Shown here in pieces: positions 1-64,000 of a stretch of DNA of 64,000 nucleotides. Both the position numbers and the translations under genes were made by a program. Every line of letters starts with the position of its first letter. The stretch's first letter is position 1. The notes under the pieces were generated by a model. The model ran no database searches. It had not been told where the DNA came from and saw nothing but the letters and a program-made list of their open reading frames with translations. Source of the stretch: a bacterium HR28 (GTDB taxonomy: Bacteria > Chloroflexota > Chloroflexia > Thermomicrobiales > Thermomicrobiaceae); contig BEIE01000003.1 of assembly GCA_002898255.1 (NCBI GenBank), forward strand, positions 186,001 through 250,000, written 5' to 3'.

Positions 1-359
1 CCGGTGCTAGCCCAACCAATCGGCAACGTTGGCAGTGTCACACGTTGCCGACGAGCCGGATCACCCCATTTGAGCACAACCGGCCCGGTGAGAGGGCGCC
101 CAGGCATACGGCGTCGCGGAGACTCGGTACACTTGATCAAAATAAGACGGGAATGGTACGGCAACGCGGTCTCGGCGCTGCCGCGTACACAGTGGCTTGT
201 GGCGGTGCTCTTCTTGGAAAACGGTGAGAACGGTCCACATACTCGCTGGAGAGTGTGAGAGAGTCTCACTCGACGAATGGATCTTGGCTCACAAGACTCG
301 CATCAGCTTTGCCCCCACTGCTGGGTGGCTCTCTTGCAATCAGAGCTTGGTGGTGTGCG

Positions 360-1223
360 ATGATGGGTGATGCCACGTTGCCCATGATGACCCTCCGCGA
401 GCAGATTCGCAGTTGGCTCGCGGAGGACATTGGTCACGGGGACATCACAACGTCGCTCGTCGTCGATCCGGCCACGTTCGGTGTTGCCAAGATCGTTGCC
501 CGGGAGTCAGGTGTCCTCTGTGGCCTGCCGGTGGCAATGACGGTCTTTCAGGAGCTCGATACCACCCTGTCTTGGGAGGCATGTGCTCCTGAAGGTTCTC
601 GAATCGTGCCTGGCCAGACGGTGGCGCGGCTCACCGGGCGGCTGAGCAGTATCTTGAGCGCCGAGCGGTTGGCGCTGAATCTTCTGCAGCGCCTCTCAGG
701 GATCGCGACGCTGACTCGCGCCTTTGTGGAGGCGGTAGAAGGCACCGGCGTGGCCATTCTCGATACCAGAAAGACGACGCCGGGGATGCGTGTCCTCGAG
801 AAATACGCAGTCCGTGTCGGTGGCGGTCGGAATCACCGCTTCGGTCTCTTCGATGGGATTCTGATCAAGGACAACCACATCCGCGCTGCCGGTAGCGTGA
901 CCGAGGCCGTACGACGAGCCAAGGCTGCGGCCCCGCATCCGCTCGTCATAGAGGTCGAGGTCACCACGCTGGAAGAATTAGAAGAGGCGCTCGCGGCTGG
1001 TGCCGATTGGGTCCTGCTCGACAACATGGATCTGGACACGATGCGGGAGGCGGTACGGCGGGTCGCCGGGCGTGCAAAGATCGAGGCCTCAGGCGGTGTC
1101 ACACTCGAGCGGGTACGAGACATTGCCGAGACGGGGGTGGACGCGATTTCGGTCGGTGCGCTCACGCACTCTGCGCGGGCTTTGGACTTGAGCTTGGAGA
1201 TCGTTTCGATCCAATCACGGTAA
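360..1223 (+). CDS. nadC: Nicotinate-nucleotide (quinolinate) pyrophosphorylase
   Basis: Translation has EDIGHGDITTS, ILDTRKTTPGMRVLEKYAVRVGGGRNHR and IEASGGV motifs typical of NadC; the ORF opens at 255 but the start is more likely at the ATG at 360/363/384. Confidence 0.95.
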   Translation: MMGDATLPMMTLREQIRSWLAEDIGHGDITTSLVVDPATFGVAKIVARESGVLCGLPVAMTVFQELDTTLSWEACAPEGSRIVPGQTVARLTGRLSSILSAERLALNLLQRLSGIATLTRAFVEAVEGTGVAILDTRKTTPGMRVLEKYAVRVGGGRNHRFGLFDGILIKDNHIRAAGSVTEAVRRAKAAAPHPLVIEVEVTTLEELEEALAAGADWVLLDNMDLDTMREAVRRVAGRAKIEASGGVTLERVRDIAETGVDAISVGALTHSARALDLSLEIVSIQSR

Positions 1224-2164
1224 TGGAGGTAGCGACAGGTATGGAGCAACAGGAACTTGTACAAGAAATCCTGCGCCTGAAGGAAGAACGCCAGGCGGTC
1301 ATCTTGGCCCACAGCTATCAGCGGCCGGAAGTGCAGGATATCGCCGACTTCGTTGGTGACTCGTTGGGGCTCTCGCGCGAAGCGACACGGACTGATGCGC
1401 GCGTCATCGTCTTCTGTGGCGTGCATTTCATGGCGGAGACGGCCGCGATCCTCAATCCGGACAAAACAGTGCTCTTGCCTGACCTCGAGGCCGGCTGCTC
1501 CTTGGCGGAAACCATCACTCCCGAAGACGTCCGTGCCTGGCGTGAGCAGCATCCCGATGGGATTGTCGTAGCCTATGTCAATACCAGCGCGGCAGTCAAG
1601 GCGCTGGCCGATATCTGCTGCACGAGTGCCAACGCGGTCGAGGTCGTGGCGAGCCTGCCGGCAGACCGGCCCATCTTCTTCGTTCCCGATATGTTCCTCG
1701 GCGCACATGTCGAACGGCTGACTGGGCGAAAACTGCACGTGTGGTTGGGCGAGTGCCATGTGCATGCGGGGATCCGAAGCGAGGATCTTGAAGCCCAGCT
1801 GGCAGCACATCCGGATGCCGAATTTCTCATCCATCCGGAGTGCGGCTGTAGCTCAACCTGTATCTTCCTGCGGCCGGATGCCAAACTGCTCTCGACCGAG
1901 GGGATGGTCCGCTATGCTGCCCAGTCGCCGGCGCAGGAGTTCGTGGTGGCGACCGAAGTGGGGATCTTGCACCGGCTACACAAGAAGGCACCTGGCAAGC
2001 GGTTCATCCCGGTGCGGGAAGACGCGATCTGCCAGTACATGAAGCGCGTGACACTCGAGAAGGTGTACGAGTCACTGCGTGACCTCAAGCATGTCATCAC
2101 CGTGCCAGAAGAGATCGCGCAGCCGGCCCGCCGAGCGCTGGAGGCGATGCTGGCGCTGGGGTGA
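1223..2164 (+). CDS. nadA: Quinolinate synthase A
   Basis: MEQQELVQEILRLKEERQAVILAHSYQRPEVQDIADFVGDSLGLSR, and HPECGC with conserved cysteines; overlaps the nadC stop by 1 nt (TAATG). Confidence 0.95.
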   Translation: MEVATGMEQQELVQEILRLKEERQAVILAHSYQRPEVQDIADFVGDSLGLSREATRTDARVIVFCGVHFMAETAAILNPDKTVLLPDLEAGCSLAETITPEDVRAWREQHPDGIVVAYVNTSAAVKALADICCTSANAVEVVASLPADRPIFFVPDMFLGAHVERLTGRKLHVWLGECHVHAGIRSEDLEAQLAAHPDAEFLIHPECGCSSTCIFLRPDAKLLSTEGMVRYAAQSPAQEFVVATEVGILHRLHKKAPGKRFIPVREDAICQYMKRVTLEKVYESLRDLKHVITVPEEIAQPARRALEAMLALG

Positions 2165-2660
2165 TATGCAACAGCGGTGCATGCAGTCTTCAGCGAGAGC
2201 TCAGCCTCAGTCCCAACCGCCAAAGGGGTGACGGGACAAAATATTTGGGCGCGTGCCCGGGAAGCTGCAAGGACGATATCTGGTCCGGCATCCGAAAATT
2301 TATTGTCAACCCTCGGAGATGGTCCTGCGTGCGCCAGCGGGGTCGAAGATGCAGGCGACGGCTGCTTGACTCGAGCGCTCCCCGCCGGCTGAGGATTCGC
2401 CAAGCTGCGCGCTCCCACCGCGCGTTCTTTGGGCGGAAGGCGATGGAGGCGCGCCGCTGAAATCTGTGCTCCTGCGCAGATTCCGAAGCCGTCTCGTTGA
2501 GGAGCGGGGTACACGACGTGGCCCTCAGTACGACACGCGTGAGCGTACGGGATCGCTTTTTCCTCCTCGGCATTCCCAGAGCTCGACAAGCGGAGGCACT
2601 CTAGCGAGCGTCGACTACACCATGTGTTTCCAGTTCGCCCACTCGTTTCATGAGGCGTTT

Positions 2661-2688
2661 GGGGCTGGGTGAGTGTCGACCCAGCCCC
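2661..2688. terminator. Hairpin (10-bp perfect stem) in the nadA/thiY-like convergent interval
   Basis: ggggctgggt-gagtgtcg-acccagcccc; no strong U-tract. Confidence 0.4.
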
Positions 2689-2900
2689 TGCGTCCGAAAC
2701 CGGCGATATTGTCGCCTGACCCTGCAGCCGGTGCGTCCTCGGTTGTCCGCACGTCCATTCGAGTGAGATCCCCAAGCACCTTGGCGCTTACTCATCACCG
2801 CCGGACGATTGAGGACGGCGGGATAGCACCGCGATTCCGCACCGAATTCACACTGGGGCGCCTCGAACGCTGCTCGATGCCTGGCTTGCTGCCGCGATTC

Positions 2901-3971
2901 CTACCGCGCCGCCTCGACAAACCGATTGGTGAACGCGGTGTTGGGGTCAACCTCGCCACGGAGAAGACCGCGGGCTTGCATCCAGGCGGCATAGTCGGTC
3001 CAGCGCTTCGCCTCCTGCCAGCCGAAGATTGGAACCCCCTCTGTCCAGAGCGGCGCAAGCCGTCGGATCCCTTCCTCTTCTAACGCGCGGTTGGTATCGG
3101 GGTACTCACGGACGAGGAGGTCAACCGCGGCGACGAGATCCGCCTGCGCGTCCTGGTATCCACGGATCATAGCGCGGACAAAGCGCTGCACGCGCTCAGC
3201 GTGGTCCCGCAGTTCCTGCTCGCTTGTGACCATCACGAGCTCGTAGAAGTCTGGGACACCCCACTGCTCAACACGCAGAATAACCGGCCGTTCTCCTTGC
3301 TGCTCGATCAGGATCGACTCGTGCACCCAATAGGCTCCGATGACCGCATCAACTTGCCGACTGAGGAGAGCTCGGACGAGCTCGAAGCCGACGTTGACGA
3401 GTGTGACGTCGTCTAGTCGTGCGCCGTCAAACTCGAGCATGGTTGCGAGTAGGGCCTCATCGCTGGGCAATCCAGGATAGCCAACCTTCTTCCCGGCCAG
3501 GTCGCGAGGGCGAGCGATCCCACTCCCTTCGAGTGCCATGACGGAATTGAGAGGATGCTGCACCAACGCGGCAATCGAGACGACCGGGATCCCTTCGGCT
3601 CGTGCCAGCAGGACGTCCGTCTGATAGCTAATGCCGAACGTGTTTCTGCCAGTGGCGACCAACTTTAAGACGTCCTCCGGATTCGCTGGCACTTCCAACG
3701 TCACATCCAGTCCGACGTCACGGAAATGCCCGCGTTCGCGTGCCATGAGGAGCCCAGTATGGTTCGACCACGGGTACCAATCCAGTGCGACGCTGACCGC
3801 TTCGAGCGAGGTGGTCACCGGCGTGGTCGCACCCGGAGACGTTCCGCTGGCGGTCGGTGATGCCGGCGTCGCAGTCGGCGCCGGCGCTTGACGGCAAGCG
3901 CTGATGAAAGCAAGACCGGCGAGTCCAAGGAACGCCCGCCGCGTCATCTTTTGCGCTGGAACCATCTGCAA
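2901..3971 (-). CDS. ABC transporter substrate-binding lipoprotein, ThiY/NMT1 (thiamine-pyrimidine precursor) family
   Basis: Twin-arginine plus lipobox signal (MTRRAFLGLAGLAFISAC); NMT1-like body (LDWYPWSNHTGLLMARERGHF); in a TPP-riboswitch operon. Confidence 0.88.
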   Translation of the reverse strand: MQMVPAQKMTRRAFLGLAGLAFISACRQAPAPTATPASPTASGTSPGATTPVTTSLEAVSVALDWYPWSNHTGLLMARERGHFRDVGLDVTLEVPANPEDVLKLVATGRNTFGISYQTDVLLARAEGIPVVSIAALVQHPLNSVMALEGSGIARPRDLAGKKVGYPGLPSDEALLATMLEFDGARLDDVTLVNVGFELVRALLSRQVDAVIGAYWVHESILIEQQGERPVILRVEQWGVPDFYELVMVTSEQELRDHAERVQRFVRAMIRGYQDAQADLVAAVDLLVREYPDTNRALEEEGIRRLAPLWTEGVPIFGWQEAKRWTDYAAWMQARGLLRGEVDPNTAFTNRFVEAAR

Positions 3972-3986
3972 CTCCTCCTCTCCTTC

Positions 3987-4763
3987 TCACGTTTCCGTTC
4001 TCGCTGACCTACGCCAGGGAAGCGCAATGCGCTCGACTACACCCACGATCCAGAAGAGACCGATGCTGACGACCGCGCTGACGAGCACAGCAGCAAACAC
4101 CCGATCGGTGTGGAACTGCGAGGCAGCACGAATCATCAAATAGCCGAGTCCTGCCGATGAGCCGACCCATTCACCGATCAAGGCGCCAATGACACTGACC
4201 GCGGCGGCGACGCGGAGACCGGAAAAGAAAGCCGGTAGCGCGCCCGGAATGCGGACCACGCGGAGCGTCTGCCAGGATGTTCCCCCAAAACTCCGCACGA
4301 GATCGACAAATTCCGGATCGACGCCGCGCAAGCCATCCACCAAGTTCACGGCAATCGGGAAAAAGCAGACGAGAACCACGACGATCACTTTGGGGGTGAG
4401 GCCGTAGCCGAACCAAATCAGGAGGATCGGCGCAAGCGCGACAATCGGCACGGCCTGCGAGGCGACGACGAGCGGGTAGACCGAGCGCTCGACGAGTCGG
4501 GAGCTGACAATGCCGATGGCGAGCACGATGGCGAGCAAAACAGAGAAGGTGAGTCCTAACCCGACCTCCTCCAGCGTCACCGTCAGGTGGCGCAGGAGGA
4601 GCCGCTGATCGCGGATCAGGGCTTGCACAACTGCACTTGGCGGTGGGAGGACCCAGCGTGGTATCTGAAACACGCGGGTGGCCAGTTCCCAGCCCAACAT
4701 CACTGAGACCAGGATGAGCAGGGGCACGATGCGGTCGCGAGTGAGCAAGCGGTCACGTGCCAT
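3987..4763 (-). CDS. ABC transporter permease (ThiX-like, BPD-type)
   Basis: MARDRLLTRDRIVPLLILVSVMLGWELATRVFQIPRWVLPPPSAV... with EVGLGLTFSVLLAIVLAI; the ORF opens at 4889 but the ATG at 4763 overlaps the ATPase 3' end. Confidence 0.87.
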   Translation of the reverse strand: MARDRLLTRDRIVPLLILVSVMLGWELATRVFQIPRWVLPPPSAVVQALIRDQRLLLRHLTVTLEEVGLGLTFSVLLAIVLAIGIVSSRLVERSVYPLVVASQAVPIVALAPILLIWFGYGLTPKVIVVVLVCFFPIAVNLVDGLRGVDPEFVDLVRSFGGTSWQTLRVVRIPGALPAFFSGLRVAAAVSVIGALIGEWVGSSAGLGYLMIRAASQFHTDRVFAAVLVSAVVSIGLFWIVGVVERIALPWRRSARTET

Positions 4764-5556
4764 CGAACTGCACCTCCATGGTGGAGCGGGCTCGGAGCTC
4801 GGCCAGGACCTCGGCCTTGAGTCGGACAAAACGCGGGTCGGTGACGATCTCATAGGGACGTGGACGCGGGAGATCGACCACGATTTCACGTACGATCCTG
4901 CCGGGGCGTGGACTGAGCACCAGCACGCGATCGCTCAGTAAGAGCGCCTCCTCGACGTCGTGGGTGACCAGGATCACCGTGCGATCCAGCTCTTCCCAGA
5001 GGGTGAGGAGCCACTCCTGCAGACTCGCCCGCGTGAGCGCGTCGAGTGCGCCGAACGGCTCATCCAAGAGGAGGAGCGGGCGGTCAGCCAGGAGCGTGCG
5101 CAAGAAGGCGACGCGCTGACGCATGCCGCCTGAGAGCTGAGCGGGGTAGGCATGCGTGAACTCAGCGAGCCCAAAACGCTCAAGCCAGGGGAGGGCACGT
5201 GCCGCCGCTTCCCGGCGGGGTATGCCGCGGAGCTCCAGCGGCAAGATGGCGTTGTCAAGAACAGTCCGCCAGGGGAGAAGCAGGTCGCGCTGATGCATGT
5301 AGGCGACGCGGCCGAGTCGCTCAGGTGCCGGTTCGCCGTCGAGCCAGACCTCGCCGCTGGTCGGTTGCTCAATACCGGCGATCACGTTGAGCAGCGTGCT
5401 CTTGCCGCATCCCGAGGGACCGACGAGACCAACGAACTCCCGGTCGGCAACGCGCAGATCGAGCGGTCCGAGCACGGTGAGTGCCTGCCGCCCGCGGTAG
5501 AACGTCTTGGTGACGTGGCGGAGCTCGACCCGCCAGTGGAGCGGAGCACTCTTCAC
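4753..5556 (-). CDS. ABC transporter ATP-binding protein (ThiZ-like)
   Basis: Walker A GPSGCGKSTLL, signature LSGGMRQRVAF, Walker B LLLLDEPFGALD; the ORF opens at 5598, but the GTG at 5556 has an AGGAGGA Shine-Dalgarno. Confidence 0.9.
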   Translation of the reverse strand: MKSAPLHWRVELRHVTKTFYRGRQALTVLGPLDLRVADREFVGLVGPSGCGKSTLLNVIAGIEQPTSGEVWLDGEPAPERLGRVAYMHQRDLLLPWRTVLDNAILPLELRGIPRREAAARALPWLERFGLAEFTHAYPAQLSGGMRQRVAFLRTLLADRPLLLLDEPFGALDALTRASLQEWLLTLWEELDRTVILVTHDVEEALLLSDRVLVLSPRPGRIVREIVVDLPRPRPYEIVTDPRFVRLKAEVLAELRARSTMEVQFDGT

Positions 5557-5703
5557 CGGGGTCCTCCTGCCGCGCGTCGCCGATGTGGGCATCGGCATCG
5601 CCAGGAGCAGAGGCTCCGCGTGCAGGACCGGCAGGCGTCACGGTTCGGTTGGTGAAGTGAAGGAGAGGTGAGATCAGACGGGGTGATACTTGCGCTCATC
5701 ACT

Positions 5704-5805
5704 ACGGCCTTCCCTCCGCTGGCATTACCCAGGTCAGGTTCCACGGTCGGTGGCAGACGTTTCGGCCACCCTCTCAGCCCGGCTTCCCCGAGCTCCCGCG
5801 GCCGT
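5704..5805 (-). promoter_or_regulatory. TPP (THI element) riboswitch
   Basis: Minus strand reads ACGGCC...CTCGGGGAAGCCGGGCTGAGAGGG...GAACCTGACCTGGGTAATGCCAGCGGAGGGAAGGCCGT; conserved CUGAGA and ACCUGA..GGGUAAUGCCAGCG..GGGAA; P1 ACGGCC/GGCCGT is perfect. Confidence 0.95.
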
Positions 5806-6155
5806 CTCCTCTTTTCTGTGACGGGACGGTAGCAGAAGGGGTGAGCGTTGTCAAGCGAAGAACGCGGGCTTGAGGCCTCGGCCGTCTTCGGTGCCGGCGA
5901 AGGGCACTGCGCAACTCGAGATGTCCCTTCCCATAGAGGGCCATGGCGAGCGTTCCGCAACGTGGCAGTTGCGCTCGGCATTGAGACGCCATGCCTACTC
6001 TCAAGCGGTGGTTGGTGGCAAACCGTCGGTCCCCTCACGTGATCGGGCGATGGCGATGTGGTGTCGCTGTCCCCTGTTGCCGTCGACGCGGGAACACCTC
6101 TGTTCCCGTGCCGCGCTCAAAGTGGGGACAGGAGATTCACTGAGGAGGTGCGGCG

Positions 6156-7469
6156 ATGCGGCGACTCCGTCTGTTACTCGTGATGCTCCTTGTCGTTGCA
6201 GTGCAAGGTATCGTGCCGGTTCAGGCGCAGCAGGAAGAGTTTGGGCATTATGAGTTCCGGAAGACGTGGGAACGGACCGATCTGCCGGTGCAGGCCGGAA
6301 GAGCGGCGCGGACCTGGATGTGGGGGCCAGGGCCGTTCACTCCGGCGCTCTGGGAGCGCTATGTGGAGGCCGAAGGTGGAGCACGCTCCGTCCAGTACTT
6401 TGACAAGACGCGGATGGAGCTGAACGAGCGTGAGCCGTACGACTCGCCATGGCGCGTCACCAATGGGCTTCTCGCCAAAGAGCTGGTCACCGGCCGGCGG
6501 CAATACGGTGATAACACGTTCCAGGACTACGGCCCTGCCCAGATTCCGGTCGCCGGCGACCCAGACGATCCAAATGCGCCGACCTATGCAAGCTTCAGTG
6601 CCCTCCTGAACGCTCCACCAGTTCCAACTGGACAGGTCATCACGGCCACCATCGACCGGAACGGCTCGGTTGGGCAGGATCCCGAGCTGGCGCGATATGG
6701 AGTGACCGCTGCAGTTCTGGTGCCAGAGACACAGCACACCGTCGCCTCACCGTTTTGGGCGTTCATGAACAGCCAGGGGCTCATTGCTGAGTCCGGTTTC
6801 TTCCGGGAGGGGCCGCTGTTTCCCAATCCCTTCTACGCAACTGGCTTCCCGATCACAGAAGCCTATTGGACGACGGTCCGCGTGGGTGGTCAGCCGAAGC
6901 GGGTCCTGGTCCAGGTGTTCGAGCGGCGGGTACTGACCTACACGCCGGACAATCCGCCTGGCTGGCAGGTAGAGGCGGGGAATGTGGGGCAGCACTACTA
7001 TCGCTGGCGCTACGAACTTGCGCCCGATCGGGGGAGCCGCAATAACCCAATCCCGCTTGGCGAGACAGCGGTGCTCTATGGGAATTGGGAGGTCCGCGTC
7101 GTCGGGGTCATCCCCAACGCGACCGAACTCGTTCTGCGCGAGAACATGTTCAACGATCCGCCGGCCCCAGGACACCAGTTCTTCCTTGCGACTGTCGAGG
7201 CCACCTATCGTGGTCAGGGCTCAGCCCGCTTTGACGGAAGCTTCCGGCTGCGCGCCGTCGGGCCAGCCAACGTCTCGTACAGCACCTTCGAGCACAGCTG
7301 TGGGGTGATCCCGGACAGGATTAGCGACCGCGAGGTATTTACCGGCGGAACAATCCGCGGCAACGTCTGTTGGGAGGTACTCTCGTCCGATGCGGCGAAC
7401 CTTCTGATGTACGATTACCCGTTCCTGGCTGAAAGGTATGTGACAACATTCTTCCGCCTGACTCCCTAA
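6156..7469 (+). CDS. Secreted protein with LGFP-like repeats, function unknown
   Basis: N-terminal signal peptide (LRLLLVMLLVVAVQGIVPVQAQ); repeated FW..G....GFPITEAYW..V..G....VQVFERRVLTYTPDNP type motifs. Confidence 0.75.
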   Translation: MRRLRLLLVMLLVVAVQGIVPVQAQQEEFGHYEFRKTWERTDLPVQAGRAARTWMWGPGPFTPALWERYVEAEGGARSVQYFDKTRMELNEREPYDSPWRVTNGLLAKELVTGRRQYGDNTFQDYGPAQIPVAGDPDDPNAPTYASFSALLNAPPVPTGQVITATIDRNGSVGQDPELARYGVTAAVLVPETQHTVASPFWAFMNSQGLIAESGFFREGPLFPNPFYATGFPITEAYWTTVRVGGQPKRVLVQVFERRVLTYTPDNPPGWQVEAGNVGQHYYRWRYELAPDRGSRNNPIPLGETAVLYGNWEVRVVGVIPNATELVLRENMFNDPPAPGHQFFLATVEATYRGQGSARFDGSFRLRAVGPANVSYSTFEHSCGVIPDRISDREVFTGGTIRGNVCWEVLSSDAANLLMYDYPFLAERYVTTFFRLTP

Positions 7470-7560
7470 ATCCTGCATGGGGACGCTCGCCACGTGAGGA
7501 TTCGACTGGGCGCGTGCGGTGTTGGGACGATGAGGGGCTGGATAAGGAGTACACTGGCTT

Positions 7561-7650
7561 GTGCCTCTACTCGGTGGTCTGCGCGTGATCTATGATCTCG
7601 TTACCATGCTGGGTGCCCTCGTCGCGAGCTACATGCTGGCCTCCTACTGA
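7561..7650 (+). CDS. Putative 29-aa hydrophobic micro-ORF upstream of the defence ATPase
   Basis: GTG start; peptide MPLLGGLRVIYDLVTMLGALVASYMLASY*; TACACT (7550-7555) just upstream. Coding status unproven. Confidence 0.25.
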   Translation: MPLLGGLRVIYDLVTMLGALVASYMLASY

Positions 7651-7703
7651 GTGGTCAGAGTGTGGCAGGAAGAGGTGGTCGACCAAACGGGAGCGCGAGC
7701 GCG

Positions 7704-10700
7704 ATGCGGACGATCTTCGAGACCTGTGTCCCACGGCCGGAAGTGCTCCGCGGGGAGCTCCGTGATGACCTGTTCGCTGCCAGTCTGGCAAGTGTGGTTC
7801 TGGGGACGGCCGAACCGGTCTACGGAGACCCAGAACGCTTCTTCAGCCAGACCTATCCCACCAGACAACTCAGAACGTTCTTGCGCGAGGCACTCGGTCG
7901 CCTGACCGGGAGCGACCCGTCAGCCAATGCGGTACTCCTTCTTGAGACCCCGTTCGGCGGAGGGAAGACGCACGCGCTCATTGCGCTCTACCATGCTGCG
8001 CGCGGTGAACCGGCGGCAGCAACAATCGTTGGTGACGTGCCGCTGCCGTTACCCGGTACGGTCGGCGTGGCGGCGGTGGTTGGTACGGATCTCGATCCGA
8101 CACATGGTGTACGGCACCATGATGTGACCACCTATACCTTGTGGGGAGAACTTGCCTACCAGCTTGGGGGCCGAACCGCATATCTCCTCGTGGAGGAGTC
8201 TGACCATCGCACCAAGACAGCGCCTGGCCGCGTGACACTCGAGCAGCTGGTCGGCGAGCGGCCAGTCTTGATCTTGCTGGATGAGCTGGCGCGCTATCTC
8301 GTCGTGGCCGAGGCAGTCCCGTCCCCGACAGGGAAGGGGACGCTGGCCGACCAGACGATCGCGTTCCTGCACGCACTGCTGGAGTTTGCTGCAGCACGGC
8401 GGAATGTCTTGGTCGTACTCACGATGGCGTCCTCGACGGATGCCTTTGCTGAAGGGACTGAACGTCTCCGTGAGGCGCTCTCAGTGATTGCCCGGAGTGC
8501 CCGGTTGCTGACCCCGGCCGAGCCAGAAGAGATCCCGGCCATCGTGGTCCATCGCCTCTTCGAGCGCGTCGACCGTGCTGCGGCCAAGGAGACAGCGCAG
8601 GCCTATCTGGAGGCCCTTCGTCGTTGGGCGGAGCAAAAGGTGGCATTGCCACCAGCAGTGACGATGGCCGAGTATGCCGAGCGAATTGAGCGGAGCTATC
8701 CGTTCCATCCGGAGCTTGTCCATGTCCTGGATACCCGGGTCGGTTCGATCCCGAACTTTCAGCGGACACGTGGAGCCCTGCGGCTCCTGGCGCGCGTGGT
8801 GCGGCGACTATGGAACCGACAACCACCACAGATGTGGCTGATCCATCCAGGTGACGTCGATCTCGGTGATCCTGACATCTTGGAAGACTTGACCAACCGC
8901 CTTGATCGGCCGGCCTTCAAGCAGGTCGCCGAAGCGGATATCGCCTCCCGTGACCCCAAGGCACCGGCCCACGCCGAAGTGATCGATGCGCACCACGGGG
9001 GAATGCGTCCAGCGGGACGGCTGGCAACGACGATCTTCCTGCACTCGCTGGCGCTCACAGGCGTCGTCGGGATCGACCCACCCTCGCTCCTTGCTGCGAC
9101 GCTCCGTCCTGATGACCAACCGGACACGCTTGCCCGCGTGCTCGACGAACTTCGAAGATACTGTTGGTTCTTAGCGACGAGTGATCAGAGTCGACAGGAC
9201 CGTAATGAACAGCAGAGTAAAGAGCATAAACGATACTGGTTTGCCACTGAGCCGCAGCTACAAAAGATCATCGAGGAGGAACGAGCGCGCGTCCCGGTGA
9301 CCCTCGCCAAGGAACTCGTCTGCGAGCGGATTGAGACGATTTTCCAGCGGAGCGTGCTTGTCCCGGTCTTCTTCCCCAGCGATCCGGCCGAGCTGAGTGA
9401 TGATGCCGAACACCCCAAACTGGTGATCCTCCACTTCGATGCGGTGACGACGACGGCAGACGAAGAGACGGTGCCAGCGCTCGTGCGGACGCTCTTTGAG
9501 CGTGCCGGTCAGAACAGCTTCCGCACCTACCGCAACAACGTGGTCTTTCTGGTCGCGGACCGGGGGGCGGTCGAACCGCTAGTGGAGCGGGCACGGACGC
9601 TGCTGGCGATGGAGCGCTTGCTCCAGAGTCAGAATGGTCTCCTGGACGAGGGGAAGCGACAGGAGCTGACACAGCGCAGGGACGAGGAGGCGTTGCAGCT
9701 GCGCGTGGCGATCATGCGTGCCTACCGCTTCCTCTATTACCCACAAGGCGATGCGGCGATCAACAGCCTGCCACTGCAACGCGAGATGCTACCAGTCCGG
9801 GAGCAAGGGACGGTCGCGGGCAATCAGACGACGGTGGTGGAGCAGCGTTTGCGCGACCTGGAGAAGCTCCGACGAGCGGACGAGGGCAAAGGACTTCCTG
9901 CGCCTGCCTTGGTGCGGCAGCGAGCCTTTGGCAATCAAGAGTACCTCTCCACACTCGAGCTGCGGCGTGCCTTTGCTCGGTACACTGGCCTTCCCATCCT
10001 AGCGGACGCAGCAAATGCGCTGCGCGAGATCGTCCGACTGGGGATCCGGGCAAAGGTCTGGGTCTACTACGATGCGGCCGCGCGCGAAGCCTATGATGCT
10101 GATTCGGGCCGAGAACCGAGCATACGGATAGCTGAGGATACGTTCGTCTACGTGCCGGAGGCGGCGGCACGGGCAGGGCTTCCCTTCGTGCGCCCCGTGG
10201 CGCCTTCACCACCACCGCTCCCTGCGCGTTGCCCGGTCTGTGGTGAACCGATAGCGCAGTGCCGCTGCAGCCAAGAGATTGTGCCGCCACGCCCGGAGCG
10301 AACTGAGGAACTGATCAGTCTCGACGGTACTCTTGGCCAGGTGTCCAAGGGGCTTCTCGATGTCGTGCGGGACAAGCAGCTTGAGCGACTGCGGGACGTG
10401 ACGCTGCGACTCGAGACCGCAGAGGCGAGCGAAGTGCGGGCGTTTGGGCTCTGGGTCGCTCAGCTCCGTTCCTTGGGACAACTGCAGCCGGAGCTCGAAG
10501 CGTCGTTGACAGCCACACTCGCGCAGGGTGGTGACCTTCGCCTCACCTTCACCGGCCCGCCTGAGCAGTATGTGCGCTATCGGAGCCTCTTTGAGACGCC
10601 GCTGCGCGATGCCCGCGACCTGGATGCTCGCTTCCTCCTTCGCGTCACGAATCTGGTGGCGAAGGATGTGCAGCAGCTGGTGCTGCTTGGGGAAGACGAA

Positions 10701-10760
10701 CTCGCCGCCGAGTTGGGGAAAGTGCGGCTGACAGCGCAAGGGTATCGGGAGCACGCGTGA
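7704..10760 (+). CDS. DUF499-like P-loop ATPase of a phage-defence-type cluster
   Basis: Walker A ETPFGGGKTHAL, Walker B VLILLDELARYL, C-terminal zinc-ribbon-like CPVCGEPIAQCRC; next to a DUF1156-type methyltransferase and an SNF2 helicase. The ORF opens at GTG 7662; ATG 7704 preferred. Confidence 0.8.
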   Translation: MRTIFETCVPRPEVLRGELRDDLFAASLASVVLGTAEPVYGDPERFFSQTYPTRQLRTFLREALGRLTGSDPSANAVLLLETPFGGGKTHALIALYHAARGEPAAATIVGDVPLPLPGTVGVAAVVGTDLDPTHGVRHHDVTTYTLWGELAYQLGGRTAYLLVEESDHRTKTAPGRVTLEQLVGERPVLILLDELARYLVVAEAVPSPTGKGTLADQTIAFLHALLEFAAARRNVLVVLTMASSTDAFAEGTERLREALSVIARSARLLTPAEPEEIPAIVVHRLFERVDRAAAKETAQAYLEALRRWAEQKVALPPAVTMAEYAERIERSYPFHPELVHVLDTRVGSIPNFQRTRGALRLLARVVRRLWNRQPPQMWLIHPGDVDLGDPDILEDLTNRLDRPAFKQVAEADIASRDPKAPAHAEVIDAHHGGMRPAGRLATTIFLHSLALTGVVGIDPPSLLAATLRPDDQPDTLARVLDELRRYCWFLATSDQSRQDRNEQQSKEHKRYWFATEPQLQKIIEEERARVPVTLAKELVCERIETIFQRSVLVPVFFPSDPAELSDDAEHPKLVILHFDAVTTTADEETVPALVRTLFERAGQNSFRTYRNNVVFLVADRGAVEPLVERARTLLAMERLLQSQNGLLDEGKRQELTQRRDEEALQLRVAIMRAYRFLYYPQGDAAINSLPLQREMLPVREQGTVAGNQTTVVEQRLRDLEKLRRADEGKGLPAPALVRQRAFGNQEYLSTLELRRAFARYTGLPILADAANALREIVRLGIRAKVWVYYDAAAREAYDADSGREPSIRIAEDTFVYVPEAAARAGLPFVRPVAPSPPPLPARCPVCGEPIAQCRCSQEIVPPRPERTEELISLDGTLGQVSKGLLDVVRDKQLERLRDVTLRLETAEASEVRAFGLWVAQLRSLGQLQPELEASLTATLAQGGDLRLTFTGPPEQYVRYRSLFETPLRDARDLDARFLLRVTNLVAKDVQQLVLLGEDELAAELGKVRLTAQGYREHA

Positions 10761-11203
10761 TGATGGGAAATGGCACCGGACGTTGGTTCGAGCTCGCACT
10801 GCGACAGCGCCGCACCGGGCGCGAGCTGGTCTTGTGGCAGTGGGAGCGGCGGGTCGAGAACGGGCGCGTCGTCGGGCGACCGAAGCGCCAGCGGGTGGGT
10901 GTGCTGGCGGGACGGCCGCTGGCGGTTGCCGAGAACGACCTACAGCACTTGCTCGGTCGGGCAGGGGTGCAGGAACTGGAGCGCAGTGGGCGCCTGGAGC
11001 TGACGGAGCCACTCGGGGCGCGGTTGGGCGTACTGTTCCTGGCACTCCGTCCACTGCGTCGAGTGGAGCGGATGGTGCGGCTGGTCGAGGGAATACGTCA
11101 GTTAGCGGACGAAGAGGCTTACTACTGGTACGCCCAGTGCACCGCGCCGGGACGTGCTGCCAAAGGACGACGTGCCTTGCGAATCCTCCTGGCGGGCGAG
11201 TGA
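10757..11203 (+). CDS. Small uncharacterised protein coupled to the ATPase
   Basis: 148 aa; start overlaps the ATPase stop by 4 nt; high-GC coding composition without internal stops. Confidence 0.7.
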   Translation: MMMGNGTGRWFELALRQRRTGRELVLWQWERRVENGRVVGRPKRQRVGVLAGRPLAVAENDLQHLLGRAGVQELERSGRLELTEPLGARLGVLFLALRPLRRVERMVRLVEGIRQLADEEAYYWYAQCTAPGRAAKGRRALRILLAGE

Positions 11204-11348
11204 CGTCGCCCGGTGAGGGACAGCGGTACCACGCGAAAGGATTGACCGGAGAGCCCGGGAGCGAGCGCTGCGCTGCACGCGATCCGCTGCATGCCAGAGG
11301 CTCCGCGGTGTGCGGGCCTGTGCCTTTTGCCGCTGATTCAGGGGTCCA

Positions 11349-11377
11349 TTGACCGGCCTACCCTGGACGGGTAGATT
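11349..11377 (+). promoter_or_regulatory. Candidate sigma70-type promoter of the methyltransferase gene with inverted repeat
   Basis: TTGACC-17 nt-TAGATT; inverted repeat CTACCC-tggac-GGGTAG overlaps the -10. Confidence 0.45.
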
Positions 11378-11523
11378 GGTGCGTGGTCCGGCCATCCGGG
11401 TTTGCGCGGACGAAGGATCCAAGCTCTGACGTTTCCTACGAGCTGCCGCAGTAGCTGCCGGCGTCGTCGCTGCTGGAGCCTCGGAGCACGTTGGAAGTTT
11501 GCGGGGAGAGGGGTGCGGTCCTG

Positions 11524-14463
11524 ATGACACAGACGATGTTGCGCACGACACTCCTCATCGAGGAGTGGCTGCCGATCCAGGAGTTGGGGATTGAGGCGCA
11601 ACGGGAACGCGGGGCGAGTAGCTCCTTGCCGCCGCTCTACTTCCTCCACGTCTGGTGGGCGCGGCGACCGCTGGTGGTCAGCCGTGCAGCGGTGTTGGCC
11701 AGCCTACTGCCGGCTTGGCGGCCCGACTGGCCGGAGGCGCTGCGGCAGCGCTTCCCCACTCGCGAGGCCTACCACGCCTGGTTCCGCTGGCTGCTAGGGA
11801 TCCGGGGAGACATCACCGATGCCTGGAGCGCGATCCAGCGGGCAAGGGCAGCTGGGGAGCGTATCGAGAACCCATTCACACATGGAAGGGCGTTCACACT
11901 AGGTATTTCTGAAGGAGACGCGGAAGATCTTCTGGATATTCTTCGCATAACGTGGCAGAGCGTGGACATCAGTGTCTTAGATCCGACTGCTGGAGGTGGG
12001 TCTATTCCGCTTGAGGCGCTACGGTTAGGCTTGACTGTGCATGCCAACGAGTTGAATGCGGTGGCCAGCGTCATCCTTGCAGCAACGCTCGACTATCCGG
12101 CACGGTTCGGTGAGGAATTCTCCCGTGATCTGGAGCGATACGGACGAGAACTCAGTAATCGTGTCCGCAGCGCGATCAGGCGCTTTTATCCTAATTCCAC
12201 TCCGAGCGAAGAGCCACTCACCTACCTCTGGGCGCGGACGGTCCCATGTCCGCAGACCGGCAAGCCGATCCCTCTCTCCCCCAATTGGTGGCTCCAGCGC
12301 GACGACCGTGCCCGCGTCGCCGTTCGCCTCCTCTGTCAGCCCAACTGGCCGGAGTGCCGTTTCGAGATCGTGCGTGGCGCGGAGGCAGAGCGCGTCGCTG
12401 AGCAGGGGACGATCCGCCGCGGCGTCGCCGTCTCCCCATGGACGGGTCAAGTGGTCGACGGCGACTACATCAAGCGTGAGGCTCAGGCGGGTCGCATGGG
12501 TCAGCAGCTCTATGCTGTCGTCGTCAAGACACCGCAGGGGATCGACTTTCGTCCGCCGACCGAAGCCGATCTTGCTGCCGTTCAGGCGGCGGAGGCCGAG
12601 CTGGCGCGCCGCCTCCCCGGCTGGCTCGCCCGCGACCTGGTGCCCGATGAGGAGATTCCGGAGGTCAGCAATTACAACCGCGGTCACCGCCTGTACGGCA
12701 TGACTCACTGGCGCGACCTCTTTGCTCCCCGCCAGCTTCTGGCGCTCGGCACGACCGTCGAGGCCCTGCGCGCCCTCGAGCCGGAGATCCGCGCTCAGCT
12801 CCCGCCGGGCCGCGCCCGGGCCGTCCTGACCTATCTGGCGCTGGCAGTGGATAAGTTGGCGGACTACAACTCGCGGATGAGCCGCCTCGATGTCACACGT
12901 GTGGTTGTGAAGAACACCTTTGACCGCCACGACTTCAGCATGAAGTGGAGCCATGCCGAGATGGCGGTGGTGGCGGCGGGCAAGGGGCTCGACTGGGCCA
13001 TCGACCAGGTGGTCGACGCCTACCGTGGCATCGCCCGACTGGCCCAACCAGCCCGGCTCCCGCTCTGGCAGCGCAGCGGCGCCTCGCCAGTCGAGCGGCT
13101 GCGTGTGACCCAGGGCGATGCCCGTGACCTCCGGCATCTCCCGGACGGCTCGGTCCACCTGGTCTGCATCGACCCGCCCTACTATGACAACGTCCAGTAC
13201 GCGGAGCTTTCCGACTTTTTCTACGTGTGGCTCAAGCGCACGGTGGGGCATCTTTACCCGGACTGGTTCGCTGCGCCGCTGACCGATAAGGAGGACGAGG
13301 CGGTGGCCAACCCGGCGCGGTTCGCCGCACTGGGACGGCGCGGCCGGGCACAGGAACTGGCACGGCGAGACTACGAGCGCAAGATGACAGCGATCTTCCG
13401 GGAGTGTGCCCGCGTCCTGCGCTCGGACGGCGTCCTCACCGTGATGTTCACCCACAAGCAGGTCGATGCCTGGGACGCCCTGGCGCAGGCGCTGATCGAT
13501 GCGGGCTTCCAGGTCACTGCGTCCTGGCCAGTCCACACCGAGTCCGAACACAGCCTGCACCAGGCCAGGAGGAACGCGGCACGTTCGACGATCCTGCTGA
13601 GTTGCCGCAAGCGCCCACCGGGCGATGGGGCGGTCTGGTGGGACGATATCAAGGCGGAACTGCGGCAGCGGGTGCGGACCCGAGCGCAGGAGTTGGCAGC
13701 GTGGGGACTGCACGGGATCGACCTGGTGCTGGCGACCTATGGGACAGCACTCAGCGTGATCTCGGCGCGCTGGCCGGTGTTGACGAGCCAAGCCGACGAG
13801 CACGGGCAACCTATCCCTCTCCGGGCGGAGTCGGCGCTCGATGCGGCGCGGGAAGAAGTGCTCGGGCTCGTGCGCGAGCGGCTCCTGCACGGGCAGCGGG
13901 TGCAGTTTGATCCGGTGAGCGACTGGTACCTCATGACCTGGGAAATGCTCAAAGCACGGGAGTTCCCGTTCGACGAGGCGCGCAAGCTGGCGCTGGCCAC
14001 CGGCGTGGAGCTGGAGCGCGAGATTCTCACCGGCGCGCGGCTGGTTCAGAGGGCTGGTGACGCAGTGAAGCTCCTCACCCCCAAGGAGCGCTGGCAGCGC
14101 AAGGCGGTGACGGTCGATGGGGTACCGACACGTCTCGTGGACGGGCTGCACGTGGCGCTGGTCATTGCGGAGGAGGACGGTGTCGGAGCCGCAGAGCGGT
14201 ACCTGGAATGGGTCGGACTCCGGCAGCAGAACGACTTCCGGGCCTATGTCGCCGCGCTCCTGGAGGCGATCCCGCGGCTACGCGGGACTGACGGGCGCTT
14301 GCAGCTCCCAGAAGCGGAGTGGCTGGAGGTGTTGCGCGCCTACTGCTACCCGGACATCACACCGCCACCAGAGCCGGAACGGAAGCACGTCTATGACCAA
14401 GCACGTCTGGCGCTGGGCGAGGACGGAGCGGACGCGGGGGACGATGACGTCAGTGAGGAGTAG
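11524..14463 (+). CDS. DUF1156-like DNA methyltransferase (adenine-type DPPY motif)
   Basis: N-terminus IEEWLPIQELGIEAQRERGASSSLPPLYFLHVWWARRPL, SAM motif LDPTAGGGSIPLEALRLG, catalytic IDPPYYDNVQYAEL. Confidence 0.88.
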   Translation: MTQTMLRTTLLIEEWLPIQELGIEAQRERGASSSLPPLYFLHVWWARRPLVVSRAAVLASLLPAWRPDWPEALRQRFPTREAYHAWFRWLLGIRGDITDAWSAIQRARAAGERIENPFTHGRAFTLGISEGDAEDLLDILRITWQSVDISVLDPTAGGGSIPLEALRLGLTVHANELNAVASVILAATLDYPARFGEEFSRDLERYGRELSNRVRSAIRRFYPNSTPSEEPLTYLWARTVPCPQTGKPIPLSPNWWLQRDDRARVAVRLLCQPNWPECRFEIVRGAEAERVAEQGTIRRGVAVSPWTGQVVDGDYIKREAQAGRMGQQLYAVVVKTPQGIDFRPPTEADLAAVQAAEAELARRLPGWLARDLVPDEEIPEVSNYNRGHRLYGMTHWRDLFAPRQLLALGTTVEALRALEPEIRAQLPPGRARAVLTYLALAVDKLADYNSRMSRLDVTRVVVKNTFDRHDFSMKWSHAEMAVVAAGKGLDWAIDQVVDAYRGIARLAQPARLPLWQRSGASPVERLRVTQGDARDLRHLPDGSVHLVCIDPPYYDNVQYAELSDFFYVWLKRTVGHLYPDWFAAPLTDKEDEAVANPARFAALGRRGRAQELARRDYERKMTAIFRECARVLRSDGVLTVMFTHKQVDAWDALAQALIDAGFQVTASWPVHTESEHSLHQARRNAARSTILLSCRKRPPGDGAVWWDDIKAELRQRVRTRAQELAAWGLHGIDLVLATYGTALSVISARWPVLTSQADEHGQPIPLRAESALDAAREEVLGLVRERLLHGQRVQFDPVSDWYLMTWEMLKAREFPFDEARKLALATGVELEREILTGARLVQRAGDAVKLLTPKERWQRKAVTVDGVPTRLVDGLHVALVIAEEDGVGAAERYLEWVGLRQQNDFRAYVAALLEAIPRLRGTDGRLQLPEAEWLEVLRAYCYPDITPPPEPERKHVYDQARLALGEDGADAGDDDVSEE

Positions 14464-14641
14464 TCAGTGGGCCGAGCTGGTACGGTCGGTGCAGTGCGGC
14501 CTTCCATGACGCGCTCCTACCGAAGCCGGAGCAGCGGCTGGTGATGCTGTGCTCGGAGTCGGGTGGCGTCATTGCCTCCGGCGGCGTGACGACGTCCGCT
14601 GCGGCGGACGCGGTTCTGGTACGGATCGGAGGCCCTTCAGG

Positions 14642-14712
14642 GGCTGCCGTGAGGAGGGAAGTGTGGCCCGTCGTCGGTGCCAGCAGGACAGGCAGCCGTG
14701 TCCTGCTGGCAC
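14642..14712. repeat. 14-bp perfect inverted repeat with loop complementary to upstream segment (possible pseudoknot)
   Basis: GTGCCAGCAGGACA (14677-14690) / TGTCCTGCTGGCAC (14699-14712); loop GGCAGCC (14691-14697) complements GGCTGCC (14642-14648). Confidence 0.7.
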
Positions 14713-14986
14713 GAGGCGCTGGGGATACGGCTGGTCGTGACGCCCGAGGGCTCTGGAGCGGCCCAGCGCGTTGCAGGTGGACGGCCGACTTTTACGACGG
14801 CGCGCGCTGCACCGCAGGGGCGCGCTCATCGTGTGCACGGTGGGGGGCGCGGGATAAGAGGGGAGGCGGTCACCCGCGGCGCCAAGGGATAGCGCGCCGA
14901 CGCGGCAAACGCTGCTGCAAGACAGCTTGGTGTGGTGTACACGGTGCGCCAGGGCAGCGCGGCCGATCTCCTGAAGCGATACCGCG

Positions 14987-15043
14987 ACGCTTCCAACGCC
15001 AAGGGAGGCTGTTTAGGGGTGTTCCCTGACTCGTTGGAAGCGT
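14987..15043. repeat. 12-bp perfect inverted repeat with nested stem
   Basis: ACGCTTCCAACG (14987-14998) / CGTTGGAAGCGT (15032-15043); nested AGGGA (15002-15006) / TCCCT (15023-15027). Confidence 0.7.
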
Positions 15044-15201
15044 GGGGTAGGAGGCGTACTGGCAAGGGTCGTGACCGATTTGCCGGGGAAGGGTGGTCCA
15101 GCACGTTCCGTCCGCCCAGGGTTCGGTGGTGCCGAGGTGTCCGTTCGAGGGCGGACCGGTGCCGATTGACTATACTTCTGTTCTGTCGGTGAGGGTGAGG
15201 C

Positions 15202-18200
15202 ATGCCAGGCGAGTACGCTGGCGACGCTCCAGGCTTGCGCGGTTATCTTTTCGCCCATCGCTACGGTGAGGGGGACGATCGGCTCCACCGCTTCTACTTG
15301 CCGGCGCTCGAACGGAGTGTGCGGTACGACCGTGCGACCGGATTCTTTTCCAGTTCGGCGCTCGCGGTGGCGGCGGCTGGGGTGGCGCGTCTGATCGCGA
15401 ATGGTGGTCGCATGCGCCTCCTGGTTGGGGCAGCGCTCAGTCCGGAGGATGTGCAGGCGATTGTCCACGGGGCCGACCTTCGCGCGGTGGTACAGGAGCG
15501 GCTGCTGCAGGGGCTAGTGACGGTCGAGACGCTCCTGGAGCGGGAGCGACTGGCGGCCCTGGCGTGGCTGGTGGCTGAGGGGCGACTCGAGCTCCGGGTG
15601 GTGCTTCCGCTTGGGTGGGATGGGCAACCGCTGGCAGCGGCGGAGGCAGCACCGTACTTCCACGCGAAATACGGCGTGTTCACTGATGCGGCCGGCGACC
15701 GGGTTGCGTTTGTAGGGAGCGTGAACGAGACGGCCGCGGGCTGGGTGCAGAACTACGAGGAGCTTTCGGTCTACTTTTCGTGGGACGAGTCTCGTCGGTA
15801 CCTTGAGGACATTGCCGCGCGGTTCGAGCGACTCTGGCAGGGGGAAGAGCATCGCTGGCGGACGTTGACCTTGCCGGAGGCCGTGCAGCAGAAACTCCTG
15901 CAGTACCGACCCGACGAGCCACCGCTCTACGATCCGCTGGAGCGGGTGCAGGTTCCGGTCTCGGAAGTGTGCGAGGAGACTGGAGACTATCAGACCGGAC
16001 CGGACGTGAGCGGGGCGATCGCGCGCTTCTTGCTTGATGTACCGCGGCTGGTCGGTGCCCGTTGGGTCGGACTGGCCACAGCGCCGGTCGTGCCGTGGCC
16101 GCATCAGCGGCGGGTTGTGGAGCGACTGGTCGAGCACTTTCCTGAACGGTTCCTCTTAGCCGACGAAGTGGGATTGGGGAAGACGATTGAGGCCGCACTG
16201 GCGTTGCGCGAACTCTTGCTCAGCGGGCGGGTGCAGCGAGTCTTGTTGCTCGTGCCAGGGGGACTGGTGCGGCAATGGCAGGAGGAGCTCCTGGACAAAG
16301 CTGCACTGGCCGTGCCGCGCTTTGATGCAGGGAAGCTCTGGGACGCGCAGGGTGGCAGTTCCCCAATTGGAGCCAAGGAGCTGCTTGAGACGCAACCGGT
16401 GCTTCTCCTCTCGAGCCACCTTGCGAAGCGGCGTGAATGGGCCGAGCAGCTTCTCCAGGCGCAGCCCTGGGACCTGGTGATTGTCGACGAGGCGCACCAT
16501 GCACGCCGCGACGCTGAGGGGCGGCCCAACCGTTTGTTGTCCCTGTTGCGAGCGCTAAGTGAACGGACACGTGGGCTCTGGCTGCTCTCGGCGACGCCGA
16601 TGCAGCTCCACCCAAGCGAACTCTGGGAGCTGCTCTCCCTCCTGGGCCTGCCGGGACAGTGGGGTGCAGGACCAGACGACTTTGTACGCTACTTTGCTCA
16701 GCTGCGTGGTTCGGATGGGGGAGCGCCGGACTGGGATTTCCTGCTCACCTTGGCGCGCGAGGAGCTCGCGGTGCGCGGTGGGCTAGATGGCCAGTTTGTC
16801 GGAAGCACGCGGGAACGGCTGGGGCTGGCCCGTTGGCAGCGGATCGAGCGACTCTTAAGCATGGACTCGGCGAGTGACCCGCGGTCGCTAGACCGGGATT
16901 CCCAGGCGGCACTTTATGCTGCGTTACGCCAGCACACACCAGTACGCCGACTGATGCTGCGCCACACGCGGTCATTACTCCGCAGATACCGGGAGGAGGG
17001 GCTGCTGAACGAACCGCTTGCTGAACGCGATCCTACGGTGGTGTGGGTCACGTTGACAGACCCGGAGCGCGAGCTCTATGACCGGATTGAGGAGTACATC
17101 ACGGAGTTTTACGCACGGTACGAGGCTGAGCGGCCCGGACTCGGCTTCGTGATGACTATCTACCGGCGTCGGCTCACCTCGAGCTTCGCAGCGGTGCGGC
17201 TCAGCCTGGAGCGGCGGTTGGCGTTCCTCGAAAGGCGCAGTGACGATGTCGGTCTGACGGAAGAAGACGTGACCGAGGAAGAGCTTGACCGCGACGTGCA
17301 GGAGCAGGTGGGCGATATCGATCGTTGGGCAACTGAGGACGAGATCCGTTACCTGCGGAGATTCCTCGAGGATCTCCAGCGCCTCCGCCGCGACTCGAAG
17401 CGCGAGCACTTGCTCGTGTTGCTCGAGCGCCTATTCGCCGAATCGGAGACCATTGCGGTCTTCACCGAGTACTACGATACGCTGCTGGATCTCCGTGAGC
17501 ACCTGGTACCGATCTACGGAAGTCAGGTTGCTTGCTATTCCGGTCGTGGGGGCGAGGTCTGGCAGGACGGGAAGTGGCAACCGATCAGTCGGTCGGAGCT
17601 GGCGGCGTTGTTCCGTGAGGGGAGAAGAGTGCGGCTGCTGCTCTGCACCGATGCGGCGAGTGAAGGGCTGAACCTGCAGACCTGCGGCGTCCTGGTGAAC
17701 TACGACCTGCCGTGGAACCCCATGCGGGTTGAGCAGCGGATCGGCCGCTTTGATCGGATCGGCCAGCGATATCCGGTGGTCCGGATCGTGCACCTGCTCT
17801 ATCGAGATACGGTCGAAGCAGAGGTCTACCGTCGCCTGGGAGAGCGGATCGATTGGTTCCGGAACGTGGTCGGTGAACTGCAGCCGATCCTGACACGGGT
17901 CAGCGAAGACATTCGGCGGCTCGCGCTTGCACCGCAGAGCGCGCGCCGTCGCGAGTTGGAGCACCTGCTGGAGGAACTGGAGCGAGAACTCGCGCAACGC
18001 CAGGAGCAGGAGCTCCTGCAGACACTGCTCGAGCCGGATGCGGCAGCGTATGAGGCCACAGGAGGGTTACCGCCGGTCACGCTTTCTGAGCTAGAGGAAA
18101 CGTTGTTCGAAATCCCGGCTATTGCTGGTGTCTTCCGCCGTCACCCACGGATCGAGCGGGTGTACCGCATCAGCGACGAGGCGCGTCACACGACCGTGAC

Positions 18201-18816
18201 ACTTGACCGTCGGACATACGACGAGCGTCGTGAGGAGTTGCAGTTTCTGACCTACGGGACGGAGGTGCTTGGGAAGCTTCTGGAACGTGCTGCTGGCGAA
18301 CTTCCACCGCATCTCCTGCGGCTCGCGGACGAGTCGGGACGGGTCGGGTACTACTGGCTGGACGGTGACCGGGCGGTGCCGATCATGACACTGCGGGAAT
18401 TTCGTGAGGCCGTGACGTCGTCGGGCGTACCGACGGAGACTGCCGTCCGCGCGGCCGAGCAGAACTTTGCTGCGCGCTGCGCGGCCGAGCGTGAGCGTGA
18501 AGCGGCACGCGAGGCGCAGATGCGGTCAGTACGGCGGAGTGCGCTTGAGGCCCAGGCGCGAGCGGTTCTGCGGGAGGCGACGGCGATCGAAGCGGTGCTG
18601 GGGCGCGGTGGGTCGGTCCAGGCGCTGGCCAGCCGAGGGTATCCGTGGGCACCGCTCGTACGTTTGGTTGGGATGGACGCAGAGGATGCGCGCACCGTGC
18701 GCCAGCTGGTACCGTTGCTGCGGCAGCGGTCACGCGAGCAGCTTGACGGGCGACTCGGCTACCTGACTCAGGTTGCCGGGGAGCTCGTGGAACGGCTTGT
18801 CGCCCTGGGCGCCTGA
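15202..18816 (+). CDS. SNF2-family helicase with N-terminal phospholipase D-like domain
   Basis: PLD-like FHAKYGVFTDAAGDRVAFVGSVNETAAGW; helicase LADEVGLGKTIEAALALREL, VIVDEAHHAR, LLSATPMQ, CTDAASEGLNLQ...QRIGRFDRIGQ. Confidence 0.9.
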   Translation: MPGEYAGDAPGLRGYLFAHRYGEGDDRLHRFYLPALERSVRYDRATGFFSSSALAVAAAGVARLIANGGRMRLLVGAALSPEDVQAIVHGADLRAVVQERLLQGLVTVETLLERERLAALAWLVAEGRLELRVVLPLGWDGQPLAAAEAAPYFHAKYGVFTDAAGDRVAFVGSVNETAAGWVQNYEELSVYFSWDESRRYLEDIAARFERLWQGEEHRWRTLTLPEAVQQKLLQYRPDEPPLYDPLERVQVPVSEVCEETGDYQTGPDVSGAIARFLLDVPRLVGARWVGLATAPVVPWPHQRRVVERLVEHFPERFLLADEVGLGKTIEAALALRELLLSGRVQRVLLLVPGGLVRQWQEELLDKAALAVPRFDAGKLWDAQGGSSPIGAKELLETQPVLLLSSHLAKRREWAEQLLQAQPWDLVIVDEAHHARRDAEGRPNRLLSLLRALSERTRGLWLLSATPMQLHPSELWELLSLLGLPGQWGAGPDDFVRYFAQLRGSDGGAPDWDFLLTLAREELAVRGGLDGQFVGSTRERLGLARWQRIERLLSMDSASDPRSLDRDSQAALYAALRQHTPVRRLMLRHTRSLLRRYREEGLLNEPLAERDPTVVWVTLTDPERELYDRIEEYITEFYARYEAERPGLGFVMTIYRRRLTSSFAAVRLSLERRLAFLERRSDDVGLTEEDVTEEELDRDVQEQVGDIDRWATEDEIRYLRRFLEDLQRLRRDSKREHLLVLLERLFAESETIAVFTEYYDTLLDLREHLVPIYGSQVACYSGRGGEVWQDGKWQPISRSELAALFREGRRVRLLLCTDAASEGLNLQTCGVLVNYDLPWNPMRVEQRIGRFDRIGQRYPVVRIVHLLYRDTVEAEVYRRLGERIDWFRNVVGELQPILTRVSEDIRRLALAPQSARRRELEHLLEELERELAQRQEQELLQTLLEPDAAAYEATGGLPPVTLSELEETLFEIPAIAGVFRRHPRIERVYRISDEARHTTVTLDRRTYDERREELQFLTYGTEVLGKLLERAAGELPPHLLRLADESGRVGYYWLDGDRAVPIMTLREFREAVTSSGVPTETAVRAAEQNFAARCAAEREREAAREAQMRSVRRSALEAQARAVLREATAIEAVLGRGGSVQALASRGYPWAPLVRLVGMDAEDARTVRQLVPLLRQRSREQLDGRLGYLTQVAGELVERLVALGA

Positions 18817-19182
18817 AACACCGTGACGGCAGTGTGGCGAGGTGGGCCCCGGGTAGGGGTGATGCCTGAGTGCTGGCTCATGCACCGATAGGCATGTGTC
18901 GTTGTGTCCGCAGAACGTGCAAAGCTTGGTCGGAAGACCACAACGTGGTTGCTCAGATGTGCGATACTGGTGGTCACCCTGACCACGGAGGGATGACGTG
19001 GCTGCGGTGGCGCAAGAGGTGCGGCGGTCAGAGCGGGCCTGGCCGGCCAGAGTGGAGGCCCAGTGCGTGCTTCGGTGAGCAGAGTCAGCGTCGACAACCG
19101 CATAGTGCTCACTGGAGTGCATGCGGGGACGATCTCTGCCGTCTGGCAGTGACGGGCTCGCCTTGAGCGGAAGGGACAGTCC

Positions 19183-19551
19183 ATGACGACGTACCGTGAA
19201 GTTCTAGGACCGGTCCTTTCCCCCGCAGCACTGACGCTGCTCGAGCGGTTGACACCGCTGATCTGCGCGCTGTATGAGATCGAACTCCTGCTCGAGATGG
19301 AAGTGCCGCCGGTTGAGCACCAACGGCTGCGTGAGCGAGTGACCGGCCGGCTGGAGCGGATTGTGGCTATCCTTCCGCCAGACGTACCTCCAACGGCCAA
19401 CGAGGTATTCACCGCCATCGAGGTGCTCGTGACGGACGTGCTCGGTCGAGAGCTCCGGGTAGGTGAAGAGATTGCTCGGCTTGAGGTGCTGTCTGAGGCC
19501 TTCCGCAATGATCCGCTGCTCTATCAGCTCGCGCGCGGACAGGTGAATTGA
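19183..19551 (+). CDS. Small uncharacterised protein downstream of the helicase
   Basis: 122 aa intact ORF with an upstream GGAAGGGA Shine-Dalgarno; no recognised family. Confidence 0.65.
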   Translation: MTTYREVLGPVLSPAALTLLERLTPLICALYEIELLLEMEVPPVEHQRLRERVTGRLERIVAILPPDVPPTANEVFTAIEVLVTDVLGRELRVGEEIARLEVLSEAFRNDPLLYQLARGQVN

Positions 19552-20170
19552 CCGGCGCGTGCGCCGCTTGTGGGCTCCGTCAGCATGGCAAGGTACCCCG
19601 ACAAGGAAAGGGACAAGAGTTGGTGATCGGTCATTGCCGCCCGCTGGGGTCTGACTGCGGCGTTGGCGCGTAGTGGCGGAACTTCTCTTGGCTAGGAGAA
19701 CCTGTTGGGACGTCGCGGCGATATTGCTGTGTGGCGTTGGAGGACGGAACGAGGATCAACGGGAGCGATACCGATGGGTTGCGAGAACGTCAACGGGTGT
19801 GCCCCGGATAGAGGAAAGCATGCCAATGATCGCGAGACTCGGACGGTTGCGCTACCGCTGAGATCGCCAGCAACAGAGAACGTGGCAAGGATCTCTGGTG
19901 TGCCGCTCGCTGTGTGCGATGTTGCATAGCAGCCAGCAGAAGTGCTCAATCGGCGTTCTCTTTGGAATTGATCGCGTCGCGTTGCATCTGGCCCCCCGAA
20001 CCCGTGCTTTCCTCAGTCGTGGCGAGGTCGATCTTCATATCCGGGTTGGGCTCACGGTCGTCGGGATCGGGGCTCTCGAGCCCAAGCGTCCATTGGAGGA
20101 CGGCGAGTGGACTGTGCTGTGATGCCACTTGCACCAGTTGTCGCTCCGTGGCGCGGTGCAGAAAAGCGTG

Positions 20171-20200
20171 GGGGGCCGACAAGAGAGCTTGTCGGCCCCC
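20171..20200 (-). terminator. Intrinsic terminator downstream of the cupredoxin-like gene
   Basis: gggggccgacaag-agag-cttgtcggccccc, 13-bp perfect stem, TTTT shortly after on the minus strand. Confidence 0.75.
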
Positions 20201-20261
20201 AGCGATTGGCTAGCCTGCGCGCTGCTCCACTGATTGACGGGATCCAGCCGGTCAGATTGTC

Positions 20262-20696
20262 TCACCGAGCACGGAAGTCGATGCGCATGCCGTTCTTATA
20301 GTGCTCGGGGAGGTTGCAGAGCAAGACATAATGTCCGGCTGCGAGGTCGAGTGTCATCTCAGCACTTTTGCCGGGTGGCAGTTCGTCCGGCTCAATCTCA
20401 CCGAGCACTTGGCCGGCCTGTTCCTCTTCCGCCTTCTGCTCCTTCTCGTTGTACGGCAGCTGGTCGGCGGCGAGCTCGGTTTTTAGCACAATCAGCTCGT
20501 GCTCCAACTGCCCAACGTTCTTGGCGACGAACCGGACTTTCCCGGCCGGGACCTCGCTCTTATCCGGTTTGATCGAGTACTCGGTGAGATCGACGTTGAC
20601 CGTCGTCACCGATTCTCCCGTGCGACGCTGGCATGCCAGGAGCACAAACAACACCGTGGCCGCGAGGAAACCTCGCCGCGTTCCTACAAACACCAT
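20262..20696 (-). CDS. Cupredoxin/sulfocyanin-like lipoprotein
   Basis: Lipobox LLAC; VRFVAKNVGQLEHELIVLKTE ... AGHYVLLCNLPEHYKNGMRIDF copper-site-like C-terminus. Confidence 0.75.
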   Translation of the reverse strand: MVFVGTRRGFLAATVLFVLLACQRRTGESVTTVNVDLTEYSIKPDKSEVPAGKVRFVAKNVGQLEHELIVLKTELAADQLPYNEKEQKAEEEQAGQVLGEIEPDELPPGKSAEMTLDLAAGHYVLLCNLPEHYKNGMRIDFRAR

Positions 20697-21257
20697 TTCC
20701 CACCTCCTCCACAAGCGTCACGACGATGCGGAACCGACGCAGGTGGAGGCGGCCGCGGGTAGGAGCATCGCGAAATGAATCGCTCCCCATCCATGAGCGG
20801 AGAGGCTCTCTCCAGCACGCGAACAGGTGAAGGTCTCTATTCGTGAGAGCGATCTTCTCACGCCGCGAGGGAGAGCGCAAGAAGGTGTTGTCCGGTCAGC
20901 TGCAGACCCGGCTCGGTGACAGCGGTTATGCCGGGGCGCCATGCGGAGACGGATTCCCAGGGAGAGGCTGGATGTTGTGCGGGAACACTGCGCGAGTGCT
21001 GACCTGGCGATTGCCGCGCAGTGCACTCGAGCTCGATACCAGCTGAGAAGCATGGAGTCTGGCACTTTCGTGCTGCTGTGGTCAGCGAGGCGAGCATCGG
21101 TGTTGGAGGATCGGCCTTGCTGTCGGGCACGGCGTACGGCCGAGAAGTCGGTGCTCCACTCTGAGAGGGCTACAGTGCGCTATCACAACTTCAGCCGACC
21201 CCTGCCAGGGTGATGAGATCGAGAGCGGCGTCTCTCTGCGAGACAGGCACTGCCGAA

Positions 21258-22169
21258 TCACTCGTCCCGATAACGCAGCGTCACGGTGCGGTGCACTGGG
21301 CCGATCTCAGTTGCTGGAAAGATGGTGCGGGCCATCGGGAGCCAGGTCTCGGGGTCGGTGAGTGAGGGACTGAAGTGAGTCAACCAGAGTCGCTCCACCT
21401 GCGCCGCACGGGCGAGCTCAGCGGCCTCATGGAACAGCATGTGGCCACGTTCGACCGCACGCGGGAGCATTTCCGGATCACCATACATGCCTTCGCAGAT
21501 GAGGAGGTCGGCGCCGTGGACGAAGGACGGGAGCTCCGGCGTCGGACGGGTGTCGGTAACGAAGGCGACGGTAATGCCGCGGCGCGGTGGACCAAGGACA
21601 TCGTCTGGTGTGATCACGCGGCCATCGATCTCAACGGATTCGCCATACTGGAGGCGTCGCCAGTACAGAACAGGGACGCCGAGCGCACGCGCTCGCTCCG
21701 GATCGAAGCGGCGTCCGCGCGGCCGGTGGAGGGTGTAGGCCAGGCAAGGAACGCGATGCGCGACGGGGAGGGCGCGAAGATGGAGTCCTCCCGGCAGGTC
21801 GAGTTCAGCTGGACCGGGGAGTTCGAGGACTTCGACCGAAAATGGAAGCACAGGGACGATCGTACGCAGTGCGGCGACGATACGTCTTGTTCCCTGTGGG
21901 CCGATAATGCGCACCGTTTCCTCGCGCTCGGCAAAGGCGAGGGAGAACAAGACGCCAGGAAGTCCAGCGACGTGGTCGGCGTGGAGGTGAGTGAGCAGAA
22001 TGGTGTCAAGATCACGGAAGCTCCAGCCGGTGTAGCGCCAGGAGATCTGGGTCCCTTCGCCGCAGTCGACGAGGATCGTGTGGCCCTCGCAGCGTATCAG
22101 GAGCGCTGAGAGCCAGCGCTCTGGCAACGGCATCATGCCTCCGGTACCGAGTAGGCAGACGTCGATCAC
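21258..22169 (-). CDS. rnz: Ribonuclease Z / MBL-fold hydrolase
   Basis: [39 protein letters not shown]..., [13 protein letters not shown]; the ORF opens at 22217. Confidence 0.85.
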
Positions 22170-22285
22170 GCCCAAGCACTCCGTGCCACTATGCACGCCG
22201 GTGGCGAATCGTACCACGTTGGGCGGTACTTCCCTGCATGCTACGATGCTCGCCGGGATGGGAGATCGTGATCAGGAGGTGTGTG

Positions 22286-23881
22286 GTGACACAGTTTGTG
22301 ACCGGGCGACCGACGACACTTGCGACCGAAGGGATGGTCGCCACGCCGCATTATTTGGCGACACTCGCAGGCGTGCGTGTCCTTCAGCAGGGCGGTAACG
22401 CGGTCGATGCGGCGGTGGCGGCGAACGCAGTCTTGACAGTTGTCTATCCGCATATGTGCTCGGTGGGTGGTGACGCTTTTTTCCTCATCTGGGAACCACG
22501 CGAGAGCCGGTTGCTGGCGCTCAACGGGAGCGGTCGGGCGCCGGCGGGGATCTCGGCGGAGGAGCTCCGGGCCCGTGGCTACCGTGAGATCCCACCAAAA
22601 GGGCCGTGGGGCGTCACGGTACCGGGGGCGGTCGATGCCTGGGCAACCGTGCTTGAACGCTGCGGCACGCGTTCGCTTGGGGAACTCCTTGAACCAGCGA
22701 TCGCCTACGCGGAGCGCGGGTTCCCGGTGAGTCCCCAAGTCGCTCGGGCGATCGCAGCGGAGGCAGAAATATTCCGCCGACAGGAGGCTGCGGCGCGCCA
22801 GTTCGTGCCGAACGGACGTCCTCCTGTTCCTGGGGAGGTACTCCGCCAGCCGGAACTCGCAGCCAGCCTGCGACTGATCGCGACAGAAGGTCCGGACGCG
22901 TTTTACCGCGGGCGGATCGCAGAGCAGATCGTGGCGACGCTCCGTGCAGCCGGTGGCGTGATGGCGCTGGATGATTTGGCCGCGCATCGGTCCGACTGGG
23001 TCGAGCCTCTTCGGACCCGGTACCGGGAGGTGGAGGTGGTTGAGCTTCCACCGAACACGCAAGGTTTGACGGCATTAGAGCTCCTGAATATCGTCGAAGG
23101 CTTCCCGGTAAGCGAGTTGGGCTGGGGAAACCCGCAGCTGGTGCATCTCTTCCTGGAGGCCAAGAAGCTCGCTTTTGCGGACCGCGACCGGTATCTCGGG
23201 GATCCGGCGTTTGTCGATGTCCCGGTCAGCCGGTTGCTCGATAAGTCCTACGCGGCGGAGCTCCGGGCACGGATCGATCCCGAGCGGGCAGCGATTCCGC
23301 CAGCACCGAGCTGGGACACAGACACGATCTACCTCTGCGTGGTCGACCGCGAGGGACGAGCGGTCTCGTTGATCCAGAGCCTCTATAACTCATTTGGTAG
23401 CGGATTGGTTGCTGGCGGAATTGTGTTGCAGAACCGTGGGGCTTGCTTCGTGTTGGACGAACGCTCACCCAATGTGCTGGCCCCGCGCAAGCGGCCACTC
23501 CACACGCTGATCCCCGCGATGCTGCTCCGTGAGGGGCGACCCTGGGTAGTCTTCGGGACGATGGGCGGGCACAGTCAGCCGGTCATCCACCTCCAGCTGG
23601 TGACCGGAATCGTCGACTTCGGCTTCGAGCCACAGGAAGCGGTGGAAGCGGCGCGCTGGGTCTCGCGACGCGAGCCGGGGGAGGCGGGTGAGACCGTGTA
23701 TGTGGAACCGCTGCTCGCGGAGCGGGTAGCAGAAGAGTTGAGACGGCGTGGGCACCGGATTGAGGTCACGGAGCCGTGGTCGTCGCTCATGGGGCACGCG
23801 CACCTGATTGTGATCGGTGAAGACGGGGTGCTGCGTGGCGGCTCGGATCCGCGAGCGGAAGGGTGTGCGCTCGGGTGGTGA
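22286..23881 (+). CDS. Gamma-glutamyltransferase family protein
   Basis: VLQQGGNAVDAAVAANAVLTVVYPHMCSVGGDAFFLIWEP, catalytic region DTIYLCVVDREGRAVSLIQS; AGGAGGT Shine-Dalgarno at about 22274; the ORF opens at 22238. Confidence 0.9.
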   Translation: MTQFVTGRPTTLATEGMVATPHYLATLAGVRVLQQGGNAVDAAVAANAVLTVVYPHMCSVGGDAFFLIWEPRESRLLALNGSGRAPAGISAEELRARGYREIPPKGPWGVTVPGAVDAWATVLERCGTRSLGELLEPAIAYAERGFPVSPQVARAIAAEAEIFRRQEAAARQFVPNGRPPVPGEVLRQPELAASLRLIATEGPDAFYRGRIAEQIVATLRAAGGVMALDDLAAHRSDWVEPLRTRYREVEVVELPPNTQGLTALELLNIVEGFPVSELGWGNPQLVHLFLEAKKLAFADRDRYLGDPAFVDVPVSRLLDKSYAAELRARIDPERAAIPPAPSWDTDTIYLCVVDREGRAVSLIQSLYNSFGSGLVAGGIVLQNRGACFVLDERSPNVLAPRKRPLHTLIPAMLLREGRPWVVFGTMGGHSQPVIHLQLVTGIVDFGFEPQEAVEAARWVSRREPGEAGETVYVEPLLAERVAEELRRRGHRIEVTEPWSSLMGHAHLIVIGEDGVLRGGSDPRAEGCALGW

Positions 23882-23884
23882 TGG

Positions 23885-24406
23885 TCACTCGAGCGGTAAA
23901 TGTCCATTATCGTGCGGGCAGACATGCCCCTCAGGACCGATGACCGCCCCGCAGCGGGGACAGCGCGGGCGTCCGGCTGCGATGACGCGGGCGATCTGAT
24001 GGGCGAGCGCCTTGGCAGCGGGAAGTGTGGCGCGGCCAGCGAAGATTGGGTCCTCGTCTTCATCCTGCTCGATGTCGTGGGCGAAGATGGCGATCCGCTG
24101 GCGCTCCTCATCGTATCCGATGGCCATCTTCCCCACGACGTATTCCGGAATATCGGGCGGCAACGGTGCCGTACGTGCCGCTGGGCGTTCGGGGATACGG
24201 GACTGCACATACCCAGCGAGCCGAAGTTGCTCAAGGAGTTGCTCAATAGCAAGACCGAGTGCCTGGAGCTGTTCCTTCTCCATCCAAAGTGAGACGAGAT
24301 CGAGACCAACGCCAGCGATTAAGCGGAAGCGACGCTGCCCAGGTTCGCCAATTGCTTCCGCTTCAAGCACAGTGAGCTCCTGGTATTCGTGTCTACCGAC
24401 CATCAT
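23885..24406 (-). CDS. DUF3090 family protein
   Basis: C-terminal CPRCGAVIGPEGHVCPHDNGH and RFRLIAGVGLDLVSLWMEKEQLQALGLAIEQLL are typical of the family. Confidence 0.8.
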   Translation of the reverse strand: MMVGRHEYQELTVLEAEAIGEPGQRRFRLIAGVGLDLVSLWMEKEQLQALGLAIEQLLEQLRLAGYVQSRIPERPAARTAPLPPDIPEYVVGKMAIGYDEERQRIAIFAHDIEQDEDEDPIFAGRATLPAAKALAHQIARVIAAGRPRCPRCGAVIGPEGHVCPHDNGHLPLE

Positions 24407-24551
24407 CTACTCCGCCTCACGGCCGATCGTCGCTATGAGGATACACCAGCGGGCGCCGGCTCCGGCCGACGCCCGCACGGTGAGGTGGGGGATGGGTGTG
24501 GCAGGGGAGGGAGGACGTTTGCAACGGATCGGCTGGTTCAACTCGCCACGC

Positions 24552-24612
24552 TTGACGAGCGGAACCGCTTCTACTATACACGTAGGAGCGGACTTCGTCA
24601 AGTAAAACGTTT
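24552..24612 (+). promoter_or_regulatory. Candidate promoter and LacI-type operator(s) upstream of the LacI gene
   Basis: TTGACG-17-TATACA (24552-24580), spacer dyad AGCGG-AA-CCGCT, and the palindrome AAACGTTT at 24605-24612. Confidence 0.45.
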
Positions 24613-24642
24613 CGGAAGTTCCCTGGATACCAGGAGCCGGTC

Positions 24643-25701
24643 ATGGCAAAGCGTAGCGGCTCGAGTCGGGTAACCATCCGCGACGTTGCGCGAGTCGCGG
24701 GCGTGGGAGTCGCGACCGTTTCGCGAGTGCTCAACGGGGATCCGGCAGTGGCGGCAGCGACGCGCGAGCGGGTGCATGCCGTGATGGCGCAGCTTGGTTA
24801 CCAGCCGTTGCGGACTGCGCGCGCACTGTCGCGGCGCCGGACAGACGCATTACTTGTTGTCCTGCCACTCTTGACGCGCTTCTTCTACGTGGAAATCTTA
24901 CGTGGCATCGAGGAGGCTCTCCTGGAGACAAACTACGCCTTCATTCTGCGCACGCTCGAGCGTCCCGCGGATGGATCTCGGGCCATAGCATCGGTACGAC
25001 GCGATCTGGTCGACGGGGCTCTCCTGGTTTCGATGGCAGTGACACCGGTCTGGCTCGCTCGTCTGGAGCGCGAGCGTTTGCCGGCGGTCGTCGCCGATGC
25101 CGATCCGGCGGTCCCGCTGTCGCGGATTGTGGTCGATCATGCAGAAGGGGCGCGATTGGCCGTGACGCATCTGGCGCGTTTGGGCCACCAAAGGATTGCG
25201 GTGATCGATCGACCTGACGATCCGTTTGCTGAGAAACGGATAAGTCGGCGCCTGCTCGGCTATCGACAAGCACTACAAGAGCTCGGTCTCGAGCTGCGAG
25301 CGGAATATGAACGCGTGACCCCATTCAGCGTCGAGGGCGGTATCACGGGACTGCACTCCTTGATGCAGTTACCCGTTCCACCGACCGCGATCTTTGTCGG
25401 GAGTGATACGCAGGCCTGGGGCGTGTTACGTGCCGCACGGCAGCTGGGGCTCGACGTACCCAGGGATCTCGCGGTGGTCGGCTACCACGACATTGAGATC
25501 GCCGAACTCCTGGGGCTGACGACCGTACGCGTTCCGATGCGGGCGATCGGACGCCGGGCGGCGCAGCTTCTTTTGGAGCATCTCAGCGGGCGACTCGCCC
25601 CCGGCGAACTGGCGGTCGAGTGGGTAACGCCGGAACTTGTTGTGCGCCGGTCTTGCGGGGCGCAAGGGACGGACGCTGGTGTGGAAAGCGCCAGCGAGTA
25701 A
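24643..25701 (+). CDS. LacI-family transcriptional regulator
   Basis: TIRDVARVAGVGVATVSRVLNGDPAVAAATRERVHAVMAQLGYQP helix-turn-helix, periplasmic-binding-like effector domain. Confidence 0.93.
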   Translation: MAKRSGSSRVTIRDVARVAGVGVATVSRVLNGDPAVAAATRERVHAVMAQLGYQPLRTARALSRRRTDALLVVLPLLTRFFYVEILRGIEEALLETNYAFILRTLERPADGSRAIASVRRDLVDGALLVSMAVTPVWLARLERERLPAVVADADPAVPLSRIVVDHAEGARLAVTHLARLGHQRIAVIDRPDDPFAEKRISRRLLGYRQALQELGLELRAEYERVTPFSVEGGITGLHSLMQLPVPPTAIFVGSDTQAWGVLRAARQLGLDVPRDLAVVGYHDIEIAELLGLTTVRVPMRAIGRRAAQLLLEHLSGRLAPGELAVEWVTPELVVRRSCGAQGTDAGVESASE

Positions 25702-25730
25702 GATCCCCAGAGAAACGGTGAGGGGGTGGA

Positions 25731-26936
25731 GTGCACAGGCACACGTGGGTGGGGCTTCTTCTTGCGGTGATCAGTTTAGTTGTCGCCTGCCGCGGTCCTG
25801 TCATCTACCCGACGCCAACCGCGGTGCGGGGGACGCTTTCAGGCCACAGTTCGCCGTCTCAGGCTCCACAGGAACCGACGGTGGTGAACACGCCCTCGGT
25901 AGCAGTCTCTGGGGCTGAGACGTTCGTCTATGGTTTCAACGTTGCCTGGCGAGGGGATGAGGATGGTGCCGCTTTCAACCAGAGAACAGCGGACATGGTG
26001 CGGCTTGCGGGATTTCGATGGATCCGATTCCAGGTGCGCTGGGAGGCGCTTGAGCCACGGCCGGGTGAGTGGGACTTTCGACCTTTGGATCGGGTGCTGC
26101 CAATTTACGAAGCAGCTGGACTCTCCGTCCTCGCCTCAGTGGTTGCGGCACCGGCGTGGGCGCGCGATCCTGAGGGGGGAATTGTGAAAGATCCTGCGAC
26201 GTTCCGTGAGGCGATGTACCGCCTAGCCTCACGCTATCGTGGCCGGATTCACGCCTGGGAGATTTGGAACGAACAAAACCTGGCGCACGAGCTCCACGGT
26301 CCAGTGCGGGTCGAACCGTACTGTGCCCTCCTGCGTGCAGGATACGAGGGAGTAAAGGCGGGCGATCCCGATGCACTCGTCGTGTTCGGGGGGCTTACGC
26401 CAACTGGTGTCAACGATCCGAACATCGCCATGGACGATGTTGCCTACCTCGAAGCGTTTTATGCGTTCGAAGGTGGAGCCTGCACGCGCTACTTTGATGT
26501 GCTCGGTGCGCACGCCAACGCGACGCTCAACCCGCCAGACACGCTTTGGCCAGAAAATCCGGGCCCCGGTCCAGGGTGGCGGGACCACCCGAGCTTTTAC
26601 TTCCGGCGCGTCGAGCAGCTGCGGGCAGTGATGGAGCGGCACGGCGATACGCGGCCGATCTGGATTACCGAGTTTGGGTGGACGACGGCAAATCCAGCGC
26701 CGGGCTACGAGTACGGCCAGTACTTGAGCGAGGAGCAGCAGGCGGAATATCTTGTGCGCGCCTTCGAGATCGCACGAACACGCTGGCCTTGGGTGACCGG
26801 CATGTTTGTCTGGAACCTGAACTTCTCGACGATCGTCGATCCCGAGGACGAGAAGGGACCTTGGTCAGTCTTGAATGCGGACTGGTCGCCGCGTCCAGCC
26901 TATCGTGCGCTCCAGGCGATGCCGAAGGAGCCCTAG
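25731..26936 (+). CDS. Glycoside-hydrolase-like (cellulase superfamily TIM barrel) lipoprotein
   Basis: Lipobox SLVVAC; AWEIWNEQNL and WITEFGWTT typical of clan-A glycoside hydrolases; close paralogue of 37083-38834. Confidence 0.8.
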   Translation: MHRHTWVGLLLAVISLVVACRGPVIYPTPTAVRGTLSGHSSPSQAPQEPTVVNTPSVAVSGAETFVYGFNVAWRGDEDGAAFNQRTADMVRLAGFRWIRFQVRWEALEPRPGEWDFRPLDRVLPIYEAAGLSVLASVVAAPAWARDPEGGIVKDPATFREAMYRLASRYRGRIHAWEIWNEQNLAHELHGPVRVEPYCALLRAGYEGVKAGDPDALVVFGGLTPTGVNDPNIAMDDVAYLEAFYAFEGGACTRYFDVLGAHANATLNPPDTLWPENPGPGPGWRDHPSFYFRRVEQLRAVMERHGDTRPIWITEFGWTTANPAPGYEYGQYLSEEQQAEYLVRAFEIARTRWPWVTGMFVWNLNFSTIVDPEDEKGPWSVLNADWSPRPAYRALQAMPKEP

Positions 26937-27964
26937 GAACAACCGCCGCTTGCGAAGAGACGAGCCACTTCGTCCACGGCAAATGTGGGAAGCGGGCGTT
27001 CACCCTCCGTGCTGACAACGACGCGGCGCGAGGGATCGGGATCAAGCCAACCAAGCTGCGTCGCAGGGATACCGGCCTGGCGGAGGGTCTCCAGAGCGAG
27101 CGCGCTGCTGTCTGGTGTGACGACTGCGAGGAGCGCACCAGAGGCGATGAGGCCTAAGGGATCGAGGCCGAGCGCGGCGCAGAGAGTCCGGGTCTCTGGG
27201 TAGACGAAGATGGCCCGCTCCTCGACGACCAGGCCGGTGCCGCAGGCGATGGCAACCTCGTGCAACCCGGTGGCCAGTCCACCCTCGGTTGGATCGTGCA
27301 GATATCGCAGGGCCGGACCGAGTGTCCGCTGGAGCAACTGAGCGGCAGCGACAACGCTGATGCCTGGTTCGAACAAGAAGCGCTGGCAACGGGAAACGAG
27401 CTCCGGGTCAAGGATCCGGCTCAGCGTCTCCGCACACTCACGGGCGAGGAGCGCTGTCCCCTCAATCGCAATCCCCCGTACCAGGAGGACGGCATCACCT
27501 GGATGAGCACGCTCTGGGGTGAGCAATTGATCCTCGCTTAAAAGACCGACCATCGTTCCAGCGACGATGGGGCGGTCGAGACCAGCGGTTATCTCGGTAT
27601 GGCCACCGACAAGTGTCACCCCAAGGTGCTGGGCGGCGTGCGCGAGGTCGTCAAGGATACGTTGGGCAAGTGAGGGTGTTGCACCTTCCGGTAGGAGGAC
27701 ACTCGCCAGGAACCAGCGGGGTGTTGCCCCAAGGCAGGCCACATCGTTGGCATTGACGTTCAGGGCGTACCACCCGATGGCATCGGTTGCGAAGGTAATC
27801 GGGTCACTTTTGAGGACGAGGAGCTCGCTGCCGGCGCGTACCACCGCTGCGTCGCGGCCAATGCCGGGACCAACGACGACACTCGGATCGCGGGGTAACC
27901 GCCCAAGAAAGGCGGCGAGGAGCTCTGCTGGTAGCTTGCCAACAGGGAGCGGAGCTTCAGCCAT
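26933..27964 (-). CDS. AIR synthase-related protein (HypE/ThiL/SelD-like fold)
   Basis: VGPGIGRDAAVVRAGSELLVLKSDPITFATDAIGWYALNVNANDVACLGATPRW; true start at 27964 overlaps the pfkA stop. Confidence 0.82.
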   Translation of the reverse strand: MAEAPLPVGKLPAELLAAFLGRLPRDPSVVVGPGIGRDAAVVRAGSELLVLKSDPITFATDAIGWYALNVNANDVACLGATPRWFLASVLLPEGATPSLAQRILDDLAHAAQHLGVTLVGGHTEITAGLDRPIVAGTMVGLLSEDQLLTPERAHPGDAVLLVRGIAIEGTALLARECAETLSRILDPELVSRCQRFLFEPGISVVAAAQLLQRTLGPALRYLHDPTEGGLATGLHEVAIACGTGLVVEERAIFVYPETRTLCAALGLDPLGLIASGALLAVVTPDSSALALETLRQAGIPATQLGWLDPDPSRRVVVSTEGERPLPTFAVDEVARLFASGGCS

Positions 27965-29093
27965 GCGCCTGCTCCTCGTCCGGCTGAGCGAAACTGATCC
28001 CAATATCGCGCGCTGTTGCCAGCAGTGGATGGTTGAGCGGGACAAGGCGTGGACCGCGGGCGACTTCAGCCAAGGGTACGCGAACGATGCCCCAGGTTGC
28101 CTGGCCACTTGGGTGTCCTCGGACAGCCACCATCACTCCATGGTCACCTTGAGCAAGTGTCTCGACCGCGGCAGCGCCGAGTGCAGTGGCAAGTGTGCGG
28201 TCAGGAGGTGTAGGAGTGCCGCCGCGTTGCAGGTGACCGAGGACGACAGCGCGCACTTCCGTGGGGAGCAGGGCGCTGAGCTGCTGTTGAAGGACGACGG
28301 AAATGCCGCCGTACTTGCGCTGATAGGGGAGTGGACCGAGTCGCTCGTAGACAGCTTCGCCACCAATCGGTTTGGCGCCTTCCGCAACGGCGACGATCGT
28401 GAAGTGGCGTCCACGCTTCCGTCTGGCCTCCACAACTGCGACGATTCGTTCCAGGGAGAAGGGGAGCTCTGGCAGCAGGATGACATCTGCACCACCCGCG
28501 ACACCGGCGTGGAGCGCGATCCAGCCGGCATCGCGCCCCATGAGTTCGACGAGCATGACACGGTGGTGACTCTCGGCGGTGGTATGGAGCCGATCGATGG
28601 CTTCCGTGGCCGTGCAGACTGCGGTGTCAAACCCGATGGTCACGGCGGTCCCGCGCACATCGTTGTCGATCGTTTTGGGTACTCCGACGACGCGGAGCCC
28701 GAGCTGGTGTAGCCGATGGGCAATGGTGAGGCTTCCTTCGCCCCCAATGACCACGAGGGCGTCGACGTCCCACTGCTCGAGTGTGGCGAGCAGTGTTCTG
28801 CTGTGGTCACGTGGCTCGGTGTCACCGAGTTCGGGATGCTGAAAGTGGAAGGGGTCAGCGCGGTTGGAGGCGCCGAGGATCGTGCCACCGCGGACGAGGA
28901 GCCCTCGTACATCATCAAGGCCGAGCTCGCGTGCGCGGCCGAGGATTGCGCCCTCGTAGCCGTCAGCAAAGCCGACAACCTGCCACCCATAGCGGAGAAT
29001 AGCTGTCTTGACCACGGCGCGGATGGCTGCATTCAGCCCTGGTGCATCGCCACCGCCAGTGAGTACGCCAATACGGCGGATTCTCGTGGTCAT
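27957..29093 (-). CDS. pfkA: 6-phosphofructokinase (group III-like)
   Basis: GVLTGGGDAPGLNAAIR, VVIGGEGSL, PKTIDNDV, ELMGRDAGWIA. Confidence 0.92.
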   Translation of the reverse strand: MTTRIRRIGVLTGGGDAPGLNAAIRAVVKTAILRYGWQVVGFADGYEGAILGRARELGLDDVRGLLVRGGTILGASNRADPFHFQHPELGDTEPRDHSRTLLATLEQWDVDALVVIGGEGSLTIAHRLHQLGLRVVGVPKTIDNDVRGTAVTIGFDTAVCTATEAIDRLHTTAESHHRVMLVELMGRDAGWIALHAGVAGGADVILLPELPFSLERIVAVVEARRKRGRHFTIVAVAEGAKPIGGEAVYERLGPLPYQRKYGGISVVLQQQLSALLPTEVRAVVLGHLQRGGTPTPPDRTLATALGAAAVETLAQGDHGVMVAVRGHPSGQATWGIVRVPLAEVARGPRLVPLNHPLLATARDIGISFAQPDEEQAHG

Positions 29094-29244
29094 TGTGCGC
29101 TCCCTGTTCGCCTGCGTCTCGCCAGAGCATGGGTATACTCTGCGTCGAGGCCGAGACGGTGTGCCCCGACGAAGCCCCAGCGCATTCTACGCGAGTGCGG
29201 TGCAGGACTGTGCGGTGTGGTTCCCGCGCGAGGGAGAACGAACG

Positions 29245-30699
29245 ATGACGACGGAGCGGAAATACGTTGAGGAGCTGATCGAGCAGGAAGATGATTTCGA
29301 CCGCTGGTATGTCGAGGTAATTCAGAAGGCTGAGCTCGCAGACGAGTCACCAGTGCGCGGCACACGGGTCATCCGCCCGTATGGCTTTGCGCTCTGGGAG
29401 AACATGCAGGCGGAACTCGACCGGCGAATCAAAGCGACCGGTGTCCAGAACGCTTATTTCCCGCTTTTCATCCCGAAGAGTTATCTCGAGCGTGAGGCCC
29501 AGCACATCCAGGGCTTCGCGCCGGAAGTTGCGTGGGTAACAAAGGGCGGCGACAAGGAACTGGAAGAACCGCTGGCGGTACGGCCAACTTCCGAATCGAT
29601 CATCTGCCCTATGTTCGCGCGCTGGGTGCAGTCGTATCGAGATCTTCCCATTCTGATTAACCAATGGTGCAGCGTCGTTCGCTGGGAGGAGCGCCCACGG
29701 GCGTTTTTGCGGACGCTCGAGTTCCTTTGGCAGGAAGGGCATACCGTGCATGCGACGCTCGAAGAGGCGGAGGAGCGTGCACGGCTCATGCTCGAGGTCT
29801 ACCGGGACTTTGTGGAGACCGAGCTTGCAATCCCGGTGATTCCGGGACAGAAGACAGAATCGGAGAAATTCGCTGGGGCACTGCGCACCTACACCATCGA
29901 GGCCATGATGGGTGGCAAGCACTGGGCATTGCAGTCGGCGACCTCGCACAATCTCGGTGACCATTTTGGGAAGGTCTTTGAGATAACGTTCCTGGATCGT
30001 GAGGGAAAGCGCCGATTTGCCTTCAATACAAGCTGGGGGCTTTCTCACCGCACGATCGGTGCGATGGTGATGGTGCATGGGGATGATCGTGGGCTCAAGC
30101 TCCCGCCGCGCGTCGCACCGATCCAGGTGGTCATCGTGCCAATCTGGCGGAAGGACGAGGAACGCCGGCAGGTAGAGGAAGCGGTTGAGCGAGTGCGGAC
30201 GATGCTCCGGCGAGTCGTGCGCGTCCATGCGGATTTGCGTGACGACAAGACGCCCGGTTGGAAGTTCAACGACTGGGACCTCAAAGGCGTACCGATCCGC
30301 CTTGAGATCGGGCCACGCGATGTGGCCAATGATCAGGTCACGCTCGTCCGGCGCGATGTGCTGGGGCAGAGGCAGACAGTGCCGGTGACGAACGTCGTCG
30401 AAGCAGTGCAACAAGAACTGGATTCAATTCAGGCTAGTCTGTACCGCGCAGCGCGCGAAATGCTGGAGCGCCATACCGAAGATGTGCGGGACTACGAACG
30501 GCTCAAGGAGCGTGTGGCGAGTAACGCCGGATTCAATCGCGCCTTCTGGTGCGGGAGCGCCGAGTGTGAAGCGCGGGTCAAGGCGGAGACCAAGGCGACG
30601 ATCCGTTGCATCCCGTTCGAGCAGCCGACAGAGTATGAGCCCTGCCTCGTGTGCGGAGCTACGGGGCGCTACCAAGTGATCTGGGCCCGAGCATACTGA
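29245..30699 (+). CDS. proS: Prolyl-tRNA synthetase (archaeal/eukaryotic-like short type)
   Basis: YVEELIEQEDDFDRWYVEVIQKAELADESPVRG..., motif 2 VVRWEERPRAFLRTLEFLWQEGHT; the ORF opens at 29008. Confidence 0.95.
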   Translation: MTTERKYVEELIEQEDDFDRWYVEVIQKAELADESPVRGTRVIRPYGFALWENMQAELDRRIKATGVQNAYFPLFIPKSYLEREAQHIQGFAPEVAWVTKGGDKELEEPLAVRPTSESIICPMFARWVQSYRDLPILINQWCSVVRWEERPRAFLRTLEFLWQEGHTVHATLEEAEERARLMLEVYRDFVETELAIPVIPGQKTESEKFAGALRTYTIEAMMGGKHWALQSATSHNLGDHFGKVFEITFLDREGKRRFAFNTSWGLSHRTIGAMVMVHGDDRGLKLPPRVAPIQVVIVPIWRKDEERRQVEEAVERVRTMLRRVVRVHADLRDDKTPGWKFNDWDLKGVPIRLEIGPRDVANDQVTLVRRDVLGQRQTVPVTNVVEAVQQELDSIQASLYRAAREMLERHTEDVRDYERLKERVASNAGFNRAFWCGSAECEARVKAETKATIRCIPFEQPTEYEPCLVCGATGRYQVIWARAY

Positions 30700-30728
30700 G
30701 GCGGTGCATCGGTCCAAAAGACTGCTGT

Positions 30729-30748
30729 GGGCCGGGGTAACCCGGCCC
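30729..30748 (+). terminator. Terminator-like hairpin after proS
   Basis: gggccggg-gtaa-cccggccc; weak U-tract. Confidence 0.5.
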
Positions 30749-30777
30749 GTATCGTCTCTATCATGTACGTCGTTCAG

Positions 30778-30864
30778 CGGAAGGGGTGGGATTCGAACCC
30801 ACGAGGGGCTTACGCCCCCACACGGTTTCCAGCCGTGCGCACTCGGCCACTATGCGACCCTTCC
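30778..30864 (-). tRNA. tRNA-Ser (GGA)
   Basis: Minus-strand GGAAGGGTCGCATAGTGGCCGAGTGCGCACGGCTGGAAACCGTG...GTGGGTTCGAATCCCACCCCTTCC; long variable arm; anticodon GGA. Confidence 0.95.
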
Positions 30865-31553
30865 GTGCGAGTGCCTGGCGATGTGCGCCACTAACAGAGT
30901 CTACTCGGAGAAGCGACTCTCCGGCAACGTGAAGCACGTCCGTAGCTAGCTCGCCTATGAAAACCACAGTCGGCATGACACTGATACAAGACTGCTCTGG
31001 CGAAAAGGGACGGATGCGGTTGGTCAAGCGCTCGCCTGAGCAGTAGGTGCGAGCGACTGGACGAGAGGATCAACCGAGTTGCTCAAGAAGCAGAAATGAC
31101 CAAAGGTTTGCCTTATAAAGGGCTTCCACCTGGGAACTCTGTCTCGTGGTGTCACCGACTGTGGGCGCAAGAGTTTGCTCTGATGGAAGGCATCAGGTGC
31201 GAAACCGGGCTCGACAGCGAAAAAAGCTGCGGGATGACAATGAGCTGTCGGCCACGTTTGCCCCCGAATGTGTTCGGGAGCTTTTGGAACCCGTTTCAGC
31301 GGTGATCACCCGACGGAGACACTGTGTGTCGGGATCAGAATGGATTTGGTGGCCAGGCGAGCGAAGAAAACGCTGGAAGGTGCTCGGGCGTTTGTAGGGT
31401 GGTGTTGCACGAGTGGGAGCGGCTGGGATGCCGGTCTCCGCCGACGGAGAGCATTCCTCGCATCGGACATGCGCTTGACAGCCGTATCGGTCAGTTTTTA
31501 CGCTACGGCTGGCTGATAGACCACCTGAGTTGCGAAGGGCGGGACAGGAGGCG

Positions 31554-32735
31554 ATGTGGCGGCGATCGGCCAGGCGGGCACTTTTGCTGTTGCTCCTTCT
31601 CGCAGCACTGATCGTGGCCGGGTGTGTTCCGCGAGGGAGTGGCAGTGCCGGGAGTGATGAGGCAACACGAACAGTAACCAACGAGGGAGCCGTGACTGCC
31701 ACTCCCAGTGTGGGCGCATCGATGGCACAGGCGAGTGCGCAACTTTCCCAGTCGGGTGTCGTCGTGGTCGAACTATGGTGGGGCGGTCCAACCCAGGAAT
31801 TTGTGCTCGTTTTGATCGATCCGAACGGTGAAGAAATCGAGATCGGACGCTATCAGGCTCAGGAGCAACAATGGTTGCCGGTACCAGTGAACCTACCGCG
31901 TGTCGCAGGGGAGCGACTCCAGGCGGGAACCTGGCGGGTGCGTTGGATGGAAGCTTCCCAACGTCGCGTCGTGGCCGAGGCCACTCTGAACGTCACCACA
32001 CAAGACGTGCAACGCTGGCGTGCTGCCAGCACACCTCGCCCGGAGTCGACGCCGCTTGCGGAACAGCAGGCGACGCCAGTCGGTTCGCCTACTGCGCAGC
32101 GACCCACGCCGACGCCAGTGCCGCCCGCTTGGGCTGCGTCCTGGCCGAGTCAGCCGATCCAGCCACAGGACTGCTTCACGGGTGCGCGAAATGTTGTCGA
32201 GGTGGGGATTCGCAATTCGACCGGGCGGCCGGGACAGAGCTGGCGGATGATCGTGCAGGTGATCAATCCGGCCGGCGATGTTGCGGAGTTGGGGCCGATT
32301 ACTGTCGAGGCGGACCGCGCAACACAGACGCAGTTCGACCTCTGCGAGTATGGTGGAACGTCGGCGCTGGTGGGAACCTGGAGGGTGCGCTGGGTCGATG
32401 CTGGTAACCGCAGCGTTGTGTACCAAGAAGTGACGTTTGAAGTGTTGCCAGTTTCCGGCGGTAGCCCGGCTCCCCCACCACCGCAAGGGAGTGTAGACAG
32501 CGATGGTGACGGCTTCGTGGATGATGAGGAACTCAATTTCGGCTCCGACCCACACAATCCTGATACTGATGGCGATGGCCTGCTCGACGGATTCGAGGTC
32601 TGGCAGTACGGCACTGACCCGACCGTCATCGACACCGATTGGGACGGAACGTACGATGGCGCCGAATACCAACTCGGCACCGATCCGTGGGATCCGTGTG
32701 ATCCAAATCCCGACGCTGACGCCTGCACACTCTGA
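31554..32735 (+). CDS. Lipoprotein with C-terminal thrombospondin type 3-like calcium-binding repeats
   Basis: Lipobox LIVAGC; DSDGDGFVDDEE, DTDGDGLLDGFE, DTDWDGTYDGAE repeats. Confidence 0.85.
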   Translation: MWRRSARRALLLLLLLAALIVAGCVPRGSGSAGSDEATRTVTNEGAVTATPSVGASMAQASAQLSQSGVVVVELWWGGPTQEFVLVLIDPNGEEIEIGRYQAQEQQWLPVPVNLPRVAGERLQAGTWRVRWMEASQRRVVAEATLNVTTQDVQRWRAASTPRPESTPLAEQQATPVGSPTAQRPTPTPVPPAWAASWPSQPIQPQDCFTGARNVVEVGIRNSTGRPGQSWRMIVQVINPAGDVAELGPITVEADRATQTQFDLCEYGGTSALVGTWRVRWVDAGNRSVVYQEVTFEVLPVSGGSPAPPPPQGSVDSDGDGFVDDEELNFGSDPHNPDTDGDGLLDGFEVWQYGTDPTVIDTDWDGTYDGAEYQLGTDPWDPCDPNPDADACTL

Positions 32736-33272
32736 AAGGGAGCGCGGTCCTCTGCCAGCTATTCAGTGATCAAGAAGACCAGGCGCTGCGGAGTGCTTGC
32801 CTGCGTCAGCGGGCTCTCACGCTTCGGTCGACGTGCTGCAGTTGCAAGACATCGCACGTGCGGCGCGTCCGGCTCTTTTGCATCTTCTTCGAAGAGAAAA
32901 GCCGTGTGCTGGTTACGGCGGGCGCTCGGTGAGGAGAGTCGCGGCTGTGCGGGCTCGCCACCGTATCGTTTTCAGAACGTGAGCTACTCTGTGAAGACAT
33001 GTAGCCACTTCAGGCTTTATGCGAGCGAAGTCGTACCGAGTGGCCCTGGCGCAGGAGAGCCCGTCTATTCGAGCGCGGTCGGACAGCTCACTCGTAGCCC
33101 GGCCGTTGGGAGCAGTTCGCTCGCTCACTCGGATTCGGCAGCGCCTGCGATACCGGTAGCCGGAGCCGATTTTGGCCTGTAACCCGGAGCAGTACTCAAA
33201 GTGACGGAGAGGGGTGAAAAAAGAAAGGGCGGACCCAACACAGTGGTCCGCGTGTATGCCGAGTATTGCCGG

Positions 33273-33360
33273 CCGAGGGGGTGGGATTCGAACCCACGAG
33301 GCGCTCGTCGCGCCTACCGCTTTTCGAGAGCGGCACCTTCAACCACTCGGACACCCCTCG
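33273..33360 (-). tRNA. tRNA-Ser (CGA)
   Basis: Minus-strand CGAGGGGTGTCCGAGTGGTTGAAGGTGCCGCTCTCGAAAAGCGG...GTGGGTTCGAATCCCACCCCCTCG; anticodon CGA. Confidence 0.95.
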
Positions 33361-33399
33361 GCGTGGTAGAAGGTGCGAACACTGAGACTCGAGAACCGG

Positions 33400-33472
33400 T
33401 ACGCCCGGAGGGACTCGAACCCCCGACCTTTAGGTCCGCAACCTAACGCTCTATCCACTGAGCTACGGGCGC
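33400..33472 (-). tRNA. tRNA-Arg (GCG)
   Basis: Minus-strand GCGCCCGTAGCTCAGTGGATAGAGCGTTAGGTTGCGGACCTAAAGGTCGGGGGTTCGAGTCCCTCCGGGCGT; anticodon loop TTGCGGA. Confidence 0.93.
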
Positions 33473-33724
33473 ACGTCATTCATTGTTGCTACTGGTGGTT
33501 GTTCCACCAGCACGGGACAGTATAGCACGTCACTGCTTTGGGCGGCAAGTCCTGGATGGGCAGAGCACAGAGCAAGCAGCGCTAGTTCCTTCCACGGTGG
33601 GTCTCTCTGATCCGAAGCCCCGCTGGCGCGCACCCTCATGTGTACACCGACGAGCCATTTGGCGAACCATTCCTCGGGTGACGGATGAGGTTCTGTTGTC
33701 CCAACAATGCTGGAGGTAAGTTGG

Positions 33725-34420
33725 CTAGCGAGACAACGCTTGTTGCATTGCGTCTCGGAAACGCCGGAGTTCCTGGCCTGGTGCCTGTCCGCTGTGAAAG
33801 AGGGCAGAGCCCGTCACCACAATGTCGGCACCAGCACGAACGACCGCTTCGATGTTGGAGAGTTTGACACCTCCATCGACGGACAGAAGGCAGCGTAACC
33901 CGGCTTCGTCGACCATCCGGCGGAGTCTTTCCAGCTTTCGGAGGGCGCTGGGGATGAGCGATTGGCCACCGAAGCCGGGATCGACCGTCATAACCAGTAC
34001 TAAATCCACGAACGGTAGAATCTCCTCGATAGCCGCCAGAGGAGTTGCCGGATTCAAAGCCACCCCAGCGAGCACACCCAGTTCGTGGATCATTTGCACC
34101 GTGCGGTGGAGATGGATGCTCGCTTCCACGTGGACGGTAATCGCCGTCGCTCCAGCCTCAGCAAAGGCGGCGAGGTAACGCTCAGGCTCGACGATCATCA
34201 GATGCACGTCGAGGGGCAGCGTCGTCACCTGCCGGAGAGCAGTGACAACAGGGAGCCCAAAGCTGATATTCGGAACGAACCGGCCGTCCATCACGTCGAG
34301 ATGGATCGCGTCCGCCCCGGCTTCCTCGAGCTCTCGGACGATCTCGCCGAGCCGCGCGAAGTCGGCGTTCAAGATCGACGGCGACAACATCGGGCGGCGG
34401 TGGCCGAACGTCGTCGTCAT
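33725..34420 (-). CDS. rpe: Ribulose-phosphate 3-epimerase
   Basis: LSPSILNADFARLGEIVRELEEAGADAIHLDVMDGRFVPNISFGLPVV; VMTVDPGFGGQ. Confidence 0.96.
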   Translation of the reverse strand: MTTTFGHRRPMLSPSILNADFARLGEIVRELEEAGADAIHLDVMDGRFVPNISFGLPVVTALRQVTTLPLDVHLMIVEPERYLAAFAEAGATAITVHVEASIHLHRTVQMIHELGVLAGVALNPATPLAAIEEILPFVDLVLVMTVDPGFGGQSLIPSALRKLERLRRMVDEAGLRCLLSVDGGVKLSNIEAVVRAGADIVVTGSALFHSGQAPGQELRRFRDAMQQALSR

Positions 34421-34541
34421 GGAAGCTTTCCCTTCGCTGCGGTCTTGAAGCGACGGGAACCCCCGTCGCGTGCGCTGCTGAGTGTACCGGTTGAGTAATC
34501 AGCTATGCTTGCTCTCGTGATGTGCGAGAGGGGTCGTACTG

Positions 34542-35573
34542 ATGCGCCGCACATGGTATCGCATAGGGGACGAACCGATTCCGGAAGGAGCGGTGCTGCG
34601 GCGTGACGTCGTGGTCCACGCTGACGGGCGTCAACAGTTTCGGCGCGGAGTTCCGCTCACGGAAGTTCTGACCCGGGGAGTACTTCCAAGCGGTACGCGT
34701 TTGCCGATCGCGGCTCCGGAGGAGGGAGAACTCGAGCAGCATGTGGCTTCACAGCGCATCGCGGAAGCGATTGCCGGTCCGGGAACGATTTTGGATGCGC
34801 CGCACCAGGGGCAAGTGAACGTCCGGGCTGCGCAGCTCGGGGTTGTCCGCGTCGATACACGGCGACTGGAGCGGCTGGTACGCAGCGGACATGCGCTCGT
34901 TGCAACGGTTCTCGACGGACGCGTTGCCGATGCCGGGGAAGTCATCGCGATCGCGAAGGCGCCAGCGCTCTTTGTGCCCGAGCGGGCGCTGGCACGCGCA
35001 CTGGCGGCCCTGGGACATGTGCCACTCGTGCGAGTGGCGCCGTTCCGCCGGCGGCGTGTTGCGTTACTGGCTGGTGAGCGCGTCCGTCCAGCTGCAGTCG
35101 ATGTTGCGGTGCGTGCACTCAGTGAAAAGCTCCAGCGTCTTGGGGCAGTGCTCGAGCGGGTTGAACGCCTGGCACATGATGAACCAGCGACGATCGCCGA
35201 GCGGATCACCGCATGGCGGCAGACCGGGACTGAGTTTGTCCTGACCGCCGGCTCGATCATGCTCGATCCGGACGATCCGTTCCTGCGAGCGCTCCGTCGC
35301 CTAGGAGCTCGGATGACGGTGCGCGGTGCACCGGTGGATCCTGGCACAATGTTTTGGGTTGCCTATCTTGATGGTCTGCCGGTGTTCGGTTTGGCAAGCT
35401 GCGAGATGTATGGGCGCATTTCGGTCTTCGACCTTGCGCTTCCTTATGCACTGGCCGACGAACGCCTGGATCGCGCGCTCTTTGCGCAACTGGCGCACGG
35501 CGGCCTCCTTGCAGATACGCAGCTGGCGCGAATGCCTCAAGCGTGGCGCCGTCAAGAGGAGGGCGCAGGCTGA
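34542..35573 (+). CDS. Molybdopterin-binding domain protein
   Basis: Two-part protein with a MoaB/MogA-like C-terminal half (FVLTAGSIMLDPDDPFLRAL). Confidence 0.65.
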   Translation: MRRTWYRIGDEPIPEGAVLRRDVVVHADGRQQFRRGVPLTEVLTRGVLPSGTRLPIAAPEEGELEQHVASQRIAEAIAGPGTILDAPHQGQVNVRAAQLGVVRVDTRRLERLVRSGHALVATVLDGRVADAGEVIAIAKAPALFVPERALARALAALGHVPLVRVAPFRRRRVALLAGERVRPAAVDVAVRALSEKLQRLGAVLERVERLAHDEPATIAERITAWRQTGTEFVLTAGSIMLDPDDPFLRALRRLGARMTVRGAPVDPGTMFWVAYLDGLPVFGLASCEMYGRISVFDLALPYALADERLDRALFAQLAHGGLLADTQLARMPQAWRRQEEGAG

Positions 35574-35612
35574 ACGAGGCGTATACTCGCTAAGGAGCGA
35601 CGAGGCTGAGAA

Positions 35613-36359
35613 ATGTTGAGCAAACTGCAACGATTCGAGGACTTCGTCGAGCGGTTGATGGAAGGCACGGTCGGCCGCATTTTTCGGACGACGGTGCAGC
35701 CGGCCGAGATCGCTCGACGACTCGAGCGCGCGATGGATGCGCAACAGCTGGCAACACCTGAGGGCCCGATTGTGCCCAACGATTACCTTGTGCGGCTGCA
35801 TCCCGAAGACTTTGTGCAGTTCGCAGACTTCGCCGACTCGCTCTCGCTCCAGCTCGAGGAGTGGCTCCTGGATGTCGCGGAGGAGCGTGACTACGGGTTC
35901 GTCGATCAAGTCCGCGTGCGGCTTATTGGTGATCCATCAGTGCCGCGGCGCCAAGTCCAGGTAGAGGCGCAGATTGCTCAGTTACCGTACGACGAGTTTG
36001 CGAGCCGGCAAGCTTGGCAGCGGACTGAGGTGTATCGGGTTCTGCATGATACAGGAAATGTGCCGCGGGCCTTCTTGCGCGTTCTCGAAGGGCCGCTGGC
36101 TGGCCAGACGTTCCTGATCCGGAAGAAGGTCACGACGATTGGACGTGCACTGGACAACGATATTGTGCTGGAAGTGTTGGACGTGTCACGGCGGCATGCA
36201 CGGATTGAGTATGTCGAAGGACATTTCGAGGTGATCGATCAGGGCTCGACGAACGGAACACTGGTGAACGGCCGAGCGGTGGAGCGAGCCCCACTCTCCA
36301 ACGGTGACCGGCTCACGCTTGGCACGGTCGCGCTCGAGTTCACGACAGCAGGAGCTTGA
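35613..36359 (+). CDS. DUF3662 + FHA domain protein (FhaA-like)
   Basis: N-terminal FEDFVERLMEGTVGRIFRTTVQPAEIARRLERAMD; FHA core IGRALDNDIVLEVLDVSRRHARIEY...DQGSTNGTLVNGR. Confidence 0.9.
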   Translation: MLSKLQRFEDFVERLMEGTVGRIFRTTVQPAEIARRLERAMDAQQLATPEGPIVPNDYLVRLHPEDFVQFADFADSLSLQLEEWLLDVAEERDYGFVDQVRVRLIGDPSVPRRQVQVEAQIAQLPYDEFASRQAWQRTEVYRVLHDTGNVPRAFLRVLEGPLAGQTFLIRKKVTTIGRALDNDIVLEVLDVSRRHARIEYVEGHFEVIDQGSTNGTLVNGRAVERAPLSNGDRLTLGTVALEFTTAGA

Positions 36360-36369
36360 GTCGACGCCG

Positions 36370-36822
36370 ATGGAGTGGCTGACTCAACTTCCGTTCGAGT
36401 GGTTTGTTCTCCTCTTGCGTCTGGTTTTCGCGTTTCTCCTCTACTTTTTCATTTTCCTCATCGCGCGGATCACAATCCGGGAACTCGCCGCGATAGCGGA
36501 GACGACAGGTGAGGCGGGTGGCCCACCTGGTCACCTGATTGTGCAGTCGCCTGGTGCCAGTGGACTGCGGCCGGGGACGCGGCTCCCGCTCGACCCGGTG
36601 ACAGTAATTGGGCGGCATCCGTCCTGCACGATCCGCTTGGATGACGCATTCGTCTCGACCGAGCACGCGCAGCTAACATGGGAACACGGTCGCTGGTGGA
36701 TCACTGATCTGAAGAGCACAAACGGCACGCGGGTGAACGGACGACCGGTGACCGCCCCGACCGGCTTACGGTATGGTGACGTCATTGAGCTAGGCGATGT
36801 ACGACTCGTGCTGGTGCCGTGA
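36370..36822 (+). CDS. Membrane-anchored FHA domain protein (FhaB-like)
   Basis: One N-terminal TM segment, then IGRHPSCTIRLDDAFVSTEHAQLTW...DLKSTNGTRVNGRPV. Confidence 0.88.
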   Translation: MEWLTQLPFEWFVLLLRLVFAFLLYFFIFLIARITIRELAAIAETTGEAGGPPGHLIVQSPGASGLRPGTRLPLDPVTVIGRHPSCTIRLDDAFVSTEHAQLTWEHGRWWITDLKSTNGTRVNGRPVTAPTGLRYGDVIELGDVRLVLVP

Positions 36823-37082
36823 AGGAACTCCTGCGAATGGACCGGCACTACTGTCGAGATTGGGGCTAGATGGTCACTTTTGTCGGTAGTAAGCCGCGAA
36901 GCGCTACCGAAGGGGGATGATCGGTAGGTGTGCCCAGCTGTGGCCGGATGCTAGGATGAGGACAATCGAGGGTGGAGGGGGAGCGGTTGACCAGGGGGAC
37001 CGCTCTCCTGTCTGGTCGATCGGCACGGGGGCGACGAGCGCGCTACCGCCGCGTGGTGCACGCGCCAAGGGAAGGGGGTTCG

Positions 37083-38834
37083 GTGAAGTTTCTGCGACTT
37101 CTTGTTGTCGGCTGGCTCGTGTTCAGCCTGCTGCCGATGGGAGCAACGTCCAATGTCGCACGAGCAGCAGCGCCGAGCGCGCCGGAGGACCTCGAGATGC
37201 CGCGGTACTTTCCCGAAACGGGATTTTGGGTGCAGGGGCCGTTCCGGCGTTTTTGGGAGACGCATGGCGGTCTCTTTATCTTTGGCTACCCGATCACCGG
37301 CGTGTTCCAGCAGGACGGTTTCTGGAGGCAGTACTTCGAACGGGCGGTGTTCGAGTATCACCCGGAGAAGGCTGGGACCGAGGACGAAGTGCAACTCGTC
37401 CGGGTCGGTGCCTGGCGTGTGAGTGGCCGAGAGAACGAAGATCCATTTCGGCCAATCGGCTGGTTCCCAGACACTCGTGAGCGGAGGTATTTCCCGGAGA
37501 CCCAACACTCGCTGGCCTACGGGTTCAAGAACTACTGGGATCGTAACGGTGGATGGCGTGTGTTTGGATTGCCGCTGTCCGAGGAGTTCACGGAGCAGAA
37601 TCCAGCTCCCCCAGCGGGTGATGGGAATGTGTATACTGTTCAGTACTTCGAGCGGGCGCGGTTCGAGTACCATCCGGAGAACAGGGGAACACCGTACGAG
37701 GTACTCTTGGGGCTGCTTGGACGCGAGTACCTACAGGCGCGTGGAGCTCCGCCGGAGGCGCTTGCCCGGCAGGATCCGGCACTACCGCCGTATGACCCAA
37801 TCCGGAAGAGGCAATACGGTCCACATGTTGGGTATGGTTTCAATATCGCCTGGCGGGGTGATAACGACGGCGATGGGTTTAACCAGCGGACTATGGATCT
37901 GGTGAAGGGTGCGGGATTCTCCTGGGTGCGTATCCAGGCGATCTGGCGTGATATAGAACCGCGGCAAGGGCGGTACGATACGCATGCGTTGGATCGGATC
38001 CTCGATACGACGAGCAAGAACGGAATAAAGGTCGTTGTAAGTGTGGTCAAAGCGCCGACCTGGGCTGACCCAAACGGAGGCATTCCGGCCGATCCAGCGC
38101 CATTCGGTAAGCTCATGGAGTTCCTGGCTCGGCGTTATGCGGGGAAAGTCCAGGCGTGGGAGATTTGGAACGAACAGAATCTGGCTCTCGAGACCGGTGG
38201 GCATGTCGACGTGGGACGCTACGTTGCACTCCTCAAGGCGGGCTATCAGGGAGTGAAGCGGGGTGATCCCAAGGCGATCGTCTTATTCGGAGGACTTACA
38301 CCGACGGGCGTGATTGATCCCTCTATCGCGATCGACGACGTCGAGTATCTCCGGCGGGCGTACGCCTACAATAACGGCGAGATCAAGCAGTATTTTGATC
38401 ACCTCGCAACGCATCCGGGCGGGACACTGAATCCGCCGGACACGCTCTGGCCGGAGCGGCCTGGACCGGGGCCGGGATGGCTTGATCATCCCAGCTTCTA
38501 TTTCCGCCGAGCTGAGCAGCTGCGGCAGGTGATGGTCGAGAATGGCGACGCGGCCAAACAGGTCTGGCTGACCGAGTTCGGGTGGTCGACGGCGAATCAG
38601 GCGCCAGGCTACGAATATGGGAATTTCATCAGCGAGCAACAGCAAGCCCAGTATCTCGTGCGGGCGTTCCAGATTGCCCGAACGCAGTGGCCATGGGTCG
38701 GCGTCATGTTGGTGTGGAACCTGAACTTCAGCACGATTACCCAGCCGAGCGACGAGAAGTATCCGTGGTCGGTGGTCTCGGCTGATTGGAGTCCGCGCCC
38801 AGCCTATCGGGCTTTGCAGGAGATGCCGAAGTGA
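37083..38834 (+). CDS. Secreted protein: LGFP-like repeats fused to a glycoside-hydrolase-like domain
   Basis: GTG start with signal peptide; repeated YFPETG..FW..G....FGYPI/LPLS...QYFERA.FEYHPE; C-terminal AWEIWNEQNL / WLTEFGWST. Confidence 0.8.
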   Translation: MKFLRLLVVGWLVFSLLPMGATSNVARAAAPSAPEDLEMPRYFPETGFWVQGPFRRFWETHGGLFIFGYPITGVFQQDGFWRQYFERAVFEYHPEKAGTEDEVQLVRVGAWRVSGRENEDPFRPIGWFPDTRERRYFPETQHSLAYGFKNYWDRNGGWRVFGLPLSEEFTEQNPAPPAGDGNVYTVQYFERARFEYHPENRGTPYEVLLGLLGREYLQARGAPPEALARQDPALPPYDPIRKRQYGPHVGYGFNIAWRGDNDGDGFNQRTMDLVKGAGFSWVRIQAIWRDIEPRQGRYDTHALDRILDTTSKNGIKVVVSVVKAPTWADPNGGIPADPAPFGKLMEFLARRYAGKVQAWEIWNEQNLALETGGHVDVGRYVALLKAGYQGVKRGDPKAIVLFGGLTPTGVIDPSIAIDDVEYLRRAYAYNNGEIKQYFDHLATHPGGTLNPPDTLWPERPGPGPGWLDHPSFYFRRAEQLRQVMVENGDAAKQVWLTEFGWSTANQAPGYEYGNFISEQQQAQYLVRAFQIARTQWPWVGVMLVWNLNFSTITQPSDEKYPWSVVSADWSPRPAYRALQEMPK

Positions 38835-39703
38835 ACGAGCGTGCGGCGAAAGTCCAGGGAGCGGGAGTGCTGCCGATCCGCGGCAGCCTCTCGCTCGTTT
38901 TACCGGCGTACAACGAAGCCGAGAACCTCGAAGCAGTGGTGCGACGGTCGCTAGAGGTACTGCCTTCCCTCGTCGAAGCGTTCGAGATCGTAATCGTCGA
39001 CGATGGGAGCCGCGACGGAACTGGTGAGATTGCCGAGCGGTTGGCGCGGGACGATCCTCGGGTGCGTGTTGTCCATCACCCGGTGAACCGCGGATACGGT
39101 GCAGCACTGCGCTCGGGTTTCGCGGCAGCCCAGGGTGACTTGATCATGTTCATGGATGCGGATCAGCAGTTTGATCCGGCCGACCTTGCGCACCTTGCTC
39201 CGTTCGTCCCCCATGCGGACATTGTGGCCGGCTATCGTGTGCGGCGGCGCGATCCGTGGCAGCGGCTCGTCTATGCGGCGATCTTCAATGTCGCGATGCG
39301 GTTGCTCTTCGGTATCGCAGTGCGCGACATTGACTGCGCCTTCAAGGTTCTTCGGGGTGACCTCGTGCGCGCGATCGATCTGCGGATGAACGGCGCGCTT
39401 GTCAATACGGAGCTCCTGGCCAAGGCACAGCGAGCCGGTGCGACAATCGTCGAGGTCGGTGTACGGCACTATCCACGACTGAGCGGCGAGCCTTCTGGCG
39501 GCAGTCTCCGCGTGATCTTGCGCGCCATGCGCGAAGTGGCGCAGCTCTGGTGGCAGCTGCTCTGGTACCAGCCGCCGCGCGGTGTTGGGCGTGGACGGCC
39601 GCAACCACGCTCGAGCCAAGTGATGCGCGCGGTAGTGCTGGTCACGCTGGTTTTGTCAGCATCCTGGTGGCTAGTGCGGCGATTCTTCCAGGGCAACCGC
39701 TAG
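38831..39703 (+). CDS. Family 2 glycosyltransferase
   Basis: SLVLPAYNEAENLEAVVRRSL, IVIVDDGSRDGTGEIAERL, MDADQQFDP. Confidence 0.92.
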   Translation: MNERAAKVQGAGVLPIRGSLSLVLPAYNEAENLEAVVRRSLEVLPSLVEAFEIVIVDDGSRDGTGEIAERLARDDPRVRVVHHPVNRGYGAALRSGFAAAQGDLIMFMDADQQFDPADLAHLAPFVPHADIVAGYRVRRRDPWQRLVYAAIFNVAMRLLFGIAVRDIDCAFKVLRGDLVRAIDLRMNGALVNTELLAKAQRAGATIVEVGVRHYPRLSGEPSGGSLRVILRAMREVAQLWWQLLWYQPPRGVGRGRPQPRSSQVMRAVVLVTLVLSASWWLVRRFFQGNR

Positions 39704-40011
39704 GCGCGCTGCATGCGAAATTGCTCAAGCCGCGCGAGCAGTTCCGCGCTGGTGAGTCCGGTAATGCGGAGACGTTTGCGGCGCTGATGCTCACCAGCAA
39801 CGATCACAATGCGTCGGATCGGAATATCCAGGGCATCGGCAAGCGTCCGCACGAGTGCCGCGTTTGCCTCGCCTTCGATTGGTGGAGCTGTCACACGGAC
39901 AAGGAGCGTGTCGTCACGTATCCCGGCGATTTCCGAGCGGCTCGCACGAGGCCGAACGGTAACCCAGAACTCGATACTGCCATCCGGACGGTCAACGGGC
40001 GTGAAGGTCAC
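39700..40011 (-). CDS. DUF167 family (YggU-like) protein
   Basis: VTVRPRASRSEIAGIRDDTLLVRVTAPPIEGEANAALVRTLADALDI. Confidence 0.88.
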   Translation of the reverse strand: MTFTPVDRPDGSIEFWVTVRPRASRSEIAGIRDDTLLVRVTAPPIEGEANAALVRTLADALDIPIRRIVIVAGEHQRRKRLRITGLTSAELLARLEQFRMQRA

Positions 40012-40856
40012 AGCGTGCGATCCCTCTCTCCTGTATGAAGCAGAAGTGGCTCGGGCAACGTGCGATTGAAGCTTCCCGAACGATAACCCTCGAGATCCAG
40101 GGTGATGAACTCATATCCCAGGGCACGCAAACGGGTGACAATCTCCTGCCGGAGTTCGATTGCCCGCGGCAGATCTTCTGGCTGGAGCTCGAGACGAGCG
40201 ATTTGTTCATGATGACGGACCCGGAAAGCGCGGAAGCCGAGCTCCCGTAATGCGCGCTCCGCTGCGGCAACCTGCCGCAGCTTCTCGACAGTGATCTGGG
40301 TACCGTACGGAAAGCGAGAGGAGAGGCAGGCATAGGCCGGCTTGTCCCATGTCCGAAGCCCGAAGATCCGGCTCAGTTCCCGGATTTCCTGTTTGGTGAG
40401 GCCGACCTCGGCGAGCGGGTGAAGCACCCCGAGTTGCTGCGCAGCACGCAAGCCTGGTCGATAGTCGCGGAGATCGTCGGCGTTCGTACCGTCGACGATC
40501 GCGGCGTATCCCTCGGCGCGGGCGAGTTCTCGCAACTTGCCGTAAAGCTCATTCTTGCAGAAGAAGCAGCGCTGGTGGGAATTCATTGTGTATCGAGGAT
40601 CGGTCAGTTCTTCGGTCCGTACCATGACGTGTCGGACGCCGAGTTCCCTTGCAAGCTGGCGAGCTTCTTCAATCTCTTCTTCGGGATACGTTTCCGAGAG
40701 TCCAGTCGCTGCGATCACGTGGTCACCAAGGGCTTGTCGTGCGGCATACAGGAGGAAAGTAGAATCGACACCTGCGCTGAATGCGACCACGACTGAACCA
40801 AGACTGCGAAGTCGCTCCAGCAATCGGTCATACTTGGCGCGGAGTTCGTTGTGCAT
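40008..40856 (-). CDS. larE: ATP-dependent sacrificial sulfur transferase LarE-like
   Basis: PP-loop VVVAFSAGVDSTFLLYAARQALG, CFFCKNELYGKL, KPAYACLSSRFPYG. Confidence 0.88.
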   Translation of the reverse strand: MHNELRAKYDRLLERLRSLGSVVVAFSAGVDSTFLLYAARQALGDHVIAATGLSETYPEEEIEEARQLARELGVRHVMVRTEELTDPRYTMNSHQRCFFCKNELYGKLRELARAEGYAAIVDGTNADDLRDYRPGLRAAQQLGVLHPLAEVGLTKQEIRELSRIFGLRTWDKPAYACLSSRFPYGTQITVEKLRQVAAAERALRELGFRAFRVRHHEQIARLELQPEDLPRAIELRQEIVTRLRALGYEFITLDLEGYRSGSFNRTLPEPLLLHTGERDRTL

Positions 40857-40908
40857 CGTCTGCTCCGATCGCAGTCGTCTTCGACACCGTTCGGCAAGGG
40901 TAGCACAG

Positions 40909-41955
40909 ATGACCGGCAGACAGGTGAACTCAGGGTCAGTCGCCACGGTGGCGATGCAGGGTTCAGCACTCTGGCGGCGCTTGCTCGTAGGGTTGGGGCT
41001 CGGCATCGTTGTCGTAGCGGCGCTTGCCGTCGTGGCTGATGTGCGTATGGTCTTGCCGACACTGGCTGGATTCTCCTGGGAAATTCTCCCCGTCGTCTTG
41101 TTATTAACAGCCGGGAATTATGCATGCCGTTTCCTCAAGTGGCAGTTATATCTGCGCTGGGTTGAGGTGACAGACTTTCCGTGGCGTTGGAGCCTTGCGG
41201 TTTTTCTCTCCGGGTTCGCAATGTCGATTACGCCGGGGAAAGTTGGTGAGTGGCTCAAGGCATATCTTGTGTCACGCCTCGGCGGTGGAGCCATGGCACC
41301 GCTTGTTCCGGTCGTTGCTGCGGAACGGCTCACCGATGGGATTGCAATGCTGGTGCTCGGACTGGCAAGCGCCGCGGTTGGATCAGGGTGGGGATGGGAA
41401 CCGCTTGGTATCCTCGCGGTGATCGTTCTCCTCGGTCTTTGGCTCCTGCAAGAGGAGCGCGTGGTGCGACCGCTGCTTCGGTTCGCAGGGCGGGCACCGG
41501 TGATCCGAAAGAGGGCTGATGCTGTAGAGGCAGTCTACGACGCGGCGCGTGCGATTGTCTCCTGGCGGAGGCTCGTCCTGGTCAGCGGGCTGAGTGTGTT
41601 CTCATGGTCTCTGGAGTGTATTGGCCTCTTTCTGATCCTAGTCGGATTGGGACTACGACCAGAGCCGGAACTCCTCGCCATCGCGACCTTCGTGCTATCG
41701 ACAGCGTCAATTGCGGGTGCTCTATCGCTGCTGCCAGGGGGGCTGGGAGCGGCCGAAGCGGGGATTACAGGGCTACTGATCTTCTTGCGCCCGGATGTTT
41801 CCACAGCTGTGGCTGCAACGGCAACAGTGCTCATCCGAATAGGAACGCTCTGGTTCGGGGTGTTTCTCGGAGCTCTCGCGCTCCTTTGGATACAGCAGCG
41901 GGTACTGCGCTCAACCGAGCAAAGTTGTGCTGAGCGGGAACGAGTGGGTACGTGA
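40909..41955 (+). CDS. Flippase-like / lysylphosphatidylglycerol synthase TM-region family membrane protein
   Basis: Multiple TM segments; SITPGKVGEWLKAYLVSR, LPGGLGAAEAGITGLL. Confidence 0.85.
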   Translation: MTGRQVNSGSVATVAMQGSALWRRLLVGLGLGIVVVAALAVVADVRMVLPTLAGFSWEILPVVLLLTAGNYACRFLKWQLYLRWVEVTDFPWRWSLAVFLSGFAMSITPGKVGEWLKAYLVSRLGGGAMAPLVPVVAAERLTDGIAMLVLGLASAAVGSGWGWEPLGILAVIVLLGLWLLQEERVVRPLLRFAGRAPVIRKRADAVEAVYDAARAIVSWRRLVLVSGLSVFSWSLECIGLFLILVGLGLRPEPELLAIATFVLSTASIAGALSLLPGGLGAAEAGITGLLIFLRPDVSTAVAATATVLIRIGTLWFGVFLGALALLWIQQRVLRSTEQSCAERERVGT

Positions 41956-41960
41956 CGGCA

Positions 41961-42004
41961 GACAGCTCACGGTCGACCTGAGGAAAGATCGACCGTGAGC
42001 TGTC
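41961..42004. terminator. Bidirectional terminator between flippase gene and pnp
   Basis: gacagctcacggtcga-12 nt-tcgaccgtgagctgtc, 16-bp perfect stem at a convergent junction. Confidence 0.75.
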
Positions 42005-42016
42005 GTACCTGCTTGT

Positions 42017-44383
42017 TCAATTCAGTTCGTCCTCGTCGAGGATCTGCTTGAGCCGATCACCGATCCGATATTGGCCTGGTGGCGTGCTCGAGCGTTGGGC
42101 CTGAGGCCGTTGCGGTCGACTCGGGCCCCGCTGCTCCGGTTTGCGCGGAGGTGGAGTGGGCCGGCGCTCGGGCTGCTGCACTGGTGCGCTGGGACGCTGT
42201 GGCGGGCGCTGGTTGCCGCGACTGTCAGTGGGTGGTGCGGCTGCAGCGCGCTCCGCGGCCTCCTTTTCGAGGAGCGCTTTCCGGGAAAGGTTGATTTTGC
42301 CATCCGGCCGGACACCGATAACCATCACGTTGATCTCTTGGCCAACTTTCAGCACGTCCTCAACAGAGCGGATACGACCAGGCGCAATCTCCGAGATATG
42401 GAGGAAACCGTCTTTGCCCGGCAGGATCTCGACGAAGGCGCCGGAGGGGATAATGGTAACCACGCGTCCATAGAAGATCTCTCCGACCTCCGGAACCCGC
42501 GTGAGGCGCTCGATTTCTCGCACTGCTCGCCGCGCGCTGTCTTCGTTCATCGCGGTTATAAAGACCGTTCCGTCTTCTTCGATCGAGATCTTGCTGCCGG
42601 TCTGTTCCTGGATTGCACGGATGACGCGACCGCCCGGGCCGATGACCTCGCCGATCTGCTCTGGCTTGATCTTGATGCGAAGGACACGCGGAGCATACGG
42701 CGACATCTCGGGGCGCGGAGCATCGATGACCTCACACATCTTGTCGAGGATGAAGAGTCGTCCTCGGCGTGCCTGTTCCAGGGCATCACGCATGATCTGG
42801 GGGGTAATACCCATCACCTTGATGTCCATTTGGATGGCGGTGATCCCATCGCGTGTTCCAGCGACTTTGAAGTCCATGTCCCCGAGGGCGTCCTCGATGC
42901 CCTGGATATCCGTGAGGATGGTGTATCGTCCCGTCTCTGGGTCGGTCACCAGGCCCATAGCGACACCAGCGACCGGTTTGCGAATTGGCACGCCGGCATC
43001 CATAAGGGCCAAGCTCGAACCGCAGACGCTTGCCATCGACGTTGAGCCGTTTGAGCTGAGTACCTCAGATACGAGGCGCATTGTGTAGGGGAAGTCTTCC
43101 TCGCTCGGCAAGACAGCAAGCAACGCTCGCTCAGCAAGGGCACCGTGGCCGATGTCACGTCGGCTTGGCCCGCGCAGCCGGCGGATCTCACCAGTGCTGA
43201 AAGGCGGGAAGTTGTAGTGGTGCATGTATCGCTTCGTCTCTTCGATACCCAGGGTGTCGAGGAACTGTTCTTCTTCTTTCGTGCCGAGCGTACAGACGGA
43301 AAGCACTTGTGTCTGTCCGCGCGTGAAAATGGCTGAGCCGTGCGGTCGAGGCAAAACCCCCACCTGGATCCAGATTTCGCGGATCTCGTCCGGTCGGCGA
43401 CCGTCTGGACGTTCGCCACGTTCCAGGATCGTGCGGCGAACGAGCTCCTTCACCAACGCATCGAAGAGTTCGCCAACTTCCTTCGCCGTTGGCTGTGCGG
43501 GAGCGGTGATACCCTGGAGCTGAACTTCTGCTGGAGCGAAGTGGGCGATCACCTCTTCGCGCAAGGCTGCTGTCGCTTGCAAGCGGAGTGTCTTATCAGG
43601 GTTAAATACCGCTTCGCGCAACCGGTCGCCGAGGTATTCCGCGATCTGCCGCTTGAGTTCCACGTTCTCCTGTGGAGGCACGAACTCGCGCTTTGGCTTT
43701 CCGGCAATCGCTTGGAGTTCGAGTTGCATTGCGACGATGCGCTTGATCTCTTCATGGGCAAGGACGACCGCTTCGATAAACCGATCCTCAGAGATCTCGT
43801 CTGCCTGACCCTCCACCATAAGGATCGCGTCGGCGGTTCCAGCCACGACGATGTCCATAGTGCTTTCGAGCAGCTGGTGACTTGTTGGGTTGATGACGAG
43901 TTCACCGTTCAGCTCGCCGACGCGTACTGCGCCGACGGGGCCGTACCATGGAATATCAGAGAGTGTCAGCGCAGCTGATGCACCGATGATCGAAAGGACA
44001 TCTGGCTCGTTCTCTTGATCTGCGGAGAGAACCGTCGAAATGACCTGGACTTCATTACGGTAGCCCTTGGGGAAGAGAGGCCGGATTGGCCGGTCAGTCA
44101 GCCGGGCAGCGAGGATTGCAGATTCCGATGGCCGTCCCTCACGGCGGAAGAAGCCTCCGGGGATCTTCCCGGCTGCGTACATCTTTTCCTCGTACTCGAC
44201 AGTGAGCGGAAAGAAATCAATCCCCTCGACTGGCTGCTTGGCGCCGACGACGGTCGTCAGTACGACCGTTTCGCCGTAGCGAACGAGCACCGCACCATCG
44301 GCCTGTTCTGCAACACGACCGGTTTCTATGGTGAGGATGCGTCCTGCGATCTCGATGGAGCGCTCGTGGATGATCGGTGGCAT
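42017..44383 (-). CDS. pnp: Polyribonucleotide nucleotidyltransferase
   Basis: RNase PH repeats, KH (KPEQIGEVIGPGGRVIRAIQEQTGSKISIEEDGTV) and S1 (YGRVVTIIPSGAFVEILPGKDGFLHISEI) domains. Confidence 0.98.
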   Translation of the reverse strand: MPPIIHERSIEIAGRILTIETGRVAEQADGAVLVRYGETVVLTTVVGAKQPVEGIDFFPLTVEYEEKMYAAGKIPGGFFRREGRPSESAILAARLTDRPIRPLFPKGYRNEVQVISTVLSADQENEPDVLSIIGASAALTLSDIPWYGPVGAVRVGELNGELVINPTSHQLLESTMDIVVAGTADAILMVEGQADEISEDRFIEAVVLAHEEIKRIVAMQLELQAIAGKPKREFVPPQENVELKRQIAEYLGDRLREAVFNPDKTLRLQATAALREEVIAHFAPAEVQLQGITAPAQPTAKEVGELFDALVKELVRRTILERGERPDGRRPDEIREIWIQVGVLPRPHGSAIFTRGQTQVLSVCTLGTKEEEQFLDTLGIEETKRYMHHYNFPPFSTGEIRRLRGPSRRDIGHGALAERALLAVLPSEEDFPYTMRLVSEVLSSNGSTSMASVCGSSLALMDAGVPIRKPVAGVAMGLVTDPETGRYTILTDIQGIEDALGDMDFKVAGTRDGITAIQMDIKVMGITPQIMRDALEQARRGRLFILDKMCEVIDAPRPEMSPYAPRVLRIKIKPEQIGEVIGPGGRVIRAIQEQTGSKISIEEDGTVFITAMNEDSARRAVREIERLTRVPEVGEIFYGRVVTIIPSGAFVEILPGKDGFLHISEIAPGRIRSVEDVLKVGQEINVMVIGVRPDGKINLSRKALLEKEAAERAAAAPPTDSRGNQRPPQRPSAPVQQPERRPTPPPRKPEQRGPSRPQRPQAQRSSTPPGQYRIGDRLKQILDEDELN

Positions 44384-44448
44384 GGCTCCGTCACTCCTCC
44401 ATTTCTTGAGTTTGCTCGCTCATTCAGTGGCACAACCCGTACAGTGAA

Positions 44449-44478
44449 ACGGCCCAGGGTACTCGTTCCCTGGGCCGT
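44449..44478 (-). terminator. Hairpin between rpsO and pnp
   Basis: acggcccaggg-tactcgtt-ccctgggccgt, 11-bp stem. Confidence 0.6.
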
Positions 44479-44568
44479 GCGCTCGGCGCGCGAAAGGGCT
44501 GATGCTGGGTACGCTGAACTACCCGGCGAGCAATGACAACGCCGGGACGATTGTGATCGACACCGCGG

Positions 44569-44838
44569 TTATCCGCGGAGCCCGAGTCGTTGGATGAGTG
44601 CTTGGTACCGTTGGGCATCGGTCCGCTTCAGATAACGCAGCAGCCTTCGCCGCTGCCCGACAAGCTTCATCAGACCACGGCGCGAATGGTAGTCGTGCTT
44701 ATGCTCGCGCAGGTGCTCTGTGAGAATGTTGATGCGTTCCGTCAGAAGGGCCACCTGGACCTCTGTAGATCCGGTGTCCTGTTCGTGCTGGCGGAACTGC
44801 TCGATGATCGCGGCTTTCTGCGCCTTATACAACGCCAT
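44569..44838 (-). CDS. rpsO: 30S ribosomal protein S15
   Basis: [54 protein letters not shown]. Confidence 0.98.
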
Positions 44839-44930
44839 CGCTTCGCGAATCCCCCGATCGCTGTGCGCTCCCTGCGCCACACATCCACAACACCAGCAGT
44901 ATAGCAGAGAGAACGTACCGGTGCCGCAAA

Positions 44931-44964
44931 AAGAGCGCTCCGGGAAAATCCCCGGAGCGCTCTT
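44931..44964 (-). terminator. Terminator after ilvC
   Basis: aagagcgctccggg-aaaatc-cccggagcgctctt, 14-bp perfect stem. Confidence 0.75.
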
Positions 44965-44978
44965 GAACCCCTCCTGCG

Positions 44979-45986
44979 TCAGGATGGGATCTGGCGTTGC
45001 TTGAGCCAGGGCATCATGGCGCGGAGACGCTCGCCGACCTCCTCAATCGGATGCTGGAGGTGTTCCTGGCGGAGTCGGTAGAAGTTCGGCCGGCCGGCCT
45101 CATTTTCCGCGATCCACTGTTGTGCGAAACGACCTGTCTGGATGTCCTGAAGGATCTGGTGCATGGTTTCCCGGACGTGGTCGTCGATAATCTTCGGACC
45201 ACTCACGTAGTCGCCGTACTCGGCGGTATCACTCACGGAGTAGCGCATGAACTTGAGACCGCCTTCGTAGATCAGGTCGACGATCAGCTTGAGTTCGTTC
45301 AGCACTTCGAAATAGGCGATCTCAGGCTGATAACCGGCCTCGACCAGCGTCTCGAAACCGGCCTGGATGAGATGGCTCACACCCCCGCAGAGCACGGCTT
45401 GTTCGCCAAAGAGGTCGGTCTCGGTTTCCTCCTTGAATGTTGTCTCAATCACCCCAGCCTTCGTGCAGCCGAGTCCCTTGGCGTAGGCCAACGCGATCTG
45501 TTTGGCTTGGCCACTCGCGTCCTGATGCACCGCCAAGAGTGCCGGGACACCGATCCCCTGGACGTAGAGATCACGCAAGATGTGCCCTGGACTCTTGGGC
45601 GCTACCATGGCTACGTCGATATCAGCCGGGGGCACGATGCGCCCATAGTGGATGTTGAAGCCGTGGGCGAACATGAGGAGCTTACCTGGCCGGAGCTCAG
45701 GAGCTACGCTCTCCTCGTACACGCCTTTCTGGACGTGGTCAGGCATGAGCATGGAGATGATGTCCGCGCGGGCTGCTGCTTCACGCGGTGTCAAGACTTC
45801 AAAGCCGTCGGCTTGGGCTCGTTCCCGGCTGCGGCTGCCCTCGTGTAGACCCACAACGACCTGCACACCGCTATCACGAAGGTTCTGGGCATGGGCATGC
45901 CCCTGGCTCCCGTAGCCGAGAATCGCCACCGTTTTGCCGGCCAGGAACTGCAGATCGGCATCTTTATCGTAATAGATCGTCGCCAT
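44979..45986 (-). CDS. ilvC: Ketol-acid reductoisomerase
   Basis: [36 protein letters not shown]. Confidence 0.98.
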
Positions 45987-46031
45987 CGGTTGTCATACCC
46001 TCCGTTCGAATCAGTTCTCCGTACACGCGTT

Positions 46032-46559
46032 TCATGCTACAACGGGCTGCGGAACCGTCGCAACTACTCGCGTACCGCGTGCCATCGCAATGACGCCGGA
46101 GCGTGCCAGTTCCTTGATTCCGTAGGAGCGGACCATCGTGATCAAGGAATCGATCTTGTCTGGCGGCCCCGTCACCTCGATGATGAGCGAATCTGGGGTT
46201 GCATCGACGATGCGTGCCTGATAGACATCGGTGACCAACCGCATGATGTCACTACGATTCCGATCAGTTGCGGTCACCTTGATGAGCGCAAGCTCCCGCT
46301 GGATGAGGTTCTCGTCAGTCACATCCGTGATCTTGATGACCTCAAGAATTTTGTACAACTGCTTGACAAGTTGTTCGATCTTCCGATCGTCACCCTGCGC
46401 GACGAGTGTGATGCGCGAGAGCCCGGGTGTTTCCGAATGACCAACCGCGATCGAATCGATGTTAAAACCGCGCTGGCGGAAGAGACTGACGATCCGATTC
46501 ATCACTCCTGGCTTGTCTTCGACCAGCACGACGAGTGTATGACTTCGCACGCTCACCAT
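46032..46559 (-). CDS. ilvN: Acetolactate synthase small subunit
   Basis: ACT domain LVVLVEDKPGVMNRIVSLFRQRGFNIDSIAVGHSETPGLSRITLV. Confidence 0.97.
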   Translation of the reverse strand: MVSVRSHTLVVLVEDKPGVMNRIVSLFRQRGFNIDSIAVGHSETPGLSRITLVAQGDDRKIEQLVKQLYKILEVIKITDVTDENLIQRELALIKVTATDRNRSDIMRLVTDVYQARIVDATPDSLIIEVTGPPDKIDSLITMVRSYGIKELARSGVIAMARGTRVVATVPQPVVA

Positions 46560-48289
46560 TCCCCCTCAACCTGGTACTCGTCAATCATGTCCCGGAACGT
46601 TCCACCGGACGGGATCATCGGGAACACGTTCTCTTCCTGATTCACAACGAACTCGATGAGTGCGGGTCCGCGGAAAGAACGGGCCCACAGGATGGCCTCG
46701 TCGACCTCGCCCGGACGTGTGACCCGCCGTGCTGCCATCCGGTAGGCCTGACCCAGCAGGACATAGTCCGGGCTCGAGATCGGCGTCTCCGAATAGTTTC
46801 GGTTGTGGAAGAGCTGCTGCCACTGCCGGACCATGCCGAGGTAGCCATTGTTGATGATCGCCACTTTGACGTTGAGTTGTTCGTCGACGATCGTCGCGAA
46901 CTCGTTCAAGGTCATTTGCACACCACCGTCGCCGACGACCGCCCACACCTCGGCCTCGGGGCGCCCGATCGCAGCTCCCATCGCGGAGGGGACGCCGAAG
47001 CCCATGGCACCCAGGCCGCCGGAACTGATCCACTGCTTCGGGATGTCGCACTTGTACAGCTGGGCCGTCCACATTTGATGCTGGCCCACATCGGTCGTGA
47101 CGATCGCTTTCCCCTCCGTGAGCGCGTGGAGCCGCGCGATGACGTACTGCGGCTGGAGGATGCCATTCGGTCCGGATGGCTCGGTGCGGATTGGCCGGTA
47201 CCAGCTTCGGATCAGGCTCAGCCAGTCGTCATGCTCCAGCGGTTCAAGTTCTTCGAGCAGGAGGCGCAGCGCTTCGCGTGCATCGCCGACAACCGGCACT
47301 TCTGTCTTGAGCACCTTGCCGATCTCTGCCGGATCGATGTCGATGTGGATGATCTTCGCATTGGGCGCGAACTCGCTCGGTCGGCCTGTCACTCGATCGT
47401 CGAAGCGCATCCCGATCCCAATGATCAGGTCTGCCTCGTGGATGGCGCGATTTGCGTGGGCATGCCCATGCATTCCGACCATTCCGAGGCACAGCGGGTG
47501 AGAAGCTGGAAAGCCACTAATGCCCAGGAGCGTCAGGCCGACCGGAATTTGCGTGCGTTCGGCAAAGCGCACGAGCTCCTCTGTCGCTCCGCTTATGAGG
47601 ATGCCGTGACCAGCCAAGATGAGGGGACGCTTGGCTTGGCGAATAAGTTCGGCCGCGCGTCGGATTTGCCGTCGGTGCGGCACGATAGTGGGGCGATAGC
47701 CAGGGAGATGAAGTTCCTGGCGTGGGGCAAGGTAACCCTTAGCGAGCTGGACGTCTTTGGGGATGTCGATGAGTACAGGTCCCGGGCGACCAGAGCGAGC
47801 AAGGTAGAAAGCCTTCTGAATTGCAGGGCCGATCTCCTCCACGCTGCGGATCACCATGTTGTATTTGGTGATCGGCAATGTGATACCGGTGATGTCAGTT
47901 TCCTGGAAGGCGTCCATTCCAATCACGCTTTGCGGGACCTGGCCGGTAATGGCGACGATGGGGATCGAGTCCATCATGGCATTGGCGATCCCCGTGACCA
48001 GATTGGTCGCCCCAGGGCCAGAGGTGGCCATGCAAACTCCCACCTTACCGGTCGCACGCGCATAACCGTCCGCGGCGAACGCAGCGGACTGCTCGTGTCG
48101 AACCAGGACGTGGTGGATCGGATAGTGCGGTAACGCGTCATACACTGGGAGAATTGCACCGCCGGGATAGCCAAAAATGACCTCCACCCCTTCACGCACC
48201 AGGGCCTGTAAAACGAGGTGCGCTCCCAGCTGTGGTTCGCGCTGCGGTTCCTCACTGACTTGCTGTCGCTCACGTGTCTCAATTGCCAT
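46553..48289 (-). CDS. ilvB: Acetolactate synthase large subunit
   Basis: GYPGGAILPVYDAL, HEQSAAFAADGYARATGKVGVCMATSGPGATNLVTGIA, TPP site VGDGGVQMTLNE. Confidence 0.98.
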   Translation of the reverse strand: MAIETRERQQVSEEPQREPQLGAHLVLQALVREGVEVIFGYPGGAILPVYDALPHYPIHHVLVRHEQSAAFAADGYARATGKVGVCMATSGPGATNLVTGIANAMMDSIPIVAITGQVPQSVIGMDAFQETDITGITLPITKYNMVIRSVEEIGPAIQKAFYLARSGRPGPVLIDIPKDVQLAKGYLAPRQELHLPGYRPTIVPHRRQIRRAAELIRQAKRPLILAGHGILISGATEELVRFAERTQIPVGLTLLGISGFPASHPLCLGMVGMHGHAHANRAIHEADLIIGIGMRFDDRVTGRPSEFAPNAKIIHIDIDPAEIGKVLKTEVPVVGDAREALRLLLEELEPLEHDDWLSLIRSWYRPIRTEPSGPNGILQPQYVIARLHALTEGKAIVTTDVGQHQMWTAQLYKCDIPKQWISSGGLGAMGFGVPSAMGAAIGRPEAEVWAVVGDGGVQMTLNEFATIVDEQLNVKVAIINNGYLGMVRQWQQLFHNRNYSETPISSPDYVLLGQAYRMAARRVTRPGEVDEAILWARSFRGPALIEFVVNQEENVFPMIPSGGTFRDMIDEYQVEGEW

Positions 48290-48322
48290 TCCGCCTGACC
48301 TCCCTTCATGACCCCTGGATAT

Positions 48323-48354
48323 ATCGCGAGCCTCCCGCTGGGGAGGCTCGCGAT
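48323..48354 (-). promoter_or_regulatory. ilvB leader hairpin (attenuator-like)
   Basis: atcgcgagcctccc-cagc-gggaggctcgcgat, 14-bp perfect stem between the leader ORF and ilvB. Confidence 0.75.
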
Positions 48355-48392
48355 GCGCTTCGTCTTTGTTCAGTGTCTTGGTCCGCGCTCGC

Positions 48393-48545
48393 TCAGCCTC
48401 CCGCCAGCGGCAGGCCCGTAAGGATGAGAATTACTACTACGAGGCTGAGGAAGCACGTCCAGGCTGAGGTGGCGGGCACACCCTCAGAACCAGCTAGTCG
48501 CTGGTCGCTTTCTCTCAAACCTTGTGGCCGCCGCCTCGTTTCCAT
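48393..48545 (-). CDS. Branched-chain amino acid leader peptide upstream of ilvB (50 aa)
   Basis: Hand translation: METRRRPQGLRESDQRLAGSEGVPATSAWTCFLSLVVVILILTGLPLAGG*; eight consecutive L/V/I codons CTC GTA GTA GTA ATT CTC ATC CTT. Start uncertain (in-frame GTG at 48479). Confidence 0.75.
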   Translation of the reverse strand: METRRRPQGLRESDQRLAGSEGVPATSAWTCFLSLVVVILILTGLPLAGG

Positions 48546-48893
48546 GGAACTCCACCCGGGACTGCTCTTTGTCCCTATCGCAGCCTACCAGAGGAGTCGC
48601 CTCGTGTCAAGCGTTGAGTGGGCTGAAAGATGAACAAGACATGGATTTCCCCAACAACCGGCAGAGACAACAAGTGCGTTCCGGGGGAGCGAGGATCACG
48701 GGAACCTCCTCGGTTACCGTTGAGCGAACTGTCTCTGATAAAGGATAAATGGTGAGCTGAAACTGTCCGCTTGTGCGCTGGACTTGCGTTCAGATGCACG
48801 GAGTCTTAGCATTCAGTGCTATGAAAAGGCACTTTCTCGCCGCTCTGATGCGGCGGATTGGCGCCAGACCACACTGGTGTCACCCCAAAGCGG

Positions 48894-49478
48894 TTAGAGC
48901 ATCCGTCCTGGTTGACGACGGGCGGCTTGCCGAAACGTTTCCACGTCTTTGCGAGCAAGACGGGCGATCTCCCGAGTCAATTCCTCGATGCGATCCAAAA
49001 CACTGGCAAGGTACTCATCGGGAGTGCCTGCTTCCACACCAGCGGTCGGATCCAAAGGATCTCGCCAAATTGCGACGGAACCCGTTTCGCTGTCGACGCG
49101 GAGGAGAGGGGCGAACGCGCTCGCATGCTCTTTGCGGTCGAGCCACCAAAGCCAGCCGACCCGAGGACGCAAATGTTCCTCGACCAAGTCGAGGACTGCG
49201 CTCTCCGCTTGAACTGCGACAAACCGAGCGCGCAGGTTACGCCAGGTGACTCGTTCCGCGGGGAGAGGCTGCGGGAGGAGCAGATTGAAGCCATGCAAGG
49301 CTGCAGTGAGCGTCTTCAGTGCCTGGTCAATGACTGCGCAGGTCGCTGACTCGGCGAGCGAAGGCCGGTGTGTTCGCAGTGCATCGACGACGAGCGTCAG
49401 TTGATCGCGGGCGCCCGCCAAGCGTAAGGCAATTTGCGTCTCATTCGGCAGCTTGAGAATGGCCGGATCGTCTGTCAC
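48894..49478 (-). CDS. Hypothetical protein
   Basis: 194-aa intact ORF with protein-like composition; no family recognised. Confidence 0.65.
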   Translation of the reverse strand: MTDDPAILKLPNETQIALRLAGARDQLTLVVDALRTHRPSLAESATCAVIDQALKTLTAALHGFNLLLPQPLPAERVTWRNLRARFVAVQAESAVLDLVEEHLRPRVGWLWWLDRKEHASAFAPLLRVDSETGSVAIWRDPLDPTAGVEAGTPDEYLASVLDRIEELTREIARLARKDVETFRQAARRQPGRML

Positions 49479-49830
49479 GAATCTCAGCTCCTACTCACAC
49501 ATGCTCAGTATGTCCGAGAGCCGTGCGGGATACAAGAGATTCTGACCGTACCCTATCATCGAGGTTCTGCCTGCACCGGGTACGTGACGCGCGATCCAGC
49601 CTGCGCCAGATGGAAACGTCCTTCACTCATCCAGATGGTCAAACGAGAGGAGGTTCTGGATGCGCACGAAAGTGCCGTGAAATCCAGTGATCCCTCTTCA
49701 CGCTGTTGTGTTTCTGGCGCTGTAGAGAGATGGATCGGTGCATGACGGAAGCGCCTGTTCCCTTGGCTGCGTACAGGCGCTTCTTCCGAGAGCAATTCGA
49801 TCTCGTTCCAATACCAGAATGTCAACACTC

Positions 49831-49859
49831 TTGACGAGGCGGAACAACTTGCCTACGAT
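49831..49859 (+). promoter_or_regulatory. Candidate sigma70-type promoter of the two-component operon
   Basis: TTGACG-17-TACGAT. Confidence 0.45.
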
Positions 49860-49932
49860 GAAAGTGCTGCGGGTCAGGTCGACGAATGACGGTTAGCAGT
49901 GCCCGAGTTTATTGGGCAGTGAGGGTGGAGCT

Positions 49933-50631
49933 ATGGGTAAGCGGCTCGTACTCGTCGTCGACGACGACCCGTCGATCCAACGACTCCTGCGCGCAGCGCT
50001 TACCTTGCGAGGGTACAGCGTTGTGGTCGCAGGAACCGCGAAAGGCGCGCTCGAGGCGCTGGATCGGCATGAACCCGATCTTGTGCTTTTGGACATTATC
50101 CTCCCGGACCGCAGCGGATTTGAGGTCCTTCAGGATATCCGCGCGCGAAGCACGATTCCAATCATCTTGATCAGTGCACGGGTCGCCCCGGAAGACCGTG
50201 TCTTGGGACTGGAACTAGGGGCCGACGATTATGTGACGAAGCCGTTTCACCTCGACGAACTTCTGGCCCGGATCGCTGCGGTTCTTCGTAGGGCATGCCG
50301 CAACACACCACAGCAGACGGTTCTTCACTATGATCACGTGACGATCGATCTCCAGAATCGGCGCGTCTACGTCGATGGCCAGGAAGTTCGCCTCAGTCGA
50401 ACGGAGTGGGCACTCCTCGAGCAGCTCGCGCGGAATCCCGGCCGTGTCATGCGGCATGCTGAGCTCCTCAGCCACGTGTGGGGACCGGAGTTCGTGCGCG
50501 AGACGTACTATCTGCGTACGTGGGTCAGTCGCCTGCGTTCGAAGCTCCGAGACGAGGAGCCACATCGAGTCATCGTGACCCGACCCGGACTTGGATATCA
50601 GCTGGCCGAACCCCCAGCAGTATCCGCTTGA
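49933..50631 (+). CDS. Response regulator, OmpR/PhoB family
   Basis: VLVVDDDPSIQRLLRAAL, LLDIILPDRSGFEVL, winged helix LSRTEWALLEQLARNPGRVMRHAELLSHVWGPEF. Confidence 0.95.
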   Translation: MGKRLVLVVDDDPSIQRLLRAALTLRGYSVVVAGTAKGALEALDRHEPDLVLLDIILPDRSGFEVLQDIRARSTIPIILISARVAPEDRVLGLELGADDYVTKPFHLDELLARIAAVLRRACRNTPQQTVLHYDHVTIDLQNRRVYVDGQEVRLSRTEWALLEQLARNPGRVMRHAELLSHVWGPEFVRETYYLRTWVSRLRSKLRDEEPHRVIVTRPGLGYQLAEPPAVSA

Positions 50632-50737
50632 GGCCCGCAGGCGTTGTGCCGGGACAGCCCACATGCGGGACCGTCTCGGTACGCCGTCCCTCTTCACGAT
50701 AAAAGAGCGATGGCCGCATACCAGGTGGGGGTACGGG

Positions 50738-51868
50738 ATGGGAGGAAGTCGCCGAGATCATCAAGAGTGGCGCCTTCTCCGGCAAATTGTTGTTCAACTG
50801 CCAGAGGCGGTCGTGGTGGCGGTTCGGGAACCGGAATCGGTCATCCTTGTAAACCGGCAGGTTTCTCAGTTGCTCGGGTGGAACGTTGTACCGCCGCTTT
50901 CGCTGCGACGCTTTGTGACAGCAAACACACGCCGGACACTCGACGGACGGCCGCTCTCACTCGAGGAGATCCCGCTTGTCCGTGCGCTCCGATACGGCGA
51001 GGTCATTCGCCAGCGTGAGATCCTGCTCGAGCGTTCTGATGGTCGCTCGGTGACGTGTCTCGTGAATGCGGCCCCGCTGTTCCTGAACCGCCGCAAACAG
51101 TTCGGTGCTATCGCGGTTTTTCAGGACATCACCAGCCGTGCAAGCGAGCAGCGTCTGCGCGAGGAACTCTTTACCTTTGTCTCGCATGAACTGCGTACTC
51201 CCTTGACGGTCGTCGAAGGGATTGCTCAGCTTCTCGTGACTAATTGGGAAGAGCTGAGTGTCGAGGAACGCGCGACACTGCTACGAGATCTCCTGACTGC
51301 CACTCGTTCCTTGCGGGACATGCTCGAGCGCATGCTCCAACTGGCGGAACTGCAGAAGGCAGGTACACAGCAGATGAGAATTTCCACTCTGGTTACCGAT
51401 CTTGTGTCCGCAGTGCTACGGGAACTGGCCGACGAGCTTGCGCCGTTTCGAGTGGAGGTTCAGGTCCCTCCTGATTTGACGGTCGATATCGTCCCCTTGC
51501 ACGTGGTGCAAGCCTTGCGGAGCGTCATCCACAACGCTGCCAAATACAGCCCTCCCGGGGAGCGGATCGAGATCGGGGCGTATCGGGAAGGTGCAGAGGT
51601 TCGTATCCAGATCCGGGATTATGGGCCAGGCGTCGAGCCCGAACTCTATTCGCGTCTCTTCCAGCCGTTCCAACGTGGACGTTCTCACGGGAAACCCGGA
51701 CTCGGTCTTGGCCTCTACCAGGCCAAGTTGCTTGTCGAAGCCAACGGGGGTCGCATCTGGCACGAAGCACCAGGAGGGCAAGGCGCTGTATTCGTCTTGG
51801 CGTTCCCCGAGCGATCAAGCAGCACAACCGACCAGAGTGACGCCCCGATCCCGCACCACGTCGGATGA
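50738..51868 (+). CDS. PAS-domain sensor histidine kinase
   Basis: FVSHELRTPLTVVEGIAQLL (H-box), VIHNAAKYSPPG (N-box), DYGPGVEPE, GLGLGLYQAKLLVEANGG. Confidence 0.93.
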   Translation: MGGSRRDHQEWRLLRQIVVQLPEAVVVAVREPESVILVNRQVSQLLGWNVVPPLSLRRFVTANTRRTLDGRPLSLEEIPLVRALRYGEVIRQREILLERSDGRSVTCLVNAAPLFLNRRKQFGAIAVFQDITSRASEQRLREELFTFVSHELRTPLTVVEGIAQLLVTNWEELSVEERATLLRDLLTATRSLRDMLERMLQLAELQKAGTQQMRISTLVTDLVSAVLRELADELAPFRVEVQVPPDLTVDIVPLHVVQALRSVIHNAAKYSPPGERIEIGAYREGAEVRIQIRDYGPGVEPELYSRLFQPFQRGRSHGKPGLGLGLYQAKLLVEANGGRIWHEAPGGQGAVFVLAFPERSSSTTDQSDAPIPHHVG

Positions 51869-52087
51869 GAGTCGCTGGAGGAGGCGGTGACGTAGCTCGG
51901 ACAGGGCATCCGACGCGCACCGGCCACAACCAGTGAGAAACACATACCCCTGTGTTGTTGCCACCAGACCGACTGCGACCCACTGGCTGGGAGCAGGTTG
52001 CGTGACGTAGTATCGGAGCGTCCACGGACCAACAACGTCCTCGCGCCACTCCTCAGTGCGCTGGTGCGATTGCAACCGGGTTTCCAT
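51815..52087 (-). CDS. Small hypothetical protein, antisense overlap with the kinase 3' end
   Basis: 90 aa; GGGAGGGAG Shine-Dalgarno-like sequence 5' of the ATG; 54-nt overlap with the kinase gene. Confidence 0.4.
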   Translation of the reverse strand: METRLQSHQRTEEWREDVVGPWTLRYYVTQPAPSQWVAVGLVATTQGYVFLTGCGRCASDALSELRHRLLQRLSSDVVRDRGVTLVGCAA

Positions 52088-52292
52088 TGGACACTCCCTC
52101 CCGCGGGGAATCTCCCGCTGCTTCTAGAGTAGTCCGTTGGGCGGCTTCTCGTGTTACAGCATCGTGACAGAAGATGAGCAGTCGGTTGCCAAGGAATCGG
52201 TGCAGTGTGCACAGTCGCAAGCGGCGCGTTGCGGGAGGAGACGCGAGGGCTCATACTTGGGCCTAAGGACGAGAGGAAGGTGGCTTGAGGCC

Positions 52293-53198
52293 GTGGTTGC
52301 CCGTGCGCGAGTTCGTGAGACTACGCTCCTTGTCGGGGCTGCAACCGATCCTGGTCCCGTTCGAGAGCAGAACGAAGATGCGGTCCTCGTGGTCGACCCG
52401 ACCAGTCCGGAGGCGCAAGAGAACGGTGTTCTCTTAGCTGTCGCCGATGGGATGGGGGGCTATCGCGGAGGAGAAGTTGCTGCGCAGATGGCCGTGGAAA
52501 CGCTCCGTGAGCACTTCTTTGCGTCACCAGTTCCGCCCACGGAGGTCGCGAAACGGCTCGAGGAGGCGTTTCGTTTGGCGAACGAGCGGATCTTCCGCGA
52601 ATGGGAGCCACACGGTGAGACCAACTTGATGGGGACAACCTTGGTCGCGGCAGTGATCCGCGGCGAGAACCTGACCGTGGCAAATGTCGGTGACAGTCGT
52701 GCCTATCTAATTCGTGCTCGTCGCCCAACGCAGATTACTCGCGACCATTCGTTGGTCGCTGAACAGGTGGAAGCGGGCCTGTTGACACAAGAAGAGGCGC
52801 GGGGGAGTGCCTATCGGAACGTCATTACGCGTGCGCTTGGTTATCGACCGAAAGTGGACGTCGATGTCTTCGAGCTCCGTTTGATGAGTGACGACCGCAT
52901 TGTCCTCACGTCGGATGGTGTTCACGATGTCCTGAGTGACGAGGAACTCGCAGCAATCGCGCTGTCTGCGGAACCAGAGCGGGCAGCGCGGATGTTGGTC
53001 GAGCGCGCGCTCGAACAGGGCAGTCAGGACAACGCCTCCGCCATTGTTGCGTGGCTCAAGCCGGCGACGACCACAGTCGAGGCGGAGGCGGAACGTCACG
53101 AGGCTGGCAATCGTTGGATTGTCGCATTGATCGTCATTGGCTTACTCGTGTTCATTGCAATCGTCGGGGTGATCCTGAGCCTGGGTTACGGTGGATGA
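52293..53198 (+). CDS. PP2C-family Ser/Thr protein phosphatase
   Basis: GAATDPGPVREQNEDAVLV, LLAVADGMGGYRGGEVAAQ, NVGDSRAYLI, LTSDGVHDVL; C-terminal TM segment. Confidence 0.95.
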   Translation: MVARARVRETTLLVGAATDPGPVREQNEDAVLVVDPTSPEAQENGVLLAVADGMGGYRGGEVAAQMAVETLREHFFASPVPPTEVAKRLEEAFRLANERIFREWEPHGETNLMGTTLVAAVIRGENLTVANVGDSRAYLIRARRPTQITRDHSLVAEQVEAGLLTQEEARGSAYRNVITRALGYRPKVDVDVFELRLMSDDRIVLTSDGVHDVLSDEELAAIALSAEPERAARMLVERALEQGSQDNASAIVAWLKPATTTVEAEAERHEAGNRWIVALIVIGLLVFIAIVGVILSLGYGG

Positions 53199-54070
53199 GA
53201 ACCATTATTGATGCTCACGTGCATATCTTTCCTCCCGAAATCGTCCAGCGACGGGCCGAATTCTGCCAGCGAGATCGATGGTTCGCCGAACTGTATTCGG
53301 ATCCTCGCGCGCGTCTCGCAACGGCAGAGGATCTTGTCGCTTCGATGAACGAGGCTGGAATTACGGTCTCCATTGCTGCCGGCTTTCCCTGGTCGGACCC
53401 TGGACTCTGCGCGTATCACAATGAGTACCTGGCCGAGGTTGCACAACGGAGCGCTGGCCGTATCGCATGGCTAGCAACAGTTGTGCCGCATCAGCGGCAG
53501 GCAGCAAGTGAAGCGGAGCGCTGTTTCCAACGCGGAGCGAGCGGAGTTGGAGAACTCAATGCGGATGCTCAGGGGTTCGCCTGGGATGAACCTGAGGCAC
53601 TCAGTGACCTCGTTGAAAGCTGTATTGCCGCACGCCGTCCTATTATGGCGCACGTGAGCGAGCCACTCGGTCACCACTATGCTGGCAAGGGAACCGCATG
53701 GCCACAGCGTTTTGTGCGATTCCTCGAGCGCTTTCCTGACGTGACAGTGGTGGCGGCACATTGGGGCGGTGGACTCCCCTTCTATGAGTTGATGCCTGAA
53801 GTGGCAAGGGCGACAAGCAACGTCGTCTACGATTCTGCGGCGAGCACGTACTTGTACCGGTTTCGCGTGTTCCGCCTGGTTGTCGATCTCGTTGGCCCGC
53901 AGCGTGTGCTGTTTGCGAGCGACTATCCGGTATTGCGGCAGAAACGCTTCCTGGGGCGCGTACAGAGTGAAGGCAGTCTAACCGAGTCGGAGCTCCGAGC
54001 AGTGCTGGCCGAGAATGCCCAGCGCATCTACGGCTTACAGCTGCCGCTCGTCGAGGAGCGCGACACGTGA
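53195..54070 (+). CDS. Amidohydrolase / TIM-barrel metal-dependent hydrolase
   Basis: MRTIIDAHVHIFPPE, VVAAHWGGGLPFYEL, VLFASDYPVLRQ. Confidence 0.88.
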   Translation: MRTIIDAHVHIFPPEIVQRRAEFCQRDRWFAELYSDPRARLATAEDLVASMNEAGITVSIAAGFPWSDPGLCAYHNEYLAEVAQRSAGRIAWLATVVPHQRQAASEAERCFQRGASGVGELNADAQGFAWDEPEALSDLVESCIAARRPIMAHVSEPLGHHYAGKGTAWPQRFVRFLERFPDVTVVAAHWGGGLPFYELMPEVARATSNVVYDSAASTYLYRFRVFRLVVDLVGPQRVLFASDYPVLRQKRFLGRVQSEGSLTESELRAVLAENAQRIYGLQLPLVEERDT

Positions 54071-54642
54071 TTCGAGGTCTCCGCGGCACACTGGTGAGTA
54101 AGCGACCGGGTGAAGTGCTCGTCGATGTTCAAGGTGTCATCTTCCGCGTGCAGACATCGGCGACGACCTTGCAGGAGCTTGGTGACCCTGGGGAACCGAT
54201 CTCGCTGGTGACCCACCTGATGGTTCGCGAAGAGGAACTTGCTCTCTACGGTTTTGCGACGGAAACCGAGCTGGAACTCTTTCTCTCGTTGCTCGGGGTG
54301 AGCGGGGTGGGACCACGAGGGGCGTTGAGCGTCTTGTCTCTGGCGCCGCCGGAACGGATTGCGGAGTGGATCCGCGAGGAACAGGTAGACCAACTCGCGC
54401 GTGCGCCAGGAGTCGGACGTAAGACGGCAAGCCGGATCGTGTTAGAGCTCCGTGGACGACTTCCGTCACTGGTTCCATCGAGCGGAGTGGACGAGCTCGA
54501 CCGCGAGCTTCTGGCGGCACTCCAAGCGCTCGGCTATACCGCCCAGGAGGCACGCATGGCTGCAGCACAGCCGGACGTCCGAGCTGCAGAAACACTTGAA
54601 CAGCGAATCCTCGCTGCGCTTCGCCACCTGGCTCCATCTTGA
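54067..54642 (+). CDS. ruvA: Holliday junction branch migration protein RuvA
   Basis: MIRGLRGTLVSKRPGEVLVDVQGVIFRV, LFLSLLGVSGVGPRGALSVLS, PGVGRKTASRIVLELRGRL. Confidence 0.96.
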   Translation: MIRGLRGTLVSKRPGEVLVDVQGVIFRVQTSATTLQELGDPGEPISLVTHLMVREEELALYGFATETELELFLSLLGVSGVGPRGALSVLSLAPPERIAEWIREEQVDQLARAPGVGRKTASRIVLELRGRLPSLVPSSGVDELDRELLAALQALGYTAQEARMAAAQPDVRAAETLEQRILAALRHLAPS

Positions 54643-54645
54643 CGA

Positions 54646-55992
54646 TTATTGGGGTGGTACTCGTTCCAGTCGCTGTTCGATCGCAGCGGCATGTGCTGGT
54701 AGGCCTTCAGCCTGAGCCAGTTGCATGGCGGGAACACCCAGTCGCTCCAGCGCCTCGGGCGAGACAGCAATCACACTCGTGACTTTGAGGAACGTCTCGA
54801 CCGTCACCGGCGAGGCGAACCGAGCGGTCGCCCCCGTCGGCATGACGTGGCTCGGCCCAGCTGTGTAGTCGCCGATCACCTCAGGCGAGGTTTCACCGAG
54901 GAACACGCCGCCAGCGTTGCGGACGCGATCGAGATAGCGCCAGGGTTCCCGTATTGACAGACACAGGTGTTCCGGCGCAAAGAGGTTCGCCAGTTCAAAA
55001 GCCTGCTCCAAATCGGGGACGATGACGATCGCTCCGTTGCGTTCGAGCGCACTCCGCGCGATGTCGGCCGATTCGAGACGTGCAAGCTGTCGCTCAATTT
55101 CGTCGATCGTCGCGCGAGCGAGACGAGGATCGGTAGTGATCAGAATAGCGCTGGCGAGCGGGTCGTGCTCGGCTTGCGCCAGGAGATCGGCTGCGCAGAG
55201 TGCGGGATGGGCAGAGTCATCAGCGATGACCAGGGTCTCTGTGGGGCCGGGAAGCTGGTCGATCCCAACCTCGCCGTAAACGAGCCGCTTGGCGAGCACA
55301 ACAAAGAGGTTTCCTGGGCCAGCGACGATGTCCACTTTGGGAATCGACTCGGTCCCGAAGGCCATCGCGGCGATCGCTTGTGCACCTCCGAGCCTGTAGA
55401 CAGAACGAATGCCAAGGAGATGTGCTGCCGCGGCGACGATCGGTGCGATCCGCCCATCCCGTCCTGGTGGGGTGCAGACGATGAGCTCACGAACGCCAGC
55501 GAGCTGTGCCGGGATAGCAGTCATAAGCAACGAGGAAGGAAGCGGCGCTCGGCCACCTGGAACATAGATGCCAACACGATCGACAGGGCGAACAAGCTGT
55601 CCAAACGCACCATCGCGATCGAACTCGATCCAGGAACGCCGAAGCGTCCGCTGGTGGAAGCGCTCGATACGGTCGCGCGCGAAGCGAAGTGCTGTGAGCA
55701 CATCCGCTGGCACTGTGGCAGCGGCCCTGACAAGTTCATCCTCCGGTACACGAAAGTCCTCGACGAGGATGCCGTCGAAGGCGAGCGTGAATCGTCGGAG
55801 AGCATTGTCCCTCTCTTCACGCACAGCTGTGATGATCCGCTCGACGACCTGAAGCGGTGAGAGCTCCGCACCGAACACGGAGCGAATGCGTTCGCGTACT
55901 GGATCAGGGAGCTCGCTTGGCAGCTGACGCGGACGTCCCAAGAAGGCCCGCGCAGCATGGAGATCCTCGAAAAGCCGGATCACGCCCGTCAT
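54646..55992 (-). CDS. hisD: Histidinol dehydrogenase
   Basis: VDRVGIYVPGGRAPLPSSLLMTAIPAQLAGV, DIVAGPGNLFVVLAKRLVYGEVGIDQLPGPTETLVIAD, YTAGPSHVMPTG. Confidence 0.97.
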   Translation of the reverse strand: MTGVIRLFEDLHAARAFLGRPRQLPSELPDPVRERIRSVFGAELSPLQVVERIITAVREERDNALRRFTLAFDGILVEDFRVPEDELVRAAATVPADVLTALRFARDRIERFHQRTLRRSWIEFDRDGAFGQLVRPVDRVGIYVPGGRAPLPSSLLMTAIPAQLAGVRELIVCTPPGRDGRIAPIVAAAAHLLGIRSVYRLGGAQAIAAMAFGTESIPKVDIVAGPGNLFVVLAKRLVYGEVGIDQLPGPTETLVIADDSAHPALCAADLLAQAEHDPLASAILITTDPRLARATIDEIERQLARLESADIARSALERNGAIVIVPDLEQAFELANLFAPEHLCLSIREPWRYLDRVRNAGGVFLGETSPEVIGDYTAGPSHVMPTGATARFASPVTVETFLKVTSVIAVSPEALERLGVPAMQLAQAEGLPAHAAAIEQRLERVPPQ

Positions 55993-57008
55993 GCTCCCTC
56001 CTCCAGAGCTCGACAAAGCCGCTCGAACGCGAACGACCGGGAATCGAACACGTAGTCAGGCGACGTAACGGTGATGCCAGTACTGCCAGCCAGCCGCAAG
56101 TGATCCACCGCTTCCAGCAAGAGGTGAGCAGGAACGATGATCGTGACCTCATACCATCCAGAGCGAGTGTCTCCCGATTTCGGGTAGACGCGGGCGACCG
56201 TCGGCCCGAGTTCACCAGTGGTCGCAACATGAGCAGTGACATGGCGGACGACGTCCTCTTCGTCGTGGCCGCGGATGTTCGCCGTGATGAGGCGATAACG
56301 CCGTGAGCGAAGGCGAGCCTCGATGAGCTCGATCACGATGCGGGCGCGCTCGAGCTTCTCAGGCGTGTGGCAGAGCGATTTCCGGCTGGCGATGAGACAC
56401 GCCTGAGCGCGGAGGATGACGCCACCTTCCAAAACGCGGAGCCGGTTCTCGCGGAGCGTGACACCGGTCTCGGTCAGATCAGCAATGAGATCAGCATATC
56501 CGAGGGCTGGCGCGACCTCTAGTGCGCCATGCCCTTCAACGAGCGTAAAGTAATGGACGCCATTGCGAAGCAAGAACTCCCTTGTGAGATTAGGGAACTT
56601 TGTTGCAACCCGTAACGTGCGGCCACGGCGTTTCCACTCGACTGCAAGATCAGCCAGGTCGGCGATCGTCGTCACGTCGAGCCAACTCTCCGGCACGGCC
56701 AACACCAGCTCGCAACGGCGAAATCCGAGATCCTCCATGACCACGAGGACGTCTGGATCGTCTCCTGCCAACTCGGCAACGAGGTCGTACCCGGTGATGC
56801 CGAGGTCAGCCCCGCCGGTCGCAACCTGCTGCACTATGTCAGCAGTGCGCTGGAACAGCACCTCGATCCCATCAATACCCGACAGTCGGCCGACGTACTG
56901 CCGGGGATTGGGGCGCCAGACACTGAGCCCGGCACCTTCCAAGAAGCGGAGGGTCGCTTCCTCATAAGCACCTTTTGAAGCGATAGCGAGCCGCAACGGT
57001 TCACTCAT
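55989..57008 (-). CDS. hisG: ATP phosphoribosyltransferase
   Basis: LRLAIASKGAYEEATLRFLEGAGL, DIVQQVATGGADLGITGYDL, PNLTREFLLRNGVHYFTLVEGHGALEVAPALGYADLIADLTETG; the ORF opens at 57725. Confidence 0.93.
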   Translation of the reverse strand: MSEPLRLAIASKGAYEEATLRFLEGAGLSVWRPNPRQYVGRLSGIDGIEVLFQRTADIVQQVATGGADLGITGYDLVAELAGDDPDVLVVMEDLGFRRCELVLAVPESWLDVTTIADLADLAVEWKRRGRTLRVATKFPNLTREFLLRNGVHYFTLVEGHGALEVAPALGYADLIADLTETGVTLRENRLRVLEGGVILRAQACLIASRKSLCHTPEKLERARIVIELIEARLRSRRYRLITANIRGHDEEDVVRHVTAHVATTGELGPTVARVYPKSGDTRSGWYEVTIIVPAHLLLEAVDHLRLAGSTGITVTSPDYVFDSRSFAFERLCRALEEGA

Positions 57009-58467
57009 CGGTCTCTCGTTCCTCATTCGAGCGAAGGTCCCAATGCTGGACGGAGCCGGAAACGTCAACGACGAGCAACTGGATGAATCCACGTCGACGA
57101 GCGTAGCGGCGATTCGCGGAGACCGAACGCTGCCGCACGTCGAGTTCAACAACTGCTCCTTGTGCACGAAGTGCTTCCGCGACCTGTTCGGCTCGTGCGA
57201 GCGCCTCTGGCTGGGCTGCTGCCACGAGCAGGCGCGGTGCTGCCGGGACGTCCGGAAGGGACGCCAGATCAGCGATACGTTCCAGCCCACCAGAGAAACC
57301 ACACGCGGGTAAGGGAGCCCGTGCGCCCAACAGTTGGGCGAGATCGTCGTATCGTCCGCCGCCGCAGAGTTGACGGCCGAGATCGTTCTCAGGATAGACC
57401 TCAAAGAGGATGCCGGTGTAGTAGTGGAGACCACGTGCCATACCTGGGCTGAGAACGATCTGCTGTGAGGCGACGCCGTACGCGGCAAGAAGCTCGAGCA
57501 AATCATCGATCTGACGCAGTGGGGTTGCATCGAGCTCGTAGCGTGCGATGACCCGATGGAGCTCGGGAAGGACATCATCAGGTGGGCCGGAAATGGAAGC
57601 AAGTTCTCGGACGAAAGCGAAAGCATGACGGAGTGCCTGTTGATCCGCGCTCCGCTCGAGTTTCGCCAGGACACCACGGACGATCTCGTCTGGTGCGCGG
57701 GAGCTGTTAGACGTTTGAATGCCAACTTCTTGGAGGAGTGTAAGGACGAGTCGCTCGAGTTCCTCGGGCTGCAAGGGGTGTAGCTTCTCCCGTAATTCCC
57801 TTGTCAGCTGGGCGACGTGGGCACTGCCGGTGAGCGCAGGGAGTTCCGCCTCGAGATCGACGTCTTGTCCTTTGCGCAGCCGTTCCATTGTCCAGAGAAG
57901 CCAGTCCCGCGCACGTTGACGGAGCGGTAAGCGCTGGAGAAAGTCGAGAACAATTCCGACATGCCCGAGCACGATCCGCGGGGCAATCCCGAGCGACTGG
58001 AGAATCTCGACTGCGAGATGGATCACTTCAGCGTCACCACTCGCGCCGGGTGCCCCGAGGAGTTCGCACCCCACCTCAGTGAACTGGCGCGTGCGACCCG
58101 CTTGGGGACGCTCGTACCGGAATACCGGCCCGGCATAAGCGAAACGTAGCGGGAGTGGATCATTCTGCCGGGCATCGACGTAATAGCGCAAGACCGACGC
58201 CGTGTGCTCTGGCCGCAACGCAATATCGCGATTCCGAAAGGAAAAAGCATAGAGTTGGGCGATACGTTCTGGGCCGGCCTTGCGGAGAAAAAGCTCGGTC
58301 GGTTCGAGGATCGGGGTCTCAATCACCTCGTACCCGTGGCGTTCGAGGATATGAAGGATACGCCGGAGAACGGCCTGGCGTCGTCGGAAAAGTGCTGGCC
58401 CCACATCCTGCATACCGCGCAGGCGTTCGAGGGGAGGAAGACTCTCAGGCGTTGAGTTCGATGTCAC
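57001..58467 (-). CDS. HisZ / histidyl-tRNA-synthetase-like protein
   Basis: GMQDVGPALFRRRQAVLRRILHILERHGYEVIETPILEPTELF, motif 2 VFRYERPQAGRTRQFTEVGCELLG, ARGLHYYTGILFE, plus a C-terminal anticodon-binding-like domain. Confidence 0.88.
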   Translation of the reverse strand: MTSNSTPESLPPLERLRGMQDVGPALFRRRQAVLRRILHILERHGYEVIETPILEPTELFLRKAGPERIAQLYAFSFRNRDIALRPEHTASVLRYYVDARQNDPLPLRFAYAGPVFRYERPQAGRTRQFTEVGCELLGAPGASGDAEVIHLAVEILQSLGIAPRIVLGHVGIVLDFLQRLPLRQRARDWLLWTMERLRKGQDVDLEAELPALTGSAHVAQLTRELREKLHPLQPEELERLVLTLLQEVGIQTSNSSRAPDEIVRGVLAKLERSADQQALRHAFAFVRELASISGPPDDVLPELHRVIARYELDATPLRQIDDLLELLAAYGVASQQIVLSPGMARGLHYYTGILFEVYPENDLGRQLCGGGRYDDLAQLLGARAPLPACGFSGGLERIADLASLPDVPAAPRLLVAAAQPEALARAEQVAEALRAQGAVVELDVRQRSVSANRRYARRRGFIQLLVVDVSGSVQHWDLRSNEERETDE

Positions 58468-60917
58468 CGGCGGAACTCTCCCTTGACCCGTCGACGGACT
58501 TGCTGCTCGATCCGTTCGCGCACCCGCTGCAGTTCCGCGTCGCTGAGTGCTCGATCAGGTGCCGAGAGGATCACACGGAAGGCCAGACTCTTCTTGCCGG
58601 GCGGTATGGCCGGACCGCGGTAGACATCAAAGAGTCGGATTGCCGCCGCGAGTGGCCCCGCCCCAGCCCGGATGGCGGCAGCAACGTCAGCCGCTGGAGT
58701 TGCCTCGTCCACGACGATCGCGAAATCCTGTTCAATCGGCTGATAGCGAGAAATTGGACGGATAGTGACAGGCTCCAGACCGAGTTCGATCAACGAGGGA
58801 ATATCGAACTCGGCGACGACCACTCTGTGGTGCTGAGCGATACCGAACCGCTCGGCGATGGTGACGAGCACTTCCCCTAGAATACCGACGGGCATGCCGC
58901 GGTACACCAGTTCTGCGCTCCGGCCCGGTTGAAGCGTCGGATGGACAATCGGGCGAAAGACGAGATCCTGCGCACCGAGGCGTGGCAAAAGTGTCTCCAG
59001 GATGCCCTTGAGGTCGAAGAAGTCAACAGGGCGCTCCTCGTGGTACAGATCGCGCGGTGCATGCAGGCCAGCGAGAAGGCAACCGACGGCGCGGCGCTCG
59101 TCAGGTAACTCGTCGCGTCCGCGCGGCAGGTACACCTTGCCAGTTTCGAAGACGGCCACAGCATCGTTGAACTTGAGTTGCTCCGCCGCGTTTCGGAGTA
59201 AGGTCGGGATAAGGGATGGACGCATGATCGACCACTCCGGGCGGATGGGGTTACGCGCCCGCACGAACTCCTGGCTCGGTCGCTGGTAGAAACCGAGCCG
59301 TTCTGGCACCGAGTCCCCACCTGGAGAGAGTACCAGGAGTGTCTCGTCATCAACCATCGGATAGGTGATGATCTCGTGGAGCCCAGCGGCAACGAGGCCG
59401 TTTTGAATCTGCCTGATGAGGCGCAATTCTGGATCGATCTCGACCGGAACGGTCTGTCCAACCGGGAGACGTTCGGGCAACGAGTCATACCCGATGACCC
59501 GGGCGACTTCCTCGACCAGATCCGCAGGGATGGTCACGTCGCTGCGATAGGTCGGTACCTCGACGATCCAGATCGATCGGTCGTCCCGCCGGTGCGTCTC
59601 GGTCACGAAGCCGAGTCGCTGGAAGACCTGAAGCACCTCGTGATCCGGATAGTCGACGCCGAGCAAACGCGGGATTTCATTGCGCGGCAGCTCGATACGA
59701 CGTGGCAACCGGGGAGACGGATAGTGGTCGACGAAAGCAACCACACGGCAGGTGGGAATCAACTCGGTGAGCAAACGCACAGCGCGTTGGGCTGCTGGCC
59801 AGCAGAGGTTGGGATCGAGTCCACGCTCAAAGCGTGCAGATGCCTCGGTGCGGAGGCGCTGCGCGCGAGCGGTCCGCCGGATGCTCAACATGTGAAAGTT
59901 CGCGGTTTCCAGAAGAACACTTGTCGTCTCTTCGGTGATTTCGCTGTCGAGTCCCCCCATGACACCGGCAATGCCGACTGGTCGCTCGGCGTCGGCAATG
60001 ACAAGTGTGTCAGGCGTCAGTACGCGTCGGATGTGATCGAGCGTTTCGATCTCCTCTCCTGGGCGGGCACGCCGCACGACGATACGCCCTTCGCGCAAGC
60101 GTGCGCGATCAAAGGCGTGCTGTGGTTGTCCCCATTCCACCATCACATAATTTGTCACATCAACGACGTTGTTTATCGGTCGGATACCGACAAGCTGGAG
60201 TCGCCGACGGATCCACCACGGCGAAGGCTCGACGCGGATACCCTCGAGCGCTACACCAACGAAGCGGGCGCAGAGGTCGGTCGCCTCGATTGTTGCGAGG
60301 ATCGGATCAACTGGAGCCTCGAGTGTGGCAAGTGCCGGGAGTTGGAAGGGGGCTCCGGTCAGTGCAGCTACCTCGCGTGCCACGCCCACGATCGAGAACG
60401 CGTCGACACGGTTGGGCGTGATTGCGAGCTCGAGGACCTCGTCGCCCAGATATTCACGAAGCGGCATGCCGACGGGAGCATCGGGATCGAGAACCATGAT
60501 CCCCTCGTGCTCTTCGGACAGGCCAAGTTCCTTCTCGGAGCACACCATGCCTTCCGACCGCACGCCACGGATGGTCGCCGGCTTGAGGGTAGTCAATTTC
60601 GGTTCGGCGCTGTGGCCATCATAAAGTGTGGCTCCGGCGAGTGCCAATGCCACCTTCTGCCCCACCGCAATGTTCGGTGCGCCAGTGACAACGGTCAGAC
60701 GGTGTGCTCCGGCATTAACCGTGGCCAAAACCAGCCGATCGGCATTGGGATGGGGCTCGATACGCTCTACCACACCGACATAGATGTTGTCCCAGTGTGC
60801 CCCGATACGCTCGATCGATTCGACCTCGAGTCCGGCCAGCGTCAGTCGCTCCGCGAGTTCGTCGGCCGAGAGGTCGGTCGCGACGAGTTCGCGCAGCCAC
60901 CGCATCGGCACTTTCAT
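58464..60917 (-). CDS. pheT: Phenylalanyl-tRNA synthetase beta subunit
   Basis: MKVPMRWLRELVATDLSADELAERLTLAGLEVESIERIG; tRNA-binding, B3/B4, B5 and FDX-ACB-like regions. Confidence 0.98.
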   Translation of the reverse strand: MKVPMRWLRELVATDLSADELAERLTLAGLEVESIERIGAHWDNIYVGVVERIEPHPNADRLVLATVNAGAHRLTVVTGAPNIAVGQKVALALAGATLYDGHSAEPKLTTLKPATIRGVRSEGMVCSEKELGLSEEHEGIMVLDPDAPVGMPLREYLGDEVLELAITPNRVDAFSIVGVAREVAALTGAPFQLPALATLEAPVDPILATIEATDLCARFVGVALEGIRVEPSPWWIRRRLQLVGIRPINNVVDVTNYVMVEWGQPQHAFDRARLREGRIVVRRARPGEEIETLDHIRRVLTPDTLVIADAERPVGIAGVMGGLDSEITEETTSVLLETANFHMLSIRRTARAQRLRTEASARFERGLDPNLCWPAAQRAVRLLTELIPTCRVVAFVDHYPSPRLPRRIELPRNEIPRLLGVDYPDHEVLQVFQRLGFVTETHRRDDRSIWIVEVPTYRSDVTIPADLVEEVARVIGYDSLPERLPVGQTVPVEIDPELRLIRQIQNGLVAAGLHEIITYPMVDDETLLVLSPGGDSVPERLGFYQRPSQEFVRARNPIRPEWSIMRPSLIPTLLRNAAEQLKFNDAVAVFETGKVYLPRGRDELPDERRAVGCLLAGLHAPRDLYHEERPVDFFDLKGILETLLPRLGAQDLVFRPIVHPTLQPGRSAELVYRGMPVGILGEVLVTIAERFGIAQHHRVVVAEFDIPSLIELGLEPVTIRPISRYQPIEQDFAIVVDEATPAADVAAAIRAGAGPLAAAIRLFDVYRGPAIPPGKKSLAFRVILSAPDRALSDAELQRVRERIEQQVRRRVKGEFRR

Positions 60918-60950
60918 CGGTGTTCGCCCACCTTCCGTGTTGGTCGTTGC

Positions 60951-61997
60951 TCAGACCGGTATCCGATCGAACTGCTGTAGGAAACGCAGGTCGCCTTGAT
61001 AGAAATAGCGAATGTCTGGGACGCCGTACTTGAGCATGACGAGTCGCTCCACGCCCATACCAAAGGCCCAACCAGAGTAGCGCTCAGGGTCATACCCCAC
61101 GTTGCGCAAGACCTGCGGATGCACCATTCCGGCACCCAGGATCTCAATCCAGCCGCTGTTTCCGCAGACACGACAACCTTCCCCGCGACAGAACATGCAG
61201 TCGATGGCGAAATCGACCCCAGGCTCGACGAAGGGGAAGAAATCACAGCGGAAGCGAACGCGACGTTCGCGCCCAAAAAGCTGACGCGCGAACTCCGCAA
61301 GGGTGCCTTTGAGATCCGCCATCGTGATGTGCTCGTCAACTGCGAGCCCCTCGATTTGATGGAAATGCCATTCATGCGTCGCGTCAACCGCTTCGTATCG
61401 GTAACAGCGTCCAGGAACGACCACCCGGATGGGCGGCTGGCGTCGTTCCATGACCCGGATCTGCATTGGCGAAGTATGTGGTCGCAGAACGATCTCCTTT
61501 TGGTCAGATTCGATGAAGATCGTATCCCAGACGTCTCGGGCAGGATGCTCCGGTGGAATGTTGAGAGCGTCGAACGCGTAATATCCGTACTCGACCTCTG
61601 GCCCCTCGACGACTTGGAATCCGAGATGCGCGAAGATGTCGGTGACTTCCCGAATCATCTGTGTCACAGGATGGAGTGTACCGATATGCGGCGCACGTCC
61701 GGGAAGTGTCACATCGACTGCCTCAGATGCGATCCGCGCAGCGAGTTCGAGTTCGCGGATTTCTCGCTCTCGCTGTTCGTAGGCTCGCTGGAGCTCCTCC
61801 TTCAGAGCGTTTGCGGCGCGTCCAAAGGCGGGCCGCTCCTCCGGCGGGAGTGAACCCAACTGGCGAAGCAGAGCCGTTACTTCACCGCGACGCCCGAGAT
61901 ATCGAGCATGCCACTCTGTCAGGGCGTCCTGCGTTGTTGCGGCGTGGAGTTCCTCGAGTGCCCGTTGGCGGAGTGCCTCGATCCGTTCGCTGCTCAC
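60951..61997 (-). CDS. pheS: Phenylalanyl-tRNA synthetase alpha subunit
   Basis: HPVTQMIREVTDIFAHLGFQVVEGPEVE, ILGAGMVHPQVLRNVGYDPERYSGWAFGMGVERLVML. Confidence 0.98.
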   Translation of the reverse strand: MSSERIEALRQRALEELHAATTQDALTEWHARYLGRRGEVTALLRQLGSLPPEERPAFGRAANALKEELQRAYEQREREIRELELAARIASEAVDVTLPGRAPHIGTLHPVTQMIREVTDIFAHLGFQVVEGPEVEYGYYAFDALNIPPEHPARDVWDTIFIESDQKEIVLRPHTSPMQIRVMERRQPPIRVVVPGRCYRYEAVDATHEWHFHQIEGLAVDEHITMADLKGTLAEFARQLFGRERRVRFRCDFFPFVEPGVDFAIDCMFCRGEGCRVCGNSGWIEILGAGMVHPQVLRNVGYDPERYSGWAFGMGVERLVMLKYGVPDIRYFYQGDLRFLQQFDRIPV

Positions 61998-62066
61998 TCA
62001 CTCGCCTCCTGCGATAGGGGCGTTCTCGTTCGACTCTCAGTGGCGCGTCCTTCGGGACGCGGCCTG

Positions 62067-62096
62067 AGCATAAGGATGCGCGATCGGAGGTGTCAA
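62067..62096 (-). promoter_or_regulatory. Candidate sigma70-type promoter of the pheST-his operon
   Basis: Minus strand TTGACA-18-TATGCT; hairpin GCGTCC-CGAA-GGACGC just downstream. Confidence 0.55.
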
Positions 62097-62545
62097 GCAA
62101 CAACTCCCCGGCATCGAGACTTCGCAATATCTTGTGACTGGTGGTAGACGAGGAGACCGAAGCCCCGGCCGGCCCTGCTGCCGAGGGCCCAAGACCTGTC
62201 CAACAGAAACCGGTAGCGTAGCTTCCGGAATAGGTTTTGGAGCACGTTGATTCCGAGTCCAATACTCCCGTAGTAGCCGGTCCTCGGAAAGGCTCACAGC
62301 ACAACCCCGCGGTGTTTTACGCTCCCCTGCACGCTGGCACAGTCCAGCGGTGGTCCCTGCTGCCCGACGGGCTCCTGCATCCCACAAGGCTTCTCGTGCT
62401 CCCCAGCGTGTGATGTTCGTCCACTCCACGCCCGGGCACACCCCGCGAGACGCGAGTCCGGGCTGGCGAATCTGAGCTCGAGAGACGACCCATGGTCAGC
62501 ACTTTCGGCAAAGTCACGGCTCCAGGAGCTTCAGCCGGCCAGGGT

Positions 62546-62613
62546 GCAGAGCGCGCAGCGCTCCCGCTCGGGCAACGACCCCGTTGCTCCCGAGCGGCAT
62601 CCTTGTGCTCTGC
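62546..62613. repeat. Long imperfect hairpin in a gene-free interval
   Basis: Inner arms ccgctcgggcaacg (62564-62577) / cgttgctcccgagcgg (62582-62597) with a 2-nt bulge; outer gcagagc / gctctgc. Confidence 0.55.
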
Positions 62614-63301
62614 CCAATTCCCGGGTGATTCCTTTGATCGACCTGGAGTTTCTTTTTTCGCCCGCCGGCTGAGTGACCGGCAGCGTCCGGGATCTCGCTT
62701 CCGAGGGCAACTGACTGGCCGGTCTGGGGACGCGAGTGAGAAGGGGAACGGCGATCTCGGTCGTCACCTTGTCTTCGGCTGCGAGGTGACAGAGCGCTAG
62801 TTGAATCGATCGCGCTGAGTGGCGCTGACCAGCAGTAGTGCGGCCATGTCCAACGTGCGGTCCCGCCGGGCTGCCTCAATACGACAAGTCCGCGCGGTGC
62901 GGCTAGCTGAGAACCAGCCCTTGCATGTGTGCGGGAGCAGAGGCAGGGCGACCAGGCAATAAAGCATCTGGGAGCTTTCGCGGGAGGAATTGGGATGTGA
63001 TGACAGAGAAAGCTTGTCGGTGGAAGTCTGGGTTCGCCACTGGTCTTTGGGGAGACGTTGGCCATTGCTGAGTGCTGAACGCTGCGCGGTCACGAAGGGA
63101 AGTGGCGGCCGGTCTACTCGTGGAATTGCGGATGGGGATGAAGATGGATGAAGATGGGCATCTCCAGTATGTAGCGAATGGGATCAGGCGCTTGCAGAAC
63201 ACCACTGCCTAAACGCCTTCCGTCCGACACAAAACCGCAGATCCCGTAACACCTCGCAAGCCTTGTGCTGCACTGCCCGGTGGCTCTCGAAGGCACGTAT
63301 A

Positions 63302-64000
63302 ATGCTCTCATCGCGCAGCTTGTGCGTCAGTGTCACAAGACTCGCATTGGACTATGTGGTGTCGCTGCCAGGCTACCTGACCACGCTCGTCGGACGCGAG
63401 CAGGAGATCGCAGAGGTCGTCGACCTACTGCAGCGCTCCGAGACGAGACTAGTGACCCTAACCGGGCCCGGCGGCGTTGGTAAGACGCGTCTGGCGGCTG
63501 CAGTCGCCGAGCGATTGCGTATCGCGCTGGAGCGTGAGGTCGTTTTTGTTGAGCTTGCATCCCTGCGCGATCCCGGACTGGTGCTGACCGCCATCGCCGA
63601 GGCGATGGGCTTACAAGACCTCGGCTCCATTCCTGTCAAAGAGCGATTAGCTCTGACGCTGCGGGATCGCCAGCTTCTGCTCCTGCTCGACAACTTCGAG
63701 CACCTCGTCTCCGCGGCGCGAGACATCGGGGCGCTCCTGCTTGCTGGCCCACAGCTCCAGATCCTGGTGACTAGCCGGCTGCCACTGCGCCTCAGTGGCG
63801 AGCGTATTTACCACGTCCCTCCTCTGGCGCTCCCGGCCGACCTGGACGCTCCAACAGAGGTGGTTATGGCTTCGCCGGCCGTCCAGCTCTTCCTCGAACG
63901 CGCCCGTGCCAGTGATCCAGCCATCGCGCTCACCCCGGATATCGCGCCGCTCGCGGCACGGATCTGTGCTCGCCTGGACGGGCTGCCGCTGGCACTCGAG
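63302..64000 (+). CDS. NB-ARC/LuxR-type (AfsR-like) ATPase regulator, truncated by window end
   Basis: Open to the window edge and absent from the ORF track; hand translation LPGYLTTLVGREQEIAEVVDLLQRSETRLVTLTGPGGVGKTRLAAAVAERL...LLLLLDNFEHL...ILVTSRLPLRLSGERIYHVPPL. Start uncertain (ATG 63302 or GTG 63356). Confidence 0.85.
   Translation, partial: MLSSRSLCVSVTRLALDYVVSLPGYLTTLVGREQEIAEVVDLLQRSETRLVTLTGPGGVGKTRLAAAVAERLRIALEREVVFVELASLRDPGLVLTAIAEAMGLQDLGSIPVKERLALTLRDRQLLLLLDNFEHLVSAARDIGALLLAGPQLQILVTSRLPLRLSGERIYHVPPLALPADLDAPTEVVMASPAVQLFLERARASDPAIALTPDIAPLAARICARLDGLPLALE

Follow-up and report, generated by a model that had tools for sequence, protein, structure and literature searches.

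The leaders of the Escherichia coli ilvGMEDA and ilvBN operons carry Ile, Val and Leu codons, mutually exclusive 2:3 and 3:4 pairings and a terminator with a U-tract. Branched-chain leaders have been described in Actinobacteria, Corynebacterium and Firmicutes (PMC1262725, PMC10272879, PMC5794164, PMC5864092), and no report of such attenuation in Chloroflexota was found among the open-access papers searched. The ilvBNC attenuator of Corynebacterium glutamicum, or ilvB-II motif (PMC11857589, PMC10272879), precedes the same operon as the leader described here, and its own leader peptide, MTIIRLVVVTARRLP, also contains LVVV; GUA and CUU have been named as its control codons (PMC11857589). It comprises a terminator, an antiterminator and an anti-antiterminator, the same three elements that we propose here. 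The C. glutamicum leader has 15 codons and begins 1 nt from the transcription start, whereas the present one has 50 codons and begins about 30 nt downstream.

The locus lies on the minus strand of the window, by which we mean the whole 64-kb stretch of DNA analysed. The genome carrying it measures 3.12 Mb, and the closest named relative of its ilvB is that of an uncultured Thermomicrobium (98%), of the phylum Chloroflexota. The operon, read along the minus strand as are all features below, is composed of ilvB (acetolactate synthase large subunit, 46553–48289), ilvN (acetolactate synthase small subunit, 46032–46559) and ilvC (ketol-acid reductoisomerase, 44979–45986), the latter two assigned from their translations and operon position. 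The leader region is upstream of ilvB, and a long perfect hairpin detected by the perfect-stem scan 15 nt past ilvC (44931–44964) is the probable operon end.

A sequence-only reading of this DNA had described an ORF at 48545–48393 containing the run LVVVILIL, with a perfect 14-bp hairpin (48354–48323) between it and ilvB. The ORF proved exact to the base in sequence and coordinates, and the hairpin is as described, with a 4-nt loop. The leader ORF (48393–48545), identified by its translation and its conservation, has 50 codons followed by UGA and encodes METRRRPQGLRESDQRLAGSEGVPATSAWTCFLSLVVVILILTGLPLAGG, in which the control codons CTC GTA GTA GTA ATT CTC ATC CTT (L V V V I L I L) occupy 48420–48443. 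Segment 1, CCUCAGCCUC (about 48441–48450), is located just before the Val codons and is defined by the predicted fold as the partner of segment 2 on ribosome-free RNA. Segment 2, CGGGAGGCUGAGCGAG (48388–48403), includes the leader stop codon within its span. Segment 3, AUCGCGAGCCUCCC (48341–48354), is the 5′ arm of the hairpin, and segment 4, GGGAGGCUCGCGAU (48323–48336), is the 3′ arm of this terminator-like structure and is followed by AUAUCC. The cores of segments 2 and 3, GGGAGGCT at 48402–48395 and AGCCTCCC at 48348–48341, are positioned where the same reading had put them; both segments are defined by pairing and covariation. The 2:3 pairing is extended by a second helix, GCGA/UCGC, joining 48391–48388 to 48353–48350, and the ilvB Shine–Dalgarno region, AAGGGAGGTC, lies at 48297–48306. 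Features that had gone unmentioned are this extension of 2:3, segment 1, the tail ATATCC with no U-tract, the leader Shine–Dalgarno and the promoter (48610–48582).

The promoter (48582–48610) consists of a −35 element TTGACA (48610–48605), a 17-nt spacer and a −10 element TAGGCT (48587–48582), and its conservation places the transcription start, by estimate, near 48575. A strict sigma-70 scan reported no promoter at the window leader, owing to the −10 being TAGGCT; the comparative scan recovered it as TTGACA-17-TAGGCT. The Shine–Dalgarno-like sequence of the leader ORF, GGGTGGAG, lies at 48550–48557. In the genus alignment, conservation covers the promoter, the position of the start codon and the final third of the leader and leaves out the peptide’s N-terminal half, with a GGAGG-like site and an ATG or GTG start at the same place. 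Most of the genus has the promoter element at −218 to −220 relative to the leader stop. In the class, a TTGACA-type promoter precedes the leader in most leader-bearing loci, so that the leader is expected to lie within the transcript. A transcription start downstream of the leader ORF had been named in advance as grounds for rejecting the attenuation reading; the conserved promoter is upstream of the ORF, not downstream.

We consider it very probable that these elements bring about ribosome-mediated transcription attenuation of ilvBNC, as the sequence-only reading had suggested, a view with good support in sequence comparisons, the match of codons to pathway and the predicted fold. The conserved promoter would start transcription about 30 nt before the 50-codon leader ORF. 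With charged Val-, Leu- and Ile-tRNA in ample supply, the ribosome would reach the UGA and cover segment 2, and the 3:4 hairpin would end transcription. Were these tRNAs scarce, the ribosome would wait at L35–I39, covering segment 1; segments 2 and 3 would then pair, 3:4 would be barred and the polymerase would continue into ilvBNC. On a leader with no ribosome, 1:2 and 3:4 would form and the operon would stay off. Termination at 3:4, stalling of the ribosome and the response to starvation are what we infer from sequence. A similar-looking ilvB leader in Streptomyces coelicolor is unresponsive to mutation of its codons (PMC1262725), which counts against the attenuation reading.

A strong hairpin stands after an ILV-rich leader in 18/18 same-family loci examined. 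Class-wide, the criterion being an ORF in which 7 or more of 9 residues are I, L or V, together with a hairpin, leader and hairpin were present upstream of ilvB in 50 of 85 regions, compared with 0/85 reverse strands and 1/425 dinucleotide shuffles; the occurrence of an ILV-rich ORF with a hairpin upstream of ilvB is not due to chance. In family f12 and in some members of f11, f13 and f14, ilvD heads the operon and the leader then precedes ilvD, and several seeming absences of the leader are explained by this rearrangement, with ilvD before ilvB. The attenuator had been ascribed to ‘this lineage’; that scope was too narrow, as the system recurs across Chloroflexota.

Branched-chain leaders of other make-up precede ilvD or ilvB in other Chloroflexota classes (L281–L283, L286, L288 and L290) and in Ktedonobacteria (L095 and L198), and a T-run follows most of them. 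In f11–f13, a small ORF of about 32–50 residues lies between the attenuator and ilvB or ilvD (L082, L084, L090, L176–L178 and L188). It has a helix-like start, a proline/valine stretch (for example, RPVPVLVPVPVPVPV) and an Arg-rich end, and from its sequence may possibly be a conserved microprotein.

Pairing of the two alternative structures was assessed in the family alignment. For 2:3, 94.1% of cells are paired, a share that drops to no more than 51% on sliding; for 3:4 the share is 85.3% and does not exceed 49% on sliding. At columns 72/140/149, a three-way compensatory change from G-C-G to C-G-C is seen in genus g4. Column 128, a C in segment 3, is paired in 2:3 in 17/17 rows and in 3:4 in 5/17, and the 2:3 structure is therefore constrained in its own right. 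The shared core also shifts in step between families, reading GGGAGGGGC/GCCCCTCCC/GGGAGGGGC in f12 and GCGGAAGGC/CCCTTCCGC/GCGGAAGGG in f14. The 2:3 duplexes of individual loci are stronger than swapped ones, with a p value that is indicative only, given that the rows are related; f7 shows no such advantage, and f11 and f13 show a slight one. The energy of the 1:2 duplex is no better than in shuffles in most loci (p 0.14 for the window). In relatives, where the sequence-only reading had proposed to look, the codon run is conserved and so are the mutually exclusive stems, with covariation that includes the three-way change.

The same covariation bears on whether the region is instead a T-box, a ppGpp riboswitch or another ligand-binding leader, or has a protein operator at the palindrome. 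The palindrome is perfect, and T-boxes do precede ilvB or ilvD in families f6, f8 and f18, but an operator would not require the palindrome to covary with a segment in the ORF, and no Rfam family reaches its gathering score over 48280–48800. At gathering and permissive thresholds alike, nothing credible was returned over this interval, the T-box (RF00230) included, from an Rfam library that may not include the ilvB-OMG and ilvB-II models. We regard this group of explanations as highly improbable. The operator in particular was rejected, since covariation ties the palindrome to a third segment, one that lies in the ORF. Elsewhere in the window, a TPP riboswitch (RF00059, 56.8 bits) is found at 5693–5809 on the minus strand.

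Codon choice near the leader ends is strongly skewed. GTA accounts for 70% of Val codons there in g1 (21/30), 69% in f1, 72% in f2 and 70% in f11, against 7.2% (16/221) in ordinary genes, as counted in six window genes. ATT is raised at leader ends too; ATA, TTA and CTA are not. The impression that GTA and ATT are uncommon in this DNA holds for the same six genes, where ATT makes up 17% of Ile codons. Within one genome the identity of the codons tracks the pathway, with Val, Leu and Ile at ilvB, Ile at the citramalate synthase gene and Leu at leuA. The shared preference for GTA offers a handle on why attenuators pick particular isoacceptor codons.

These observations also address the proposal that the ORF product is a functional small membrane protein, with the run as a transmembrane helix and the hairpin unrelated. 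The C-terminal half of the product is hydrophobic, as this proposal expects, but its N-terminal half is unconserved even within the genus, the choice of codons is still conserved where peptides differ, equivalent ORFs are Ile-rich before citramalate synthase and Leu-rich before leuA, and segment 2 covaries with segment 3, which lies outside the ORF. The membrane-protein proposal was rejected as having next to no likelihood.

The attenuation reading was also examined through stall maps, in which the ribosome was taken to cover 12 nt past the A-site codon and the free 3′ RNA was folded at equilibrium. Without a ribosome, the window RNA has a predicted P(3:4) of 0.83, and segment 2 pairs upstream with P 0.81. 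With the A site at codons 26–28, 3:4 is predicted (P 0.9–1.0); at codons 29–39, which include L35–I39, 2:3 has P about 0.93 and P(3:4) is about 0; at codon 40, the two structures share the ensemble half each; and from codon 41 to the stop, 3:4 is predicted again, with P near 1 at the stop. The predicted antitermination zone would thus end on L-V-V-V-I of the control run. The maps are clean for the window and for most same-genus loci. No antitermination zone is seen in 39/75 class loci, which counts against the attenuation reading and keeps the maps from serving as proof for attenuators in general; the choice between 2:3 and 3:4 there would therefore need to be kinetic, as the choice between structures is in classical attenuators.

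Hairpin 3:4 of the window has no U-tract, its tail being ATATCC, whereas a U-tract is present in C. glutamicum ilvBNC. The missing tract is the chief weak point of the attenuation reading. It lends some weight to a different output, in which the same leader and stems are at work and hairpin 3:4 takes effect by Rho-dependent termination, by mRNA decay or on ilvB translation, as does the distance of only about 17 nt between the hairpin and the ilvB Shine–Dalgarno region. Against such an output, the proposed ilvB Shine–Dalgarno is outside hairpin 3:4, the homologous hairpins in families f2, f11 and f12 carry canonical T-tracts, and weak tracts are general here, including that of the leuA T-box terminator in the window’s genome, after which there is only GTTTGG. 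We consider the non-intrinsic output unlikely and keep termination at the hairpin itself as the proposed output. Across 75 loci, a weaker tract goes with a stronger stem, and a long T-tract is retained after the citramalate-synthase hairpin in one same-family genus. In the window’s genus, no U-tract follows the leader-type hairpins. Within the 64-kb window, U-tract terminators do not exceed the level in shuffles, and perfect stems of at least 10 bp are enriched (6 distinct, 11 entries, versus 0.5 expected). From these sequences, long hairpins with poor tracts appear to serve as transcription terminators in the window genus, which may give Thermomicrobium an unusual style of terminator. Long perfect hairpins of the window, mostly without U-tracts, include, besides the one past ilvC, those at 44449–44478, 20171–20200 and 2661–2688.

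Related leaders precede other genes of the window’s genome. Its citramalate synthase (TIGR00977, 684.6 bits versus a cut-off of 450) belongs to a set of same-family genes in which a leader with clustered Ile control codons (for example, AIIIGIIRPRVAG) and a hairpin was found in 11/11 cases (L226 and L269–L278). Its ilvD has no leader. Upstream of its leuA (L225, G000:C1, upstream of 374091), a T-box (1066–1292; RF00230, 103.3 bits) with specifier CUC and its own terminator is followed by an ORF that contains Leu codons and then by a second hairpin, CCUCCC, with relatives at L240–L254; the T-box core is present in 21/21 leuA regions of f1 and f3. A sister genus has a clearly Leu-rich second leuA leader, LDLLGLFLLSLLRP, with a matching segment 2. 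In the window genus Leu codons are few in this second leader and its segment 2 is imperfect, which makes the instance weaker.

A similar order occurs at ilvB in family f8, where in 5/5 genomes (L057, L058, L059, L067 and L195) a T-box (106–147 bits, with a CUC specifier in the four aligned) precedes a branched-chain leader and a second hairpin. Promoters were seen before the T-boxes at leuA and f8 ilvB, and none was found between the T-box and leader modules at the loci examined. On balance, we favour the view that some Chloroflexota branched-chain operons carry, in one transcript, a Leu T-box (CUC) with a terminator and then a ribosome-sensing leader attenuator with a second terminator. Such a serial array could provide a two-input or steepened response, or could mark an intermediate step where lineages exchange T-box and leader-peptide control. 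Exchanges of this kind have been noted before (PMC2965389), and in a tree of ilvB, f8 groups with Ktedonobacteria and f6 elsewhere. An earlier T-box survey recorded Chloroflexi T-boxes only at the ile-tRNA ligase and trp genes of Dehalococcoides (PMC2494555). With these arrays, sensor exchange becomes directly testable, loci that have both modules being candidate intermediates.

Compared with known systems, the proposed mechanism is classical ribosome-mediated attenuation, a type of switch already known. The window shares leader codons and exclusive pairings with E. coli ilvGMEDA and ilvBN, likened here by architecture and not by sequence, and of the two only E. coli has the U-tract. Listeria Rli60 and the Staphylococcus aureus ilvD leader (PMC5864092, PMC5794164) are ribosome-mediated attenuators at the head of branched-chain operons with experimental support; they stand before ilvD, are also under CodY and belong to a different phylum from the window. 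The ilvB-OMG and Leptospira ilvB motifs (PMC10272879) have leader ORFs with branched-chain codons before ilvB, as in the window, which has no Rfam match to them in a library that may not include those models. Ribosome-mediated attenuation is best known from Proteobacteria, Actinobacteria and Firmicutes; the present locus would add the little-studied Chloroflexota, and attenuation there would imply that in these thermophiles translation follows transcription closely enough to steer RNA folding. For a T-box followed by a leader peptide, the one precedent known to us is rtpA of Bacillus subtilis. There, the T-box and the leader peptide reportedly sense the same amino acid, and the peptide is said to control translation initiation. 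The order of modules is that seen here at leuA, where the second module looks instead like a transcription attenuator. The rtpA (anti-TRAP) leader, with its T-box and leader peptide, is credited to Chen and Yanofsky 2003, as cited in PMC11255114. The serial array of T-box and leader is a candidate new variant and the most novel part of these findings.
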